A stretch of DNA of 64,000 bases from Acidimicrobiales bacterium (lineage in GTDB: Bacteria > Actinomycetota > Acidimicrobiia > Acidimicrobiales > Palsa-688): contig DASUWA010000001.1 of assembly GCA_036378675.1 (NCBI GenBank), positions 1-64,000 of the forward strand, written 5' to 3'. Shown here in pieces: positions 1 to 64,000 of this stretch; the stretch's first letter is position 1; each line of letters starts with the position of its first letter. The position numbers and the translations under genes are program-made. Below the pieces are notes generated by a model. That model was not told the origin of the DNA. It made no database searches and worked only from the letters and a program-made list of their open reading frames with translations.

Positions 1-713
1 GATCGAGTGAGAATGCTGGCATGAGTAGCGAGAGAGGGGTGAGAAACCCCTCCGCCGAAAGCCCAAGGGTTCCTGGGGAAGGCTAATCCTCCCAGGGTGA
101 GTCGGGAGCTAAGGCGAGGCCGAAAGGCGTAGTCGATGCACAACCGGTTGATATTCCGGTACCACCGTGTCCGCGCCAATCCCAAGTCGAGGTACTAAGG
201 GGCTGCCTTCGGGCGAACCGACAGACTCGAGGAGGGCAGCGAAGGCAGGACGCAGGAGGGTAGGTGATCCCAAGTGTTGGTTATCTTGGGGCAAGCAGGT
301 AGGGAGAGGACCAGGCAAATCCGGGCCTCATTAATCCCGAGATGTGATACCGAGCCGATTCAGGCGAAGTCACCGATCCCATGCTGCCAAGAAAATTGTC
401 GTCGTTAGTTGGCACGGTGCCCGTACCCCAAACCAACTCAGGTGGGCGGGTAGAGAATACCAAGGCGATCGAGAGAACTGTGGTTAAGGAACTCGGCAAA
501 ATACCTCCGTAACTTCGGGAGAAGGAGGACCTCGGTAGGGTGAAGAACCTCGCGTTCCGAGCCCGATGGGGTCGCAGAGACCAGGGGAAAGCGACTGTTT
601 ACTAAAAACACAGCAGCGTGCGAAGTCCTAAGACGATGTATACGCTGTGACGCCTGCCCGGTGCCGGAAGGTTACGGGGAAGGGTTAGTCCGTAAGGGCG
701 AAGCTCTGAACCT

Positions 714-1461
<748 letters not shown>

Positions 1462-1481
1462 AGCGAAATTCCTTGTCGGGT

Positions 1482-1790
1482 AAGAAGTTGCCCCTTGCGG
1501 GAGTGATCTCGCATGAAACATCCCGCTCATAACGGCGAAGCCCACACCGGCTGCCTCGTACAAGGCGAGGCGATAGACGGCGGGTAATGCCGTGGGAAGC
1601 CCTCTGCCACTCACATGAGTGGTATGGCCCCGTAACGACTGATCCCATTATGGGTGAGGCCTCAGTCCTGTCACACCCCGGCCATATGGTCGGGTCATGG
1701 CAAATCTATGGCTGGGGCAAGACGCGGGCTCTCTGCAAAGTGCAGAGATGAAGGCATAGTCTGTCCCCCTCGAAAGAGGGGATTAAGACG
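1482..1790 (+). mobile_element. Group I intron 2 in 23S rRNA, site L1951, no endonuclease gene
   Basis: The exon boundary GTCGGGT is followed by the insert, and the exon resumes with AAGTTCCGACCTG. That places the 309-nt intron after U1951, the site also used by a Coxiella 23S intron. R (CGTAACGACT, 1631-1640), S (AAGGCATAGTCTG, about 1751-1763) and a P9 hairpin CCCCCTC-GAAA-GAGGGG (1765-1781) are clear. The intron ends in G at 1790. The block near 1539-1600 (CATAACGGCGAAGCCCAC, later GCCGTGGGAAGCC) is shared with introns 4 and 5. I see no credible protein; the open frame from 1654 runs into exon sequence. Confidence 0.92.
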
Positions 1791-2101
1791 AAGTTCCGAC
1801 CTGCACGAATGGCGTAACGACTTTCCTACTGTCTCAACCACAGACTCGGCGAAATTGAAGTACGAGTAAAGATGCTCGTTAGCTGCACCAGGACGGAAAG
1901 ACCCCGTGGACCTTTACTGCAGCTTGATGTTGGTTTTTGTTACATGTTGTGTAGGATAGGTGGGAGACTTGGAAGCCGCAGCGCCAGCTGTGGTGGAGTC
2001 AACGTTGAAATACCACCCTGCATGTGACGGGAATCTAACCCACGTCCATTATCTGGATGGGGAACAGCGTCAGGTGGGTAGTTTGACTGGGGCGGTCGCC
2101 T

Positions 2102-2493
2102 TAATTAAATGGGGCGAATCATGGGTAACCATGTGAAATAAAACTCCCGGCGTATGCTGGAACATCCGAGAATCTGGCAGTACTCATTCATGTCACAGCC
2201 CTCTTTAGGATCGTGGCATGAGAAGTAACAATCTGACCAGCGCGGACAATCAGCAGGTTGGGTGGCCCAAAGCCACCTACCCCAACGACCACAACGGGAG
2301 CCCCGTTGCATCGCAACGGGTGATGGGATGGTCTGACCTGCATGGCGACATGCAGACCGAGGCAGAAATGACCTCGGGACGACAGCGAGTGTTCGAACGC
2401 AGCCGTAGGTCTTGTGCAACGTAGGCCGTCGCCCTCCGTGACGGATGACGCACAAGCACCTGTAGCTGTACTTACTGTCGGGCTAACAGAGTG
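2102..2493 (+). mobile_element. Group I intron 3 in 23S rRNA, site about L2262, no endonuclease gene
   Basis: The exon ends GGCGGTCGCCT just after the P-loop and resumes CCCAAAAGGTAACGG. Counting from U2249 puts the 392-nt insertion at about U2262. The 5' half matches intron 1 (TGCTGGAA, then CTGGCAGTACT, then CGGACAATCAGCAGG). R is CAACGACC (2283-2290), P8 is CCCGTTGC-ATC-GCAACGGG (2302-2320), S lies in 2321-2336 (GATGGTCTG) and P9 is TGCATG-GCGA-CATGCA (2339-2354). After this minimal core there is a 3' extension of about 140 nt that can form a long hairpin (CTTGTGC with GCACAAG, flanked by CAGCCGTAGG with CCTGTAGCTG). The intron ends in G at 2493. Confidence 0.87.
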
Positions 2494-2731
2494 CCCAAAA
2501 GGTAACGGAGGCGCCCAAAGGTTCCCTCAGGCTGGTTGGCAATCAGCCGTCGAGTGCAATGGCACAAGGGAGCTTGACTGCGACACCTACAGGTGGAGCA
2601 GGTGCGAAAGCAGGGCATAGTGATCCGGCGGTTGCGTGTGGAAGCGCCGTCGCTCAACGGATAAAAGGTACCCCGGGGATAACAGGCTCATCTTCCCCAA
2701 GAGTCCATATCGACGGGAAGGTTTGGCACCT

Positions 2732-3537
2732 CAATTTTGGGGTGTGGCGGCAGAAATGTCGTCAGAGCATCGGCTTATAACGGTGAACCCCGAAGCTGTC
2801 ACAGGCCATCTGTACAGTGGGCAACACCGTGGGAAGTCTTTCGGAAATACAGCGCTCGATCGTTGTCGGCACCTTGCTGGGTGACGGCGCGATGCGCTGC
2901 AAGGCCAATGCTCTTCTGGAGATCAATCACTCCGTCCATCAGCAGACGTACGTCGACTGGAAGTTCCGCCATCTGGCTGAACTTGTGTCGACACCGCCAA
3001 AGCGGCGGATCGGTAACGGGGGACGGATCGCATATCGATTCGTGACCCGAAGCCTCCCGGAGCTCACTCCCTACTACCGCCTTTTCTATGACGGAGGAAG
3101 GAAAGTAGCCCCAGAGGTCGAGCTGACTCCGCTAGCGATGGCCGTCTGGCTCATGGATGATGGTTCGAAATCAAGAAGAGCCTTGTACCTGAATACACAG
3201 CAGTTCGACGTGGCTTGTCAGCAATCACTTCTCTGGCTCTTACAAGACCAGTGGGGGATTCGAGGCACGCTGAATCGGGACAAGTCGTACCACCGGATTA
3301 GGTTGTCGGTAGACGGCACGTTCCGATTTACGGAGTTGATAGCTCCTTACGTCTTGCCAGAGTTCAGGTACAAGATTCCGGAATGACCCCGTAACGACTG
3401 AGGCCTAACGGCCGAGGTAGCGGTTTCTCGGCGCAAAGCGTCGAAATCTATGGCCCCTACAACACGCCGACCCCTCGCCCGATTGGCCGGGCAGGGTGGA
3501 GATATAGTCTGCGCCGCCAGAAACGGCGGATTACGTG
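2732..3537 (+). mobile_element. Group I intron 4 in 23S rRNA, site L2500, carries a LAGLIDADG ORF
   Basis: The exon ends TTTGGCACCT and resumes CGATGTCGGCTCG, so the 806-nt intron sits after U2500 in the peptidyl-transferase loop. R is CGTAACGACT at about 3390-3399, S is GAGATATAGTCTG at 3499-3511 and P9 is CCGCC-AGAAA-CGGCGG. The intron ends in G at 3537. The 5' block (CTTATAACGGTGAACCCCG, then ACACCGTGGGAAG) aligns with introns 2 and 5. The endonuclease ORF lies between the P/Q block and R, a common position for homing-endonuclease insertion. Confidence 0.92.
2817..3386 (+). CDS. Intron-encoded LAGLIDADG homing endonuclease, double-motif type
   Basis: The 189-aa protein belongs to the two-motif, monomeric LAGLIDADG class. 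Motif 1 is [12 protein letters not shown] (residues about 15-26) and motif 2 is [14 protein letters not shown] (about 106-119). Each has an acidic catalytic residue (D23 and D114/D115 by my count). The last 60 residues look like the usual DNA-binding beta saddle. The start could be GTG at 2817 or GTG at 2829; both lie in the conserved GTGGGCAACACCGTGGGAAG core block. The TGA stop is 4-6 nt before R, so the frame occupies almost exactly the space between the two halves of the ribozyme core. The expected target is an intronless L2500 site. I see no frameshift or lost catalytic residue. Confidence 0.88.
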
Positions 3538-3569
<32 letters not shown>

Positions 3570-3570
3570 T

Positions 3571-3607
<37 letters not shown>

Positions 3608-3630
3608 TACGCGAGCTGGGTTTAGAACGT

Positions 3631-3944
3631 AGATTCACTGCGTCCCCAGGGAGTAATCCCTGGGTGCCCACCGGCTCATATCGGTGGAACCCTCACTGTC
3701 ACAACCGAACAGTACGGTGAGGGCAATACCGAGGGAAGGCCAGCAAATGTCCCTAAACTATTCCAAACGGAAGCGGATTACGGCCGAAGATGTCGAGCGG
3801 CATCTTCGTAGCAAGGGCTGCTGTGCCCCTGTAACGACTTCTCTGTTTGCTCAACAGAGAGATGGTATTTAAGCCATAACACGCCGGCCCCTGGAAACAG
3901 GGTGAAGGTATAGTCTGTGCCCGCAGTAATGCGGGGTTTACATG
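3631..3944 (+). mobile_element. Group I intron 5 in 23S rRNA, site L2593, no intact endonuclease gene
   Basis: The exon ends TTTAGAACGT and resumes CGTGAGACAGTTCGG. This is the L2593 site also used by the Chlamydomonas chloroplast intron that encodes I-CreI. The intron is 314 nt with R at 3831-3840 (GTAACGACTT), S at about 3903-3916 (GAAGGTATAGTCTG) and P9 CCCGCA-GTAA-TGCGGG, ending in G at 3944. The block CATATCGGTGGAACCCTC, followed later by AATACCGAGGGAAGGCC, aligns with introns 2 and 4. About 85 nt between AGCA (3742) and TGCT (3819) replaces the short P6 loop of intron 2. It contains a 41-codon open frame from ATG 3747, which I do not call a gene. Confidence 0.92.
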
Positions 3945-4327
3945 CGTGAGACAGTTCGGTCCCTATCCGGTGTAGCCGTAGGAAATCTGAGGAAGGCTGT
4001 CCCTAGTACGAGAGGACCGGGACGGACGCAGCTCTCGTGTGCCAGTTGTCCTGCCAAGGGCACGGCTGGTTAGCGACCTGCGGAAGGGATAAGCGCTGAA
4101 GGCATCTAAGTGCGAAGCTCGTTCCAAGATGAGATTTCCCACTGGGTCAACCAGGTAAGGCCCGTGGTAGACGACCACGTTGATAGGCCGGAGGTGTAAG
4201 CACAGCAATGTGTTCAGCCGACCGGTACTAATCGGCCGAGGGCTTGGGAACACTTCCGCTCGTGCTCGCTATGGAACGCTCAAAGGATCAGCTCGCCGAT
4301 AGGCGAGCGAACCTAATTGAGCACGTT

Positions 4328-4445
<118 letters not shown>

Positions 4446-4459
4446 TAATCGTGAAGACC

Positions 4460-4486
4460 AAATCCCGCCCGAATGGGGCGGGATTT
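4460..4486 (+). terminator. Terminator of the rRNA operon
   Basis: A perfect 11-bp stem (AAATCCCGCCC / GGGCGGGATTT) with a 5-nt loop lies 14 nt after the 5S gene. The ascending arm of the hairpin starts with A and the descending arm ends ATTT; there is no longer T-run, as is common in high-GC actinobacteria. Confidence 0.85.
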
Positions 4487-4580
4487 GGCGCGTTTAAGAA
4501 CATTTGTTGGCAAGGGATTTTGCTCAATAACCAGCCGATGAAGGCCTCAGGGCCTCGACGGATTCACGACCCCCAACCGG

Positions 4581-4586
4581 TACGAT
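4581..4586 (+). promoter_or_regulatory. -10 element TACGAT for a leaderless start at 4595
   Basis: TACGAT ends 8 nt before the GTG, with no room for a ribosome binding site. The layout recurs at many genes in this window. Confidence 0.55.
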
Positions 4587-4594
4587 GACAAGTC

Positions 4595-6415
4595 GTGCCT
4601 CCCCCCTCTAATTCCTCGCGGCGCGGCCAAAACCCCGCAAGACGTGGGGACCAGCAGGGCCGCGCCGGTCGGGCTGGCGGGGGGCAGAGCCGCTTCGAGG
4701 GGACGGGGCGGCCAGGGACCCCCTCAAGCTCAAAGGGTCGGTCAGACGCCTCACGGGGTCGGTCCGACGCCACCGGTCGAGGCGGTCGCTCGACGTCAGG
4801 CACCAGTCGTTTCGGTTCCGGCGCCGGCAGCAGCCGACGAGGGACCTCGTCCGGCTTCGGTGGCCGGCCAACCGGGAATCGCTCCACGGACGCTCGAAGC
4901 GGCGGCCCTTCGGCAGGGCGCGGCACGCGGGGTTCGACTTCCGGATCGCAAGAGCGCCGCGGTGGATACCGGCGGGACGAGGACTGGACCGACCGTCCGA
5001 GACGTCGCTTAAACGAACGCGAAAGGAATGGCGACCAACGTTGGGCCGGCGACGGTCGGTCCTACGGGGAACGCCGGTCGAACGGTGAACGCCGCCCCTA
5101 CCGAGACCGGGAGCCCTTCGGCGAGCGCCGGTCCACCGGTGAACGCCGGCCCTACGGCGACCGGCAGTCCTCGGGAGAAGGCCGATCCTCGAGCACCGGA
5201 CGCCCCTCGGACGAACGCCGATCCACCGGTGACCGCCGACCTTACGGAGATCGTCAACCGTTTGGGGAGCGACGCTCCTACGGGGACCGCCCAACCCGCG
5301 GACGCCAGACCGACGCTCGGCGCGACACCGGGGACAGATCGAGCGGACCGAGGGACCGAACCAGCTACCGCGACGGAGCAAACCCGCCCGACGACCGAGC
5401 CCCCCGCCAGCGCCGAGCACCAGCGGCCCGGTACCGCTCCGACGACGAATACCGCGACAAGCCGGCCCGGCAGAACCGCTCCTCCGACCAGAACCGCAGG
5501 TGGGGGAGCGTCGCCCGCCGGGGCGCCCGGGAGATCCAAAACGGCAGCGACGACGAATCCAAACCGTCAGCGTCACAACTCTGGCGAGACGCAGTCGCGA
5601 GAGCCGAGACCGACAGGCCGGCGCATCAGCCCCAGTCAGGCTGGGAACCCGACGAAGTCTGGATCTCTGAGCCCGAGCCGCTGGAGGACCGGCATGAAAC
5701 CAGGCCGCCGCGCAAACCCGGGCCGCCGCAGCCGCGTGATCTGGCGACGGGCCGGGAAGGGACTGCGGCGCCGGGCGGCCATCGCCGCAAGGTCCCACGC
5801 CCTGTGGTGGACGAGCTCGCAGCAACCGCAGGTCCGCTGAAGGGACCAAAGCTTGCCAGCCGCATCGCCGACGCCACGTACGCGTACGAGAAGGAGCGCT
5901 ACCAAGAAGCTCGCCGCATCCTGCGCCAGCTAGTCGAGGACGCCCCGGATTCGGCCGCGGTCAGGGAGCTCAACGGTCTGGTGCTCTACCGGACCGGGCA
6001 GTGGGCCGCTGCCGCCAAGGAGCTCGAGCGGTACCGGGAGCTGTCCGGCTCTTACGACCAGCATCCGGTTCTGGCCGACTGCTATCGAGCCTTGCGGCGT
6101 TACGAGGAAGCCGACGAGCTGTGGAACGACCTCCGCGAGGCCTCTCCGTCGGGCGACCTGGTTGCTGAAGGAAGAATCGTTGCCGCGGGATCGCGCGCGG
6201 ATCAGGGCGACCTCACCGGTGCGATCAATCTTCTCGAGAAAGCGCTTCGCCGGGTCAACCGGCCGCAGGAACGCCACCTCAGGCAGTGGTACGCCCTCGC
6301 AGACCTGTACGAGCGGGCCGGTGACCTTCCCAAGGCCAGGGACCTGTTCAACCGGGTCGCATCGGCAGACCCCGACGCGTTCGATGTGAAAGCACGCCTC
6401 CGCGCGCTCCGCTGA
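4595..6415 (+). CDS. Arg/Gly/Ser-rich disordered protein with C-terminal TPR domain
   Basis: The 606-aa protein has two very different parts. Residues 1 to about 385 are low-complexity and strongly basic, rich in R, G, S and D. A repeat of about 18 residues built on GERRSTGERRPYGDRQPF recurs between about residues 150 and 235. Residues about 390-606 are helical and TPR-like (for example YEKERYQEARRILRQLVEDA and ALADLYERAGDLPKARDLF). TPR domains bind proteins, and long RG-rich tails often bind RNA or phase-separate, so a ribosome- or RNA-linked scaffold is possible. The position directly after the rRNA operon fits but does not prove this. No signal peptide or membrane segment is seen. The GTG start is chosen because of the promoter 8 nt upstream. 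Opposite-strand open frames here are GC-skew artefacts. Confidence 0.8.
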   Translation: MPPPSNSSRRGQNPARRGDQQGRAGRAGGGQSRFEGTGRPGTPSSSKGRSDASRGRSDATGRGGRSTSGTSRFGSGAGSSRRGTSSGFGGRPTGNRSTDARSGGPSAGRGTRGSTSGSQERRGGYRRDEDWTDRPRRRLNERERNGDQRWAGDGRSYGERRSNGERRPYRDREPFGERRSTGERRPYGDRQSSGEGRSSSTGRPSDERRSTGDRRPYGDRQPFGERRSYGDRPTRGRQTDARRDTGDRSSGPRDRTSYRDGANPPDDRAPRQRRAPAARYRSDDEYRDKPARQNRSSDQNRRWGSVARRGAREIQNGSDDESKPSASQLWRDAVARAETDRPAHQPQSGWEPDEVWISEPEPLEDRHETRPPRKPGPPQPRDLATGREGTAAPGGHRRKVPRPVVDELAATAGPLKGPKLASRIADATYAYEKERYQEARRILRQLVEDAPDSAAVRELNGLVLYRTGQWAAAAKELERYRELSGSYDQHPVLADCYRALRRYEEADELWNDLREASPSGDLVAEGRIVAAGSRADQGDLTGAINLLEKALRRVNRPQERHLRQWYALADLYERAGDLPKARDLFNRVASADPDAFDVKARLRALR

Positions 6416-6560
6416 CCGACACCGTCTCACCTCCCGCGTAACCTCGACCTCGCCTCGTCAAGCGGCGTATCGCCGGTGCATCGACACCGACCGGGTCCGA
6501 CTACCAAGCCCGTTAGGGCCGAGGCGGGCGCCGGCACCCGGCGGCCGCGGGAGGTGAACG

Positions 6561-6953
6561 ATGCTCAACGTTGTCGTATTGATCGGCGCGCTCGCGCGCC
6601 CCGCACAGGACGTGGAACTCCCGTCAGGAAGCCGCCTGCTTTCGCTTGAAGTGACCGTCCGGAGGGAGTCGGGCCCCGCAGAGACGGTGCCTGTCGCCTG
6701 GTTCGATGCCCCGGCGTGGGCCACATCTCTCGACGCCGGCACCGAAGTAATCGTCTACGGGCGCGTCCGCCGGCGCTTCTTCCGGTCGGGAGGCTCGACC
6801 CAGAGCCGCACCGAGGTCGTCGCGTCGAAAGTCGCCCGGGCTTCAGCGTCGAGCCGGTTGCGTTCATTGATCGGCGACGCCATGACCGCACTGGAGGGGG
6901 CTACTGGGGAGTCGACGGAGCCGTCCGACCCGGTTCGCACGGACCGGTGGTGA
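6561..6953 (+). CDS. Single-stranded DNA-binding protein-like, short OB-fold form
   Basis: The 130-aa protein resembles the SSB OB-fold: MLNVVVLIGALARPAQD at the start, a central VAWFDAPAW strand and VIVYGRVRRRFFRSGG later. SSB proteins coat single-stranded DNA in replication and repair. It is shorter than standard SSB (about 160-180 aa) and lacks the acidic DDDIPF-type tail, ending instead in a short polar stretch. It is therefore more likely an accessory SSB paralogue than the replicative one. A strong Shine-Dalgarno (GGGAGGTGA, 6549-6557) fixes the ATG. It stands alone between the TPR gene and a convergent phosphatase gene. Confidence 0.75.
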   Translation: MLNVVVLIGALARPAQDVELPSGSRLLSLEVTVRRESGPAETVPVAWFDAPAWATSLDAGTEVIVYGRVRRRFFRSGGSTQSRTEVVASKVARASASSRLRSLIGDAMTALEGATGESTEPSDPVRTDRW

Positions 6954-6974
6954 CCCAACCGGCCAGAAGCACCG

Positions 6975-7898
6975 TCAGTCCGCCCGTGACCGGGCGAGCT
7001 CCTCGAGCAAGCCCGCCACGCCCCCCTCGCCGTTGGCTGGCAGTACATGATGGGCGACGGCGAGCACTTCGGGGATCGCGTTGGCAGGGGCCATCGCCGT
7101 GCCCGCCCAGGCGAGCACCGAGAGATCGTTGTGGTTGTCACCTATGGCGATGACTTCGCTCAGGTGGACCCCCAGCCGGTCGCACAACCTCTGCAGGGCG
7201 TAGGCCTTCGACACATGGACGGCCCCAATGTCGACCCAGTCGAGACCCGAGGTGGTGACATGAGCCATCTCGGCCAGGTGATCCTCGAGAAACTCGATCA
7301 GCTGAGGAGCCGAATGACCGGGCGAGCGGGCCACGAGCTTCACGCATCCAGCGCGAACGCTCTCGCGAATGTCGTCCACTTCGTACATCTCCTCGTCCCA
7401 ATCGACGGGGGAGGGGAAGAAACCCCTCTCGTAGATGAAGTAGTCGAGGTCGTCGCAAGCAAGGACGATGCCCGGCACCTCAGCGCGAAGGAGATCGACC
7501 AACCCCTCCGCGATGTGCGCGGCGATCGGCTCCGACTCGAGGACGCTCCGGTTGTCCAGGTCGACCAGCGCCGCGCCGTTGGAACACACCCCATAGGGGC
7601 CTAGACCGGCCTGCTCGGCGAGATGCCACATCGCCTGAGGGGGCCGCCCCGTGATCGGAACGACATGGATTCCAGCCTCGCGGGCTGCGGCCACCGCCTT
7701 CGTGGTGCGCGGGGTTACTTCGCCGGCGGTGTCCAGGAGGGTCCCGTCCAGATCGGTTGCGACGACTCGCACACGAGACCAGCTTGCCGAGCCCCGTGAT
7801 CCGGCCGAACCCTCAGACACACCGTCAACCATGCCTTTAGCCACGCCGGCGCCACCGCCGGGAGCCGTCTTCGCAGGCACCTCGGCCTCGCCAGCCAC
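6975..7898 (-). CDS. Cof-type HAD-IIB phosphatase
   Basis: This is a HAD-superfamily hydrolase of the Cof/IIB type, which dephosphorylates sugar phosphates, flavin precursors or similar small molecules. Motif I is DLDGTLLDT, motif II is PITGRP and motif III/IV is GDNHNDLSVL with the following AMAPANA. A cap domain lies between them. GTG at 7898 is chosen because a TAGGGT hexamer ends 7 nt upstream; an in-frame GTG at 7907 overlaps that hexamer. The N-terminal 40 residues before motif I are low-complexity (Gly, Ser, Val). The 3' end faces the SSB-like gene with a 21-bp gap. The substrate cannot be read from sequence. Confidence 0.88.
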   Translation of the reverse strand: MAGEAEVPAKTAPGGGAGVAKGMVDGVSEGSAGSRGSASWSRVRVVATDLDGTLLDTAGEVTPRTTKAVAAAREAGIHVVPITGRPPQAMWHLAEQAGLGPYGVCSNGAALVDLDNRSVLESEPIAAHIAEGLVDLLRAEVPGIVLACDDLDYFIYERGFFPSPVDWDEEMYEVDDIRESVRAGCVKLVARSPGHSAPQLIEFLEDHLAEMAHVTTSGLDWVDIGAVHVSKAYALQRLCDRLGVHLSEVIAIGDNHNDLSVLAWAGTAMAPANAIPEVLAVAHHVLPANGEGGVAGLLEELARSRAD

Positions 7899-7905
7899 GC
7901 CCGCC

Positions 7906-7911
7906 ACCCTA
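7906..7911 (-). promoter_or_regulatory. -10 element TAGGGT for the Cof-type phosphatase
   Basis: On the minus strand TAGGGT ends 7 nt before GTG 7898, giving a leaderless transcript. Confidence 0.5.
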
Positions 7912-8114
7912 CAGACGCTTCGGGACCGCGAACTCTCGGATTTTCGAGACGGCCGGCACCTCCCAACAGCGCCTCCCCAAGCCGGCCGCGTTCCTACCGA
8001 TTCGCCGTCTCGCTGGCCGAGACGGAGGGCCGGTTATACCCGCCGGTAACCTGAGTGTCACGGGGGTAAGGCCGTAAACTCGTTGTGTCTTTACTTATAC
8101 GAGAAGGAACGTAC

Positions 8115-9998
8115 ATGGCTGACACCGCTGCACGTGACCGTCCAGTGGTCGATCTCGACCGCGCGGTCATCCGTTTCGCCGGGGATAGCGGCGACGGGAT
8201 GCAGCTCACCGGGGACCGGTTCACGACCTCCTCTGCGCTGTTCGGAAACGACCTGTCGACCCTGCCCGATTTCCCGGCGGAGATCCGAGCGCCTGCCGGC
8301 ACTCTCGCCGGCGTTTCGGCGTTCCAGGTTCACATCTCCGACCACGACATCCTCACGCCTGGTGACCACCCGAGCGTGCTGGTCGCCATGAACCCGGCGG
8401 CTCTGAAGGCGAACATCTCCGACGTCACCCCGGCCGGGACGATCATCGTCAACAGCGACGCCTTTGACGATCGCGCCCTCACCAAGGCCGGGTACGCCAC
8501 CAACCCGCTCAACGACGGCAGCCTCGCGGACTACACCATCTACGAAGTGCCGATGACCAATCTCACTATGGAGGCAGTCAAGCCTTCCGGCACGAAGCCC
8601 CGCGACGCGGAGCGTTCCAAGAACTTCTTCGCGCTCGGACTCATCAGCTGGCTTTACACCCGCCCGGTCGAGCCGACCCTTAAGTGGATTGAGGAACGGT
8701 TCGCCAAAACGCCCATGGTCGGTGAAGCCAACACGCTTGCATTCAAAGCCGGGTGGAACTTCGGCGAGACGGCGGAGCTTTTTCCCAACATCTACGAAGT
8801 CAAGCCGGCGATCCACGAGACGGGCACGTACACCAATATCTCCGGCAATACCGCGCTCGCGTGGGGCCTGGTGGCAGCCGGTCAGCTTGCGAAGCTGCCG
8901 CTCTTCTTGGGGAGCTACCCGATCACCCCCGCGTCGGACATCTTGCACGAGTTGTCCAAGCACAAGAACTTCGGGGTGCGCACGTTCCAGGCCGAAGACG
9001 AGATCGCCGGAATCGGCGCGGCTTTGGGCGCGTCGTACGCCGGCTCACTCGGGATCACGACGACGAGCGGTCCGGGTATCGACCTCAAAACCGAGACCAT
9101 CGGTCTCGCGGTGAGCCTCGAGTTGCCGCTTCTGGTCATCGACATCCAGCGAGGTGGTCCCTCCACCGGGCTTCCGACCAAGACCGAGCAGGCCGATCTG
9201 TTGCAAGCGATGTTCGGCCGCCACGGCGAAGCGCCGGTTCCGATCGTCGCCCCGGCGACGCCGGGGGAATGCTTCTACATGGCGATCGAAGCCGCTCGCA
9301 TTGCTGTCAAGTACCGCACCCCGGTCTTCTTGTTGTCGGACGGCTATCTGGCCAACGGCGCCGAGCCGTGGCCGGTTCCGGACGTCGACTCGCTGCCCGA
9401 CATCAGCGTCGACTTCGCCACCGAGACGAACCACGTCGCCGAGGACGGCACCGAAGAGTTTTGGCCGTATATCCGTGATGCGAGCACGCTTGCTCGGCCG
9501 TGGGCCATCCCTGGAACGCCGGGGCTTGCTCATCGAATAGGTGGCCTAGAGAAGGCGGACGGGTCAGGTTACGTGTCGTACGACCCGGCCAATCACGAGC
9601 TGATGACCAAGCTGCGCGCGGCCAAGGTCTCTGGGATCGCGTCCGACATTCATCTCGCTGAAGTCGATGACCCCGATGGCAGTGCGGAGGTCCTGGTGGT
9701 CGGCTGGGGGTCGACATTTGGCGCGATCCAGGCTGGTTTGCGACGAGTCCGGGCGCAGGGTCGTGAGGTTGCGCATCTGCACATCCGCCACCTCAACCCC
9801 TTCCCCGCGAACATCGGCGAGATCGTCGGGAGGTACCGGAAGATCCTCGTTCCCGAGATGAACCTCGGCCAGTTGGTAAAGCTCCTGCGAGCCGATTTCC
9901 TCGTCGACGCCAAAGGACTCAACAAGACGCAAGGTAAACCGTTCAAGGCCGAGGAGATCGAAGCAGCGGTCCTCGATCTTTTCCTCGAGCGGTCCTGA
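8115..9998 (+). CDS. korA: 2-oxoacid:ferredoxin oxidoreductase, fused gamma-alpha subunit
   Basis: The 627-aa subunit combines the gamma domain (residues about 12-190, starting VIRFAGDSGDGMQLTG) with the alpha domain (about 225-625, with GSYPITPASDILHELSKH and FQAEDEIAGIGAALGA). With KorB it oxidatively decarboxylates a 2-oxoacid, most likely 2-oxoglutarate, to the acyl-CoA and reduces ferredoxin. The two-subunit, aerobe-tolerant form is known from mycobacteria and other actinobacteria. An ATG preceded by AGAAGGA at 8102-8108 fixes the start; an upstream in-frame GTG at 8085 lacks this. korB follows after 33 nt with its own Shine-Dalgarno, so the two are co-transcribed. No ferredoxin gene is adjacent. 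A possible -10 (TTATAC, 8095-8100) lies just upstream. Confidence 0.93.
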   Translation: MADTAARDRPVVDLDRAVIRFAGDSGDGMQLTGDRFTTSSALFGNDLSTLPDFPAEIRAPAGTLAGVSAFQVHISDHDILTPGDHPSVLVAMNPAALKANISDVTPAGTIIVNSDAFDDRALTKAGYATNPLNDGSLADYTIYEVPMTNLTMEAVKPSGTKPRDAERSKNFFALGLISWLYTRPVEPTLKWIEERFAKTPMVGEANTLAFKAGWNFGETAELFPNIYEVKPAIHETGTYTNISGNTALAWGLVAAGQLAKLPLFLGSYPITPASDILHELSKHKNFGVRTFQAEDEIAGIGAALGASYAGSLGITTTSGPGIDLKTETIGLAVSLELPLLVIDIQRGGPSTGLPTKTEQADLLQAMFGRHGEAPVPIVAPATPGECFYMAIEAARIAVKYRTPVFLLSDGYLANGAEPWPVPDVDSLPDISVDFATETNHVAEDGTEEFWPYIRDASTLARPWAIPGTPGLAHRIGGLEKADGSGYVSYDPANHELMTKLRAAKVSGIASDIHLAEVDDPDGSAEVLVVGWGSTFGAIQAGLRRVRAQGREVAHLHIRHLNPFPANIGEIVGRYRKILVPEMNLGQLVKLLRADFLVDAKGLNKTQGKPFKAEEIEAAVLDLFLERS

Positions 9999-10031
9999 AC
10001 GGCGGCGGGAACTGAACGGAGAAGAGGCTAA

Positions 10032-11051
<1,020 letters not shown>

Positions 11052-11138
11052 ATTTCTCACTCCGGAAAAAAAAATGCCGCCAGACCTGCGGGTAAACGTG
11101 TTATCCAGATTTAAGGTTGCATAGACCGCCGGCGAGGG

Positions 11139-11144
11139 TAGGTT
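11139..11144 (+). promoter_or_regulatory. -10 element TAGGTT for the egtD-egtB fusion
   Basis: TAGGTT ends 7 nt before ATG 11152; no Shine-Dalgarno is present, so the mRNA should be leaderless. Confidence 0.6.
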
Positions 11145-11151
11145 CGCCGCC

Positions 11152-13440
11152 ATGCCGGTGACTCCGTCAACAAGCTCCCCCGCGCTTGCCGTCAGGCTGA
11201 CGCCCGCCGACTTGGAGAAGGCGCTCGCCGACGATGTCCGGCGGGGGCTCAGCGCCCCACCCAGGCGCATCCCGCCGAGGTGGTTGTACGACTCCGTCGG
11301 CTCGCAACTATTCGAGCGGATCACCGATATCCCTGAGTACTACCCGACGCGAGCCGAGCGGGAAATCCTCCAAACCTATGCGGGCGAGATCGCCGAGCGG
11401 TGCGGCGCGGCGACACTGATCGAACTCGGCCCGGGCAGCTCCGACAAGACACACGCGCTGGTCGACGCTCTCATCGAGACCGGCACACTCAGGCGGTACG
11501 TCGGATTCGACGTTTCCGAATCGGCCCTCAAGGAAACCTTGGACGCCCTGAACGAGTCATACCCGACGATTCAGATCAGCGGCGTGGTTGGCGACTTCAA
11601 CCGAGACCTCGACCTGCTCCCCGAAGACGGCCCGCGCCTCGTGGCTCTGATGGGCGGCACGATCGGAAACCTCGACCCGGCGGGACGCTCGGCCTTCCTC
11701 CACGCGGTTGCTGGGAAACTCCAACCCGGCGAAGGCCTGCTGCTCGGCGTGGATCTCGTAAAGGATCCCGCGCGTCTGGTTGCCGCCTACGACGACCCCG
11801 AAGGTGTAACAGCGGATTTCGAGAAGAACGTGCTCTCGGTTCTGAACCGATCCCTCAACGCCGACTTCGACCTCGACGAATTCGAGTACGTCGCGCGATG
11901 GGACGCGGCGAAACACGAAGTGCACATGGCGTTGCGGTCGAAGGATGCTCAACAGGTCCATATCGGTGCGCTGGACTTAACACTCGACCTCGCCGAAGGC
12001 GAGGAGATACACACCGAGAGCAGTTACAAGTTCCTGCGCGAGTCGATTGTCGACGATCTCTCGGCAGCTGGCTTCGTGTCGATGGGATGGTGGACCGACG
12101 CGTGCGCGGACTTCGCGGTCATCCTCGCGCAGCGAACCTCGGTCGGGCGCCGGACGCCGATGCCGACGGCCGCTGCGCCCGCCGTTTCGCCGCCGGCCGC
12201 CGATCTCGACGGGTACCGGGTTATCCGGGCCGTGACGGAGGCGCTCGCCGCGCCGCTGTCACCAGAGGATCAGACCGTCCAGACGATTCCAGATGTCAGC
12301 CCAACCAAGTGGCACCGCGCACATGTGACTTGGTTCTTCGAGCAGTTCGTTCTGATGCCGCACAGGCCCGGCTACGCGCCGGTGGACGATCGCTATCTCT
12401 ACCTGTGGAACTCCTACTACGAAGGCGCCGGCCCACGACATCCTCGAGCGGAACGGGGCAACTTGGGCCGTCCCGGAGTCGGCGAAGTCACCGCCTACCG
12501 CGACACCATCGATGAGGCGATGGCGGACCTGCTCTGTCAAGACCTTCCCGAGCAGGTACTTGCCCTCGTCGAGTTGGGCCTGCACCACGAGCAGCAGCAC
12601 CAGGAACTGTTGCTGATGGACATCAAGCACGTCCTCGGCACCAATCCGCTGCGACCCGCCTACAGATTCACCAGGCCGCCGTCAGGGGCAGCGCCGGGCG
12701 AGGACACCTGGACCGCCCATGAAGGTGGACTGGTCGAGATCGGGGCAGACCTCGGTGAGGGTTTCGGTTTTGACAACGAAAGCCCCCGGCACCGCGCATA
12801 TCTCGAGCCGTTCGAGCTCGCGGACCGGCTGGTAACCGTTGGCGAATGGCTGGCCTTCATCGACGACGGCGGATACCAAAGACCCGAGTTGTGGCTCTCC
12901 GACGGTTGGGCTGCTCTACAGCTTCCCCCCGTCCCACAGGGATCCGGCTTCGAGGCCCGAGCGCCCCTGTACTGGTGGCGTGAAGGGGGGACCTGGTGGA
13001 CCTACACCCTGTACGGCGCCGCCCCAGTCGACCCCGCGCTGCCAGTCACTCACATCAGCTATTACGAAGCCGACGCTTACGCCAGGTGGGCCGGAGCGAG
13101 GCTGCCGACCGAGACTGAGTGGGAAGCGGTCGCGGCGAGCCAACCGGGACCTTCGCAATTGGCTGTCGCCTTGCACCCCGAAAGCGCCGGCCGCGGCCAA
13201 GGCATGCGTCAGTTATACGGAGCGGCGTGGCAGTGGACTTCGAGCGCCTATCTGCCCTATCCGGGCTTCGTACCCGCCCCGGGGTCGGTAGGCGAGTACA
13301 ACGGGAAGTTCATGGTTGGCCAGCAGGTGCTTCGGGGGGGAGCCGCGATAACCCCGCCGGGCCATACTCGGGCCACGTACAGGAACTTCTTCCCGCCGGG
13401 AGCGAAGTGGGCGATGACCGGCGTCCGTCTCGCCAGGTAG
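11152..13440 (+). CDS. Fused EgtD-EgtB: histidine trimethyltransferase plus hercynine sulfoxide synthase
   Basis: The 762-aa protein joins two ergothioneine enzymes. Residues 1 to about 335 are an EgtD-type SAM methyltransferase (SAM loop ELGPGSSDKT near 90, GGTIGN near 168, and the histidine-pocket segment EIHTESSYKF near 285 with the expected E and S). After an Ala/Pro linker, residues about 355-762 are EgtB: a DinB-like domain with HRAH (388-391) and LHHEQQHQ (477-484) iron ligands, then a formylglycine-generating-enzyme-like domain (RLPTETEWE, then VLRGGA and a C-terminal GVRLAR). Together these convert histidine to hercynine and then couple it to a thiol donor. In mycobacteria the two are separate proteins; the same fusion order is known from fungal Egt1. 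No egtA, egtC or egtE is adjacent. Confidence 0.9.
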   Translation: MPVTPSTSSPALAVRLTPADLEKALADDVRRGLSAPPRRIPPRWLYDSVGSQLFERITDIPEYYPTRAEREILQTYAGEIAERCGAATLIELGPGSSDKTHALVDALIETGTLRRYVGFDVSESALKETLDALNESYPTIQISGVVGDFNRDLDLLPEDGPRLVALMGGTIGNLDPAGRSAFLHAVAGKLQPGEGLLLGVDLVKDPARLVAAYDDPEGVTADFEKNVLSVLNRSLNADFDLDEFEYVARWDAAKHEVHMALRSKDAQQVHIGALDLTLDLAEGEEIHTESSYKFLRESIVDDLSAAGFVSMGWWTDACADFAVILAQRTSVGRRTPMPTAAAPAVSPPAADLDGYRVIRAVTEALAAPLSPEDQTVQTIPDVSPTKWHRAHVTWFFEQFVLMPHRPGYAPVDDRYLYLWNSYYEGAGPRHPRAERGNLGRPGVGEVTAYRDTIDEAMADLLCQDLPEQVLALVELGLHHEQQHQELLLMDIKHVLGTNPLRPAYRFTRPPSGAAPGEDTWTAHEGGLVEIGADLGEGFGFDNESPRHRAYLEPFELADRLVTVGEWLAFIDDGGYQRPELWLSDGWAALQLPPVPQGSGFEARAPLYWWREGGTWWTYTLYGAAPVDPALPVTHISYYEADAYARWAGARLPTETEWEAVAASQPGPSQLAVALHPESAGRGQGMRQLYGAAWQWTSSAYLPYPGFVPAPGSVGEYNGKFMVGQQVLRGGAAITPPGHTRATYRNFFPPGAKWAMTGVRLAR

Positions 13441-13486
13441 GCCCGCCAACCCCACCCCTGGCCGTGTAACAGTGGTGAAACGCGCC

Positions 13487-13521
13487 AGGGCCGCCGCCGC
13501 GGGAGGACGGCGACGGCCCCT
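13487..13521. terminator. Probable bidirectional hairpin terminator
   Basis: AGGGCCGCCGCC (13487-13498) pairs with GGCGACGGCCCCT (13509-13521) with one bulge and one mismatch. It lies between the convergent egt fusion and DUF1015 gene; no T-tract follows. Confidence 0.45.
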
Positions 13522-13662
13522 GCAATCCGGGCGGGATGAGGAGGACCCCACCCGAACTGAGTCTGCGCAACGCTGCGCCACAACTATCGCTCGGGAACCC
13601 AAACGTTCACTGAGAGATTACTGAGGATCAGCCAAAAATGGGAAGTGGTTTCCGCCGCTAAC

Positions 13663-14874
13663 TCAGACAATCAGTTCTCTGACGACCATCCCCGTCCTGG
13701 GTTTCGGCCAAAAGAAAGTGGTCTTGGGCGGCATCCGCACGCCGCCCCGGCTGATAGCTGCGATCTGCGCGACAGAGGGCGGCCTCAGGAGGACTGCGAT
13801 GTCGGCCTGGCCGGTTGCGACCGCAGCTGCGGCGTTGTCCCAGCCGTACTGAAAGACCAGCTCTGGCGAGCGGATCGCTGCGATGGCAACGTCGAGGCGG
13901 CTGCTGTCCAGGTCGTGAGTGGCCGCCGCCTGAACCTCTGGGTTCGGGCGAATAAGCCACGCACCTCTACGCGTGAGAACCGCCAGCGCGCCCGCATCGT
14001 CCATCCGGCTCAGGATCGTGCGATCGACTGGTTCGGTCGGTGTCACGTCGAACCATCGACCAAAGAAGTCCTCGACGTTGAAATCCGCCGGCAATCCGGA
14101 CACCAAGCGGTGGATCGCCTGAACGGTCAACTGTTCCTCGGACAGCTCGACGATGAGTCCCATGACGAACGATTCGTCCTCGCCGGCGAGGCCGGCTGAT
14201 TCTCGCTCCGCTCGGTAGTTGAGCGCTGTCTCGAAACGGTGGTGACCATCGGCGATGAGAACCGGCTCCGACTCGACCGTTTTCGTGATCGCTGCGATTC
14301 GCTCCTGGTCGACGATCGGCCAAAGCTCGTGCCGCACGCGATCGTCGTCGGTCGTGTGATCGATCGGATGAGGCGGGGGCTGGAGCAACTCGCTCAGGCC
14401 GACTGCGGGAGACAACCCCCAGATGGGGGACACGTTGGCCCGGGTCGCTCGGAGAAGATCCAGCCGATCGGACTTCGCCTTGGGGGTCGTCTCCTCGTGC
14501 GGCAGTATCCCCGAACCGGGCTTCTCCAGTCCCAGGGCGCCGATCACCCCGACGGTCGACCTCTCGATGCCCGACGGATCCGTGTACGTCATCCGGTAGC
14601 CGTAGAGAGCCGGGGCCGGATCGCGATGGACGATGCCACCGTCACGCCAACCGTCCAGGAGCAGCGCCGCCCGTTCGTAGCGGTCCCCACCGGCTTCTCC
14701 GTCGTCGGACGGCAGTTCGAGACGGACGATGTTGTTTGGGCTTCGCGCCTCCAGGGCGAGACGTTCAGGCTCTGATATGACGTCGTATGGAGGGCATACG
14801 ACGTCGTCGAGAGAGCGGATGTGAGAGTGGGAGTAGCGCAGTCCGCTGAAGGGTTCGAATCGGGGCACGGTCAC
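13663..14874 (-). CDS. DUF1015 family protein, possible SerK-like kinase
   Basis: The 403-aa protein matches the DUF1015 family from its N-terminus (RFEPFSGLRYS, then VCPPYDVIS) through the conserved LIADGHHRFETALNYR block near residue 215. DUF1015 contains archaeal free-serine kinases (SerK) of the ParB-like fold, so a small-molecule kinase role is possible, but the bacterial members are uncharacterised. The GTG at 14874 gives a normal family length, and I see no clear Shine-Dalgarno. The gene is divergent from the HAD phosphatase at 14965 and convergent with the egt fusion. Confidence 0.85.
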   Translation of the reverse strand: MTVPRFEPFSGLRYSHSHIRSLDDVVCPPYDVISEPERLALEARSPNNIVRLELPSDDGEAGGDRYERAALLLDGWRDGGIVHRDPAPALYGYRMTYTDPSGIERSTVGVIGALGLEKPGSGILPHEETTPKAKSDRLDLLRATRANVSPIWGLSPAVGLSELLQPPPHPIDHTTDDDRVRHELWPIVDQERIAAITKTVESEPVLIADGHHRFETALNYRAERESAGLAGEDESFVMGLIVELSEEQLTVQAIHRLVSGLPADFNVEDFFGRWFDVTPTEPVDRTILSRMDDAGALAVLTRRGAWLIRPNPEVQAAATHDLDSSRLDVAIAAIRSPELVFQYGWDNAAAAVATGQADIAVLLRPPSVAQIAAISRGGVRMPPKTTFFWPKPRTGMVVRELIV

Positions 14875-14964
14875 ACTGCGTAGCAGACTTGTGGCTCACC
14901 GCGTAGAGGACGTGTTTTCACTGCGTTAGCCGAGTTGTAGCCGACTCCGTACAAGACTGTCCGA

Positions 14965-15714
14965 ATGCTCTGGGTTCTCGACCTCGACGGAGTCGTTTGG
15001 CTGGCGGGAACACCGATTCCCGGTTCGGCCGGGGCGATCAAGCGTCTTCGGCTCTCCGGCGAGCGGATCGCGTTCGTAACCAATAATTCGACACCGCTGC
15101 TCTCCGAGCACGTAAAGCGGCTGGCTCTCGCCGGAGTAGAGGCCCAACCAGCCGAGGTGGTGTCATCGGCACAAGCGGCCGCGTCGTTGCTCGAGCCCGG
15201 CAGCCGGGCCACTTGTGTTGGAGGGGAAGGCCTCAGGGAGGCCCTGGAGCTCGGGCGAGTCCAGGTGGTGCCGCCGGACGATCAGCCCGATGCGGTAGTG
15301 GTAGGACGAACAATGACTCTCGACTTCAAGCCATTGTCCGACGCAGCTTCCGCGATCAGATCCGGGGCCCGATTCATCGCGACGAATACGGACGCGACTT
15401 TTCCGACGCCGCACGGTCTCGAGCCTGGAGCTGGAGCATTGGTTGCCCTCTTGGAGGTGGCTTCGGGCCAGAAGGCGGAGACCGCGGGAAAGCCGGGAAA
15501 GCCGATGGCCGAGTTGCTGAAGGCCCGGTTCGGGGACGCCGGCCTCGTCGTCGGAGATCGGCCGGATACCGATGGTCTATTCGCGCGTCGACTCGGCGCC
15601 GACTTCGCTCTCGTGCTCAGCGGGGTGACCAGAGCTTCGGATCTCCCCGTCGATCCCGAGCCGGACCTGGTCGAGAAGGACCTGGAGACCGTTGTCCGCT
15701 CTCGGGTGGGTTGA
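14965..15714 (+). CDS. HAD-IIA family phosphatase, NagD-like
   Basis: The 249-aa protein has HAD motif I as DLDGVVW, motif II as VTNNST, the KPGKP region near residue 173 and motif IV VGDRPDTDGLFARRLG. The HAD-IIA subfamily contains NagD and phosphoglycolate/4-nitrophenyl phosphatases. In mycobacteria a homologue heads the same tlyA-nadK-recN run and has been linked to glycerol-3-phosphate dephosphorylation, so that is one candidate substrate. The start ATG has an AAGACT sequence 6 nt upstream, a weak -10. The next gene begins 44 nt downstream and has its own apparent promoter. Confidence 0.88.
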   Translation: MLWVLDLDGVVWLAGTPIPGSAGAIKRLRLSGERIAFVTNNSTPLLSEHVKRLALAGVEAQPAEVVSSAQAAASLLEPGSRATCVGGEGLREALELGRVQVVPPDDQPDAVVVGRTMTLDFKPLSDAASAIRSGARFIATNTDATFPTPHGLEPGAGALVALLEVASGQKAETAGKPGKPMAELLKARFGDAGLVVGDRPDTDGLFARRLGADFALVLSGVTRASDLPVDPEPDLVEKDLETVVRSRVG

Positions 15715-15747
15715 CCGGCGCTCTGGGGGAGCTTCGCGGACTGGCGC

Positions 15748-15753
15748 TACGAT
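15748..15753 (+). promoter_or_regulatory. -10 element TACGAT for the phasin-like/tlyA/nadK/recN run
   Basis: TACGAT ends 5 nt before ATG 15759, giving a leaderless first gene for the operon. Confidence 0.5.
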
Positions 15754-15758
15754 GCGGC

Positions 15759-16208
15759 ATGGCACGCGACGAGAGGTTCAAGAAATACCAAGAGGCTGGG
15801 GCCGACTTTCTCGAGACGGCGCGGGTACGCGCGGAGGAGTTCCTTCGTGAGCTCTCGAAAGCCACGGACTCAACCTCGAAGCAAGGGCGCGACACCATCG
15901 ACGACCTGATGGAGGGGAGCCGCAAGGGAACCGAGCAGTTCATCGCGTCCATCCGCAAGGAGATCACTTCGCAGCTTTCGGCGCTCGGGCTCGCCACCAA
16001 GGATGACCTTGCCGCGCTGGAAAGACGATTGGGTGGCAAGGCTGGGGTACAGAAATCGGCGCCCAGCAAGACTGCGGCCGCCTCGAAAAAGGCGACCAAG
16101 ACCTCGTCCGCGACGAAGAAGGCCGCTTCTCCGGCCGGCAAGGCAACTGCCAAGAAGGCGTCAGCGGGCAAGTCGACGGCGGCGAAGAAGACAACCGGTC
16201 CGAGCTGA
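15759..16208 (+). CDS. Phasin-like helical protein with Lys/Ala-rich tail
   Basis: The 149-aa protein has a helical, coiled-coil N-terminal two-thirds (FLETARVRAEEFLRELSKA onward) and a histone-H1-like tail of Lys, Ala, Ser and Thr after residue 105 (repeated AKKA/ATKK). Actinobacterial homologues next to tlyA are usually annotated as phasin or polyhydroxyalkanoate-regulator-like; the tail suggests nucleic acid or polyanion binding. ATG 15759 is chosen because the promoter lies 5 nt upstream and the long frame before it has no family similarity. The TGA overlaps the apparent CTG start of tlyA. Confidence 0.75.
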   Translation: MARDERFKKYQEAGADFLETARVRAEEFLRELSKATDSTSKQGRDTIDDLMEGSRKGTEQFIASIRKEITSQLSALGLATKDDLAALERRLGGKAGVQKSAPSKTAAASKKATKTSSATKKAASPAGKATAKKASAGKSTAAKKTTGPS

Positions 16209-17032
16209 GCGTCCGCCGGCGCCTGGACACCGAACTGGTCCGCCGGGGACTCGCCCCGAGCCGCACTAGCGCCGTAGAGCTGATCGCTCGCGGGGTAGTT
16301 CTGGTCTCGGGCTCGATCGCCGATCGTCCCTCCCGCCTGGTATCCCCAGCGGAGCCAGTCCTGCTGGCCGAAACGGGACCGCAATACGTAAGCCGCGGGG
16401 GTGACAAGCTCGCTCCAGCCCTAGAACATTTCCGCATCGACGTGAAGGGCGCTCGTGCACTGGACGCGGGAGCGTCAACCGGCGGCTTCACCGATTGCCT
16501 CCTGCAAAAGGGCGCCTCGTCGGTCGTCGCGCTCGACGTCGGCCGCGGCCAACTGCACGAGACCCTTCGTGATAACCCGCGTGTCACCGTCCTCGAGAGG
16601 ACCGATGTCCGACGTGTGTCGCCTGCGTCCCTTGGGGGTCGGTTCGACGTCGTCACGGCCGATCTCTCATTCATCTCCTTGCGAACCGTCGCGGCCGCGC
16701 TCGCAGAACTGGCGCGTCCAGGCGGCGCGTTGATCGTTCTGGTGAAGCCGCAGTTCGAGGTGGGCAGGCGGGAGGCGGCCAAGGGGAAGGGGGTGGTCCG
16801 GGACCCTCATTTGTGGCGCCAATCGGTCGCTGAAGTGATAGCCGCGTTCGACCGAGCAGGAGCGACCATGATGGGGGTCATGGTTTCTCCGCTGCACGGG
16901 GCCGACGGCAACGCCGAATTCCTCGTGCATCTCACCGTAGGGAGTCAGGCCTCCGAGCCGGACACCCATCGCGAGGAACTCATCGACTCGGCCGTCGCAG
17001 CTGCCGAGTCCGGTCTCGAGGCTCGATCCTGA
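16205..17032 (+). CDS. tlyA: TlyA-family rRNA 2'-O-methyltransferase with CTG start
   Basis: TlyA methylates the ribose of cytidines in 16S and 23S rRNA, and its loss gives capreomycin resistance in mycobacteria. The N-terminal S4 RNA-binding domain (residues about 4-65, RRRLDTELVRRGLAPS) is followed by YVSRGGDKL and a Rossmann methyltransferase domain (LDAGASTGGFTDCLLQKGA, then LSFISL and VKPQFEVG). The S4 domain has no ATG, GTG or TTG start: the frame upstream is open but lacks any. CTG 16205 overlaps the previous stop as CTGA and aligns with the first residue of M. tuberculosis TlyA as I recall it. GTG 16442 would delete the S4 domain. The resulting length is 275 aa, normal for the family. 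Confidence 0.85.
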   Translation: MSVRRRLDTELVRRGLAPSRTSAVELIARGVVLVSGSIADRPSRLVSPAEPVLLAETGPQYVSRGGDKLAPALEHFRIDVKGARALDAGASTGGFTDCLLQKGASSVVALDVGRGQLHETLRDNPRVTVLERTDVRRVSPASLGGRFDVVTADLSFISLRTVAAALAELARPGGALIVLVKPQFEVGRREAAKGKGVVRDPHLWRQSVAEVIAAFDRAGATMMGVMVSPLHGADGNAEFLVHLTVGSQASEPDTHREELIDSAVAAAESGLEARS

Positions 17033-17033
17033 C

Positions 17034-17885
17034 GTGGCGTTGATCGGTTTCGTGCCCCATCCACAGCGGGAGGGCGCGACAGAACTCGCCAGTGAAACAT
17101 CCTCATGGTTGAAGCGCCAGGGTCACGAAGCTGTCGTCCTCGACGGTGTCTACGGATCCGATGAACCGGGCGAAGAGTCACCGATCGCGGACAAACTGGA
17201 CCTGGCGGTGAGCCTCGGCGGGGACGGGACGATGCTACGAACCGTCGACCTGGTCAGCCAGGAGGGCGTGCCCGTCCTTGGGGTCAACTTGGGCCATCTC
17301 GGATACTTGACGGCCGTGGAGCCCGAGGACCTAAAGCCCGCACTCAGCAGGTTTCTCGCCGGCGATTATCTCGTTGAGTCGCGAATGACTCTGGACGTCT
17401 CGCTGACCGACGACGGGGAAGGCACAACCAGCGTTCTTCACCGGAGCGCTCTCAACGACCTGGTGATGCAGCGCGTCAGCGGCGGTCATACCGTTCGTGC
17501 TGCAGTCGTGGTGAACGGCACTCCCTTCCTCACCTTTCTTGCCGACTCGATCATCCTCGCCACCCCCACGGGGTCCACTGCGTACAACCTTTCCGCTAGG
17601 GGTCCCATCGCCTCCCCTCGGGCGAGAGTCCAGATCCTCACTCCGGTGGCTCCGCACATGCTTTTCGACCGATCATTGATCCTGGACTCCGACGACGAGG
17701 TGTCGATCGCGCTCGAGGGTGCGTATCCCGCCGATCTGGTCATAGATGGCTGGAAAGCTGCGACCCTCAATCCAGGACAAACTCTGATTTCGCGGAAGGG
17801 CGGACGGGACGCACTGCTGGTCACATTCGGCGAGCGGGACTTCCACGACATCCTCAAGCGCAAGTTCAACCTCGCAACCCCCTGA
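17034..17885 (+). CDS. nadK: NAD kinase
   Basis: The 283-aa enzyme phosphorylates NAD to NADP in the cytoplasm. The diagnostic GGDGTMLR is near residue 63, followed by the NLGHLGYLT motif and the ATPTGSTAYNLSARGPI substrate block. GTG 17034 starts 1 nt after the tlyA stop, and the TGA overlaps the recN ATG (TGATG). The tlyA-nadK-recN order is conserved in actinobacteria and implies one transcript. Confidence 0.95.
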   Translation: MALIGFVPHPQREGATELASETSSWLKRQGHEAVVLDGVYGSDEPGEESPIADKLDLAVSLGGDGTMLRTVDLVSQEGVPVLGVNLGHLGYLTAVEPEDLKPALSRFLAGDYLVESRMTLDVSLTDDGEGTTSVLHRSALNDLVMQRVSGGHTVRAAVVVNGTPFLTFLADSIILATPTGSTAYNLSARGPIASPRARVQILTPVAPHMLFDRSLILDSDDEVSIALEGAYPADLVIDGWKAATLNPGQTLISRKGGRDALLVTFGERDFHDILKRKFNLATP

Positions 17886-19498
17886 TGCTCACCGAGCTTC
17901 GCGTCACCAACCTCGGAGTCATTCAGGACGTAACCGTCGTCCTCCGATCCGGAATGACGGCCCTGACTGGCGAGACCGGAGCCGGCAAGACGCTCCTGGT
18001 CGACGCAATCTCGCTGCTTCTCGGAGGCCCGGCGGACCCAAGCCTGGTCCGCCCCGGCTCAGCCGAGGCTGTCGTCGAGGGTAGGTTCAGCGGCCCGACC
18101 GGGGACGAGACGATCTTGAGAAGGGTCGTCCCGGCAAGCGGGCGCTCCCGGGCCTACATAGATGAGAGGATGGCCAGCGCGGCGCAGCTGGCGGAAGTCG
18201 GCGAATCGCTGGTCGACATGCACGGTCAGCACAGCCACCAGGCCCTCATGGCGACCGCGGCTCAAAGAGCCCTCCTCGATCGATTCGGGGGCATCAGCAC
18301 GCAAGAGGCTGTGTCCGCGCGGCGGGCGTTGCGGCAACTCGCCGAGGCGCGAGAAGCCATTGGCGGCGATCCGAAGGCCCGTGCACGGGAAATCGATCTG
18401 CTCCGGTTCCAGGTCGACGAGCTCGACTCGGCCGGGCTGGAATCCGCAGACGAGGATGAGCGTCTGCGAGATGAAGAAGAGACACTCAGCGCTGCCACGT
18501 CCCTGAGGCAGGCCGCCGAGCAGATCCACGCTTCTCTGACTTCCGAGGACGGGATATGTGACCGGCTGGGATCACTGGCGTCGATCGTCCCGTCAGGCAA
18601 AGCATTGGCTTCGATCCGCGAACGGCTGTCGGCGTCGCTGGTCGAGTTGTCGGATGTCGCCCAAGAAGCCCGACTGGCCGCAGAGTCATTGGAAGATGAC
18701 CCCGATCGGCTCGCGTGGATAGGCGCCCGGCGCAACCTCATCGCGGACCTTCGGCGCAAGTACGGCGACAGCCTGGAGGAGGTCATCGCCTTTCGCGACG
18801 ACGCCCGCAATCGGATCGCTGAGCTCGAATCCCACGATCAGCGGGCATCCGAGCTCGACGGCCAGATTCAGCTCGCCGAGGCGAACTTGGCTGAACAAGA
18901 GCGGCTCGTCCTCGAAAACCGGCTACGGATTGCACCATCATTGTCCGAAGCGGTCGAGGCAAGGTTGCGTGAGCTCGCCATGCCGCGGGCGAAGTTCCTG
19001 GTCGAGGTCGGCCGGGAGCCGCCAGGCGATTCGGTCACGTGGATGTTGGGAGCCAATCCGGGAGAACCGGTGCTTGCGCTGACGAAGGTCGCGTCGGGCG
19101 GCGAACTGGCGCGGACCATGCTCGCCGCTCGATTGGTCGTCGGGACAGGGGGGCCGGGAACCCACACGAACGGCGGCCGTGTCGGTGCGACGACCATTGT
19201 CTTCGACGAGGTCGACGCGGGCATCGGTGGAGAGGCGGCGGTCGCGGTGGGACGGGCGCTGGCGTCGCTTTCGTCCGACTACCAGGTTCTGGTCGTCACC
19301 CACTTACCTCAAGTTGCCGCCTTCGCAGACCAGCATTTGGTCGTGCAGAAACGAACCGAGAAGGACCGCACCGTCGCGTCAGTCGAACAAGTCGAAGGGC
19401 AGAACAGGGTCGTCGAGCTTTCTCGCATGTTGTCGGGAAGCCCGGGCAGCCTGACCGCCAGGCGCCACGCCGAGGAGCTGCTCCGGAACACGAGGTGA
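17885..19498 (+). CDS. recN: DNA repair protein RecN
   Basis: RecN is an SMC-like ATPase that acts early in double-strand-break repair. The 537-aa protein has Walker A GETGAGKTLLVDAIS (residues about 31-45), a central coiled-coil region rich in E, R and A (about 150-350), an ABC signature KVASGGELARTMLA and Walker B IVFDEVDAGIGGEAA near residue 440. A terminal H-loop is in VVTHLPQVAAFAD. The ATG overlaps the nadK stop. A gap of 117 nt separates it from pyrG, which has its own ribosome binding site. Confidence 0.95.
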   Translation: MLTELRVTNLGVIQDVTVVLRSGMTALTGETGAGKTLLVDAISLLLGGPADPSLVRPGSAEAVVEGRFSGPTGDETILRRVVPASGRSRAYIDERMASAAQLAEVGESLVDMHGQHSHQALMATAAQRALLDRFGGISTQEAVSARRALRQLAEAREAIGGDPKARAREIDLLRFQVDELDSAGLESADEDERLRDEEETLSAATSLRQAAEQIHASLTSEDGICDRLGSLASIVPSGKALASIRERLSASLVELSDVAQEARLAAESLEDDPDRLAWIGARRNLIADLRRKYGDSLEEVIAFRDDARNRIAELESHDQRASELDGQIQLAEANLAEQERLVLENRLRIAPSLSEAVEARLRELAMPRAKFLVEVGREPPGDSVTWMLGANPGEPVLALTKVASGGELARTMLAARLVVGTGGPGTHTNGGRVGATTIVFDEVDAGIGGEAAVAVGRALASLSSDYQVLVVTHLPQVAAFADQHLVVQKRTEKDRTVASVEQVEGQNRVVELSRMLSGSPGSLTARRHAEELLRNTR

Positions 19499-19604
19499 TC
19501 CGTCGCGGGGGTGATCACGCATCACCCAGGAGGGGAACCGGCGTGCGGTAGGGTGGGGTGGCCGAGCGGTGTATCCACCCAGAGCCTTCGATTCCGACTC
19601 GAGT

Positions 19605-19610
19605 GGAGGA
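19605..19610 (+). promoter_or_regulatory. Ribosome binding site GGAGGA that fixes the pyrG TTG start
   Basis: GGAGGA ends 5 nt before TTG 19616. Longer in-frame starts from 19511 have no such site and add non-homologous residues. Confidence 0.8.
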
Positions 19611-19615
19611 GCGTT

Positions 19616-21280
19616 TTGGCGAAGCACATCTTCGTCACGGGCGGCGTGGCAAGTTCGTTGGGCAAGGGGCTGACCGCGTCGTCTCTTGGGCGGCTTCTCA
19701 AGAGCCGGGGCCTGCGGGTCACCATGCAGAAGTTGGACCCTTACATCAATGTCGATCCGGGGACCATGAACCCCTTCGAGCACGGGGAAGTGTTCGTCAC
19801 CGAAGACGGCGGCGAGACTGACCTTGATCTCGGTCATTACGAGCGATTCGTCGACGAGAACCTTCACCGGGACTCGAACGCGACGACCGGCTCGATCTAC
19901 CAATCGGTGATCGCCAAGGAGCGCCGAGGGGACTTCCTCGGCAAGACGGTCCAGGTAATTCCCCACATCACCGATGAGATCAAGGACCGGATCAAGAGGC
20001 TGGCGACGGACCAGGTGGACGTCGTGATCACCGAGATCGGCGGAACGGTAGGCGACATCGAAATTCTGCCGTTCCTCGAGGCGATCCGTCAGTTCCGCAA
20101 GGACGTCGGCCGGGACAACGTCTGCTACATGCACGTCACACTCGTGCCATATCTCGGCCCGTCAGGAGAGCAGAAGACCAAACCGACCCAGCACTCCGTC
20201 ACCGAGCTCCGGAGCCGAGGAATCCAGCCCGACGTCATTATCTGCCGAAGCGACCGGAGCATCTCGGCGGGGCTCAAACGGAAGATTTCCTTACTGTGCG
20301 ACGTACCGGTCGAAGCCGTGGTGTCGTGCATCGACGCCCCCAACCTGTACGAGATCCCCCTGGCCCTGCACGAGGAAGGACTCGACGACTACGTCTGCAG
20401 GTTGTTGGGACTGGGATCGGGAGAACCGGGCACGAGTCATCCGCTGGATCTCGGCAAATGGGAAGCCCTGGTTTCGAGGGTCGAGGCCGCGACTCGTCCG
20501 GTGTGCATCGGGCTGATCGGTAAGTACGTCAACCTCCCCGACGCGTACCTGTCGGTAGTGGAAGCTCTGAAACACGGCGGATACGCCCACGGCGCGAGGA
20601 TCGATCTGCAGTGGATTCAGGCCGAGGAAGTCGAGGGCCTTCTTGCCGCCGGCCGATTGAAAGATCTGGACGGGATCGTGATCCCCGGCGGGTTCGGCGA
20701 GCGGGGGGTGGAGGGGAAGGTCGCGGCGGCGACGTACGCCCGGGAGAATTCGATCCCGTGCCTGGGGCTCTGCCTCGGTCTCCAAGTGATGGTGGTCGAG
20801 TTCGCCCGCAACGTCGCAGGGCTCGAGAACGCCAACTCCCGCGAGATCGACCCGTCCTCGCCTCACCTCGTGATCGACTTGATGGACGAGCAGCGAGACG
20901 TCGTCGACATGGGCGGAACCATGCGGCTGGGCCTATACGCAGCCAAGCTGCTCCCCGGCTCCATCGTGGCCCAGGCGTACGGGTCTGAGCTGGTCTACGA
21001 ACGTCACCGCCATCGGTTCGAGGTGAACCCCCGATACCGCGCCCGGCTCGAGGCCGCCGGTCTGGTCTGCTCCGGCAGCTCCCCGGACGACCGTCTGGTG
21101 GAGTTCATCGAGCTACCCGACCACCCGTTCTGGGTCGGCACCCAGGCTCACCCCGAGTTCAAGAGCCGTCCGGACAATCCTCACCCACTCTTCCGCGGTC
21201 TGGTTGCGGCTGCGCTGGACCGGGCCGACGGGCGCTCTCCGAGGCTGATCGGCATGCAGGACCTTGCCCCAGTCTCATGA
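19616..21280 (+). CDS. pyrG: CTP synthase
   Basis: The 554-aa enzyme aminates UTP to CTP using glutamine. The synthetase domain begins [18 protein letters not shown] and contains the UTP/CTP sites ([20 protein letters not shown]). The C-terminal glutamine amidotransferase domain (residues about 295-550) has the nucleophile in CLGLCLGLQ and the HPEF histidine. The start is TTG. The last 17 nt overlap the possible TTG start of the Nudix gene, and the stop codon lies in the first of three 15-bp tandem repeats. pyrG next to a Nudix gene is the mycobacterial order. Confidence 0.96.
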
Positions 21281-21890
21281 GGACCAGTCTCATGAGGACC
21301 AGTCTCGTGAGGGCCGGGCCCCTGGGGGCTTCCGAAAGGTAGGGGAGCAGGAGCTCTTCCGAGGATCGCTGATCCAGGTAGCAAACGCCACTTTCGAGGA
21401 CCCCGCGGGGCGGCGGTTCGAGAGGGACGTTGTTCACCACCCGGGAGCTGTGGTGGTCGTCCCGGTGACCGCGTCACGCACCATCGTCATGGTCCGCCAG
21501 TTCAGGGCTGCCATCGGGCAAGAGCTGCTCGAGCTTCCTGCCGGCAAGCGCGACGTCGACGGCGAGGACCCCGAAACGACCGCTGCCCGGGAGCTCGCTG
21601 AGGAGGTCGGCAAGGAGGCCGCGAAGCTCGAACTGCTCGCCCGCTTCTACAACTCGCCCGGCTTTACCGACGAGCTGAGCTGGCTCTACCTGGCCACCGA
21701 CCTGCAAGAAGTTCCTGACGCCCGACAGGGATTCGAGGAACAGCAGATGTCGGTAGAAGAGGTACCCCTCGATAGTGCACCAGAGTTGATAAGAAGCGGC
21801 AAGATAATGGATGCCAAGTCGATAATCGGACTTTCCCTCGCTGCAATCTCCCTCGGACGCTCGGCAATCGGAGTGCGACGCCAGGCCTAA
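21264..21890 (+). CDS. Nudix hydrolase, ADP-ribose pyrophosphatase type
   Basis: The 208-aa protein has a Nudix box [26 protein letters not shown] that carries a slightly long loop, normal for ADP-sugar pyrophosphatases. It probably hydrolyses ADP-ribose or a related nucleotide sugar. The N-terminus [14 protein letters not shown] is encoded by a 15-bp tandem repeat that crosses the pyrG stop. TTG 21264 is the only canonical start before the domain in this frame, and no Shine-Dalgarno is obvious, so translation may couple to pyrG termination. The conserved part starts around residue 22. Confidence 0.85.
21269..21313 (+). repeat. Three tandem 15-bp repeats across the pyrG/Nudix junction
   Basis: CCAGTCTCATGAGGA occurs at 21269-21283 and 21284-21298, with a two-mismatch third copy at 21299-21313. 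The pyrG TGA is inside copy 1; in the Nudix frame each copy adds five residues. Confidence 0.9.
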
Positions 21891-21906
21891 TCGGCGTCGG
21901 CGTGGT

Positions 21907-21912
21907 TACACT
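21907..21912 (+). promoter_or_regulatory. -10 element TACACT for the DksA/TraR-type gene
   Basis: TACACT ends 7 nt before ATG 21920, favouring that start over GTG 21902, which lies upstream of the hexamer. Confidence 0.6.
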
Positions 21913-21919
21913 CAGATGG

Positions 21920-22267
21920 ATGGCAGCTGAAGCGACGACTCAGGAACTGCGGGAGGCGCTCGAGTCCGAGCGCGACTCGCTGCGCCGCCAGCTCGCCGAG
22001 CTCGGCCACGGCACCAAGGGACTCGACTACGACCCGAACTTCGCCGATTCGAGCCAGGTGACTGCGGAACGAGGGGAGAACGAGGCCCTGGTCACCAAGC
22101 TCGTCGAGACGCTCAACGAGGTCGAGCACGCCCTCCAGAAGATCGACGGAGGGAATTACGGCGTGTGCGAAAGCTGTGGGCGGGAGATCGCTCCAGCTCG
22201 CCTCGAGGCGAAACCCGAAGCCCGCCTGTGCATCGACTGCGCCGCGGCCGCCTCCTCCCGTCGCTAA
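21920..22267 (+). CDS. DksA/TraR-type C4 zinc finger protein
   Basis: The 115-aa protein has an N-terminal helical hairpin (residues about 5-75, with ALESERDSLRRQLAEL) and a C-terminal four-cysteine finger CESC...CIDC (residues about 85-108). This is the DksA/TraR/YbiI plan. DksA proteins enter the RNA polymerase secondary channel; small actinobacterial members are little studied. The coiled-coil tip acidic pair of true DksA (DxxDxA) is not present in clear form, although LDYDPNFADSS is in the right region. ATG 21920 is chosen from the promoter. Confidence 0.85.
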   Translation: MAAEATTQELREALESERDSLRRQLAELGHGTKGLDYDPNFADSSQVTAERGENEALVTKLVETLNEVEHALQKIDGGNYGVCESCGREIAPARLEAKPEARLCIDCAAAASSRR

Positions 22268-22294
22268 GCACCCATTTCGGCTGACCCTCGGATA

Positions 22295-22864
22295 TTGACC
22301 CCGTCGAAGCAGTCGTCCCGTGAGCAGGAGATCGGCAGCTGGGGACACTTAGCGCGCCGTTTTCTGTTCTCGCTGTGGCCTGCGGGGCCTGGCGTGGCTG
22401 GCGAGGCCTGGGCGCGCCAGTGGTTGCGGTCCGGCGAGATCGACGTTTGGAAGGCGATGAGCGGACCGGACCGTCGGCACGGATTGGGCGTGGCCCGGCG
22501 GGTTGCGGAGGCCCTGGGCAACTCCGACGGGGCGGGGGTGCCGCGGAGCGCTCTCGCGGCTGCCCTTCTTCACGACTGCGGCAAGGCCGGCTCCGGCCTG
22601 GGAGTGCTGGGTCGCACCTCGGCCACCGTTCTCGCTGTTGCGCTCGGCCGGAGGAGGCTTGCCGCGTGGAGCGAAACCCGGGCCGGGTGGGCCGCGAAGG
22701 CTGGTAGTTACGCGAACCACGACGACATCGGCGCCGACATTCTCGCCGCGGCGGGCAGCGACCCAGTGGTTGTCGCTTGGGCTCGGGAGCACCACAGACT
22801 CCCGTCGGAATGGTCCGTCGATCCAGCTCTGGCAGCGGTCCTGAAAGCCGCAGACGACGACTGA
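22295..22864 (+). CDS. HD-domain protein, possible phosphohydrolase
   Basis: The 189-aa protein contains HD-superfamily metal ligands: DRRHGLGVA (first His), LLHDCGK (the HD pair), YANHDDIGADIL and WAREHH. HD proteins are metal-dependent phosphohydrolases acting on nucleotides or cyclic dinucleotides; the substrate is unknown here. The start is uncertain: TTG 22295 gives the longest form, and GTG 22394 still keeps all HD residues. It is convergent with trpS, separated by 35 nt that contain a repeated CCGCTGATCTA. Confidence 0.75.
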   Translation: MTPSKQSSREQEIGSWGHLARRFLFSLWPAGPGVAGEAWARQWLRSGEIDVWKAMSGPDRRHGLGVARRVAEALGNSDGAGVPRSALAAALLHDCGKAGSGLGVLGRTSATVLAVALGRRRLAAWSETRAGWAAKAGSYANHDDIGADILAAAGSDPVVVAWAREHHRLPSEWSVDPALAAVLKAADDD

Positions 22865-22899
22865 CGTACCGCTGATCTAGGGAGATCTAGACCGCTGAT

Positions 22900-23925
22900 C
22901 TAAACGACTGTTGCTGCCCGGCTAACCGGAGCGAGCAGGCCAACAGCGTCGAAGGCGCGGGCGAGCGTCTTCCGGGCGTACTCGTCAGCCTTTGATGCAC
23001 CGGCTTGCAGGATGTCGCCGACGGTCGCAGGGTCTGCAGCCCAGCCGCGGTAAGCCTCCTGGATCGGCAGAACCACCTCCAGAACAGCCTTGGCGACGTC
23101 AGCCTTGAGGGGACCGTACCGGCTGTAGTCCTCTGCGACTTCCTGGGGAGAGCGGCCCTGGATAGTGGCGAGCAGTTCGAGGAGGTTCGAAACCCCCGGC
23201 TTTGTCTCAGGGTCGTACCGAACAGAACCGGGGCCGTCCTCGGCGTCTGTGACCGCCCGTTTGATCTTCCGCTCGATCTCCTTGAGATCGTCGAAGAGGC
23301 CGATCGTGCCTTGGGGACTGCTTTCGGACTTGGACATCTTCCGGGTCGGGTTCTGCAGGTCCATGATCCGGGCGCCCCGGCCGGGAGGCGGGATGGACGC
23401 CTCGGGGACGACGAACGTGTTTCCGTACCTGGTGTTGAAGCGTTGCGCCAGGTTTCGGGTCAGTTCGAGATGCTGCCGCTGGTCGTCGCCGACCGGGACC
23501 AGATTCGTGTCGTAGAGAAGGATGTCCGACGCCATCAGCGCCGGGTAGGTGAACAGGCCGGCCCGGGCGGCCTCTTCGCCGCCTTTCGCCGACTTGTCCT
23601 TGAACTGGGTCATCCGGCGGAGCTCCCCGAAGCTGGCAGTGCACTCGAGCACCCAGGCCAGCTGGGTGTGGGCCGGCACGTGGCTCTGCACGAACAGCGT
23701 GCACACGTCGGGGTCGAGCCCGGCCGCAAGAAGAAGCGTGGCCATGGTGAGGGTTGCCTTCCGCAGCTCCGCTGGATCGCCCGGCACCGTGAGCGCGTGG
23801 AGGTCGACGACGCAATAGAAGCAGTCGCCCTGGCGCTGGTCCTCCACCCACCAGCGAACTGCCCCGAGGAGGTTCCCGAGGTGGGGGTCACCGGTCGGCT
23901 GGATGCCGGAGAAGACTCTTGCCAT
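22900..23925 (-). CDS. trpS: Tryptophanyl-tRNA synthetase
   Basis: The 341-aa class I synthetase charges tRNA-Trp. It has the HIGH-like motif in GIQPTGDPHLGNLLGA (residues about 7-22), the tryptophan-binding DLHALT segment and KMSKS in NPTRKMSKSESSPQG (near residue 195). Length is normal for bacterial TrpRS. ATG 23925 is supported by a TACCAT hexamer ending 6 nt upstream. It is divergent from scpA across only 50 bp. Confidence 0.96.
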   Translation of the reverse strand: MARVFSGIQPTGDPHLGNLLGAVRWWVEDQRQGDCFYCVVDLHALTVPGDPAELRKATLTMATLLLAAGLDPDVCTLFVQSHVPAHTQLAWVLECTASFGELRRMTQFKDKSAKGGEEAARAGLFTYPALMASDILLYDTNLVPVGDDQRQHLELTRNLAQRFNTRYGNTFVVPEASIPPPGRGARIMDLQNPTRKMSKSESSPQGTIGLFDDLKEIERKIKRAVTDAEDGPGSVRYDPETKPGVSNLLELLATIQGRSPQEVAEDYSRYGPLKADVAKAVLEVVLPIQEAYRGWAADPATVGDILQAGASKADEYARKTLARAFDAVGLLAPVSRAATVV

Positions 23926-23931
23926 CGACCC

Positions 23932-23937
23932 ATGGTA
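23932..23937 (-). promoter_or_regulatory. -10 element TACCAT for trpS
   Basis: On the minus strand TACCAT ends 6 nt before ATG 23925; leaderless layout, back to back with the scpA promoter. Confidence 0.6.
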
Positions 23938-23963
23938 TGCCCGGGTGCTGATGCCGACCCCGG

Positions 23964-23969
23964 TAATGT
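23964..23969 (+). promoter_or_regulatory. -10 element TAATGT for scpA
   Basis: TAATGT ends 6 nt before GTG 23976. The spacer is TGGGGG. Confidence 0.6.
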
Positions 23970-23975
23970 TGGGGG

Positions 23976-24761
23976 GTGCCCTACACGGTGAGCACGCCCG
24001 TTTTCGAGGGTCCTTTCGACCTGTTGCTCCACCTGATCACGCGCGAACAGGTGGATCTTTGGGAGGTTTCGCTCTCGGACATAGTCGACGGGTACGTCTC
24101 GACCTTGGAGGAGATGCAGGCCGGGCTTGACCTCGAGGTCGCTACGGAGTTCCTTCTCATCGCGGCGGTGCTGCTGGAGCTGAAAGCACGCCGTCTTCTG
24201 CCCGGCACGGATGACGTGGATCTCGAGGAGGAGCTGGCGCTCTGGGAAGAGCGCGATCTGCTGATCGCCCGGCTCCTCGAGTGCAAGACGTTCAAAGACG
24301 CCGCTATCGCAATGGGCCGGTTGATGGACAACGCCGGGCGCTCATGGGCCCGCTCGGCAGGCCTCGAGGAGCGCTACGCCGATCTGGCTCCGGACCTTCT
24401 GGCCGGTGTCAACCCTCTGCGCCTGGCGGAGAGCATGCAGCGGATGATGGAACCCAAGCCGGTTGCCCGGGTCCTGCTAGAGCACGTCGCGCCGGTGAGG
24501 GCAAGCGTCCGGGATGCGGTCGAAGAGCTGGTCGAAGAGTTGCCGCGGGCGGGCAAGATCACCTTCGCCCGGCTGACTTCAGGCCTGGTTGAGCGCCTCG
24601 AGGTGATAGTCCGCTTTCTCGCACTCTTGGAGATGTTCAAGCAGGGCCTCGTGGACCTTGATCAGGCCACGTCATTCGGCGAGCTCACCGTCACCTGGCT
24701 CGGCGTTGCACCGGGCGCCTCGGAGCCAGTGATGGATCTCGTCGAGGAATACCAGGGTTGA
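23976..24761 (+). CDS. scpA: Segregation and condensation protein A
   Basis: ScpA is the kleisin that joins SMC heads in the bacterial condensin. The 261-aa protein begins with the family hallmark VFEGPFDLLLHLITREQVDLWEVSLSDI and ends with a winged-helix-like domain (VIVRFLALLEMFKQGLVDL). It is followed at 25 nt by scpB, its usual partner. The GTG start is supported by the -10 element 6 nt upstream. Confidence 0.95.
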   Translation: MPYTVSTPVFEGPFDLLLHLITREQVDLWEVSLSDIVDGYVSTLEEMQAGLDLEVATEFLLIAAVLLELKARRLLPGTDDVDLEEELALWEERDLLIARLLECKTFKDAAIAMGRLMDNAGRSWARSAGLEERYADLAPDLLAGVNPLRLAESMQRMMEPKPVARVLLEHVAPVRASVRDAVEELVEELPRAGKITFARLTSGLVERLEVIVRFLALLEMFKQGLVDLDQATSFGELTVTWLGVAPGASEPVMDLVEEYQG

Positions 24762-24786
24762 CCGACCGAGCAGGCTTTACCGGCTG

Positions 24787-25476
24787 ATGGCATCAGAAGC
24801 GCGCCGCGCGATCGAAGCGATAGTCATGGTCGCCGGCGAGCCAGTCGACCCACAGATGCTCGCTCAGCTACTCGAGGTCTCAGTGTCGGGCGTCGAGCAA
24901 ATGTGCGCAGAGTTGGCGGAAGTTTACGAATCCGAGGATCGAGGCTTTCAACTGGTTCGGGTTGCTGGCGGATACCGATTCCAGAGCCACCCAGATCTCG
25001 CTCCGTACGTCGAGCGATACGTTCTCGATGGACAGAGCGCGCGCCTTTCGGCTGCCGCAATGGAAACCCTGGCGATAGTGGCTTACAAGCAGCCGGTGTC
25101 GCGCGCGCAGATCGGTGCGATCCGCGGAGTCAACGCGGACGGCGTCATCCGGACTCTGCAAACACGCGGTTACATAACGGAGATCGGACGCGATCCTGGA
25201 CCGGGTCAAGCGGTGCTCTACGGGACGACGACCCTTTTTCTCGAGAAGCTGGGCCTCGATCGTTTAGAGGATCTGCCGCCACTCGCTGAATTCGTCCCCG
25301 GCCCAGAGATCATGGATGCGCTCGAAAGCAGCCTGCGAGCCGACCGAAACCGCGCTTCCGATCAGTCTTCCCAGCAGGTTGTCGTCGGCACCACCACCGT
25401 GGACGACGTCGACGACGACGAAACCTTCGATCGGGCGGTCGAGGACAACGAAGGGGATTCCGGCGAACCCTCCTGA
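24787..25476 (+). CDS. scpB: Segregation and condensation protein B
   Basis: ScpB dimerises and binds ScpA in the SMC complex. Two winged-helix domains are present: ARRAIEAIVMVAGEPVDPQ at the start and METLAIVAYKQPVSRAQIGAIRGVN (residues about 91-115). The last 45 residues are an acidic, Asp/Glu-rich tail not needed for the fold. The downstream pseudouridine synthase frame overlaps this tail, so the tail DNA may be coding in two frames over part of its length. Confidence 0.94.
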   Translation: MASEARRAIEAIVMVAGEPVDPQMLAQLLEVSVSGVEQMCAELAEVYESEDRGFQLVRVAGGYRFQSHPDLAPYVERYVLDGQSARLSAAAMETLAIVAYKQPVSRAQIGAIRGVNADGVIRTLQTRGYITEIGRDPGPGQAVLYGTTTLFLEKLGLDRLEDLPPLAEFVPGPEIMDALESSLRADRNRASDQSSQQVVVGTTTVDDVDDDETFDRAVEDNEGDSGEPS

Positions 25477-26230
25477 GACCGTTCCGGAGGGCGAGCGACT
25501 CCAGAAGGTGCTGGCCAGGGCGGGGATTGCCAGCAGAAGAGCCTCGGAGGAACTCATCTCCGCAGGCCGAGTCTCCGTCAACGGAGAGACCGCCCGCCTC
25601 GGCCGGCGCGTCGATCCCGAGCACGACCGGGTGGCGGTCGACGGGATACCCGTCGGGGTCCAGCCAGGCCTCGTCTACTACCTGCTGAACAAGCCGAGAG
25701 GCGTGGTTAGCACCGCAGCCGACCCCGACGGCAGGCCGACAGTCACGTCCCTCGTCCCGGGGGATCCGCGGGTCCATCCGGTCGGCCGGCTGGACGCCGA
25801 CAGCGAAGGGCTCCTGCTCCTCACCAATGACGGAGAGCTCACCCATCACCTCACCCATCCGCGTTTCGGGGTCGAGAAGGAATACCTGGTATCAGTGGCG
25901 GGACGACCGTCGGCCGGGACGCTTCGGACCCTGCGCCACGGCGTAAAGCTGGACGACGGCGTCACGGCTCCAGCGAAGATCAGCCAGGTGGAGCCCTCGT
26001 TGCTGCGGATCACCATCCACGAAGGCAAGAAGCGCCAGGTTCGCCGCATGTGCGAAGCCGTCGGGCACCCGGTCAACCGGCTCGTCCGAACCCGGATCGG
26101 TCCTCTTCGCGACCCCGGCCTGCCCCCGGGGACCTGGCGCGAACTGACCACCGCCGAGGTGCGAAATCTCGAAAGGGCCGCATCCGGTCCGCCGGCTCCC
26201 CGGTCGCGACCGTCGCGGCGCCCCGCCTGA
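25316..26230 (+). CDS. Pseudouridine synthase of the RsuA/RluB family, start uncertain
   Basis: The protein isomerises uridine in rRNA. An S4 domain (GERLQKVLARAGIASRRASEELI) precedes the catalytic domain with VGRLDADSEGLLLLTNDGEL (catalytic Asp in GRLD) and the KKRQVRRMCEAVGHPV block. Homology begins around nt 25485. The only canonical in-frame starts before it are ATG 25316 and TTG 25379, both deep inside scpB; the residues they add look like out-of-frame translation. A non-canonical start such as ATT 25460, which follows GAAGGGG directly, is possible. The scpA-scpB-rluB order is as in mycobacteria. Confidence 0.85.
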   Translation: MRSKAACEPTETALPISLPSRLSSAPPPWTTSTTTKPSIGRSRTTKGIPANPPETVPEGERLQKVLARAGIASRRASEELISAGRVSVNGETARLGRRVDPEHDRVAVDGIPVGVQPGLVYYLLNKPRGVVSTAADPDGRPTVTSLVPGDPRVHPVGRLDADSEGLLLLTNDGELTHHLTHPRFGVEKEYLVSVAGRPSAGTLRTLRHGVKLDDGVTAPAKISQVEPSLLRITIHEGKKRQVRRMCEAVGHPVNRLVRTRIGPLRDPGLPPGTWRELTTAEVRNLERAASGPPAPRSRPSRRPA

Positions 26231-26244
26231 CGCCGCCGCCCGCC

Positions 26245-26250
26245 TAGTCT
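26245..26250 (+). promoter_or_regulatory. -10 element TAGTCT upstream of tyrA
   Basis: TAGTCT ends 8 nt before GTG 26259, the start of a 7-codon open frame rather than of tyrA itself. Confidence 0.45.
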
Positions 26251-26258
26251 TTAACGCC

Positions 26259-26282
26259 GTGCCGAATCCAGCCCACCCGTAA
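26259..26282 (+). CDS. Possible 7-residue leader peptide upstream of tyrA
   Basis: GTG-CCG-AAT-CCA-GCC-CAC-CCG-TAA would encode MPNPAHP. It sits where a leaderless transcript from the TAGTCT element would begin, and ends 14 nt before the tyrA GTG. It has no Tyr or Phe run, so a classical attenuator is not indicated; three prolines could slow a ribosome. It may simply be chance. Confidence 0.25.
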   Translation: MPNPAHP

Positions 26283-26296
26283 AAAGTTCCCAACAA

Positions 26297-27376
26297 GTGC
26301 AGCGGATAGACCCCCAGCGGCAAAGGGCCCAGATCATCGGCACCGGACTCATCGGTGGCTCGATCGGGGCAGGGTTGCGCGCGCGTGGATGGCTGGTCAC
26401 CGGCTTCGATCTCGACGCCGCGCGTACCGAAAGGGCACTCGAGATCGGCGCAATCGACGCTTCCGGCCGGGATCCCGAGGCACTGATCACGTTCGTCGCC
26501 ACCCCAGCCGGATCGGCCGTCGACGCCGCGAAGGCGGCCCTCAACTCCGGGTTGGGAGTGGTGACCGACGTGGCCGGCGTGAAAGGACCCATCCTGGATC
26601 AGGTAGCCGACCCGCGTTTCGTGGGCGGCCACCCGATGGCGGGATCGGAGCAAGCGGGTGTCGACGGCTCGGACCCCGATATGTTCGAAGGCGCGACCTG
26701 GGTCTTGACGCCTACGACTCACACCGATCCAGTCGCCTATTCGACCGTCAGGTCCGTGGTGGCGACCCTCGGCGCCAACGTCGTCGAACTGCCAGCTTCG
26801 CGTCACGACGATCTGGTAGCGATGGTGTCCCACGTCCCCCACCTGACCGCAGCCACCCTCATGAACCTTGCCTCGGACGCGGCCCTCGAGCACTCCGCCC
26901 TCCTTCGCCTGGCCGCAGGCGGCTTCCGGGACATGACTCGCATCGCGGCGGGGGAACCCGGTATCTGGCCCGACGTGTGTGCCGAGAACAAAGAGGCGAT
27001 CCTCCACGTACTCGACCAGCTGATTTCGGCACTGGGGGATGTGCGCGAGGTCGTGGCCGGCGCGGAACGGGGCGTGCTCCTCAAAGTTCTCGAGCGCGCC
27101 CGCGAAGCTCGGGTCAACCTCCCGGCCGGAGTCCCCGCGGGTGGTGACACCGTCGAAGTCCGCGTTCCAGTGCCAGACAGACCGGGCGTACTCGCCGAGG
27201 TGACGACTCTTCTCGGCGAGATGGGCATCAACATCTATGACCTCGAGATCGCCCACAGCGCCGAAGGCGACCGCGGCGTACTCGTACTAGTCATCGACAG
27301 CACGGCCGCCGAAGCGACCCGATCGGCCCTTCACTTACGCGACTTCCGTTGCTCGGTTCGTCCTCTCGGATCGTGA
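26297..27376 (+). CDS. tyrA: Prephenate dehydrogenase with C-terminal ACT domain
   Basis: The 359-aa enzyme oxidatively decarboxylates prephenate on the way to tyrosine. The dinucleotide-binding motif is IIGTGLIGGSIGAGL at the start; GGHPMAGSEQAGV and a later SHVPHLTAA mark the catalytic domain. Residues about 285-355 form an ACT domain (VPVPDRPGVLAEVTTLLGEMGINI), which usually binds tyrosine as feedback inhibitor. The GTG 26297 start follows an in-frame TAA at 26252. The stop overlaps the aroA GTG (GTGA). Confidence 0.93.
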   Translation: MQRIDPQRQRAQIIGTGLIGGSIGAGLRARGWLVTGFDLDAARTERALEIGAIDASGRDPEALITFVATPAGSAVDAAKAALNSGLGVVTDVAGVKGPILDQVADPRFVGGHPMAGSEQAGVDGSDPDMFEGATWVLTPTTHTDPVAYSTVRSVVATLGANVVELPASRHDDLVAMVSHVPHLTAATLMNLASDAALEHSALLRLAAGGFRDMTRIAAGEPGIWPDVCAENKEAILHVLDQLISALGDVREVVAGAERGVLLKVLERAREARVNLPAGVPAGGDTVEVRVPVPDRPGVLAEVTTLLGEMGINIYDLEIAHSAEGDRGVLVLVIDSTAAEATRSALHLRDFRCSVRPLGS

Positions 27377-28650
27377 CCACGTACCTCTCCGAACGGGCCA
27401 AGAACGGTTTGAAGGGCCGCCTTCACGTGCCCGGCGACAAGTCGATTTCGCACCGCTGCCTGCTCCTAGCGGCAAAGGCCGACGGAACGTCCACCATTCG
27501 CGGGCTCTCCGAAGGGCATGACGTCGCTCACACGCTCGATGCCATTGAAGCCTTCGGTGCCGAGGTCGACCGGTTCGCCACGGGAGCTATTCGTGTCCGG
27601 GGCGGATCGCCCAGCGAACCACAGACCGTGATCGACGTCGGGAACTCTGGCACCGGCATCCGGCTGCTGTCAGGTTGGGCCGCCGGGGTCGACGGGGTCA
27701 CCGTGCTCGTCGGAGACAAGTCGATCGCTCGCCGGCCTATGGATCGGGTGGCTGAGCCATTGCGGCAGATGGGGGCCCGCATCGACGGCCGCGAAGGCGG
27801 GCGGTTTCCTCCGCTCGTCGTCCGCGGCGGTTCGCTGCATGGCATCGAGTACCGGGTGCCAGTTCCGAGCGCCCAGGTCAAGGGAGCGGTGCTCCTCGCC
27901 GGAATATCCGCTGACGGTGCTACGACAGTCCTGGAAGATGCCACCACAAGGATCCACACCGAAGAACTTCTCGCACAGTGCGGCGCCGACATCTCCGTGT
28001 CACCCGGGCGGGTCACAGTGCGCCGATCGGTTCTCTCACCGCTCGACATCGACGTGCCGGGGGATCCTTCTCAGGCGGCGTTCTGGATCGTCGCCGCGTG
28101 CGTCACCCCTGGCAGTGACCTGACGGTCGAGCGGGTGTACACCGGTGTCGCGCGAGCCGGTTTCCTCGAGGTCCTCCGTCGGATGGGAGCCGACATTCAA
28201 GTGACCGACGAGGACCCCGCCAACTCAACGTCGACGATCCGAGCGCGTTACTCACCGCTCACCTCGACCCGGGTAGACGGAACGGAAGTGCCTACTCTGA
28301 TTGACGAGATCCCTGTCCTTGCGGTGGCGGCCGCGTTGGCGGATGGCGAGACGGTTTTCGCGGACGCTTCCGAGCTGAAGGTGAAGGAGAGCGACAGGAT
28401 CGCGAGCACCGTTGCGGCCTTGTCGTCGATCGGGGGAACCGCCGAACCTCGTGACGACGGGCTGGTCGTCTGGGGCTCCGGTGGGAAGCCGCTCGCCGGC
28501 GGAGCCGTGGACGCCGCCGGAGACCACCGAATAGCCATGGCTATGGCCGTCGCCGGAATGGCCTCGGCGTCGCGGGTGTCGATCGAGGGTTGGGACTCGG
28601 TGATGACGAGCTATCCCGATTTCGAGCAGGACCAACGCAGATGCGCGTGA
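27373..28650 (+). CDS. aroA: 3-phosphoshikimate 1-carboxyvinyltransferase (EPSP synthase)
   Basis: The 425-aa enzyme makes EPSP in the shikimate pathway. Signature regions are PGDKSISHRCLLLAA near the start, GNSGTGIRLLSG, RRPMDRVAEPLRQMGA and KESDRIASTVAAL near the C-terminus. The NSGTG loop is the PEP-binding segment that is GNAGTA in glyphosate-sensitive enzymes. GTG 27373 in GTGA overlap with tyrA is chosen over an in-frame TTG 24 nt upstream. It overlaps cmk by 10 nt. Confidence 0.95.
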   Translation: MTTYLSERAKNGLKGRLHVPGDKSISHRCLLLAAKADGTSTIRGLSEGHDVAHTLDAIEAFGAEVDRFATGAIRVRGGSPSEPQTVIDVGNSGTGIRLLSGWAAGVDGVTVLVGDKSIARRPMDRVAEPLRQMGARIDGREGGRFPPLVVRGGSLHGIEYRVPVPSAQVKGAVLLAGISADGATTVLEDATTRIHTEELLAQCGADISVSPGRVTVRRSVLSPLDIDVPGDPSQAAFWIVAACVTPGSDLTVERVYTGVARAGFLEVLRRMGADIQVTDEDPANSTSTIRARYSPLTSTRVDGTEVPTLIDEIPVLAVAAALADGETVFADASELKVKESDRIASTVAALSSIGGTAEPRDDGLVVWGSGGKPLAGGAVDAAGDHRIAMAMAVAGMASASRVSIEGWDSVMTSYPDFEQDQRRCA

Positions 28651-29288
28651 TAGCGATCGACGGCCCGGCGGGATCCGGCAAGTCGACCGTCGCGAAAGCG
28701 GTCGCATCGCGTCTCGGGTTGGACTATCTGGACACGGGCGCGATGTACCGGGCCGTAGCCTTTGCCGCGATCCGCAGGGGCATTGATCCCGATGACGCAG
28801 AAAGGGTTGCGGAGCTTGCGCGCCAGATCGATCTCGAAGTGGGGGAGTCGGTGAAGGTGGACGGAGCCGACGCCACAATCGAGATAAGAAGCCCCGAAGT
28901 GACCCGAGCGGTGAGCGTCGTGGCCGCGAATCCCGCGGTCAGAGCCGAGCTGGTTGCAAGGCAGCGCGAATGGGCGTCCGGGCATGACGGTGGGGTGGTC
29001 GAAGGCCGGGACATCGGGACCGTCGTATTTCCGGAAGCGGACGTGAAGGTGTACCTGACCGCGGACGACACCGAGCGGGCGAGCCGGAGAAGCAAGGAAA
29101 TGCTCGATCTCCAATACGACCAGGTCGCCGCGGATATCGCCCGCCGAGATCATGCCGATTCGACCAGAGCGTCGTCGCCTCTTAGCGTTGCGCCGGACGC
29201 AGTCGTGCTCGACACGACCGGCCTAGGAGTAGATGCCGTGGTGACGACCGTTCTCGAGATGGCAGAAAGAACCCGGCGTGACGGTTGA
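28641..29288 (+). CDS. cmk: Cytidylate kinase
   Basis: The 215-aa kinase phosphorylates CMP and dCMP. Walker A is GPAGSGKSTVAKAVA (residues about 7-21), followed by YLDTGAMYRAVA and GRDIGTVVFPEADVKVYLTAD. Length and motif spacing are normal. ATG 28641 lies inside the end of aroA; starts further upstream would add non-homologous residues. In mycobacteria cmk directly precedes der, whereas here plsC, ispH and a DUF512 gene lie between. Confidence 0.95.
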   Translation: MRVIAIDGPAGSGKSTVAKAVASRLGLDYLDTGAMYRAVAFAAIRRGIDPDDAERVAELARQIDLEVGESVKVDGADATIEIRSPEVTRAVSVVAANPAVRAELVARQREWASGHDGGVVEGRDIGTVVFPEADVKVYLTADDTERASRRSKEMLDLQYDQVAADIARRDHADSTRASSPLSVAPDAVVLDTTGLGVDAVVTTVLEMAERTRRDG

Positions 29289-30003
29289 GCCATTGCGCGA
29301 TCCGAAGCCCGCAAGACCGCTGTCCGCCGACACGCTGCCCGGGTCTTCGTCTTCGCGGATCGCGCTCGCCTGGTACGCGTTCGCCCGGGGCCTGGTCGAG
29401 GTGGTCTGCCGCCTCTACTGGCGAGTGGAGATCCGGGGCAAGGTCAACGTGCCGGCCTCGGGGCCATTCGTGATCGCACCAGTCCACAGGTCGAACATCG
29501 ACACCCTTCTCTCAGGCTGCCTGACCCACAGGCGGATCCGGTTCATGGGCAAGGACAGCCTGTGGAAGTACCAGTGGTCGGGTGCTCTCTTCAGTTCGCT
29601 CGGAGCGTTCCCGGTTCATCGGGGCACACCCGATCGGGAGGCTCTTCGCAAGTGCGAAGCTGCGCTCGCAGGTGGCGAACCGGTCGTGTTGTTCCCCGAG
29701 GGCACCCGCCAGTCCGGGCCGATCGTGCAGCCCCTGTTCGAGGGAGCCGCGTTCGTGGCGGCGCGGGCCGGGGTCCCCATCCTGCCGGTCGGCATAGGCG
29801 GAAGCGAATGGGCGATGCGGAAGGGCAGCAAGCGGATCTCGCCCGTCAAGGTGGTGATGGTCGTCGGCGAGCCGATCCCGGCGCCTGCGCGTTCGGAAGG
29901 CTCACGGGTCTCCCGGCGTGCCGTCGCCGAGGTCTCCCAACGGCTGCACTCCACCTTGCAAGACCTCTTTGACGAGGCTCTCAGAGGCGCAGGCCGGGCC
30001 TAG
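29278..30003 (+). CDS. plsC: 1-acyl-glycerol-3-phosphate acyltransferase family protein
   Basis: The 241-aa protein has the acyltransferase HX4D motif (HRSNID, near residue 70), the FPEGTRQ motif near 140 and the VPILPVGIGG block. It should transfer a fatty acyl group to lysophosphatidic acid at the inner membrane. A hydrophobic segment near residues 27-45 may anchor it. The GTG overlaps the end of cmk by 11 nt. PlsC fused to or next to cmk is common in bacteria. Confidence 0.9.
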   Translation: MTVEPLRDPKPARPLSADTLPGSSSSRIALAWYAFARGLVEVVCRLYWRVEIRGKVNVPASGPFVIAPVHRSNIDTLLSGCLTHRRIRFMGKDSLWKYQWSGALFSSLGAFPVHRGTPDREALRKCEAALAGGEPVVLFPEGTRQSGPIVQPLFEGAAFVAARAGVPILPVGIGGSEWAMRKGSKRISPVKVVMVVGEPIPAPARSEGSRVSRRAVAEVSQRLHSTLQDLFDEALRGAGRA

Positions 30004-30057
30004 GCCTCCGCCTCGGGGACCGTTCCGGGGACTCATGAGCAGTTCCGTAACTCTGGG

Positions 30058-31107
30058 CTAGTGGGTTAGCCCCGCGAGAGCCATAGCAGCCGACATCTCG
30101 CGATCGTCGGGGAGGGGAGTCCCGCCGGCGGTCGGATCGGCCCCGGGCGCCAGTCCGGCGACCGCTGCGGCCGCTGCGAGGTTGCGAACCGAGTCCCGTA
30201 GCTCGCGTGGGAGCGGGAAGTACTCGTCCTCGTCGACGGCCCGTACTTCCTCGACACCCTTCCGGGGTGCGAGCTTGGCGATGATCGCTTCGACAACTTC
30301 CTCCGGAGCCGACGCGCCGGCGATGACGCCTACGGTACCGGAGACATCGTCGGGCAGCTCGTGGGGGCCGTTGACCCGCAGCACGCGGGGACAACCGGCG
30401 GCGATGGCGGTGCGCTCCAGCGCCCGCGTGTTCGACGAGTTCTCCGACCCGATCACCACCACCTCGTCACAGCGGGGGGCGATGGTCTTCAGGGCCTTCT
30501 GGCGGTTGGTCGTCGCAAAGCACAGGTCGGACGTACCCGGCACCCACACATCCGGCCAGCGAGTTCGAGCCGCCTCCAGAAGAGCCTCCCATTCATCTAC
30601 CGCCAAGGTGGTCTGGGCGAGAAAAGCGACCGGACCATCGAAGCTGGGCAGCGCCTCCAACTCTTCAAGGTGCTCTACCCGATGAACCGCGTCTGGAGCG
30701 ACCGCAGTGGTCCCGATCGCTTCCTGGTGACCCTCGTGGCCGACGTAGACGATGGAGTAACCCTTCCCCGACCTGACCTTCACCTCATGGTGGACCTTCT
30801 TCACCAGCGGGCAAACCGCGTTCACGACGGCGCCGCCGCGCTCTCGAGCCGCGGCGACGATCTCGGGAGGGGAACCGTGAGCGGAAAGCATCATCGGTGC
30901 GCCCTGGGGCACCTCGGCCACGTCCTCGACGAAGACAACGCCCATCTCGCGGAACCGGTCGACGACAACCTTGTTGTGGACGATCTCGTGGTAGCAGTAC
31001 ACGGGCGGCTCGAACACCCTCGTCATCCACGCCAGTGATTTGATCGCCATCTCCACGCCGGCGCAGAACCCGCGGGGCGACGCGAGCAGCACCTTCTCCA
31101 CGTTCAC
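30058..31107 (-). CDS. ispH: 4-hydroxy-3-methylbut-2-enyl diphosphate reductase
   Basis: IspH is the last enzyme of the MEP isoprenoid pathway and holds a [4Fe-4S] cluster. The three cluster cysteines are in PRGFCAGVEMAI, NAVCPLVKKVH and GTSDLCFATTNRQ, and the catalytic Glu-Ser-Asn region is GSENSSNTRAL. The last 45 residues are a low-complexity Ala-rich extension. GTG 31107 is chosen because TAGCCT ends 7 nt upstream; an in-frame start at 31137 lies before this promoter. Divergent from the DUF512 gene. Confidence 0.95.
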   Translation of the reverse strand: MNVEKVLLASPRGFCAGVEMAIKSLAWMTRVFEPPVYCYHEIVHNKVVVDRFREMGVVFVEDVAEVPQGAPMMLSAHGSPPEIVAAARERGGAVVNAVCPLVKKVHHEVKVRSGKGYSIVYVGHEGHQEAIGTTAVAPDAVHRVEHLEELEALPSFDGPVAFLAQTTLAVDEWEALLEAARTRWPDVWVPGTSDLCFATTNRQKALKTIAPRCDEVVVIGSENSSNTRALERTAIAAGCPRVLRVNGPHELPDDVSGTVGVIAGASAPEEVVEAIIAKLAPRKGVEEVRAVDEDEYFPLPRELRDSVRNLAAAAAVAGLAPGADPTAGGTPLPDDREMSAAMALAGLTH

Positions 31108-31114
31108 GACCCCC

Positions 31115-31120
31115 AGGCTA
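31115..31120 (-). promoter_or_regulatory. -10 element TAGCCT for ispH
   Basis: Minus-strand TAGCCT ends 7 nt before GTG 31107. Confidence 0.6.
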
Positions 31121-31259
31121 CCGGGCTGCCGGATCACGGCTTACGGCCGGTGTGGGGTTGGGTCCCCGCGCTCCAGAGGAGGCCAGGTCCCGGCCGGCGG
31201 GTCCGCGTGCCGGGTCATTGTGATGGCCGGGCGTGGAACTCACCTATCCTTGAGGGGCC

Positions 31260-32618
31260 ATGTCCATGCCCCGTGTGGTGGCGGTGACCCCTGGGTCGCC
31301 AGCCGCCCGGGCCGGTTTCCAGCCAGGCGACGAGATCGCTGCGATGGAAGGCCAGCTCCCCCGCGACATCATCGAATACCAGCTCATCGCCGACCAGGAC
31401 CGGATCGCGTTCGACGTGCGGCGAGGCGGTCTCGAGTTGTCGCTCGAGGTCGAGCGGAACGGGGCGGAACCGCTCGGGATCGAGGTCGACGCCGCACTCT
31501 TCGACCGGGTGCGAACATGCGACAACCACTGCGAGTTCTGCTTCATCCACCAGCTGCCCAAGGGCATGCGCAAGAGCCTTTACACCCGCGACGACGACTA
31601 TCGCCTGTCGTTCCTGTACGGCAACTTCACGACCCTCACCCGGTTCACCGAGCTCGATCTCGAGAGAGTCGTCACCGAAGGACTGTCCCCGCTGTGGGTG
31701 AGCATTCACGCCACAGATCCCGATGTCAGGGCAAGGATGTTGCGCAATCCTCGCGGTGCCACCAGCCTACGGTGGCTACGAGCTCTGCTCGACAACGGAA
31801 TCGAGATTCACGGACAGATAGTCGTCTGTCCCGGAGTCAACGACGCGGCGATACTCGACGACACGCTCGCCGGTGTCCTCGACCGATACCCGGAGCTGGC
31901 CAGCATCGCTTGCGTCCCTCTCGGAGTGAGCCGTTTCAACAACGAGCCGGCGATGCGGCCGCACACAAAGGACGAAGCCGAACGGGTCGTGGACCTGGTT
32001 GAGAGCTGGCAGGAGACCTTCCTCCTGGCTCTCGGCCGGCGTCTCGTGTACGCCGCCGACGAGTACTACCTGTTGGCCGGCCGCCCCTTTCCCACGATCG
32101 AGACCTACGGCGCGGTTGCTCAGCACGAAAACGGTGTCGGCATGGCCGCAGCCTTCGAAGCTCGGTTCCGAGGGCGTCTCGAGGCTCCCGAGGGCGGACC
32201 GGGCGGCTTCTTCCAGTCGGTCGACGGTGCGCCGGCGGCCGGCTACCGCGCCCCTCGCACCAACGGCCTGAACATTGCCCCGTCGAAGGAGGCGCCGGTC
32301 ACCGTGGTCACCGGTGTTTACGGAGCCCGCGTGCTCGCGCCGTTGATAGCCGAAGTAGCGCCGGACGCCGAGGTGATGGCGATCACGAACTCCTTCTTCG
32401 GGGGCAACACCGGCGTCGCCGGCCTTCTAACCGGGTCAGACCTCACCGTGGCCCTCAGCAACGCGCCGATCGGTCGCCGCTACCTCCTGCCAGACGTATG
32501 CCTGTCGAGCGGGCGTTTCCTCGACGGCATCGCGCTGACTGATCTTCCCCGTCACGTCGAGGTCGTTGCATCCGACGGGGCGGCCTTGCGCGCCGCGCTC
32601 GTCGGAAGCTCCAAATGA
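31260..32618 (+). CDS. DUF512 family protein: PDZ plus radical-SAM-like Fe-S protein
   Basis: The 452-aa protein opens with a PDZ-like domain (VAVTPGSPAARAGFQPGDEI), has a cysteine cluster CDNHCEFC near residue 82-89 in a TIM-barrel region, and ends in the DUF512 domain (VTGVYGARVLAPLI, NSFFGGNTGVAGLLTG). The family is known next to der in many Gram-positive bacteria and cyanobacteria, and its reaction is unknown. The adjacent der suggests a ribosome- or RNA-related role. TATCCT ends 9 nt before ATG 31260, and GAGGGG between them could serve as ribosome binding site. It overlaps der by ATGA. Confidence 0.88.
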   Translation: MSMPRVVAVTPGSPAARAGFQPGDEIAAMEGQLPRDIIEYQLIADQDRIAFDVRRGGLELSLEVERNGAEPLGIEVDAALFDRVRTCDNHCEFCFIHQLPKGMRKSLYTRDDDYRLSFLYGNFTTLTRFTELDLERVVTEGLSPLWVSIHATDPDVRARMLRNPRGATSLRWLRALLDNGIEIHGQIVVCPGVNDAAILDDTLAGVLDRYPELASIACVPLGVSRFNNEPAMRPHTKDEAERVVDLVESWQETFLLALGRRLVYAADEYYLLAGRPFPTIETYGAVAQHENGVGMAAAFEARFRGRLEAPEGGPGGFFQSVDGAPAAGYRAPRTNGLNIAPSKEAPVTVVTGVYGARVLAPLIAEVAPDAEVMAITNSFFGGNTGVAGLLTGSDLTVALSNAPIGRRYLLPDVCLSSGRFLDGIALTDLPRHVEVVASDGAALRAALVGSSK

Positions 32619-33946
32619 AAAAGGACTCCGGGTCGGCGACTACCGCTGTCTCCACACGGCCGGTCGTCGCAGTGGTCGGGAGGCCGAACGTCGGAAAGAG
32701 CACCCTGGTCAACAGGATCGTCGGTCGTCGCGAGGCGATCGTGGAAGAGCAGCCCGGTGTAACCCGCGATCGGAAGTTTCTCGATGCCGAATGGGCGGGA
32801 AGAGAGTTCACCGTCGCCGACACGGGCGGTTGGCTGGCGGCAGGCAGCACGCTCGACGCGCAGGTGAGTGCTCAGAGCGAGCGGGCGGTGAAGGATGCCG
32901 ATGTGGTTGTTTTCGTCATCGACACATCAGTGGGCATCACTGACGAGGATGCGAAGGTCGCAGAACTGCTTCGACGGACGGGGCGACCGGTTGTCGTCGT
33001 TGCCAACAAGGTGGACGGCGAGAGCCGCGACGCCGACGCGTGGGTATTTGCAAGGCTCGGACTCGGGGACCCAATTCCGGTCAGCGCGATTCACGGCAGA
33101 GGGACAGGGGACATGCTGGACGCGGTGGTGGCTCTTTTTCCTCAGCCACGTGCGCAGCCGGAGGACGAGCCGGCCACGAATGCGCCGTCGGTCGCGATCG
33201 TCGGCCGACCTAACGTCGGCAAGTCGACTCTGTTCAACCGGCTCATCGGCGACGAGCGCTCAGTGGTTCATGACGTTCCCGGAACGACCCGTGACTCGGT
33301 TGACACGCTCGTATCAACGCCTGATGGCGACATCCGCTTCATCGACACGGCCGGCATGCGCCGGCGAGCCAAGGAAGCCGAGGGTGCGGAGTACTACTCA
33401 CTGGTGCGCGCGTTGCAAGCCTTGGACCGGGCCCAGGTTGCGCTGTTGGTGATCGACGCTACCGACGGTGTTACCAAGCAGGACCAGCGCCTGGCCGAAC
33501 GCGTGGACGCTTCCGGCAGCCCGATCGTCATCCTCCTCAACAAGTGGGAGTTGCTCGACTCAGAGCGGCGCACAGAGGTCACCTCAGAGGTCGAGGACCG
33601 GCTTGGGTTCCTTTCCTACGCCCCGGTGCTGAAGATCAGCGCTCGCACCGGTCTGGGCGTCCACAAACTCCTTCCGGCGCTGCTCGACGCCATGGATGCT
33701 TCGGGAAAGCGGGTGCCGACAGCCGAGCTGAACCGGGTGATCGCGCTCGCACAGTCGGCGCACCGGTCACCCGGAGGCCGGATCCTGTACGCGACCCAGG
33801 GCGGGACAGACCCTCCCACCTTCACCCTCTTTGCCACCAAATCGGTGCCGGCTCCCTACCTGCGCTACCTGGAACGGCGCCTCAGAGAGCACTTTGCATT
33901 CGGTGCTACGCCGATCGTTTTCAGGGTTCGGCGTCGCGCGAGTTAG
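32615..33946 (+). CDS. der: Ribosome biogenesis GTPase Der
   Basis: Der has two tandem G domains and acts in 50S assembly. G1 motifs are GRPNVGKSTLVNRIVG and GRPNVGKSTLFNRLIG (near residues 22 and 196), with DTGG and DTAG G3 motifs, NKVD and NKWE G4 motifs, and a C-terminal KH-like domain (LYATQGGTDPPTFTLFA). The 443-aa length is normal. ATG 32615 overlaps the DUF512 stop. Confidence 0.96.
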   Translation: MKKDSGSATTAVSTRPVVAVVGRPNVGKSTLVNRIVGRREAIVEEQPGVTRDRKFLDAEWAGREFTVADTGGWLAAGSTLDAQVSAQSERAVKDADVVVFVIDTSVGITDEDAKVAELLRRTGRPVVVVANKVDGESRDADAWVFARLGLGDPIPVSAIHGRGTGDMLDAVVALFPQPRAQPEDEPATNAPSVAIVGRPNVGKSTLFNRLIGDERSVVHDVPGTTRDSVDTLVSTPDGDIRFIDTAGMRRRAKEAEGAEYYSLVRALQALDRAQVALLVIDATDGVTKQDQRLAERVDASGSPIVILLNKWELLDSERRTEVTSEVEDRLGFLSYAPVLKISARTGLGVHKLLPALLDAMDASGKRVPTAELNRVIALAQSAHRSPGGRILYATQGGTDPPTFTLFATKSVPAPYLRYLERRLREHFAFGATPIVFRVRRRAS

Positions 33947-33993
33947 CCCCAGGAACTTAACACCGCATTGAAATAGCAGGGACGTCCTTCGGA

Positions 33994-33999
33994 TAGCGT
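33994..33999 (+). promoter_or_regulatory. -10 element TAGCGT for the PP2C phosphatase
   Basis: TAGCGT ends 7 nt before ATG 34007, which selects that start over TTG 34001. Confidence 0.6.
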
Positions 34000-34006
34000 T
34001 TTGGGC

Positions 34007-35098
34007 ATGTTCACGCAGCCGTGGCTGGCCGCGGCGGCGGTGTTTTGTGCGATAGCCGCCGCGCTTTGGGGGCGGGCAGCGGCCCGCCTGGCGCGCGCGG
34101 CGCGCCGAATCGAGGCCGAGACGGCGTCATCTTCCCACGGCCGCGACGCGGCCGAGCTGGCCCGCTCGGCGTTCGACAAGGACCTCCACACCGCGATCCT
34201 GTACTCGATCCTGACCGTCGCCCTGGCGGTGGCATCCTGGTCGCGTTCGGTCTGGTACGAGCTGCCGTTGTTGGCGGTGAGCATCCCGGTTGTTGTGTCG
34301 ATTCGTTACGCGCCGCGCTTTTTCGACGAGGCCCGACTCGCGGAGAACAGGGCGATGCTGGAGCGCCGCGCGGAGGAGGTACTTGCCCAGGAGCAGCTCG
34401 CCCCACGTCGATGGGCGGACCGGTTGGCGCCCGAAAGCCTTCCGCACATCGAGGGTTTCGATCTAGGGCGGGTGTACGAGCCGGGAACCGGGATGATGGC
34501 CGGGGACTTCTACGACGTGTTCGTTACCGGCCCCGGACGAATGGCTGTTGTGATCGGCGACGTTGCGGGGCACGGGATCGAACCGTCGATCACCGCCTTC
34601 CAGGTGAAGTACCTGTTGCGTACGTTCCTGCGGCAGTACCGCGACCCGGCGCAGGCCCTGGAAGAGCTGAACAAGTTGATGTCGACGGGGAGCAGGCCGG
34701 AGGATCTGGTGTCGGTGTGTGTCGTCGTCTTCGACAGCGATGCCGGCACGTTGCGGCATGCTTCGGCGGGGCATCCGCCTGCGTGGCTGTGGCAGGACTC
34801 CGAGATGCGTTCGCTACGGGCGACGGGGCCGCTTCTGACGCTCGACCCGATCGCCGGGTACTACTCGAGGGAACTGCCGTTGACGAGCGGCGACCTCCTC
34901 GTGCTTTACACCGACGGTCTAGCCGAGGCGCGCTCGGGCGGCCAAGTGTTCGGCGAGGACCGGATCGCCGCGCTCATCCGGCGCGACCCTGGACAGGACA
35001 CGACCATCCTCTGCAAGTCGCTTCTCGAAGCGGCCCGCGACTTCGCATCCGAGCCGCTGAGCGACGATGTGGCGATCCTGGCGGTGCGCCGGATCTAG
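34007..35098 (+). CDS. Membrane-anchored PP2C/SpoIIE-type phosphatase
   Basis: The 363-aa protein has one hydrophobic segment at residues about 6-24 and a second hydrophobic region at about 62-100, then a PP2C-SIG domain: GTGMMAGDFYDVF, VVIGDVAGHGIEPS, YTDGLAEARS and LSDDVAILAVRR supply the metal-binding acidic residues. Such phosphatases dephosphorylate anti-sigma-factor antagonists in partner-switching systems. No anti-sigma gene is adjacent, so the partner is elsewhere. The gene is monocistronic by its own promoter and a 30-nt gap to the next promoter-bearing gene. Confidence 0.88.
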   Translation: MFTQPWLAAAAVFCAIAAALWGRAAARLARAARRIEAETASSSHGRDAAELARSAFDKDLHTAILYSILTVALAVASWSRSVWYELPLLAVSIPVVVSIRYAPRFFDEARLAENRAMLERRAEEVLAQEQLAPRRWADRLAPESLPHIEGFDLGRVYEPGTGMMAGDFYDVFVTGPGRMAVVIGDVAGHGIEPSITAFQVKYLLRTFLRQYRDPAQALEELNKLMSTGSRPEDLVSVCVVVFDSDAGTLRHASAGHPPAWLWQDSEMRSLRATGPLLTLDPIAGYYSRELPLTSGDLLVLYTDGLAEARSGGQVFGEDRIAALIRRDPGQDTTILCKSLLEAARDFASEPLSDDVAILAVRRI

Positions 35099-35115
35099 AT
35101 TTTTTCAAGCGGCGG

Positions 35116-35121
35116 TACCTT
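35116..35121 (+). promoter_or_regulatory. -10 element TACCTT for the zinc-ribbon protein
   Basis: TACCTT ends 7 nt before GTG 35129. Confidence 0.55.
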
Positions 35122-35128
35122 TGAACCG

Positions 35129-35329
35129 GTGCCTTGGTGCGACGACTGCAGCAAGTTCTGGAACGACGAGACCCTGGGCGAAGAACGGATATGTCCGAGT
35201 TGTGGCCGGGTCCTCGTCGCCCCCCGCAAGGGGGTCCCATGGCACTTCAAGCTGATGCTGGCAGCCTTGGCCGTGTACATGGTGTACCGGATCTACTGGC
35301 TCATCGAGTGGCTTCCCAAGCACATCTAA
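35129..35329 (+). CDS. Small zinc-ribbon membrane protein
   Basis: The 66-aa protein has a zinc-ribbon CDDC...CPSC at residues 4-25 followed by a basic linker and one hydrophobic helix (about residues 41-60, LMLAALAVYMVYRIYWLIEWL). Proteins of this shape are common and unnamed in actinobacteria. The leaderless GTG start is supported by the upstream hexamer. A role cannot be assigned. It precedes the tRNA-Pro gene by 22 nt. Confidence 0.75.
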   Translation: MPWCDDCSKFWNDETLGEERICPSCGRVLVAPRKGVPWHFKLMLAALAVYMVYRIYWLIEWLPKHI

Positions 35330-35351
35330 CGGACTAGGGTCGTAGTCCCAC

Positions 35352-35425
35352 CGGGCGGTGGCGCAGTTTGGTAGCGCACCAGACTGGGGGTCTGGGGGCC
35401 GCGGGTTCAAGTCCCGCCCGCCCGA
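35352..35425 (+). tRNA. tRNA-Pro (anticodon GGG)
   Basis: The 74-nt cloverleaf folds with acceptor CGGGCGG/CCGCCCG, D stem GCGC/GCGC, anticodon stem CCAGA/TCTGG with loop CTGGGGG (anticodon GGG), a 5-nt variable loop and T stem GCGGG/CCCGC around TTCAAGT. Discriminator base A at 35425. CCA is not encoded. Confidence 0.96.
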
Positions 35426-35512
35426 CAGGAATGGCCCCGGGGCGCGATCCCCGGGGCCGACTGTTGCGAGGTCAACTGCCGCGAGGCCGCCTCCTCCTGG
35501 CAGAATGGAGAC

Positions 35513-35830
35513 GTGATTACCGACGACGAACGTGCTCAGCGCCTCGCCAATCTCAATGAGCTGATGGACCTCATGCGCCCGGCCGTCCAATCCGACGGTG
35601 GCGACCTGGTGCTGGTGAGCGCTGACGTCGAGTCCGGCGTCGTCGAAGTGCAGCTGCAGGGCTCATGCTCCTCATGCGCAATCAGCAGCACGACGCTTCA
35701 GGCCGGAGTGGAGCGGATTCTGAAAGAGCGTCTCGACTGGGTCACCGAAGTGATCGGGGGCGTGGACGAGGACATCGACTGGGAGACCTCGGCCGCGATG
35801 GGCCGCGGCGGGTACACCCCGGCCTGGTAG
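35513..35830 (+). CDS. NifU C-terminal domain (Nfu-type) iron-sulfur scaffold protein
   Basis: The 105-aa protein is the Nfu domain alone: RPAVQSDGGDLVLV near the start and GSCSSCAISSTTL with the CxxC pair that binds a [4Fe-4S] cluster for delivery to target enzymes. IspH, KorB and DUF512 in this window need such clusters. GTG 35513 has GGAG 3-6 nt upstream. The family length is usual for a stand-alone Nfu. Confidence 0.9.
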   Translation: MITDDERAQRLANLNELMDLMRPAVQSDGGDLVLVSADVESGVVEVQLQGSCSSCAISSTTLQAGVERILKERLDWVTEVIGGVDEDIDWETSAAMGRGGYTPAW

Positions 35831-35837
35831 CCACCGA

Positions 35838-36185
35838 GTGGCGACGGCCGCCGGCCCCCGGCGCAATCGCTTCGTCCCCGGAGTCATCGCTCTCGCCGCT
35901 CTTTTGGCCATAGGGATCATCTTCGGCGCCGGCGCCGACCTGACCCATCCAAGTCCGCACTCACTTAGCGGCCGTGATATCTCATCTCAGATCGAGCTCG
36001 GCATCCAGACCGAGAAAGGGCTCACCAACCTGCCCACGGTCACCTGCCCGTCGTCCGAACCGGTGAAGGCCGGGCTCAGCTTCGAATGCTCCGTCACCGG
36101 CCTCCCTAGGGCGGGAGCATCGAACGTCGAAGTAACCGAAATGGACGGCAGGGGACATTTGCGCTGGCAGCTCGTCTCTCCCTGA
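35838..36185 (+). CDS. DUF4333-like secreted or membrane-anchored protein
   Basis: The 115-aa protein has a basic N-terminus, one hydrophobic segment (residues about 13-33) and a small extracytoplasmic domain with two cysteines (TCPSS...ECSVTG), like the actinobacterial DUF4333 domain. The cysteines probably form a disulfide outside the cell. The function is unknown. GTG 35838 lies 7 nt after the nfu stop, so the two are probably co-transcribed. It converges on the MerR gene. Confidence 0.65.
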   Translation: MATAAGPRRNRFVPGVIALAALLAIGIIFGAGADLTHPSPHSLSGRDISSQIELGIQTEKGLTNLPTVTCPSSEPVKAGLSFECSVTGLPRAGASNVEVTEMDGRGHLRWQLVSP

Positions 36186-36230
36186 CCGCCGCTTCCGTCG
36201 CCTCCGCCGCTTCGGTCGCTGACGAGCCGG

Positions 36231-36725
36231 TCAGACCTTGACCGTGCCGCTGATCTCTGTCAGCAACCGGCTGACGCGGGTTCTCGACGTTTCGAGCTCG
36301 GCGCGGAAGTCATGCAAAGCAGCGAGCTTGGCGTCGACGGTTCGCATGAGCTCTTCGCGGACCTCGAGCGCCTGGCGCAGAAGGTCCCGACGTCGTGGCG
36401 ACCCTTCCGACGCTGCGTGGTACTGCTCCTTTATCGCGGCGAGCCGATCGTCGCTGTCGAGGATGACCCTGATCTCGTCGAGGTTGAACCCGAGGAGAGA
36501 CTGCAGATCTCGGATGCGCCGGACCCTGTCCAAGTCGGACGGTGCGTAGCGGCGCATCCCTCCGGGGGTGCGCCCGGTCGGCTTCAGCAGACCGATCTGC
36601 TGGTAGTAACGAAGCGCTCGCTCGGAAACGCCGCATTCCGCCGCGGCGCGGCTGATGCCCAGCATTTCGATGTCGGGAATCGCCGCATCGGGTGTGGCGA
36701 CCTTGGGCCTCCGTGAAGAAGTCAA
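36231..36725 (-). CDS. MerR family transcriptional regulator
   Basis: The 164-aa protein has a MerR winged helix-turn-helix at residues about 22-90 ([24 protein letters not shown], then [15 protein letters not shown]) and a C-terminal coiled coil for dimerisation. No metal-binding cysteines are seen in the C-terminus, so an organic effector or none is likely. The TTG start overlaps the stop of the MFS gene (TTGA), so the regulator is the second gene of that operon and probably controls it. Confidence 0.88.
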
Positions 36726-38524
36726 TCCGATGCTCCTTCAAGAGCTGCGCTGTTGAAAGCCTCCACCTCAACGCTCGCCGCGGCCACCTCGCCTGCGCCG
36801 GCGAGTCCCTCTCCTATCTCCGCCGACAACGTCTCACGCTGGTGCACGTATTGCGCCCCGCGCAGGACCGACGCCACCGCAGCGACCAGGGTGACCGCCG
36901 CCGCGAAGTAGAGCGCGAGATGCAGACCGTGAGCGAACGGGGAAGAGATCAATCGCGGGAAGAACTCACGGCCGGTGAGGTACGCGGCCTTCGAATGGGG
37001 GAGAGCGGTCAGAACGCCCGTGTGACCGAGCTCGATCTGAACCGCGTTGTACCCCAGAAAGGCGGAGAACAGGGCGCCGATCGGCGGAAGCGACGCCACC
37101 GACCGGGCGGCACCGGCTGGCACTCCCTGGGCCACCAGCCCGCTGTACAGATGCGAGGGAAGGCTGGCGGCCAGTCCGAGCGTGATGACCGTGAAGAACG
37201 CTCCCATCGACAGGACGTTCGCCGAGTTCTGGAAGGTGGTCAGCATTCCAGCTCCCACACCGCGTTGGCTCGCCGGGAGACTGTTCATCACCGCCGCCTG
37301 GTTCGGAGAAAAGAACATCCCGGCACCCAGAGCCCAAACGAGGATCAGAACCGCAAATGCGAGGTAGGAAAAGTTGATCGGGAGCAGGTTCATCAGGATG
37401 AAGGCAAGTCCGCTGATCGCGAGCCCCGCGGTCGCGAACGGTCGTGCCCCGAAGCGATCCGAGAGCACTCCTGATATCGGGCCGGATGCGAGAAAGCCGA
37501 CGGTCATCGGGATCATGTAGATGCCCGCCCACAAGGGAGTCTGGTCGAAGCTGTAGCCGTGGAGCGGCAGCCAGATGCCCTGTAGCCAGATGATCAGGAC
37601 GAACTGAAGCCCGCCTCTGCCCATGGCGCCGAACGCCCCCGCGACCGAGCCGGCGGTGAACGCACGGATCCGGAACAGATGGAGCCTGAACATCGGCTCC
37701 GGAACCCTGAACTCTATGAAGACGAAGAGCACCAGCAGGACGATTCCCGCCGCGATCGTCGCGTCGACGAAGGGATTGGTCCAGCCCATGGTGTGGTGGC
37801 CGTAGGGCTGGATGGAGTACACGATTCCGACGAGCAGGAGAATCAACCCCAACGCGAATGTGATGTTCCCGGCCCAGTCGATACGCGAGGGGGTGCGAAC
37901 CCCGTTGTCGTGCAGCTTCAGGTAGGCCCAGATGGTCGCAAACAGCCCGACCGGGACGGACACCAGAAATACGAGCCGCCACTCGACTGGGGCTAGGAGG
38001 CCCCCGAGGATCAACCCGATAAAAGATCCGCTCACGGCAGCGACGCCGTTGATGCCCATCGCCATCCCGCGCTCGTTGGGTGGGAACGCATCAGTGAGGA
38101 TCGCGCTCGAGTTCGCGAAGAGCAGGGCCCCACCTACTCCTTGAAACACCCGCATGACGATCAGCCAGATCGCCGCGACGGTGCCGGTCATCCACGTGAC
38201 GGACAGGAGTATCGAAAAGAAGGTGAAGACCGCGAAGCCGAGGTTGTACATCCGGACCCGGCCGAACATGTCGCCGATACGCCCGAAGCTCACCACCAGG
38301 ACCGCGGTGACGAGCAGGAAACCCATCAGCATCCAAAGGAGGTACGAGGTGTTGGCGGGTCCCAGCGGGTCGAGGTGGATTCCCTGGAAGATGTTCGGGA
38401 GCGAGATCAGCAGGATCGACTGGTTGATCGTCACCATCAACACGCCGAGCGTCGTGTTCGACAGGGCGATCCACTTGTAGCGCGGGTTCTGCTCAGCCCG
38501 CGGGGGGGACCGGTCTGCCATCAT
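36722..38524 (-). CDS. MFS transporter, DHA2-like (14-helix) drug exporter family
   Basis: The 600-aa integral membrane protein has about 14 hydrophobic helices and MFS family features: the motif-A-like loop [13 protein letters not shown] near residue 82 and a later [17 protein letters not shown]. Proteins of this type export drugs or lipids with proton antiport. A MerR regulator follows in the same operon. TAACCT ends 5 nt before ATG 38524 (8 nt before the next ATG). The C-terminal 40 residues are polar and cytoplasmic. The substrate cannot be read. Confidence 0.9.
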
Positions 38525-38529
38525 CGACC

Positions 38530-38535
38530 AGGTTA
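38530..38535 (-). promoter_or_regulatory. -10 element TAACCT for the MFS/MerR operon
   Basis: Minus-strand TAACCT ends 5 nt before ATG 38524 and 8 nt before the second ATG codon. Confidence 0.5.
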
Positions 38536-38626
38536 CCTCGAACTCTTACGTCAACGTCAGATTGGTTCTCGGAATCGCACCAGCGTGAGTTCGTCCCCTA
38601 ACCAGCAAACCGGGGTCTCGCGACCG

Positions 38627-38632
38627 TAGACT
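38627..38632 (+). promoter_or_regulatory. -10 element TAGACT for the pgsA operon
   Basis: TAGACT ends 6 nt before ATG 38639. Confidence 0.6.
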
Positions 38633-38638
38633 CCCGGC

Positions 38639-39247
38639 ATGGTCGCCCAGTCGCGGGAGGAGAGCCGGATCCTCACCGTGCCGAATCTGGTGACCCTTCT
38701 CCGGCTTCTCTGCATACCTCTTTTCGTCCTTCTGATCGCGCGACCGCACCGAGCCGGCTGGTATCCGGCCGCACTCCTGCTCGGCGTTCTCGGCGCAACC
38801 GATGGGGTCGACGGCTACGTCGCCCGTCACTTCAACCAGGTGTCCACACTCGGCAAGGTGCTGGACCCGATCGCTGACAGGTTGCTGCTCGGGGTCGCCG
38901 CGATAGCGATCATCGCGGTCGGGGCGATACCCCTGTGGGTTGCGGTTATCGCGCTGAGCCGCGAGGCGCTGGTCGCCGGCGGTTTCCTCTTTGTCGCCGC
39001 GGCCGGAGGGCGGCGCATGGACGTCCAATGGGCGGGCAAGGCCGGCACCTTCGGGATGATGTTCGCGTTTCCGCTGTTTCTAGCCGGGCACGCCAACGAC
39101 AGCTGGCACTCGGTTGCCGAAGCACTCGCCTGGATCGCCGTCATTCCCGCTCAGGCGCTCGGTTGGTACGCCGCAGTCACTTACCTGCCCAAGGCGCGTG
39201 CAGCGCTCGCGGAAAGCCGCAATGAGCGGGAGGGGGCGCCCGCGTGA
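38639..39247 (+). CDS. pgsA: CDP-alcohol phosphatidyltransferase, PgsA-like
   Basis: The 202-aa membrane enzyme has the family signature DGYVAR, 8 residues, GKVLDPIAD (D-G-x2-A-R-x8-G-x3-D-x3-D, residues about 61-83). It transfers a phosphatidyl group from CDP-diacylglycerol, most likely to glycerol 3-phosphate. Around five to six hydrophobic helices follow. Several CDP-alcohol transferases occur in actinobacteria, so the acceptor is inferred from similarity and from the mycobacterial pgsA2-gcvH neighbourhood. The stop overlaps the next GTG (GTGA). Confidence 0.85.
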   Translation: MVAQSREESRILTVPNLVTLLRLLCIPLFVLLIARPHRAGWYPAALLLGVLGATDGVDGYVARHFNQVSTLGKVLDPIADRLLLGVAAIAIIAVGAIPLWVAVIALSREALVAGGFLFVAAAGGRRMDVQWAGKAGTFGMMFAFPLFLAGHANDSWHSVAEALAWIAVIPAQALGWYAAVTYLPKARAALAESRNEREGAPA

Positions 39248-41748
39248 AGGCCGTGATCATGGCGGGCGGAGAGGGGACCCGACTGCGGCCGCTTACCAGC
39301 AACCAACCGAAGCCGATGATGCCGATCGCCAACCGGCCGATGATGGAGCACATCGTCGAGCTGCTCAAGAAGCACGCCCTGCATGACATCGTCGTCACTG
39401 TCGCTTACCAGGCGAACGCGATCAGGACCTACTTCGGGGACGGCTCGGAGTTCGGCGTCAAGATGGTGTACGCGACCGAAGAGAACCCCCTCGGCACTGC
39501 CGGCTCGGTCAGGAACGCGATGGCCGAGTTGACGGAAACGTTCCTGGTCATCTCGGGCGACGTGCTGACGGATATCGATCTGGGCGCGATCGTCGAATAC
39601 CACCGTGAGAAGAAGGCTCTCGCGACGATCGGGCTGAAGGCGATGGAGAACCCCCTCGACTTCGGGATCGTAATCACCAAAGAAGACGGCGCCGTCGAGC
39701 GGTTCCTCGAAAAGCCGAGCTGGGGCCAGGTCTTCTCCGACACCATTAACACCGGCGTTTACGTGCTCGAACCCGACGTCTTCGAGTACATCCCGCCAGA
39801 GAAGCCGGTCGACTTCTCGTCCGATGTCTTCCCGAAGCTGCTCGACGACGGGCGACCGATATTCGGCTATGTAGCCGAGGGTTACTGGGAGGACGTCGGC
39901 ACGCTCGACGCGTACGTCAAGGCGCACCAGGACGTACTCGACGCGCAGGTCGGACTTGAGATCCCCGGATTCCGGCTGGGCGAAGGAGTATGGCTCGGAG
40001 AGGGATCCGAGATCGACCCGGCCGCCACTGTCGATGGGCCGGCGATCATCGGTGACTACTGCAGGGTCGAGGCCGGAGCTCGTCTTGCCGAATACACAGT
40101 TCTCGGTTCCAACGTGCGAGTCGGACCCGACGCGTTCATCGAACGGTCGGTCGTCCACGACAATGTGTACCTGGGTGCCGGCGTCCGACTCCGCGGTGCC
40201 GTCGTGGGCCGGTCGAGCGACCTGCGTCGAGGCGCCCGTCTCGAAGAAGGCGTCGTATTGGGGGACGAATGCTTCGTCGGAGACCACGCCGTTATCAACC
40301 CCGGCGTCAAGGTCTACCCGTTCAAGACCGTCGAGCACGGCGCGATCGTCAACTCGTCGATCGTCTGGGAATCGCGCGGCGCCCGGAACCTCTTCGGCCG
40401 GCTCGGGGTCGCAGGTCTCGCCAACGTCGACATCTCGCCACAGCTGGCCTTGCGGCTTGCCATGGCGTACGGGACCACCATGAAGAAGGGCTCCACGGTG
40501 GTCGCATCCCGAGACACGAGCCGCGCCTCGCGGGTCCTGAAACGAGCGATGATGGTCGGCCTCAACGCCGCGGGCGTCGACGTCGCGGACCTCGAAGTGG
40601 CCACCGTTCCAGTGACCCGGTTCGGCGTCCGAATCGAAGGAGGCGCCGGCGGCCTGACCGTGCGTCTGGCCCCCGATGATCCCCAGTCGGTCGTGATCCG
40701 CTTCTTCGACTCCGGCGGGATCGACATTTCCGAAGCGACCCAGAAGAAGATCGAACGCCTCTTCTACCGGGAGGACTACCGGCGCTCGCTCGCCGGCGAG
40801 ATCGGCGATATCCGGTTCCCGGTGCGCACCGCGGAGTTCTACACGGCGGTGCTCATCGAGAACGTAGACGTCGAAGCGGTGAAAGCGGCCCGTTTCAAGG
40901 TCGTGCTGGACTACGCGTACGGCGCGGCGAGCTTTGTCATGCCGAACGTTCTGGCCAAGCTCGGGGCGGAGGTCCTGTCCGTCAACCCGTACGCGTCAAC
41001 CCGTCAGTCGCTCACCTTCGATCGTTGGGAGCACGCCGAGCAGGTCTCCGACCTGGTTCGCGCGTCCGGCGCCCACTTGGGGGCAGTGATCGACACCGAC
41101 GGGGAATACGTCACCTTCGTCGACGACAACGGCCATGTTCTCAGCGACGACCAGGGGCTCATGGCACTGCTGCGTCTGGTGCTCGACGACGCACAGCGAA
41201 GGGGGGGCCCGCCTCCGACCGTCGCGTTACCCGTCTCGGTCGGCAGGGCGGTGGAGCGGATGTGCGACGACGCGGGTGCGACTCTCCTTTGGACCAAGCT
41301 GTCGACCCCTCATCTCATGGAGATCGCTTCCCGGCCCGGAGTCCGGTACGCGGCCAGCCAGGAGGGCGGGTACATCTTCCCGGCTTTCCTACCGGCCTAC
41401 GACGCGGTCGCCGCTCTGGTCGACACTCTCGCCCTGATGGCGGGGGTGCGGCGCCGGATGTCGGAGGTCGTGGCCGAGCTGCCATCGGTGCGGGTCGCTC
41501 ACGAGGCCGTGGTCACCCCGTGGGAGAAGAAGGGGCTCGTGATGCGGATGGTCATGGAGTGGGCCAAGGACCGTGACCTGCTTCTCGTCGATGGAGTGAA
41601 GGTTCTCCATGACGACGGCTGGGCTTTGGTTTTCCCCGACGCCGAGGAGCCTCTGACGCACGTGTGGGCGGAGGCGTCCTCGGATGCCGACGCCCGCGCG
41701 CGAGCGCAGGAGTACGCGCGACGGATCCGCAATCTGCTGCGTTCTTGA
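39244..41748 (+). CDS. Sugar-phosphate nucleotidyltransferase fused to a phosphomannomutase-like domain
   Basis: The 834-aa protein has three parts: a nucleotidyltransferase (residues 1-235, GGEGTRLRPLTSNQPKPM, then SGDVLTDID), a left-handed beta-helix of hexapeptides (about 250-370) and a phosphomannomutase/phosphoglucomutase-like region (about 380-834). The first part should make GDP-mannose or another NDP-sugar. The mutase part appears to lack the phosphoserine loop (TASHNP; LAPDDPQ is the nearest), and the metal loop DGDGDR reads DTDGEY. It is therefore probably not a working mutase. Such fusions are known in actinobacteria and cyanobacteria. GTG 39244 overlaps the pgsA stop. Confidence 0.88.
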   Translation: MKAVIMAGGEGTRLRPLTSNQPKPMMPIANRPMMEHIVELLKKHALHDIVVTVAYQANAIRTYFGDGSEFGVKMVYATEENPLGTAGSVRNAMAELTETFLVISGDVLTDIDLGAIVEYHREKKALATIGLKAMENPLDFGIVITKEDGAVERFLEKPSWGQVFSDTINTGVYVLEPDVFEYIPPEKPVDFSSDVFPKLLDDGRPIFGYVAEGYWEDVGTLDAYVKAHQDVLDAQVGLEIPGFRLGEGVWLGEGSEIDPAATVDGPAIIGDYCRVEAGARLAEYTVLGSNVRVGPDAFIERSVVHDNVYLGAGVRLRGAVVGRSSDLRRGARLEEGVVLGDECFVGDHAVINPGVKVYPFKTVEHGAIVNSSIVWESRGARNLFGRLGVAGLANVDISPQLALRLAMAYGTTMKKGSTVVASRDTSRASRVLKRAMMVGLNAAGVDVADLEVATVPVTRFGVRIEGGAGGLTVRLAPDDPQSVVIRFFDSGGIDISEATQKKIERLFYREDYRRSLAGEIGDIRFPVRTAEFYTAVLIENVDVEAVKAARFKVVLDYAYGAASFVMPNVLAKLGAEVLSVNPYASTRQSLTFDRWEHAEQVSDLVRASGAHLGAVIDTDGEYVTFVDDNGHVLSDDQGLMALLRLVLDDAQRRGGPPPTVALPVSVGRAVERMCDDAGATLLWTKLSTPHLMEIASRPGVRYAASQEGGYIFPAFLPAYDAVAALVDTLALMAGVRRRMSEVVAELPSVRVAHEAVVTPWEKKGLVMRMVMEWAKDRDLLLVDGVKVLHDDGWALVFPDAEEPLTHVWAEASSDADARARAQEYARRIRNLLRS

Positions 41749-41803
41749 CCTGGCGACCCGGTCCCCTCGAACGGCATTGGGAGCAGCCTGCGCACGCGTC
41801 CAG

Positions 41804-41809
41804 TAAGTT
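41804..41809 (+). promoter_or_regulatory. -10 element TAAGTT for gcvH
   Basis: TAAGTT ends 8 nt before ATG 41818. Confidence 0.5.
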
Positions 41810-41817
41810 CCGGGTCC

Positions 41818-42198
41818 ATGATTGTCCCTGACGAGCTGCGCTACACCTCGGACCATGAATGGGCTCGCCTGGAAGGGGACCTCATTCGCATAGGTATCAC
41901 GGATTACGCGCAGGACGCTCTCGGCGACGTCGTCTTCGTGCAGCTCCCCGAACCCGGGGCCAGCGTGACCGAGGGAGATTCGTTCGCTGAGGTGGAGTCG
42001 ACGAAGTCGGTTTCAGACGTCTACTCGCCGGTCGCGGGCACGGTGGTGGAGGTGAACGCGGAACTGGGCGACGCGCCCCAACGGCTCAACGAGGACCCCT
42101 ACGGCGAGGGATGGATCTGCGTTATCCGCCCAGCGGACGCCGCCTCATTCGACAACCTGTTGGACGCCGATGGATACCGCAAGCTGACCGAGAGCTGA
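41818..42198 (+). CDS. gcvH: Glycine cleavage system H protein
   Basis: The 126-aa H protein carries the lipoyl arm between P, T and L proteins. The lipoylation lysine is in EVESTKSVSDVYSP (near residue 64). ITDYAQDALGDVVFV is the family's N-terminal signature. It heads a cluster that also contains gcvT and the two-subunit gcvP, as well as the garA-like and two MerR genes, the order known from mycobacteria. Confidence 0.96.
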   Translation: MIVPDELRYTSDHEWARLEGDLIRIGITDYAQDALGDVVFVQLPEPGASVTEGDSFAEVESTKSVSDVYSPVAGTVVEVNAELGDAPQRLNEDPYGEGWICVIRPADAASFDNLLDADGYRKLTES

Positions 42199-42208
42199 CG
42201 ATCTGGTA

Positions 42209-42706
42209 GTGGCGTCGATCTTCTGCAATCGCTGCGGGCACCGCAATCCCGATAACGCCAACTTCTGCTCCTCCTGTGGGGCCGTTCTAGAACACCCGGA
42301 CCCGGACAGGACCGTCACGACAATCACGCTGTCACCGGTGGAAGCGGCCGGAGAGGTGGGCGACGAGGAGGTGACCGTCTCGGTGGCCGACGTCCCGCTC
42401 GAGATTGGAATGCTGGTCGTTCGCAGGGGACCGAATGCCGGTTCCCGGTTCGCGCTCGGCGTAGGAACGACGACGATCGGGCGCCACCCCGACAGCGATA
42501 TTTTTCTCGATGACGTGACCGTTTCGAGGCGCCATGCCGAGATTCGCAGCGAGAACCGATCGTTCAGGGTGAGCGACGTCGGGTCTCTCAACGGCACCTA
42601 CGTCAACCGCGAGCGCATCGATCAGACGACCGAACTCCATAGTGGCGACGAGGTGCAGATAGGTAAGTTCAGACTCGTTTTCTTGTTCGAGGTTCGAGGC
42701 CGGTAG
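42209..42706 (+). CDS. FHA-domain protein, GarA/OdhI-like, with N-terminal zinc ribbon
   Basis: The 165-aa protein has a zinc ribbon at the N-terminus (CNRCGHRNPDNANFCSSCG, residues 6-24), a Thr-rich linker (DRTVTTITLS) and an FHA domain (residues about 72-160; GRHPDSDIFLDDVTVSRRHAEI and SLNGTYVNRERI). GarA and OdhI bind 2-oxoglutarate dehydrogenase or glutamate enzymes, and phosphorylation of an N-terminal ETT motif switches them off. The locus matches garA, but the mycobacterial ETTSVFR motif is absent; the Thr run may be the substitute kinase site. The GTG start lies 10 nt after gcvH. Confidence 0.82.
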   Translation: MASIFCNRCGHRNPDNANFCSSCGAVLEHPDPDRTVTTITLSPVEAAGEVGDEEVTVSVADVPLEIGMLVVRRGPNAGSRFALGVGTTTIGRHPDSDIFLDDVTVSRRHAEIRSENRSFRVSDVGSLNGTYVNRERIDQTTELHSGDEVQIGKFRLVFLFEVRGR

Positions 42707-42711
42707 GCGCC

Positions 42712-43746
42712 ATGCCGGAGAGGTCACACTTGTCGATAGGGGAGGTCCTTTCGCTTCTGCGCGAGGAGTTTCCCGACGTGACCATCTCGAAGATACGTTT
42801 CCTCGAAAGCCAGGGCCTGGTCGATCCAGAGCGGACTCCGTCTGGTTACAGAAAGTTCTACGACCAGGACGTCGAGCGGCTCCGCTGGATACTCCGCCAG
42901 CAACGGGAGCACTTCCTTCCGCTGAAGGTCATACGCGGGAGGCTCAGCGAAGGAACCGGGGGGGCGGACAACGGGACCGGTGTCCACCGTTCCCACACGT
43001 CCCACACGTCCCGCCCGGATCCGGCCGACAGAGGGGAGACGCCGCACCTTCCGGGACTCGCCCCACCGTCAACGGCTGCGCCCGCGTCACCGGGCGGAGA
43101 GACCCGCCGGACCGAGGTCCTCACCCACGAGCCGAGTCCCCACCGAGAAACGAACGTCCGCACGGGCGCCGAAACGGCAGCGGCGACCGCGACCGACGAG
43201 GGCCTGCCGGGCGGCGAGACCCAGCGGGAGCCGGCCAGGACGCCGGCTCCGGCGCCACGGCGGGAACCGTCCTCGCCGACGGGCCCGGCTCAGCGAACAT
43301 CAGCCGAACCCACATCCCGCGAGGCGCCGGCGCCTGCGAGGGCGCACCGCGGGCACGAGGATCACGATCACGAGAGCTACAGCGCCGACGAGCTGGCGGC
43401 GGCAGCCGGCGCCACTCCAGAACTGGTTACCGAGCTCAAGCAGTACGGGCTGATCATTTCGCACACGGTCGTCGCCGGAACGCCGTACTTCGATGAGACC
43501 GCAATGGCCGTCACCCGCGCCGCGGTGGGATTCGCCAGTCACGGAGTCGAAGCGCGGCACCTCCGAGCTTGGCGCAACTCGGCGGACAGAGAGGCCGCGC
43601 TTTTCGAGCAACTGATCATGCCGTTGCTCCGCCAGCGAAACCCCCAAGCCCGCCGCCAGGCGGTGGACACGGTCGCCGACCTCGCCCGCCTTGGAGGAGA
43701 GCTCCGGGAAGCGCTGTTGCAACGGGCTCTTCGGGACATTCGCTGA
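42712..43746 (+). CDS. MerR-type regulator, FtsR/Rv1828-like, with long disordered linker
   Basis: The 344-aa protein has an N-terminal winged helix (LSIGEVLSLLREEFPDVTISKIRFLESQGL, then SGYRKF) typical of Rv1828 and corynebacterial FtsR, which regulate cell division or related genes. Residues about 80-215 are a Pro/Arg/Thr/Glu-rich disordered linker, far longer than in mycobacteria. The C-terminal domain (residues about 222-344, SADELAAAAGATPELV and HGVEARHLRAWRNSADRE) matches the Rv1828 C-terminus. It is 5 nt after the FHA gene, so co-transcribed. Confidence 0.87.
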   Translation: MPERSHLSIGEVLSLLREEFPDVTISKIRFLESQGLVDPERTPSGYRKFYDQDVERLRWILRQQREHFLPLKVIRGRLSEGTGGADNGTGVHRSHTSHTSRPDPADRGETPHLPGLAPPSTAAPASPGGETRRTEVLTHEPSPHRETNVRTGAETAAATATDEGLPGGETQREPARTPAPAPRREPSSPTGPAQRTSAEPTSREAPAPARAHRGHEDHDHESYSADELAAAAGATPELVTELKQYGLIISHTVVAGTPYFDETAMAVTRAAVGFASHGVEARHLRAWRNSADREAALFEQLIMPLLRQRNPQARRQAVDTVADLARLGGELREALLQRALRDIR

Positions 43747-43781
43747 CTTCCAGGGGCCGCCACCAACCGCCGCGGCCAGGG

Positions 43782-43787
43782 TAACGT
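43782..43787 (+). promoter_or_regulatory. -10 element TAACGT for the DUF151 gene
   Basis: TAACGT ends 7 nt before ATG 43795, so this gene can be transcribed separately within the cluster. Confidence 0.55.
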
Positions 43788-43794
43788 TCAGATC

Positions 43795-44301
43795 ATGGTG
43801 GAGATGCACCTGAGCGCTGTCCGGGTGGAGCTGCCTAGTAACACTCCGATACTGCTGTTGCAGGAGGTACAGGGCTCACGTCGCACGCTGCCGATCTATA
43901 TCGGTCCGGCAGAGGCCCAAGCGATCGCGTTCGCGCAGCAGGGGGTCGAAACTCCCCGGCCGATGACGCACGACTTGATGAAGAACCTGCTCGACGAGGT
44001 TGGGGCCCAGGTCGAGCGGATCGTGATCACCGAACTCAGGGACCGGACCTTCTACGCGGAGATCCACCTCGTCGTCGCGGGGCAGCGCCGGGTCGTTTCC
44101 GCCCGTCCGTCGGATGCGGTCGCCCTCGCCGTTCGGGTGGACACAACGATCTTCGCCGAGGAAGAACTGCTCGACGCCGAGGGGATCGTCCTGCCCGCAG
44201 AGGACGAAGACGAAGAGGACGGGGCGGTCGAGGCGGACGAGCTCGTGTCCGAATTCCGCCAGTTCATAGAGGGCGTTCGCCCCGAGGACTTCGAGTCCTA
44301 G
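43795..44301 (+). CDS. DUF151 (bifunctional nuclease-like) protein
   Basis: The 168-aa protein matches the DUF151 family (Rv1829 in mycobacteria): LPIYIGPAEAQAIAFAQQGV and RPMTHDLMKNLL, then RPSDAVALAVRV. A plant member has RNase and DNase activity, and bacterial members are uncharacterised. An Asp/Glu-rich stretch (EDEDEEDGAVEADE) precedes the C-terminal helix. ATG 43795 is supported by the promoter. Confidence 0.9.
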   Translation: MVEMHLSAVRVELPSNTPILLLQEVQGSRRTLPIYIGPAEAQAIAFAQQGVETPRPMTHDLMKNLLDEVGAQVERIVITELRDRTFYAEIHLVVAGQRRVVSARPSDAVALAVRVDTTIFAEEELLDAEGIVLPAEDEDEEDGAVEADELVSEFRQFIEGVRPEDFES

Positions 44302-44410
44302 ATCGCAACCGGCTGGAGTCCGAATTCGCCCTGTTACGGGGCCTTGCAATCCCAACGCCCGTGGGCCACACTGTCGTAACTACTCGTCTGTGATCCCCGG
44401 GAGGGCGGAG

Positions 44411-44890
44411 ATGCAATCAGTCGAACCGGACGGGGAGGCCGGCTTCCGGGGGCCCCAAGTTTGCTCGATCGTGGGCATCACCTACCGCCAACTGGACTAC
44501 TGGGCCCGCACGGGGCTCCTTCATCCGTCCATCAGCGAGGCAAAGGGGAGCGGCTCCCAGCGGGTCTACTCGTACACCGATCTCGTTCAGCTAAAAGTGA
44601 TCAAGAGGCTCCTCGACTCCGGGGTGTCCCTCCAGGCCGCCCGCAAGGCCATCGAGTGCCTCCGTTCGACCGGCGAGGATCTCGCCACCGCGAATCTGGT
44701 CATCGACGGCCGCCGCTCAGTTCTCGCACATTCCGGCGAGGAGATCATCGACATCCTCAAGGGCGGCCAGACGGTCCTGAACATCGTTCCTCTCGGAGGC
44801 GTGGTCTCCGAGATAGCTGCAGCGATCACCGAGCTCCAGCTCGATCGACCGAATCTCGGCGCCGGTCGCAAAGCAGTTCACGGAGCCTGA
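44411..44890 (+). CDS. MerR-type regulator, Rv1830-like
   Basis: The protein is about 159 aa with a MerR helix-turn-helix (CSIVGITYRQLDYWARTGLLHPS, then GSQRVYSYTDLVQLKVIKRLLDSG). The sequence matches the second MerR gene of the mycobacterial gcv/garA locus. GGGAGG at 44399-44404 lies 6 nt before ATG 44411, which is why I choose that start; GTG 44390 would add seven residues. Known homologues are linked to cell growth and division genes; the ligand is unknown. Confidence 0.87.
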   Translation: MQSVEPDGEAGFRGPQVCSIVGITYRQLDYWARTGLLHPSISEAKGSGSQRVYSYTDLVQLKVIKRLLDSGVSLQAARKAIECLRSTGEDLATANLVIDGRRSVLAHSGEEIIDILKGGQTVLNIVPLGGVVSEIAAAITELQLDRPNLGAGRKAVHGA

Positions 44891-44929
44891 GCACCACTTC
44901 GCACCCACGGGATCAGCTCCGGGAGCCTC

Positions 44930-44935
44930 TAGGCT
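44930..44935 (+). promoter_or_regulatory. -10 element TAGGCT for gcvT
   Basis: TAGGCT ends 7 nt before GTG 44943. Confidence 0.6.
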
Positions 44936-44942
44936 GCCCCGA

Positions 44943-46016
44943 GTGACCGATTCGGAACCGTCGCTCCGGCATTCTCCTCTCGACGCGGCTCATCGCACAC
45001 TTGGAGCGAAGATGGTCCCGTTCGGCGGCTGGGAAATGCCGCTCTCATACGCCGGCGGGACGATCGCAGAGCACATGGCGTGCCGAAACGATGCCGTTGT
45101 TTTCGATGTCAGCCACCTCGGCACGGTCCGTCTCTCCGGACCGGACGCGCGGACGGTTCTGCAGTCGACCCTCACCAACGACCTCGCCAAGATCGGCCCG
45201 GGCCGCGCGCAGTACACGCACCTGCTCGATGAGACCGACGGTTCCGTGCTCGACGACATCATCGTCTGGTGGGTCGAGGAGGAGTCATTCGATGTGATGC
45301 CCAACGCGTCGAACACCGCGAGGGTTCGGTCGGCAATCGGTGGGAGGGACGTCACGGCCGAGCGGGCCGTCCTTGCGGTACAGGGCCGGAACGCCCGCGA
45401 GCGTCTCGCGGTCGTCTCCAAGGACGCCGCCAACGTCGGCAGGTTTCGGGTTACCCAGTTCAGCTGGTCCGGCTACGAATGCGTCGCCGCCGGCACCGGC
45501 TACACCGGCGAGGACGGGGTCGAGTGCAGGCTGCCGGCCGACGCGGCGCCGGCGTTCTGGGAGACTCTCCTCGGCACCGGGATCCTCCCGGCCGGGCTGG
45601 GCGCCCGCGACACCCTGCGGCTCGAAGCGGCACTTCCGCTGCACGGCCACGAGCTCGGCCCGGGAATCACACCACTGCAGGCCGGGCTCGAGTGGGTCGT
45701 GTCGTGGACCAAGCCGGAAGGTTTCCGGGGGAAGGTGGCGCTCGAGCGCGAAAAGAAATCAGGCGTCTCGCGACATCTCGCCGGGCTGGCGACCGAGGGC
45801 CGGCAGCCCCCGCGCGCCGGAGCGACGGTGCTCGTGGACGGCCGGCCCGCCGGCGAGGTCACCAGCGGCAACTTCTCCCCGGTCCTTGGTCACGGGATTG
45901 CGCTCGCCTTCCTGCCCCCGTCGGTGGGGGAGGGCACTGACGTAAAGGTCGAGCTTCGCGGGAGACCGCTCCGCGGGAACGTCGTAAAGCTTCCATTCGT
46001 ACAGAAGAAGGGTTAG
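44943..46016 (+). CDS. gcvT: Aminomethyltransferase (glycine cleavage T protein)
   Basis: The 357-aa enzyme releases ammonia from the aminomethyl H protein and makes methylene-tetrahydrofolate. Family regions seen are KMVPFGGWEMPLSY, FDVSHLGTVRLSG, YTGEDGVE and a C-terminal GCV_T domain (EVTSGNFSPVLGHGIALAF). The GTG start is leaderless by the upstream TAGGCT. gcvPA follows 9 nt after the stop, so T and P proteins share one transcript. Confidence 0.95.
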   Translation: MTDSEPSLRHSPLDAAHRTLGAKMVPFGGWEMPLSYAGGTIAEHMACRNDAVVFDVSHLGTVRLSGPDARTVLQSTLTNDLAKIGPGRAQYTHLLDETDGSVLDDIIVWWVEEESFDVMPNASNTARVRSAIGGRDVTAERAVLAVQGRNARERLAVVSKDAANVGRFRVTQFSWSGYECVAAGTGYTGEDGVECRLPADAAPAFWETLLGTGILPAGLGARDTLRLEAALPLHGHELGPGITPLQAGLEWVVSWTKPEGFRGKVALEREKKSGVSRHLAGLATEGRQPPRAGATVLVDGRPAGEVTSGNFSPVLGHGIALAFLPPSVGEGTDVKVELRGRPLRGNVVKLPFVQKKG

Positions 46017-46024
46017 GACACGCT

Positions 46025-47374
46025 TTGGGACACTTCGTTCCGCACACCGACGAAGAACTCGGGCAAATGCTCGCCGACATCGGGCTGTCGTCACTCGATG
46101 AGCTGTTCGACGTGATCCCCGAAGCGCTTCGCCTGGCCGGCGGGCTGGCCGTCGCACCCGGCATGCCCGAGGCGGACGTTCTCGACGAGATGGGCAGGCT
46201 CGCCGCTCGGAACAAGTTCGGCTCAGATTTGGTCTGCTTCGCCGGCGCCGGGGCCTACGACCACGACATCCCCTCCGCGACCAACCGGCTCGCCTTCCGG
46301 TCCGAGTTCGTCACCGCCTACACGCCCTACCAGCCCGAGGTGGCCCAAGGCGTGCTTCAGGCGCTGTTCGAGTACCAGACGATGATCTCGCGGCTTGCCG
46401 GCCTTCCCGTGGCGAACGCGTCGCTCTACGACGGGGCGAGCGCCGTGGTCGAGGCCACCAACTTGTCTACGGCCGCCACGGGGCGCCAGACAGTGTGGGT
46501 CAGCGGCGGACTCCACCCGCACTGGCGGGCGGTCCTCCACACTTTCGCCAAGGGCACCGGCCACGTACTCGTCGACGTACCGCTTCGTGACGGGGTGACC
46601 GACTGGACACAGGCGCCGCTGGCCGAGCCTCCCGCAGCGCTGCTCGTCGCCTCGCCGAACTACCTCGGTGCGATCGAGGACGTCCGGGTCGCACGGACGG
46701 TGGCCGATTCTCACAAGGCTCACCTGCTGGTCGCGATCGATCCGGTGTCGGCCGGCCTGTTGCGGACGGCGGGAGACGACGGAGCCGACGTGGTGGTGGG
46801 GGAGGGCCAGCCGTTCGGGACGCCCCTCTCCTTCGGCGGTCCGTACTTGGGTCTGTTCGCCTGCCGCATGGAGCACGTCCGGAGGCTTCCGGGTCGCCTA
46901 GTCGGGAGAACCGTAGATACCGAGGGCCGCCCGGCCTATGTCACGACCCTCAGGGCGAGGGAGCAGGACATCCGCCGCGAGAAGGCCTCGTCCAACGTGT
47001 GCACGAACCAGACCCTGATCGCGGTCGCGTGCATGATCCAGATGTCCTGGCTCGGCACGTCCGGCCTGCGAGAGCTTTCACTCCGGTGCGCCCGGGGGAC
47101 CCGCTACACCCGCGAAGCGGTCACTGCCATCCCGGGAGTCGAGCTCGTCGCGTCCGTCCCGACGCTTCGCGAGTTCGCGGTCAAGCTCCCGGTGCCGGGG
47201 CCGGCGGTGGTCGCGCGCATGGCGGAAGAAGGTTTCCTGGCCGGCGTCCCGGTCGGAATCGAGGGGGGAGTGGTGCGCGACGAAGGCGACGCCCTTTTGA
47301 TCGCGGTCACCGAGAAACGAACCAAAGACGAGATCGACGCGTTCGTCTCCGCTCTCGAAAAGGTGGTCCGCTGA
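46025..47374 (+). CDS. gcvPA: Glycine dehydrogenase (decarboxylating) subunit 1
   Basis: This 449-aa protein is the N-terminal half of the two-subunit P protein. Signature regions include YTPYQPEVAQGVLQALFEYQ, LPVANASLYDGASAVVEA and GRTVDTEGRPAYVTTLRAREQ. With GcvPB it decarboxylates glycine using PLP bound by the partner. TTG 46025 follows AGGA at 46016-46019 with 5-nt spacing. The TGA overlaps the gcvPB ATG (TGATG). Confidence 0.95.
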   Translation: MGHFVPHTDEELGQMLADIGLSSLDELFDVIPEALRLAGGLAVAPGMPEADVLDEMGRLAARNKFGSDLVCFAGAGAYDHDIPSATNRLAFRSEFVTAYTPYQPEVAQGVLQALFEYQTMISRLAGLPVANASLYDGASAVVEATNLSTAATGRQTVWVSGGLHPHWRAVLHTFAKGTGHVLVDVPLRDGVTDWTQAPLAEPPAALLVASPNYLGAIEDVRVARTVADSHKAHLLVAIDPVSAGLLRTAGDDGADVVVGEGQPFGTPLSFGGPYLGLFACRMEHVRRLPGRLVGRTVDTEGRPAYVTTLRAREQDIRREKASSNVCTNQTLIAVACMIQMSWLGTSGLRELSLRCARGTRYTREAVTAIPGVELVASVPTLREFAVKLPVPGPAVVARMAEEGFLAGVPVGIEGGVVRDEGDALLIAVTEKRTKDEIDAFVSALEKVVR

Positions 47375-48909
47375 TGGCCGAAAAAAGAACCGCCGCGCCC
47401 GCCGGCAAAGCTTCGAGCGCCCCAGTCGTCGGCAGGGAGCACGAACCGACGATCTTCGAGTTCTCGAGCCCCGGGCGCTCGTCAGCGTCGTTCCGGACCA
47501 CCGGGATCCCCGAATGGGGCCCGGCCGACCTTGTCCCGGCCGGTTTTCTACGCGAGGAACCGATAGGCCTGACCGAGGTGTCCGAGCGCGACCTGGTCGC
47601 CCACGTGACCAGGCTCACCCACCGGCAGTACTCCGTGGACCTGGGCGCCTACCCGCTCGGCTCGTGCACGATGAAGTACAACCCGAAGCTCTGCGACGAT
47701 GCTGCCTCGCTTCCCGGTCTGACGTCGGTCCATCCGTCGACGCCCGAGCACCTTTCGCAGGGATGGCTCGAGCTGTTGTGGTCCCTCGCCGACACGCTGT
47801 GCCGCATCACCGGCATGTCCGCCGCCACCCTCCAGCCGCCCGCCGGCGCCGCGGGCGAGCTGACCGGCCTGCTCCTGATGCGCGCCTACCACGAATCGCG
47901 GGGCGAGACCCGGCGCAAGGTGATCATCCCCGATTCGGCGCACGGCACCAACCCGGCGTCGGTAACCCTCGGCGGTTACGAGACCGTGACGGTTCCCTCC
48001 GACCATCGGGGTCTCGTAGATCTAGAGGCACTGAAGGATCGCCTCGACGCAGAGGTGGCCGGGATCATGCTGACCAACCCGAACACGCTCGGCCTCTTCG
48101 AGGAGGACATCGCCCAGATCGCCGCCGCAGTCCACCAAGCCGGCGGGCTCCTCTACTACGACGGGGCCAACCTGAACGCGATCCTCGGAGTCACCCGTCC
48201 TGGCGACATGGGCTTCGACATCGTGCACATGAACCTCCACAAGACGTTCGCGGTTCCCCACGGCGGGGGCGGACCTGGAGCCGGCCCGGTCGCCGTGTCG
48301 GAACGCCTCGCCGCCTTTCTGCCGGGGCCGATGCCCGAGCGACTCGCCGATGGCAGCTTCACCTGGAAGACCCCGGCCCACTCCATCGGGCGTACCCACT
48401 CCTGGCACGGAAACGCGCTGGCCCTTGCACGCGCCTGGTCGTACATACTCGCCAACGGCGGCGACGGGCTCCGACGAGTAGCCGAAGGGGCGGTCCTGAA
48501 CGCCAACTGGCTGCGCCACCAGCTCCGCGGCGCCTACGACATCCCATACGACCGGCCGAACATGCACGAGTTCGTCGCGTCGACGTCGACACTCAAGAAG
48601 GAAAAAGGCCTCCGGGCGTTGGACGTCGGCAAGAGGCTCCTCGAGGAAGGGTTCCATGCGCCGACTGTGTACTTCCCTCTGATCGTCGACGAGGCACTCA
48701 TGATCGAGCCGACCGAGACCGAAAGCCCGCAAACCGTCGCCGCGCTCGCCGACGCGTTGATCCGGATCGCCGCCGACCCCGAGGGCGAATCTCAGAAGGC
48801 GCCGCGCACGACTCCCGTAGGAAGGGTCGACGAAGCCCGGGCTGCCCGGACTCTTTTGCCGACGTGGGACGCGGTCGCGGCGGAGTCAGTCGGTTCGCCC
48901 GGCGCGTAG
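47374..48909 (+). CDS. gcvPB: Glycine dehydrogenase (decarboxylating) subunit 2
   Basis: This 511-aa protein is the C-terminal, PLP-binding half of the P protein. The PLP lysine is in NLHKTFAVPHGGGGPG (near residue 290), preceded by YYDGANLNAI. The split P protein is the form found in many Gram-positive bacteria, whereas mycobacteria use a single chain. The last 24 nt overlap the 3' end of the convergent recombinase gene. Confidence 0.95.
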   Translation: MAEKRTAAPAGKASSAPVVGREHEPTIFEFSSPGRSSASFRTTGIPEWGPADLVPAGFLREEPIGLTEVSERDLVAHVTRLTHRQYSVDLGAYPLGSCTMKYNPKLCDDAASLPGLTSVHPSTPEHLSQGWLELLWSLADTLCRITGMSAATLQPPAGAAGELTGLLLMRAYHESRGETRRKVIIPDSAHGTNPASVTLGGYETVTVPSDHRGLVDLEALKDRLDAEVAGIMLTNPNTLGLFEEDIAQIAAAVHQAGGLLYYDGANLNAILGVTRPGDMGFDIVHMNLHKTFAVPHGGGGPGAGPVAVSERLAAFLPGPMPERLADGSFTWKTPAHSIGRTHSWHGNALALARAWSYILANGGDGLRRVAEGAVLNANWLRHQLRGAYDIPYDRPNMHEFVASTSTLKKEKGLRALDVGKRLLEEGFHAPTVYFPLIVDEALMIEPTETESPQTVAALADALIRIAADPEGESQKAPRTTPVGRVDEARAARTLLPTWDAVAAESVGSPGA

Positions 48910-49926
48910 CGACTCGCGAAGCGCCGCCTGGCTCGGATGCGCCTGGATCACCTGCCGTAGTCCCTGCGCGGTTGCAGACAGGTAACGCCTTGTCGTCTCG
49001 AGGCTCGCGTGTCCGAGAAGCTCCTGCAGCTCGACTACATCCGCACCGGCTTCGAGGGCTTCTGTAGCGAACGTGTGACGCAATGCGTGGACAAGAGCCC
49101 CTGCAGGAACCTGGGCACGGATTCCCGCCCGCACGTAAAGCTTTTCCACCAGATAACGGATCTGATGAACCGTGAGTCTTCTGCCGCGAACGTCGACGAA
49201 CAGCGGTGTGTTGGGATGATTCATTTCGTCGCGGGGAAAGCGTCGCTTTCTCTGCTGCGTGTATTCGTCGATCACCGCCTCGAGCGACGGGTCGATCGGT
49301 ATGGGCCGAACCTTGCCGCCCTTCCCGCGCACTTCGACGCGCCGCGCTCCGGGATCACCGTCCAGCGATCCGATGTTAAGGCCCGACGCCTCAGCCTCTC
49401 GGATTCCGGTGACGCAGAAGGTGGCAATGACCGCGAGGTCTCTCGCCGGCCAGGGATCGCGAGCGGTCGGATCCGGTTCCGCAGCAGTCTTGATGAGCCG
49501 GGCTACCGCGTCGCGGGCGCGGATGGAGCGGGGGAGCGTGGATGGTGTCTTCGGCTTGGGGATCGCCGCCATCGGGTTGCCCTCCATGACCGCCTCGGCG
49601 ACCAGGAAGTCGAAAAAGCTCGACCAGGCCGAGTGTGCCCTTCGCACCGATGCGGCGGCGTGATCCGAAGCCCATGAAGCGAACGCCGCGCGCAGCCCGG
49701 TCTTCTCGAGGTCGGGGAGCGCGACATCCTGGTACTGACCGATCTCCTCGAGGGCAGCGAGTCTCGACGCGACGCCCTCGAGGTCGCGGCGGTACGCGGC
49801 GAGCGTCGCCGGCGACGGTTTCGCAGCCCCGAGATTGAACAGCCATGCCTCCACCGCGTCCGCGACCGACGACTCGGCGGTCAAGCGCCGGCGAGGTGCG
49901 ATCGCCGCGGCGGGGGAGCGGGCCAC
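48886..49926 (-). CDS. Tyrosine recombinase, XerC/XerD-like
   Basis: The 346-aa protein has a SAM-like core-binding domain (residues about 20-125) and a catalytic domain with the full R-K-H-R-H-Y set: GIREAE, GKGGKVR, HALRHTF, LGHAS and the RYL tyrosine near the C-terminus. Length and spacing match XerC/XerD, which resolve chromosome dimers at dif. It is not next to pyrG/Nudix, where mycobacterial xerD lies. No att-like repeat or integrase partner is seen nearby, so housekeeping is more likely than phage origin. GTG 49926 has TACCCT ending 9 nt upstream. Confidence 0.9.
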   Translation of the reverse strand: MARSPAAAIAPRRRLTAESSVADAVEAWLFNLGAAKPSPATLAAYRRDLEGVASRLAALEEIGQYQDVALPDLEKTGLRAAFASWASDHAAASVRRAHSAWSSFFDFLVAEAVMEGNPMAAIPKPKTPSTLPRSIRARDAVARLIKTAAEPDPTARDPWPARDLAVIATFCVTGIREAEASGLNIGSLDGDPGARRVEVRGKGGKVRPIPIDPSLEAVIDEYTQQRKRRFPRDEMNHPNTPLFVDVRGRRLTVHQIRYLVEKLYVRAGIRAQVPAGALVHALRHTFATEALEAGADVVELQELLGHASLETTRRYLSATAQGLRQVIQAHPSQAALRESLRAGRTD

Positions 49927-49935
49927 GAGGTGTCG

Positions 49936-49941
49936 AGGGTA
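49936..49941 (-). promoter_or_regulatory. -10 element TACCCT for the tyrosine recombinase
   Basis: Minus-strand TACCCT ends 9 nt before GTG 49926. Confidence 0.4.
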
Positions 49942-50014
49942 ACGGGAAGGTGTGGCGCCGCCGCGGATGGCCGTTCAATTCTGGGGGCGGCCACAGGCAC
50001 GGGCGAGGGAGTCG

Positions 50015-50083
50015 CGTTTGGGAGTGAGATCTGCACGTGTCGTGCTCCAATCCACGCCCAAACGCAAAATACACACCCAAACG
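50015..50083. repeat. Three copies of a 12-bp motif CACNCCCAAACG upstream of the recombinase gene
   Basis: CACGCCCAAACG (50053-50064) and CACACCCAAACG (50072-50083) are direct repeats 19 bp apart; CGTTTGGGAGTG (50015-50026) is an inverted copy. They lie about 90-157 nt upstream of the recombinase start and just after the SufR-like gene. Confidence 0.7.
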
Positions 50084-50097
50084 TCGAAGAGCTGCGG

Positions 50098-50805
50098 TCA
50101 GTTCGGCCGGATCTCGTAGGAGCACGAGTGGGCTCCGGACAGGATGTGCGAAACCCTGTCGACCTGCGCCTCGGGTAGCACAGCCCGGATGAACGCAATC
50201 TCGCTGCCGCAGGCCTCGCGGTGCTGGCGGGCGACATCGAGGATGGCGCAATTGCGTTCCGATATCCGCCAGGTCCCGTCGGGTTCCTGCTCGCAGTGGG
50301 CGAGATAGCCGTCCTCGTCGAGGATCCGGCTCAACTCGCGGATCTTGTCGTCGAAGCCGAGCCCGGCGAGTCGCGCTTCGGCGCGAGCCTGGCGTTGGAG
50401 GCCCCGCCTGGCGAACGCCTCGCCAATGAGGTCCGGCGCGGATTCCTCGATGATGCCCAGCAACTGGTTGGTGAGCTGCCCATAGCGTTTCGGGAAGAGA
50501 GCCTCGGCCGCGGGCGTGAGGCAGTACCACCGGCGGGGCCGGCCTGGTCCTGTCCGCTGATCGCGGTGGGCGATGAGGCCGTCTTCGCCGAGAGGCCCGA
50601 GCTGCTGACGGACGGCACCGACGGTGATCCCCAGGTCGCCGGCGAGATCGTCCGCGGTTGCCTCACCGTAGCTCTTGAGGCTGGCGAGCAACGCCATCCT
50701 CGGACGGCCGACCGCATTCGCCGCGACCTGCTGACCTGCCGACTCTGTCGGCGCCAGCTCGACCGGTTCGGAGGGCCGCCGGTTGACCGAAGGATCAGTG
50801 CTCAC
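50098..50805 (-). CDS. SufR-like helix-turn-helix regulator with C-terminal cysteines
   Basis: The 235-aa protein has an ArsR/MarR-type winged helix (residues about 30-95; SYGEATADDLAGDLGITVGAVRQQLGPL, then GPGRPRRWYCLT) and a C-terminal effector domain with cysteines in YLAHCEQ, SERNCAIL, REACGSE and AHSCSYE. The same arrangement in SufR holds a [4Fe-4S] cluster and represses the suf operon. No suf genes are adjacent here; it is the third gene of an SDR-queA operon, so the target may be distant or the operon itself. GTG 50805 is chosen because it overlaps the queA stop as GTGA. Confidence 0.82.
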   Translation of the reverse strand: MSTDPSVNRRPSEPVELAPTESAGQQVAANAVGRPRMALLASLKSYGEATADDLAGDLGITVGAVRQQLGPLGEDGLIAHRDQRTGPGRPRRWYCLTPAAEALFPKRYGQLTNQLLGIIEESAPDLIGEAFARRGLQRQARAEARLAGLGFDDKIRELSRILDEDGYLAHCEQEPDGTWRISERNCAILDVARQHREACGSEIAFIRAVLPEAQVDRVSHILSGAHSCSYEIRPN

Positions 50806-51911
50806 GGGAGGATCAGGTGGCTGTCGCCGAACTCGTGCCACAAGTACCCGGCGGCGACAGCCTCACGGTAGGACGACTCGATCAAGTCCTGCCCGGCGAC
50901 CGCTTCGAGCAGGGACAGGTGCGATGCTCCCGGTTCGTGCCAGCCGGTGATCAGCCCGTCTACCGCAGTGATCGGGGTGTCCGGTCGGATTACCAGCTCG
51001 GTCCAGCCTTCTCCGGGGTGCACCATCCCATCCGGGCCCGCCGTGCTCTGCAGCGCTCTTACCGCGGTCGTGCCTACGCCGATGACCTTCGATCCGCGCC
51101 GGCGCGCCTGGTTGACCAGCTCGGCGGTCGTCGGGGGGACTTTGAACCATTCCGCCGCCGGTGGCTCGTGACTTTCGGCCGATGAAACGCCGCAATGAAG
51201 AACGAAGGGTGCGACCACGATTCCTTTCGCTGCGAGACGAGTCGTGATCTCGGCGGTGAACGGTCTAGCCGCGCTGGGCATCTCGGCGCTGCCCGGCACT
51301 TCGGCGAACACGGTCTGGTAATAGGAGATCGGCCAGTCCCGGGTGACGTGCGAATAGCGGATCGGCTTCCCGTGACGGGCGAGATAGGAGAGTGACGGTT
51401 CAGGAAGCTCGACGGTGGCCACCCAGATCCTGACCGGAAACCGGCGGGAGAGTCCCTCGGTCGCCGGCGCCCGGAGAACCGCCCGGCCGCCGGAGGGCAG
51501 AAGCAGGCCCAACCCTGGTTCGGCATCCAGCCACGGGGTGCTCGCCGGTTCGAGCCCCGCCCCTGGGCCCGGGCGCCAATGACGAAGCTCCACCGTCCAC
51601 AGACCACCGGGCAGCCGTCCGGACAGATGGAGCCGAGCCGGCTCTCCACGCGACGTCTCGGCGTCGAGAGCAGCCGGAAGGGTCGCGGACGTGTTCACGG
51701 CGACGACGTCGCCGGGTTCGAGGAGGGTGGGCAGGTCGGTGAAGTGGCGGTGGGACAGCGAGCCGTCCTGCTTTCGGGCTACCAGGAGCCGGACGGAGTC
51801 GCGCCGGAGGCCCCGGGCCTCGGGTGGTTCGGTCGCTTCGAGGTCCCGCGGCAGGACGAATTCTGTTCCGCTATCGAGCAGCCGAAGGCTCGGGGCCGGA
51901 TCCGCATTCAT
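50802..51911 (-). CDS. queA: QueA-family S-adenosylmethionine:tRNA ribosyltransferase-isomerase
   Basis: The 369-aa protein matches QueA along its length: GDVVAVNTSATLPA, RYSHVTRDWPISYYQTVFAEVPGSAEMPSA and the C-terminal GWTELVIRPDTPITAVDGLITGWHEPGASHLSLLEA. QueA transfers the ribosyl moiety of SAM to preQ1 in tRNA to form epoxyqueuosine. No other queuosine genes are in the window, so an actinobacterial paralogue with another substrate cannot be excluded. The ATG overlaps the SDR stop (ATGA). Confidence 0.85.
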   Translation of the reverse strand: MNADPAPSLRLLDSGTEFVLPRDLEATEPPEARGLRRDSVRLLVARKQDGSLSHRHFTDLPTLLEPGDVVAVNTSATLPAALDAETSRGEPARLHLSGRLPGGLWTVELRHWRPGPGAGLEPASTPWLDAEPGLGLLLPSGGRAVLRAPATEGLSRRFPVRIWVATVELPEPSLSYLARHGKPIRYSHVTRDWPISYYQTVFAEVPGSAEMPSAARPFTAEITTRLAAKGIVVAPFVLHCGVSSAESHEPPAAEWFKVPPTTAELVNQARRRGSKVIGVGTTAVRALQSTAGPDGMVHPGEGWTELVIRPDTPITAVDGLITGWHEPGASHLSLLEAVAGQDLIESSYREAVAAGYLWHEFGDSHLILP

Positions 51912-52672
51912 CTCTTACCCCCGGGGAGGTGGGTGAGGTCGGTGACGTCGGCGAAGTTGGCGACCTCGGCGACCTCGGCGAGCTTGACCCTTCCCGACTG
52001 CCGATCCGAGGCGATGAGGGCAAGGAGCGCCGGGACCACCGACGCCGGCTCGGGCCGGTCGGAGATGTCCTCGCCAGGGAAGGCGTCCTGGTGCATCTGA
52101 GTCCGCATGTCGCCGGGATCCACCGCCCATACCGTCCACCCCGGTCGCTCGGCTGCGAGAACGGCGGAGATCCGGTCGAGCGCCGCCTTCGAGGCCCCGT
52201 AACCGCCCCAACCTTCATACGGCTCCACCGATGCATCCGACGTGATGTTGATCACCGTCGGACGGGGGGAGAGCTCGAGCAACTCGGCGGCCTCCTGGAT
52301 GAGGGCCAGCGGGGCGATGACATTCGCCTCGAATGCTTCCCTGAGGCCGTCGAGGGGGAATCGGCTCAGGTCCGGGAGGGGGCTGGGGCCTAGGGTGCCG
52401 GCGTTGTTCACCACGAGGTCGATTCCCCCGATTTCCTTAGCGGCGGCGACCAGCTGGCGCCGGTGGGCTGGATCCGTGACGTCCCCGGCGATCGCCCTGA
52501 GCTCCTGGCCGGCCCGCAGGGCGGTTCCGATCCTGGCCTCGGCGGCCTGGAGGCCCTTGGCGGTACGTGCGTCGATCACCAGCGACCACCCCGCGCCGGC
52601 GAGGCCGGCCGCGAGTGCCTCGCCTAGGCCCCTGGAAGCTCCTGTGACGATCGCGATGGGCATCTCTTTCAA
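51908..52672 (-). CDS. Short-chain dehydrogenase/reductase
   Basis: The 254-aa SDR has the cofactor motif TGASRGLGEAL near the N-terminus, NNAG, a catalytic Ser in NITSDAS and YGASK. Preference for NADP is likely from the Arg following the first beta strand (VIDARTAKG). The C-terminal region EVAEVANFADVTDL is encoded by an imperfect GAGGTCGGNGAC-type repeat around 51925-51985. An ATG preceded by GGGGAGG (52675-52681 region, minus strand) fixes the start. First gene of the SDR-queA-SufR-like operon. Confidence 0.9.
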   Translation of the reverse strand: MKEMPIAIVTGASRGLGEALAAGLAGAGWSLVIDARTAKGLQAAEARIGTALRAGQELRAIAGDVTDPAHRRQLVAAAKEIGGIDLVVNNAGTLGPSPLPDLSRFPLDGLREAFEANVIAPLALIQEAAELLELSPRPTVINITSDASVEPYEGWGGYGASKAALDRISAVLAAERPGWTVWAVDPGDMRTQMHQDAFPGEDISDRPEPASVVPALLALIASDRQSGRVKLAEVAEVANFADVTDLTHLPGGKR

Positions 52673-52705
52673 CCTCCCCGAGGGCTCATCTCCCCGTTGC
52701 CAGTA

Positions 52706-52746
52706 AAAGTAGCCCTACCTGTCTAAATATGTAAAGGAAATTTACA
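52706..52746 (-). promoter_or_regulatory. Promoter and perfect inverted repeat upstream of the SDR operon
   Basis: On the minus strand -35 TTTACA (52735-52730), an 18-bp spacer and -10 TACTTT (52711-52706) form a leadered promoter. TGTAAA-N5-TTTACA (52730-52746) is a perfect inverted repeat covering the -35, a good candidate operator. Confidence 0.5.
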
Positions 52747-53055
52747 AACTGCAGGCCAGGGGCCGATCCCCGGCGGGGGAGGACCCGCGGGAGGACTATC
52801 TGATCACCCGCCCCGCATCTCCTTCTGTTCCGCATAATCACAGTTATCCGTAATTCAGTACACGGCACGGGCGACCCTCGAGGCGTCCTCGAATACCAGC
52901 CCTGGGAGCACACCAGGCGCGCACCAGGAGCACCTACCAGCTCGCAGCCCCGTCTGGGGCTCTAAGGACCCACGGGATCTACGGCTCTACGGATCTACGG
53001 CTCTACGGATCTACGGGCGCAGCCTCCGGGTGCCCGGCGGCAATCTCTCCCGGCG
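52747..53055. other. Intergenic stretch without a gene, containing an 8-bp tandem repeat
   Basis: No credible coding frame is seen. At 52975-53016 GGATCTAC and GGCTCTAC alternate for five copies. An AT-rich patch CATAATCACAGTTATCCGTAA lies near 52831-52852. No tRNA or rRNA-like fold was recognised. Confidence 0.6.
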
Positions 53056-53178
53056 CTAGGCGCCGGCTGCGGGCTTGCGAGCCTCGGCTTTGGCGGCCCG
53101 GACACGCGCGTCGCGCTGCTTCTTGCGCCGGATCCGGTCGTGCTTCCAGCGGACGGTCGATCTAGCTCCACGGCCCAT
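53056..53178 (-). CDS. 40-residue highly basic protein
   Basis: The frame encodes a 40-aa protein beginning MGRGARSTVRWKHDRIRRKK, with 10 Arg and 5 Lys, no acidic cluster and an Ala-rich tail ending KPAAGA. Size, charge and lack of hydrophobic residues resemble tiny ribosomal or ribosome-associated proteins (for example the Thx or bS22 kind), but the sequence is not one I can name. Support for it being real comes from TAGGGT ending 8 nt before the ATG, the same leaderless layout as other genes here, and from clean codon use with G/C third positions. Confidence 0.65.
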   Translation of the reverse strand: MGRGARSTVRWKHDRIRRKKQRDARVRAAKAEARKPAAGA

Positions 53179-53186
53179 GGCGCCAG

Positions 53187-53192
53187 ACCCTA
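53187..53192 (-). promoter_or_regulatory. -10 element TAGGGT for the 40-residue protein
   Basis: Minus-strand TAGGGT ends 8 nt before ATG 53178. Confidence 0.5.
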
Positions 53193-53217
53193 CCAGGCCC
53201 GGCACACCGATGCACTG

Positions 53218-53262
53218 GGTATACTTAACACTGTTATAATCGATTTTCTTTACCCACCACCG
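53218..53262. promoter_or_regulatory. AT-rich patch with a TATAAT box
   Basis: The plus strand reads TTAACACTGTTATAAT followed by CGATTTTCTTTACC, far more AT-rich than its surroundings. TATAAT (53235-53240) faces the 3' end of the hydrolase gene, so a transcript from it would be antisense. It could also be an operator (imperfect dyad TTAACA-CTG-TTATAA). Confidence 0.3.
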
Positions 53263-53291
53263 GTTTTCACACCACCGACGACGAGGATGCC

Positions 53292-54017
53292 TCAGTCGCG
53301 CAGGAAGTCGACGGTCGCCTCGATGAACCGGAAGTCTTTCGGCGTCCCGAAGTGGTCCGCGCCGGCGAGGCTGGCCAGCCGGGCGTCCGGCAGGGCCTTG
53401 AGCAGCCTGTCAGCGGGTCCGGCGAAGTCGCGGTCCCCCAGCACGACCAGGACAGGAAGCTTCACCGACGAGAGGATGGATTCATCGAGAGGTGAGTGCG
53501 GCCGGCGCAGGCACGCCGCCAGCGCCGAAGGATCATTGCCGGGCGCCCTGGCGAAGACCGCGAAGGCCTGTGCGACCGCCGGATCGCCCTCGGCGGTGTC
53601 TCCCGTCTCGATCGCACGGGCAGCGGGTTCGGGGTCCCCGTCCCTGAACACGTTCTCCCCGACGCCTCCTACGACCAGCTTTCGAAACCGCTCGGGGCTG
53701 TCGGCTATGACCCTGAGCAGAAGCTGCCCCCCGAGGCTGAACCCAACGGCATCGACCTGACCGTCGGCCGGGAGAACGTCATAGATGGCGCGAGTCAGGT
53801 CGGTGTACGCCTCCGGCTCATGTGGCTTGTCGGCGGTCCCATGACCGAGAAGGTCCAACCCGATGACCTCGCGGCCTTCGTCCTGAAGGATGTCCACCCA
53901 GCCCGGCTCTCGCCAGTTCCGTTCGAACGACGAAGCGAATCCATGCACCAGCAAGACGGGTGGCAATGACACGGGCGGCGGGGACACGGGCGGCGGGGAC
54001 ACGGGCGGCGGGGGCAT
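53292..54017 (-). CDS. Alpha/beta hydrolase
   Basis: The 241-aa hydrolase has the oxyanion region LLVHGFASS, the nucleophile elbow GFSLGG (near residue 94), an acid in VLVVLGDRDFAG and the histidine in GADHFG. The substrate is unknown; esterases and lactonases share this fold. The N-terminus PPPVS repeated three times is encoded by a 15-bp tandem repeat. ATG 54017 is supported by TAGCCT ending 6 nt upstream; otherwise the repeat might have been untranslated. Confidence 0.88.
   Translation of the reverse strand: MPPPPVSPPPVSPPPVSLPPVLLVHGFASSFERNWREPGWVDILQDEGREVIGLDLLGHGTADKPHEPEAYTDLTRAIYDVLPADGQVDAVGFSLGGQLLLRVIADSPERFRKLVVGGVGENVFRDGDPEPAARAIETGDTAEGDPAVAQAFAVFARAPGNDPSALAACLRRPHSPLDESILSSVKLPVLVVLGDRDFAGPADRLLKALPDARLASLAGADHFGTPKDFRFIEATVDFLRD
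53968..54012. repeat. Three perfect tandem 15-bp repeats at the hydrolase N-terminus
   Basis: GACACGGGCGGCGGG is repeated at 53968-53982, 53983-53997 and 53998-54012. In the minus-strand frame each copy encodes PPPVS. Confidence 0.9.
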
Positions 54018-54023
54018 CGGCGA

Positions 54024-54029
54024 AGGCTA
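54024..54029 (-). promoter_or_regulatory. -10 element TAGCCT for the alpha/beta hydrolase
   Basis: Minus-strand TAGCCT ends 6 nt before ATG 54017. Confidence 0.55.
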
Positions 54030-54121
54030 TCCCCATGGGCAAATGCCCGGTGCGGTGGCGCCGGCGCAACGGACGAATCCCGACAACTCTGCGCCCCTTC
54101 GGCAGGTCACCCGCTCTCCGA

Positions 54122-54127
54122 TAGCTT
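54122..54127 (+). promoter_or_regulatory. -10 element TAGCTT for the gene at 54135
   Basis: TAGCTT ends 7 nt before GTG 54135. Confidence 0.55.
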
Positions 54128-54134
54128 TGATGTC

Positions 54135-55745
54135 GTGGCCCGGCGCATCGACATCGAGCTGACCAGCACGCGACCTGACGGAACTTGGACGTGGCGCGCC
54201 GCTGGCGCGAAGGAGCCTCGGGGCATCGTCGACGGTTCGCTTCTGTACGAGGGCGCCAAGCCAGGTGACGTAGTTAAGGCGGAAGCCGAGTTCGAGATCG
54301 AGGGGATCTCGATCACGTCGGTCGCTCCCCCGAAGTCGGATAATCGCACAGAAGCTCAACGCATCGAACTGATCGGTCCTTCGCGCGGCGACGCTCCCGG
54401 GGTCACGACTCAGCTGGTCGGCCGTACGACGCGCAGGCGTGAAGGTCCCGACGGGCGCCCCGGTCGAGACGGGCGGCCCACCCGCGAGCGCCCACCGAGG
54501 GACCGGGCCGATCGCGACCAGTCAGGCGCAGGGAACGGCCGGCCTCGGCCGCGCCGAGATCAGCCCCGGCGCGATGGCGGTCTGCGCGAGACCGGCGGAA
54601 CCGGCGGTGGCGAGGCCGACTCCACCGAAGAATCGCCGCGGCGCCGGGAGAGGCCCGCTGCCCGCAAAGAAGGCGCTCCCCGCAAGGAGTCGGGCGCAGG
54701 AAGATCCGTTCGACCGGGACCGGGTCGACCTTCGGCGCCGCGCTCAGGTGAGGCCGAGGATCGCAAGTCGAAGCGTTTGAACCCGGGCCATGCTCATCGC
54801 CAAGCCATGCTTGCTTCACTACCGCCCGAGCAACAACCCGTTGCCGAGCAGGTCCTTCGAGGTGGGATTCCCGCGGTGCGCACCGCGCTCCATCTCGAGC
54901 GCGAGAAAGCTGCGGCAGAGGGGCGCCCCGCTCCCAACACCGATCAGTTGATCGCGATGGCGGAGGAGCTTCTTCCACGACTGAAAGCCGCCGAGTGGCG
55001 CGACCGTGCTGAGGCCGCCGCCAAGGACGCCGAGGCGATTTCACTTCGGGATCTGCGCTCGGTCGTCGCGGGATCCGACGTTGCGCGCGATGACGAGACC
55101 CGAGCGCTGGCAGCAACGTTGCGGGAAGCTCTCGAAAAGCGGGTCGCAGGACTTCACGACCAGTGGGTTCAAGAGATCGTCAAGCACCTCGACGACAACC
55201 GCGTTGTCCGAGCTCTCAGACTCTCAGCGCGTCCCCCGGAGCCCCTCGCCCGCCTTGACGCCGAACTCAGCCAGAGACTCACCGACGCCGCGAGCCAAGC
55301 GATGGCGCCGGACACGCCCCACGACCGGTGGCTGGCGCTGCTCGACGCGGCGTCCGCGTCGCCTGTGCGCCGGTCGATCCGTCCTGTCGGGTTGCCGACC
55401 GAGCCCGACGCAGATGTGAAGCAAGCTGCCTATCAGCAGTCCGGTCGCATCCCGGCGCTTGCCGTCATGCTTGGCGTGTCAATCCCGCCGCCACCGAGCC
55501 CAACGACGAGCCGAACGCGGCGCTCCCCGAGTCCGCGCAGGGCCCCAAGCAGCCGACCCTCTCGCCCGACCACTGGGGACCCGGCAACCCCCGAAGACCG
55601 GGCAACCCAGCGAGACCAGGCAGCCATCGGAGACCCGGCAGCCACCGAGGAAAAGCGCGCTTCAGCTGAAGGCGGGGAGAATCCCACGGTCGTGGAGGAA
55701 CTCGGCGAGCCCGTCGACGAGCCGAAGGTCCGCGACCTCGGTTAA
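54135..55745 (+). CDS. Arg-rich protein with N-terminal TRAM-like beta domain and helical C-terminal region
   Basis: The 536-aa protein has a short beta-rich N-terminal domain (residues 1-80, IDIELTSTRPDGTWTWRAAG, then GAKPGDVVKAEAEFEIEGI) that resembles a TRAM/OB RNA-binding fold. A basic disordered region follows (about 80-220, rich in R, G, P, E), then a helical region (about 225-425, with EQVLRGGIPAVRTALHLER and QEIVKHLDDNRVVRALRLSARPPEP). The C-terminus after 445 is Pro/Ser/Arg-rich. The family is not known to me beyond unnamed actinobacterial proteins; RNA binding is an inference. The 3' end overlaps the convergent Nudix gene by 84 bp. Confidence 0.72.
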   Translation: MARRIDIELTSTRPDGTWTWRAAGAKEPRGIVDGSLLYEGAKPGDVVKAEAEFEIEGISITSVAPPKSDNRTEAQRIELIGPSRGDAPGVTTQLVGRTTRRREGPDGRPGRDGRPTRERPPRDRADRDQSGAGNGRPRPRRDQPRRDGGLRETGGTGGGEADSTEESPRRRERPAARKEGAPRKESGAGRSVRPGPGRPSAPRSGEAEDRKSKRLNPGHAHRQAMLASLPPEQQPVAEQVLRGGIPAVRTALHLEREKAAAEGRPAPNTDQLIAMAEELLPRLKAAEWRDRAEAAAKDAEAISLRDLRSVVAGSDVARDDETRALAATLREALEKRVAGLHDQWVQEIVKHLDDNRVVRALRLSARPPEPLARLDAELSQRLTDAASQAMAPDTPHDRWLALLDAASASPVRRSIRPVGLPTEPDADVKQAAYQQSGRIPALAVMLGVSIPPPPSPTTSRTRRSPSPRRAPSSRPSRPTTGDPATPEDRATQRDQAAIGDPAATEEKRASAEGGENPTVVEELGEPVDEPKVRDLG

Positions 55746-56096
55746 AGGCACCCACGCTGCCTCTGCAGCGTCGTAGCCCGCTCTCGGTTCCGCCTCCTCG
55801 ATGATCGTGACGTAGAAATCGAGGATGACGTAGTGGTAGCCGTCGCCGACGCGTTCCACCCAGCCGGCCATGCTCTCGCACACGCCGTTCAAGCCGGTTT
55901 CCTCGCGGAGTTCACGCACAACTGCTTCGGCAAGAGTTTCGCCGGCTTCGACACGACCGCCGGGGATCGACCATTCACCCTGCGCCGGACCGCGTCCCCT
56001 TCTGATGAGAAGGATCTGGTCGTCGTCGACCGCGATGGCACCTACGCACAGTTCGGGTCGTCCGTTCACCGCCCGCCCTGGGTCAGCCGTCGTCAT
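55662..56096 (-). CDS. Nudix hydrolase, MutT-like
   Basis: The 144-aa protein has a complete Nudix box GGRVEAGETLAEAVVRELREETGL (residues about 46-69) and IPGGR just before. It probably hydrolyses a nucleoside triphosphate or nucleotide sugar. ATG 56096 lies within the end of the acetyltransferase gene. The 3' end overlaps the convergent Arg-rich gene by 84 bp. Confidence 0.9.
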   Translation of the reverse strand: MTTADPGRAVNGRPELCVGAIAVDDDQILLIRRGRGPAQGEWSIPGGRVEAGETLAEAVVRELREETGLNGVCESMAGWVERVGDGYHYVILDFYVTIIEEAEPRAGYDAAEAAWVPLTEVADLRLVDGLAEFLHDRGILPAFS

Positions 56097-56568
56097 CCCC
56101 GTTCTTTCTATTGACCGGGCGATGCATGATCAACAGTCTCGCTATGAAACCGTTGTCCTCGAAGAAAGCCTTCGCTGAACGGCTCCCGGGCAGCGCCGGC
56201 GCGTCGACCCCGACGCACCCACGTTCGTCGCTCCACTTCATCACGACTTTGACCATCGATTCCGCTACCCCCACTTGTCGAGCTTGCGGATCCACGTAGA
56301 CGATCTCGATGACGCCGACCGGCTCACGCCGTTGACGATCGCAAACCGCCAATGCGAAACCGACTGCCACATCTTCAATCCTCCCAATGACCACGATGCG
56401 GTCGGGATCGTCGAACGCGAACCGCAGCGCTCCTTTCGGATCGGACCGGTAGAGACTGCCCGCCAGCAACGAGCCTCCGCGCTGACCGTCCAGCTCCGCG
56501 ACGGCTCGCTCCCACAGCTCGGCCACGAAGTCCAAATCGGCGGCGGTCGCGACTCTGGCGCTCTCCAC
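56083..56568 (-). CDS. GNAT family N-acetyltransferase
   Basis: The 161-aa protein has the GNAT fold: VATAADLDFVAELWERAV at the start, VGVIEIVYVDPQARQVGVAESMVKVVMKW (beta 4 and the acetyl-CoA loop, with QARQVG in place of the usual Q/RxxGxG/A) and a C-terminal FFEDNGF. The acceptor is unknown. It lies between the Nudix gene and the repeat-bearing hypothetical gene on the same strand, with overlaps or gaps under 15 nt, so probably one operon. Confidence 0.83.
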   Translation of the reverse strand: MESARVATAADLDFVAELWERAVAELDGQRGGSLLAGSLYRSDPKGALRFAFDDPDRIVVIGRIEDVAVGFALAVCDRQRREPVGVIEIVYVDPQARQVGVAESMVKVVMKWSDERGCVGVDAPALPGSRSAKAFFEDNGFIARLLIMHRPVNRKNGDDDG

Positions 56569-56582
56569 CGTCCGGTTTCCGG

Positions 56583-57323
56583 TCAGGCCTTCAGCTGATT
56601 GACCCGAGTAAGGATCGTTCTCCTGGCCCGGTGAGCCGACTCGTATGCGCCCACGGCCTCGAGCTCGTCCCTCGACAATCCGGCGAGGCGCTGTACCACT
56701 TGAGACGCCGAGAGCGAGTCGTAACCCGGAATGGCGAGCTGTTCCGCGCTGGGGGCCGGCTGGTCGAGAGGCGGCTGCGGGCTGCCCGGCGCTGCGGCCG
56801 AGCTCGGCGCGTGCGCTGAGTCTGCCCGCGTGGAGTCTGCCCGCGCGGAGTCGGCTCGCGTGGAGTCTGATCGCCTTCCGGAGAGCTTGCCGTACCCGCC
56901 GTCCGAGTCGATCAGCTCCGATTCGAGCGGCTCCTCTTGCGCTTCGGGCAGGGGCTTCTCGTTGAGCGGAGCGCCCCCAGCGCGGGCGGCCGTGCCGTTG
57001 GCGACGACCGCCGGCTCATGAGCCTTTGCACGTTCAGCCGGCGATTTCTGCGGACTTGTGGGCTGTCGCGCGGTCGACGAGCCGCCGCTTGGCCCGAGTC
57101 GCCGCTCGATCTGCTTCCGCCCCTGCGCCACTGCGAACTGGCCGACCATCCGGGCGATCGTGACCTGGCCCTGAATCTGCGCCCGGCCCTTCTCGGCAAG
57201 CTTGGGGAACTCCTCGATCGCTGTCAGTGCCAGCCCGACGGGCGCGTAAACGAACACGTCGAGGGCGTTGTCCAAGGGGGACCGGTTCTCCTGGGTCACG
57301 CCACGATCCTGCCGTGCGGCCAA
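56583..57323 (-). CDS. Actinobacterial hypothetical protein with conserved N- and C-terminal blocks
   Basis: The 246-aa protein has a conserved N-terminal block (residues about 17-75, LDVFVYAPVGLALTAIEEFPKL) and a C-terminal block (about 198-246, IPGYDSLSASQVVQRLAGLS, then AYESAHRARRTILTRVNQL), joined by a Pro/Ala/Ser-rich linker. The two-block layout is reminiscent of actinobacterial lipid-droplet-associated proteins, but I recall that only loosely. The linker contains ADS-repeats encoded by a 15-bp tandem repeat. The start is TTG 57323 or GTG 57299; no Shine-Dalgarno decides. Confidence 0.65.
   Translation of the reverse strand: MAARQDRGVTQENRSPLDNALDVFVYAPVGLALTAIEEFPKLAEKGRAQIQGQVTIARMVGQFAVAQGRKQIERRLGPSGGSSTARQPTSPQKSPAERAKAHEPAVVANGTAARAGGAPLNEKPLPEAQEEPLESELIDSDGGYGKLSGRRSDSTRADSARADSTRADSAHAPSSAAAPGSPQPPLDQPAPSAEQLAIPGYDSLSASQVVQRLAGLSRDELEAVGAYESAHRARRTILTRVNQLKA
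56818..56877. repeat. Three to four tandem 15-bp repeats inside the hypothetical gene
   Basis: GAGTCTGCCCGCGTG and variants occupy 56818-56832, 56833-56847 and 56848-56862, with a decayed copy to 56877. Each encodes five residues of the R-A-D-S-T/A type on the minus strand. Confidence 0.8.
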
Positions 57324-57354
57324 TGGTCACGCCAACTCGCCCGAGTCACGACCA

Positions 57355-57837
57355 TCACACACAATCCCGACAAAGCATCCGGTTTCCGTCGGCGAGCTGG
57401 CTCGGGTGCTTCACCAAGAAGCACGACTGGCAAACGAACTCGCCCGGCTGCTTCGGCAGTACTCGCAGCGGGCTCTCGCCGCGCTCGTCGCCCTCCGCGA
57501 GTTCTTCTTCGTCTTCCTCGTCCTCGTCGTCGGTTACGACGAGGCGTTCCTTCAGGATGACATCCAGGCTCGCTTCGACGTCGTCGGTGTCCTCGTCTTC
57601 GTCGTCTTCGTCGTCCTCGTCATCCTCACGGGCCTTGACCGCTACCTGTGTCCCGTTCTCCTCATCCTCCAACTCGTCCTCGTCGTCTTCGAGAGCGTCG
57701 TCGTCGTCATCGTCATCGTCCTCGAGCGCGTCCTCGTCCTCGAGGTCCTCTAGGTCCTCCTCGTCAAGATCCTCGGGCAGCTCTTCCTCATTCTCTTCGT
57801 CGTCTACAACTTGGTCGTCGAGATCGTCTTTTGGCAT
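57355..57837 (-). CDS. DUF4193 family protein with extended acidic N-terminus
   Basis: The C-terminal 45 residues match DUF4193: VLPKQPGEFVCQSCFLVKHPSQLADG and a final CRDCV, giving a four-cysteine zinc site. The N-terminal 110 residues are extremely acidic, with a run of eight Asp and many ED/EE pairs. Typical family members are about 100 aa with a milder acidic half. The function is unknown; the family is actinobacteria-specific as I recall. AAGGA lies 8 nt before ATG 57837, so that start is chosen over a frame start at 57873. Confidence 0.82.
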   Translation of the reverse strand: MPKDDLDDQVVDDEENEEELPEDLDEEDLEDLEDEDALEDDDDDDDDALEDDEDELEDEENGTQVAVKAREDDEDDEDDEDEDTDDVEASLDVILKERLVVTDDEDEEDEEELAEGDERGESPLRVLPKQPGEFVCQSCFLVKHPSQLADGNRMLCRDCV

Positions 57838-57860
57838 CAGTGCGTCCTTATAAGCGGGTA

Positions 57861-57899
57861 CCGCCGACGGCACCGGAGCGTCGTCGGCGGCGGATACTA
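57861..57899 (-). promoter_or_regulatory. Promoter and 5'-leader hairpin of the DUF4193 gene
   Basis: Minus-strand TAGTAT (57899-57894) could be the -10. Immediately after it CCGCCGACG and CGTCGGCGG (57861-57869 and 57882-57890) form a 9-bp perfect stem at the very 5' end of the leader, about 25 nt before the ribosome binding site. Confidence 0.4.
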
Positions 57900-58376
57900 G
57901 ACCGCCCGGAAGACCTCCGGGCCACGGTCAAACGCTCAGCCACAGACAGCTATTCCGCGCCTCGACTACCCGGAATTTCACACGGGAAAACAAGGCCGGC
58001 CTCTCCCCGGGCAGCGGCGCCCTTTGGCGCGGGCACCCGGCCCCGAGCGCGACCGCCCCGGTGACCGGGCCGGCGCGTCAGGGCCTCAACGCACAGGGGG
58101 GCTGGAGGTCCTTTGGTGCCGTTCGGTGATCGCCCCTACATGTCGACCGGAGTGCGCAGTGATGCGGTTCACCGACCGTTGTCTACTTGGACCTCTAGCC
58201 ACCCTGAGCGCACGGGACCGCGACTTCGAGCACGGCCACGTCAAGTGCGCCGACATCTTCCCAAGCTGACCTGCACCCGTCAAGCGAAGCGGCGTACAGC
58301 AAGACCAGCCCTTTTCCGCGTACATGCTGCTCAGCGAGTTGCAAAAATTTCTCGTTATTCGGCGGGCCGAGTTGCG
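57900..58376. other. Intergenic stretch of about 480 bp with no recognised gene
   Basis: Several short open frames occur on both strands but none has family similarity, a ribosome binding site or a nearby TANNNT element. GC-rich short inverted repeats occur near 58005-58070. No tRNA fold, tandem repeat or T-tract terminator was found. Confidence 0.5.
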
Positions 58377-59156
58377 TCACTCGAAGCGTGGAATCAGGGC
58401 CTCGACGCTGGCGACGTACTGCTGACTTTCGGGGAAAACCCCGTAATGGCCAAGGTTCAACGGGCCTTCGTAGTAGGCGGCGATCGTCGCGCAAAGGTTG
58501 TTGTTTTCGAGGTCTGACAGGTAGCCCAGAAACGCCGCCGACATGCGAACGTTGTCGGACACCGAGTTGATGTTCATCGGCATCCCGATCAGGTTGCTGG
58601 TGATGAAGTTCGCGGTGCCGGGCATGATCTGACCCGCGCCCACTGCTCCTACCGGGGATATGACGCCCTGCTGCCAACCTGATTCCTGCCAGGCGATCGC
58701 TTCGAGGAGGGCGAGGGAGAGGTTGTAATGGTTCGCCCACTTGATGAACAGGGGCTGAAGTGAAAGACGTTTGGGCGAGTGCCGAAGCTGCGACGGCAGC
58801 ACGCCCCACGGACCGCCGTTCGGCTGGAACGTAGAGCAGAACGTCCAGGGGTTGGCGGCCGGCTGGGGGCTGGGCGCCGCCTGGCTAGGCGTCGTCGCGG
58901 TTTGCAGCGCCGGCGGCGGCGGGTCCTGCTTGGTCGGGATATTCAGCTTCCGCCCGATCAGGAGCAGGTCGCTCGGGCGCATGTTGTTCGCGGAGGCCAG
59001 CGTCGAGACGCTGACCCCGTGCTTCCGCGAAATCGCCCAGAGGGTGTCCCCTGGCTTTACCAGGTAGGTCCCGCCGGCGGTGAAGCCTGCCGCCCCGGCC
59101 GCTACCAGAAGCCCGAGGCCGAGCAGGGTGGCGATGAGGCGGAGTTGACGGCGCAT
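58377..59156 (-). CDS. LysM-containing lytic transglycosylase
   Basis: The 259-aa protein has an N-terminal signal or anchor (residues about 6-28), a LysM peptidoglycan-binding domain (31-75, YLVKPGDTLWAISRKHGVSV, then GRKLNIP), a Pro/Ala linker and an SLT-type lysozyme-like domain (about 135-259, AIAWQESGWQQGVISPVGAVGAGQIMPGT, with catalytic Glu in ESGW). It should cut peptidoglycan outside the membrane. ATG 59156 is the only canonical start, although the frame stays open upstream through an AT-rich tract to beyond the thyX stop. Confidence 0.92.
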   Translation of the reverse strand: MRRQLRLIATLLGLGLLVAAGAAGFTAGGTYLVKPGDTLWAISRKHGVSVSTLASANNMRPSDLLLIGRKLNIPTKQDPPPPALQTATTPSQAAPSPQPAANPWTFCSTFQPNGGPWGVLPSQLRHSPKRLSLQPLFIKWANHYNLSLALLEAIAWQESGWQQGVISPVGAVGAGQIMPGTANFITSNLIGMPMNINSVSDNVRMSAAFLGYLSDLENNNLCATIAAYYEGPLNLGHYGVFPESQQYVASVEALIPRFE

Positions 59157-59199
59157 GGGTGTTGAAGGTCCAATCCCTCCGCCCGCAACGCCTAAAGCT

Positions 59200-59277
59200 A
59201 CAACATCAACATCAGCCTCAACAACCTCTATTTTTTCATAGACATCAGCTTTATCTTCAGCCTCAACTTGACCTTTA
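59200..59277. other. AT-rich, repetitive tract between the transglycosylase and thyX-like genes
   Basis: About 75 bp of low GC in an otherwise GC-rich region. It contains two GTTGAGGCTGA copies (minus strand) and a T6 run. It could hold the thyX terminator or the transglycosylase promoter; no clear -10 is placed. Confidence 0.4.
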
Positions 59278-60939
59278 AGGTGAGATTCGCGCCTTCTCTT
59301 GGCGTTTCAATGCAGCTCTTCGCTCGCCGGACAGGCGCTCCAAGCCCTCTTGCTCGTAGTCGGCGGGATCCACGTGGGTCATCATCTCGGCGATCACCGA
59401 ATGGCCCGCCTTCTCGGCTATCAGCCGGTGCATCTGCTGGCACACTTTGCGGTACTCGGGATGTCCCTGGGAGCTGGTTCGCAGCTCGATCAGGTGCATC
59501 GCTTCCCGGGCGTTGAACTGCATGGTGTAACGGATCCTGAAAGCCAAAGCCACCGCGTAAGCGGCCTGTCCCGGTACGAATCGCTCCGCCAGCAGGTGAT
59601 AAAGACCGGACGATCGGGCCATGGCGGCGGAGTACGCGCCCTCTCCCCCGGCTTCGACCACCGAGGCCGGAATGGTGTAGCCGTTCGACGGCGTGAGGTC
59701 CTGCCATTCGACAGTGAGCAGACGGTGCCGCTGAAGATCCCGGAACGCTCCGTAGTCGGACACCACGTCGAAGCGGTAACCGACCCTCTCGAGCGCCCTC
59801 CCCGGCTTGTGGCGCCGGTTGTTTCGGTCGCCGGCGTAGGCCCGAACAACCCGGGACCGCTCTTCGACGCTCATCCGGGCGACCTTCTCCTGCACCCGAT
59901 GCTCCGAAAGGTCGGTGTAGGGATAGAGCATCGCGGCGACCAGCTTCACCTCCGCGTCCGGATCCCAGTCGACCAGCTCGACTTCTGGGTCCCCGCCCAC
60001 CCTCGGCTCCTCCGGCTCGGCGGGCGCCTCGAAAATGCTCCTCGCCAGCTTGCGCATTTCCTTCGAGGTGCATTCCAGATAGGAGGAATGCTCCACTCCC
60101 CTGTCGGTTGCGTCCACCCGCTTCACCCAGGAAGGGATCACCTTCCGCAGCTCCTCGAGGATCATGTCGGCGTAAAGCTGCGCCTCCGGAAGCGGGTTCG
60201 AGCGCATGCGGATCAGCAGTGCCTCATAGGCCTGCCCGCTGGCGTAGATCCCGAGGTTCGAGGTCGCGCCGGCCGGGAGGATGCCGCGCAGCGCGTCGAA
60301 TGCCTTGGCGCGGATGGATTGGCGCCACACGAAGTCGCTGTCCTCCGCCGACTTCGGATGGCGGGCCGAGAAATAGGACTGCATCACCGGCAGGAGCTCG
60401 GCGTACGAGTCGAACAGCCGGTCCATGTCGCCGACGTACCTCGCTCCAAGCGGCGAGTCGAGGATCGCTGCGTCCCGGTAGTAGCGGTAGCGGCCGTTGG
60501 GCAGCCTGCTGTCGTACGCGACATATCGCGTCGACTTTTCCATGTAGGACATGAGCCGGCCCCACTCGAGGATCTTGGTGAGGACGTTCGACGCCTGTTC
60601 GCAGGCGAGGTGAACGCCGCCAAGCTGGGCAACTGAGTCGTCCCCGTATTCGAAGAAGACCCTGTCGTACAGCTGCTCCGCCCGTGCCAGCCCGATCGTC
60701 GCGTCAACCCCCAGGTCGCCGCTTATGTCGAGGTCCCCTACGAACTCGTCGAGGAACAGGCGCCGGAGGCTTTTCGCCGAACGGGAGTACCTCGCGAACA
60801 GGGCCCCCTTGACCACCTCCGGCAGGTTGACCAGCGCGAAAACGGGGGCGTCGAGGTTGGTGAAATACCGCCGCAGAACCTCGGCTTCCTCGTCGGTCCA
60901 TTGCTCGACGGCGTACACCCCGGTGTCCAAGTAGCCCAT
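59275..60939 (-). CDS. Tandem ThyX-like protein (FAD-dependent thymidylate synthase family)
   Basis: The 554-aa protein is about twice the length of canonical ThyX and appears to be two ThyX-like halves. The N-terminal half (residues about 15-300) has EWGRLMSYMEKSTRY (126-139 for WGR to STRY), which keeps the S-x2-E-x-S-x-R-Y part of the ThyX motif but has WGR in place of RHR. The C-terminal half (about 330-554) has QRHRLLTVEWQDL (RHR at 404-406), which keeps RHR but lost the Ser/Glu. ThyX makes dTMP from dUMP with FAD and methylene-tetrahydrofolate. Whether this long form is catalytic is not known to me. ATG 60939 is preferred to TTG 60957. helY lies 48 nt upstream. Confidence 0.82.
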   Translation of the reverse strand: MGYLDTGVYAVEQWTDEEAEVLRRYFTNLDAPVFALVNLPEVVKGALFARYSRSAKSLRRLFLDEFVGDLDISGDLGVDATIGLARAEQLYDRVFFEYGDDSVAQLGGVHLACEQASNVLTKILEWGRLMSYMEKSTRYVAYDSRLPNGRYRYYRDAAILDSPLGARYVGDMDRLFDSYAELLPVMQSYFSARHPKSAEDSDFVWRQSIRAKAFDALRGILPAGATSNLGIYASGQAYEALLIRMRSNPLPEAQLYADMILEELRKVIPSWVKRVDATDRGVEHSSYLECTSKEMRKLARSIFEAPAEPEEPRVGGDPEVELVDWDPDAEVKLVAAMLYPYTDLSEHRVQEKVARMSVEERSRVVRAYAGDRNNRRHKPGRALERVGYRFDVVSDYGAFRDLQRHRLLTVEWQDLTPSNGYTIPASVVEAGGEGAYSAAMARSSGLYHLLAERFVPGQAAYAVALAFRIRYTMQFNAREAMHLIELRTSSQGHPEYRKVCQQMHRLIAEKAGHSVIAEMMTHVDPADYEQEGLERLSGERRAALKRQEKARISP

Positions 60940-60987
60940 AATCGCGGAGTCCAACACTACGAGGGCGCGGCCTCGTGTGTGGGGACC

Positions 60988-63621
60988 CTAATTGCCGACG
61001 ACCGATGAGGCGGCGACCACTCCCCTCATCAAACGGTCTGCAGCGGAACGAGCCGCCGAGGCGGTGGCCGGATCGGGTGCCACGTCGCCGAGCTGGCGTA
61101 GCAGGTCGACCAGCTGCTTCACGTTGCGGACGAAGTCCCCGCCGGATATCTCCTCGTCCTCGATCACCTCGGCGAGCTCCTCCCCCGCCGCCCAGGCCGC
61201 CGCCAGCCCGGCGAATCCCGGGTCCGGCCGGCGGGTGAGGGGAAGGCCGGCCTCGTCCTCGGCGGTGTTCAGCTCCGCACCGAGGCGATCGATCTCGACC
61301 CATCGCCGGCGTACCCGTGGGGTTGGGAACCACGCCGTTCCCTCGGCAGGACCCCGAGCCTCGAACGTGAACGCCGAAACGGTCCCGGCGAGCTCGGCCG
61401 TCTCGAGGCCGTCCAACAGCCCCTGCCCCAGGCACTCCGCTATCAGCAGGTCCTCTTCGTGGTAGATCCGGGCGAGTCGCTCCCCAGCGTCTGTCAACGA
61501 CCACCCGTCGACGTACCCCCACGCCTCCAGCACCCTGAGGACCCGGTCGAACTGACGGGCCAAAGACTCGACCCGGCCCTTGACCCGGCGCTGGAGCCGC
61601 TCGGCGTCGCGTGCCAGCCGGTCGGCCCGGTCAAGGGCCCTCACGTGCGCCCGCTCGTCCGGGCAGGACGCCACCGGGTGCCGGGCGGCGGCGCCGGCCT
61701 GCGACATGGCGACCTCGCCCCTCCACTGACGGCGCGAGGAGACTCCGTAGTCGGGCCGATCGTCGAGCCGGGCGGCGAGCAAGGCCGAAGCCACCTGCTT
61801 CTGGAACGCCGAGTTGTTCGGCGTATACGGCGACGGGAGGTTCACCGCGGCGACCGGCTTCGGAGGAGCAGGAAAGTTCTTGGGACCGAGCGACAACAAC
61901 CTCCCGTCGGCGGTGACCGCGCGCAGCCGCACGTCGCCCCCGCGACGCCGAGCCGTGGAAAGCACCGCCACCCGTCCTCCCGCCCGCGCTCCTGGAACCA
62001 GCAACACGTCGCCGGGCCGGACCTTTTCGAGCGCGGCCAGCACCTCGGCCGTCATCGACGGGCGGTGCCGGGCCGACTCTTCGCTGGCCCGGAGGAGCCG
62101 GCGGTACTCCTCCACGTCCCCTCGATCGCATTTCGCCGCCGCCTTGGCCTCCTCGAGAGCCGTGGTGGTGCGTTCGAGTTGCGCTTCCAGCCGGACGACG
62201 TCACTGTCGGCGCGGTACTGCGCGAACGAGAGGTTCAGAAGGTGATGGGCCACGTCGGGCGGGTACCGGCGAACCAGGTTGGCCGCCATGTTGTACGTAG
62301 GCCTGAAGCTGCTCGTCAACGTGTAGCTGCGCGCGCCGGCGAGCCCGGCGACTTGTTCGAACGGGACGAACGGCGACCAAAGCACAACCGCGTACCCCAC
62401 CTCGTCGATGCCCCTGCGGCCCGCCCGGCCGGTCAGCTGGGTGTACTCACCCGGGGTGAGGAACTCGTGGCGCTCCCCGGTGAACTTGGTGAGCTTCTCG
62501 ATGACCACCGTTCTCGCCGGCATGTTGATCCCGAGAGCGAGGGTTTCCGTCGCGAAGACCGCCTTGACGAGGCCGGCGGCGAAGCACGCCTCAACCGCCT
62601 CCTTGAACGGAGGCACCATCCCGGCGTGGTGGGCGGCGAAACCCGCCTCGAGCCCGTTGAGCCACCCCGGGTAGTCGAGAACGCGAAGGTCCTCGTCGGT
62701 GAGCGACCCCACGTGGCTCTCGGCGATGATCCGGATCTGCCGTCGCTCCTCGGCCGTCGTCAGCCTCCCGCCTTCCCTCACGCACTGCACGACGGCGTCG
62801 TCGCACGCCGCCCGGCTGAAAATGAAGTAGATCGCCGGGAGCATGTCTTGATCGGCGAGCAGGTCGATGACCTCGATTCTCCTCGGCGTAAAAAGACGTC
62901 CCCTTGGTTTGCCGCGCATCCCGGCATGACGGAGCGTCTTGGAGTCGAGAGCGGCAGCCTCCGCGTTGGGCCGGCCATCAACGAGGGTCGACATCAACAG
63001 GAGGCGGTCGGAGGTCTTGTCTCCCAGCAGGTAGAGGTCGTGCAGCTCTACGGGCCGATGATCTTCGATAACCGCATTCGTCTCTCCGCGGACGGTTGCG
63101 ATCCAATCGGCAAGCTCCTCGGCGTTCGAGACGGTCGCAGAGAGGCAGACCAGATCGACCTCGGGCGGAGCGTGAATGATCACCTCTTCCCAGACGGGAC
63201 CGCGGTAGGCGTTCTGGAGGTAGTGGACTTCGTCGAGGACGACGTATCGAAGCCCCTGCAACGAACCCGAAGCGGCGTAGATCATGTTCCGTAGGACTTC
63301 GGTCGTCATCACGACGATCGGCGCGTTGCCGTTTATCGAGTTGTCGCCCGTCAACAGTCCGACCTGGTTCGCTCCGTGGCGCTCGACGAGCTCGCCGTAC
63401 TTCTGGTTCGAAAGCGCTTTCAGCGGCGTTGTATAGAACGCTTTGCGACCTTCGGAGAGCGCCTTGGCGACCGCGTACTGGGCGACCACCGTCTTGCCCG
63501 AGCCGGTCGGCGCGGCGACGACGACGCTCCCACCCGAGTCGAGAGCATCGAGTGCATTGCGTTGGAACGCGTCGAGCTCGAAACCGAGGTCTGCTTCGAA
63601 CTTGGCGCGGACGGCATCCAT
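60988..63621 (-). CDS. helY: SKI2-like DEAD/DEAH-box helicase HelY
   Basis: The protein is about 877 aa from ATG 63621. Helicase motifs are in order: AAPTGSGKT (Walker A), TTPLKALSNQK, VLDEVHYLQ (DEVH), LSATVSN, FATETLALGINMPAR and QLTGRAGRRG. The C-terminal half has the rRNA-processing arch and DSHCT domain seen in Mtr4/Ski2 (WGYVDGWSLTDAGERLARIYHEEDLL). HelY is probably an RNA helicase in RNA turnover. Longer in-frame starts up to 63867 would lie inside tatC and add non-homologous residues. tatC precedes it by 8 nt, as in mycobacteria. Confidence 0.93.
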   Translation of the reverse strand: MDAVRAKFEADLGFELDAFQRNALDALDSGGSVVVAAPTGSGKTVVAQYAVAKALSEGRKAFYTTPLKALSNQKYGELVERHGANQVGLLTGDNSINGNAPIVVMTTEVLRNMIYAASGSLQGLRYVVLDEVHYLQNAYRGPVWEEVIIHAPPEVDLVCLSATVSNAEELADWIATVRGETNAVIEDHRPVELHDLYLLGDKTSDRLLLMSTLVDGRPNAEAAALDSKTLRHAGMRGKPRGRLFTPRRIEVIDLLADQDMLPAIYFIFSRAACDDAVVQCVREGGRLTTAEERRQIRIIAESHVGSLTDEDLRVLDYPGWLNGLEAGFAAHHAGMVPPFKEAVEACFAAGLVKAVFATETLALGINMPARTVVIEKLTKFTGERHEFLTPGEYTQLTGRAGRRGIDEVGYAVVLWSPFVPFEQVAGLAGARSYTLTSSFRPTYNMAANLVRRYPPDVAHHLLNLSFAQYRADSDVVRLEAQLERTTTALEEAKAAAKCDRGDVEEYRRLLRASEESARHRPSMTAEVLAALEKVRPGDVLLVPGARAGGRVAVLSTARRRGGDVRLRAVTADGRLLSLGPKNFPAPPKPVAAVNLPSPYTPNNSAFQKQVASALLAARLDDRPDYGVSSRRQWRGEVAMSQAGAAARHPVASCPDERAHVRALDRADRLARDAERLQRRVKGRVESLARQFDRVLRVLEAWGYVDGWSLTDAGERLARIYHEEDLLIAECLGQGLLDGLETAELAGTVSAFTFEARGPAEGTAWFPTPRVRRRWVEIDRLGAELNTAEDEAGLPLTRRPDPGFAGLAAAWAAGEELAEVIEDEEISGGDFVRNVKQLVDLLRQLGDVAPDPATASAARSAADRLMRGVVAASSVVGN

Positions 63622-63629
63622 CCGCTGCT

Positions 63630-64000
63630 CTACTTCTTCAAGAGGCGGCCCACAAGGATCGCCGACTCGTAGAAGAAGAGCATCGGAACGGCCATCGCGA
63701 GGAAAGAAAACGGGTCGCTGCTCGGCGTGATCACCGCGGCCACCAAGCAAATCACCACGATGGCCGGCCGCCGCCACCTCCGCCACGTGGCGCTCGGTAC
63801 TACCTCCACCAGCTGCAGGAAAACGACGAGCAGCGGGTAGATGAAAACCACCCCGAAGATGAGGCACATCGTGACGTAGAGGGTGAAGTATCTCGTCGGG
63901 GAGAACAGCGGGACGATCCCCGTGCCGCTGACATCGATCAGCCAGGTGAGGGCTTTCGGAAACACCAAGATCGCGGTGGTCACCCCGCCGGCGAAGAGCG
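63630..64000 (-). CDS. tatC: Sec-independent protein translocase TatC, 3' part only
   Basis: The window holds about 122 C-terminal residues; the 5' end lies beyond position 64000. Visible are LFAGGVTTAILVFPKALTWLI and FSPTRYFTLYVTMCLIFGVVFIYPLLVVFLQLVEVV, the TatC transmembrane helices 2-4 region, then two more hydrophobic segments and a short basic tail. TatC recognises twin-arginine signal peptides in the membrane. The next gene, helY, begins 8 nt after the stop. Confidence 0.92.
   Translation of the reverse strand, partial: LFAGGVTTAILVFPKALTWLIDVSGTGIVPLFSPTRYFTLYVTMCLIFGVVFIYPLLVVFLQLVEVVPSATWRRWRRPAIVVICLVAAVITPSSDPFSFLAMAVPMLFFYESAILVGRLLKK

Follow-up and report, generated by a model that had tools for sequence, protein, structure and literature searches.

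The window analysed here is a 64,000-nucleotide stretch of an Acidimicrobiales contig (DASUWA010000001.1), and the gene under study lies on its minus strand at 59275..60939, with 555 codons counted from an ATG. The frame is open over 59275-60957, with the in-frame ATG at 60939 and an in-frame GTG upstream at 60957 that adds 6 residues and gives a protein of 560 aa; residue numbers count from this GTG. Two stretches of the protein match the Thy1 family (PF02511). The N-terminal domain (60130..60684, minus strand; profile positions 37-191, 50.7 bits) carries residues of the canonical 'subunit C', and the C-terminal domain (59410..59976, minus strand; profile positions 2-188, 70.1 bits) carries those of 'subunit A'. 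The open frame and both matches bear out the preliminary description, which had placed a tandem ThyX here. The whole protein scored 122.4 bits over the two stretches, and each half also exceeded the gathering cut-off of 24.8 bits. Against the NCBI equivalog model for ThyX (TIGR02170), the protein scored 45.1 bits, below the curated cut-off of 87.9.

The surrounding genes are also encoded on the minus strand. Directly upstream is a HelY/Ski2-like helicase with DEAD and DSHCT domains (60988..63867), which we treat as context only; 46 of 80 related loci (flanks up to 2.5 kb) also have a helicase upstream in the same orientation, where 'upstream' was judged from locus base 2501 and is approximate where flanks are short. 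A TatC gene (63630-63983) also lies upstream in the same direction as the tandem. Downstream of thyX is a gene with LysM and SLT transglycosylase domains (58377-59156), a homolog of which is downstream in 22 of the 80 related loci, and at 57355-57873 is a gene for a DUF4193 protein whose N-terminal part contains a long acidic stretch.

The signature motif of ThyX, RHR...S..E.S.RY, was never whole in one domain and was divided between the halves in all 139 distinct tandems compared. We assigned residues to canonical positions, including the Thermotoga maritima numbers used here, from the secondary structure of an AlphaFold2 model, profile alignment to single-domain ThyX, and spacing. The N-terminal half (N-half) reads WGRLMSYMEKSTRY from W132 to Y145 (60523..60564, minus strand), with WGR in place of RHR and S..E.S.RY retained; the equivalents of E86, S88, R90, and Y91 are kept as E140, S142, R144, and Y145, and those of R78 and H79 are lost. 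The C-terminal half (C-half) reads RHRLLTVEWQDLTP and retains RHR as Arg410-His411-Arg412 (59722..59730, minus strand). It has Thr for the first Ser of the motif, Trp for the Glu, and Asp for the second Ser, and the Arg-Tyr pair is gone, in agreement with the earlier statement that this half kept RHR and lost the Ser and Glu. The corresponding statement for the N-half, S..E.S.RY with WGR for RHR, is correct for the window sequence, although its Trp and first Ser are not conserved features. The first position of WGR is variable (W in 111, R in 27, and H in 1 of 139), as is the first Ser of the motif (S in 74, A in 64, and G in 1), and the third residue of WGR is Arg in 139 of 139.

Three further positions, absent from the preliminary description, are also divided between the halves. 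Arg224 (60286..60288, minus strand), the equivalent of T. maritima Arg147, is kept in the N-half of 139 of 139 tandems; at the matching C-half position, 466, the usual residues are S, P, A, Q, or G, with R in 1 of 139. Arg484 (59506..59508, minus strand), the Arg165 equivalent, is kept in the C-half and is matched in the N-half by Gln242 (139/139 each). Arg493 (59479..59481, minus strand), the Arg174 equivalent, is likewise kept in every C-half. Across the 139 proteins, the N-half equivalents of Arg78, His79, and Arg174 are W/R/H, G/P/S, and M/L, respectively, and the C-half has lost the equivalents of Ser88, Arg90, Tyr91, and Arg147. We take Arg147 to be a subunit-C residue (UniProt/HAMAP).

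Published structures of ThyX describe which subunit supplies each of these residues. In the M. tuberculosis site, subunit A gives the RHR motif (95-97) and Arg199, subunit B contacts the FAD phosphates through Ser71 and Arg190, and subunit C supplies Arg87, Ser105, Arg107, and the Tyr108 lid (PMC6514825). In a viral ThyX, one monomer is described as carrying Gln75 and Arg182 and a different one as carrying Ser88 and Gln89 (PMC3498832). Arg174 is reported to activate dUMP, the transfer likely being helped by Ser88 and Tyr91 (PMC8316439), and Arg78 is reported to face the reduced flavin, with His53 coming from a third monomer (PMC11940539). The residues kept in the tandem sort by supplying subunit in the M. 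tuberculosis structures (PMC6514825), which favours the earlier suggestion that the two halves could complement each other. The C-half has the A-role residues R410, H411, R412, and R493, and the N-half has the C-role residues S142, R144, and Y145, together with E140 and R224, each in 139 of 139 distinct tandems; in the opposite half the matching positions are lost or drift. Spacing agrees as well, since R95-S105-R107-Y108 and R190-R199 of the M. tuberculosis enzyme correspond to tandem positions 132-142-144-145 and 484-493. Each tandem chain thus holds the subunit-A (RHR, Arg174) and subunit-C (Ser88, Arg90, Tyr91) residues once, with the exception of the M. tuberculosis Arg87 equivalent, which is replaced by N124 in the N-half and Y402 in the C-half. 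The B-role residues that contact the FAD phosphates do not fall cleanly into one half; in the actinobacterial tandem the Ser55 equivalent is in the N-half and the Arg165 equivalent in the C-half.

Several other canonical residues are replaced. The equivalent of His53, a residue of the folate/flavin face, is absent from both halves (Asp106 in the N-half and Pro385 in the C-half, 139/139), and the equivalents of Gln75 (D407 in the C-half) and Asn85 are also missing from both halves. Because these and the M. tuberculosis Arg87 equivalent are missing, the handling of flavin or folate may differ from that of textbook ThyX.

We note that 70 of the 139 distinct tandems came from a pattern scan that included the N-half motif (80 loci, with 70 distinct sequences counted), so motif conservation is biased in that subset. 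The remaining 69, found outside the pattern scan, had the same residue split in 69 of 69. Excluded from the counts were the partial locus L026, duplicate sequences, and loci L032-L040 and L083-L093. Given positions that are each retained by only one of the halves, a grouping of the four sequence blocks that is consistent with subunit role is expected by chance in about 1 in 8 cases, and we therefore place weight on conservation and on far relatives. Since the same catalytic positions are kept or lost by half in 139 of 139, the split is not a one-off degeneration; chance degeneration or a sequencing fault is ruled out by a split common to 139 distinct proteins.

Canonical ThyX is a homotetramer, and two subunit roles are needed at each of its sites: an 'A' subunit binds flavin and activates dUMP, and a 'C' subunit serves dUMP binding and methylene transfer. 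The tandem is very probably a flavin-dependent thymidylate synthase in which two fused, long-diverged ThyX domains share out these catalytic duties, a reading of its activity that draws on residues and genome content. The C-half would serve as a dedicated A subunit, holding flavin through RHR and activating dUMP through Arg493, and the N-half as a dedicated C subunit, bringing Ser142, Arg144, Arg224, and the Tyr145 lid. Two chains, each estimated at about 62 kDa, would pair, and their two N-halves and two C-halves would make up a pseudo-tetramer. Such a dimer of tandems would have two working sites, each formed by a C-half and an N-half, and the other two combinations, without the needed residues, would be dead. 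Under this model the enzyme would use FAD and methylene-tetrahydrofolate for catalysis, and neither half should function without the other.

An extension of this explanation is that the dead-looking sites took on a second job, for example, regulatory binding of a nucleotide or of folate. Positions at these sites are invariant or nearly so, with N-half Gln242 and Asp106 and C-half Arg387 each conserved in 139 of 139 and C-half Trp418 in 135 of 139. However, packing could account for the same conservation, and we consider a second job unlikely, if worth stating.

Genome content is consistent with the two-domain protein acting as the thymidylate synthase of its cell. The source genome, 4.1 Mb in size and 97.3% complete, carries a single Thy1 gene, the tandem. 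No ThyA (PF00303) match was found there by a search that was positive in 9 of 14 control genomes, and no second Thy1 was found. A second canonical ThyX or a ThyA in the source genome, for which the preliminary description had proposed a search, is thus rejected, as Pfam search found neither. The genome also had no match to thymidine kinase PF00265, the only salvage kinase family searched, or to dihydrofolate reductase (DHFR, PF00186). In a sample of 61 genomes from the order, Thy1 was present in 56 and ThyA in one, as a partial match (G017); the five genomes without Thy1 were 61-92% complete.

Across the class, sampled as 296 genomes of at least 90% completeness, Thy1 was found in 271 genomes and ThyA in 30. 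By our reading of the match table, 260 genomes had two or more Thy1 matches, eight had a single-domain ThyX (genus f53/g125), and three others had one match; by our own tally from the match tables, 252 of 296 combined two Thy1 matches with no ThyA match. ThyA was present in 22 of the 25 genomes without Thy1 versus 8 of the 271 with it (Fisher p about 1e-23, uncorrected for relatedness). In five of these eight (G017, G115, G211, G287, and G290), which bear the tandem, the ThyA-family match was weak and partial, covering profile positions of about 50-229, and these proteins are perhaps nucleotide hydroxymethylase-like. In the other three (G151, G286, and G068), the match was full or split over two frames, with G151 and G286, counter to the pattern, containing both a tandem and a full ThyA. 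Also counter to it, among the genomes without Thy1, G259 (93% complete) and G337 (91%) had no ThyA match either, nor did G241. This last genome was identified from the numbering, as were G243, G245, G247, and G251, the four of this set with ThyA; the ThyA match of G247 is cut by a contig end. Since families f55 and f58 hold both Thy1 and ThyA states, replacement of one by the other probably occurred more than once. The absence of ThyA from the source genome and the alternation with ThyA in relatives make the tandem look like the thymidylate synthase of the cell and like the usual one across the class.

The distribution of DHFR fits the same picture. ThyX, unlike ThyA, is described as yielding tetrahydrofolate (PMC4177761). 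Because ThyX does not oxidise this product, loss of DHFR fits the tandem as a ThyX-like enzyme. DHFR was found in 13 of the 296 class genomes; 11 of these belong to the 25 genomes whose ThyA match is strong, and there, by coordinates, it adjoins thyA. Against this pattern, one genome (G140) had DHFR and a tandem with no ThyA, another (G075) had a weak DHFR match, and family f68, with about 14 ThyA genomes, had no PF00186 match. We also observed that in genomes of families f58, f66, and f55/g182 that lack the tandem, thyA often sits beside the gene for DHFR, which looks like replacement of the tandem by a thyA-folA pair.

These distributions bear on the possibility that the protein, while derived from ThyX, no longer makes thymidylate, which the cell would instead take up or make with an enzyme that has escaped recognition. 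There is some precedent in the atypical ThyX of Corynebacterium glutamicum, described in the title of PDB entry 3ge9 as not required for thymidylate biosynthesis. The score below the TIGR02170 cut-off and the loss of the His53 and Gln75 equivalents point in the same direction, and the search for thymidine kinases covered PF00265. However, no ThyA, second Thy1, or PF00265 kinase turned up in the source genome, ThyA is found mainly in genomes without the tandem, and the catalytic residues are invariant across 139 proteins. We consider this explanation improbable, and the replacement by ThyA similarly weighs against the new function that the preliminary description had offered as an alternative.

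Predicted structure supports a ThyX fold in both halves. The AlphaFold2 model of the tandem had a mean pLDDT of 89.3 and a pTM of 0.88, and the N-half modelled alone had a pLDDT of 85.2; all predictions are of single chains without ligands. The C-half model matched T. maritima ThyX (1o26_C) with Z 17.0 and rmsd 2.3 over 193 residues, and its best Z was 17.2. The N-half model matched 2gq2_A with Z 11.8 and rmsd 6.0 over 209 residues and 1o25_A with Z 10.8 and rmsd 3.7 over 181 residues; the first unrelated row had Z 4.0. At the sequence level, a phmmer search of the tandem against PDB sequences found no close solved structure (best E 0.96), and in the A1 profile search weak matches to ThyX (best E 0.0035) appeared together with decarboxylases that are unrelated.

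The fold leaves the substrate undecided, because structures of PolB, a UMP/dUMP methylase related to ThyX, rank among the ThyX chains for both halves (4p5a and 4p5b at ranks 36 and 46 for the C-half and 44 and 46 for the N-half). The tandem could by this measure, like PolB, methylate C5 of some other pyrimidine nucleotide, but class-wide alternation with ThyA would not be expected of an accessory methylase, and we give this reading very little probability. It is just as improbable that the C-half is the enzyme by itself, with the N-half serving only as scaffold or regulator, since, although the C-half is nearer canonical ThyX in bit score and best Z, the Ser88, Arg90, Tyr91, and Arg147 equivalents are kept in the N-half and absent from the C-half, where drift at those positions argues for disuse.

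The tandem appears to have an old origin. The halves matched each other poorly (hhalign probability 6%) and single-domain ThyX well (97.6% and 98.2%), and a recent internal duplication is therefore rejected. The N-halves of Bacillus, Paenibacillus, and phage tandems scored 93-118 bits against the actinobacterial N-half versus 18-47 against single-domain ThyX, and their C-halves scored 41-110 bits against the actinobacterial C-half versus 21-38 against single-domain ThyX. The lead was small for the C-half of B. licheniformis (46.0 versus 38.4 bits). Because N-halves match the N-half best and C-halves match the C-half best, these sequence comparisons suggest that the tandems likely trace to one old duplication.

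Among phage records, one of 50,697 was tandem-like by tblastn (Tunturiibacter phage Tunturi_5), as were one viral contig and 10 of 72,556 plasmid records; in 8 of these 10, the match spans 80% or more of the query. With one phage record and one viral contig, a phage-only trait is rejected. In the 309-kb phage (L179), the tandem ThyX adjoins a dCMP deaminase. Seven further tandems were aligned, one each from Parabacteroides distasonis, Miltoncostaea, the phage, and the viral contig and three from plasmids of Bacillus/Paenibacillus, and the A/C split was present in seven of seven. It persists at 21-28% identity in four of them, those of the phage and of Bacillus/Paenibacillus. In these four, the third Arg of RHR is absent from the N-half too, His53 is present in the N-half, and the Arg165 equivalent is reversed, so that the Ser55 and Arg165 equivalents are both in the N-half. 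The three plasmid tandems also keep the M. tuberculosis Arg87 equivalent in the N-half, and their C-half motif is RHNR, with one residue inserted. Records from P. distasonis, Bacillus, Paenibacillus, and Miltoncostaea annotate the tandem as 'FAD-dependent thymidylate synthase', and the annotated copy of P. distasonis has 46% identity to the tandem. This record (L180, NZ_OY725790.1) is labelled as a plasmid and has the tandem thyX amid housekeeping-like genes, including a tRNA ribosyltransferase-isomerase, an OmpA family gene, and DHFR, and may be a piece of chromosome.

Within the phylum, 170 of 396 sampled genomes matched the tandem profile. By our reading of the match table, tandem-type proteins (E < 1e-100) occurred in 130 of these, 56 in the class and 74 outside it, with five (G166, G169, G569, G591, and G618) covered in part or in pieces. 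The remaining 40 matched at E of about 1e-7 to 1e-13; the matches listed among these aligned with the C-half alone and were single-domain ThyX. One genome (G375; L065 and L066) had two full-length copies of the tandem ThyX, and another (G073) had a diverged tandem with 36% identity and the same split and had no ThyA or DHFR match.

A more far-reaching reading would take the tandems as an ancient class of thymidylate synthase, present in more than one phylum and on mobile elements, with obligate half-site behaviour. Duplication would have fixed the symmetric tetramer as a two-plus-two machine, with flavin held and dUMP activated by one half and the nucleotide bound and lidded by the other. The abolished sites would now be regulatory or handle folate or NADPH, and flavin chemistry would be altered, as the His53 and Gln75 equivalents are gone. 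Taken jointly, these elements form a tentative proposal that we regard as rather doubtful.

Compared with canonical ThyX (PF02511; T. maritima TM0449, M. tuberculosis, and H. pylori), the tandem is alike in having a Thy1 domain and the predicted fold in both halves. It is unlike these enzymes in having two domains per chain with the residues divided between them, in scoring below the TIGR02170 cut-off, and in the replaced His53, Gln75, M. tuberculosis Arg87, and Asn85 equivalents. A 'domain duplication' of ThyX in Chloroflexi was reported in 2009 by Valas and Bourne as uncharacterised (PMC3224940). It is probably the same family as the tandem, judging by its description. The available text of that report is silent on residues, and the divided site and the distribution in the phylum of the window come from the present analysis. 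Among the papers listed from the openly licensed literature, only this one (PMC3224940) named a duplicated ThyX, and they contained no earlier description of a divided ThyX active site and no work on the mechanism of a tandem ThyX.

Other enzymes offer partial parallels. The monomeric dUTPase of herpesviruses is described, like the tandem, as a larger single chain derived from a duplicated gene, in which the motifs conserved among homotrimeric relatives are rearranged to form one site (PMC8961515). Unlike the tandem, it is described with one site per chain and with motif III displaced (PMC8961515). In trypanosomatids, deoxyhypusine synthase and a dead paralog are described as impaired and inactive paralogous subunits that together form one active complex, as we propose for the halves of the tandem; unlike the tandem, they are separate gene products that act by allosteric activation, with no split catalytic set (PMC3663545). 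The tandem ThyX, unlike the monomeric herpesvirus dUTPase, probably still pairs. The fold and reaction of that dUTPase are unrelated to those of ThyX.

The absence of ThyX from humans is given as the reason for interest in it as a drug target (PMC3498832). Thymidylate synthesis is essential, and the variant described here matters as what looks like the usual synthase of its class. The division of labour between its halves would amount to a natural dissection of the subunit roles of ThyX, in which residues whose roles are mixed in a homotetramer could be changed one role at a time. The tandem would also be a clean case of duplication followed by complementary loss in a catalytic machine.
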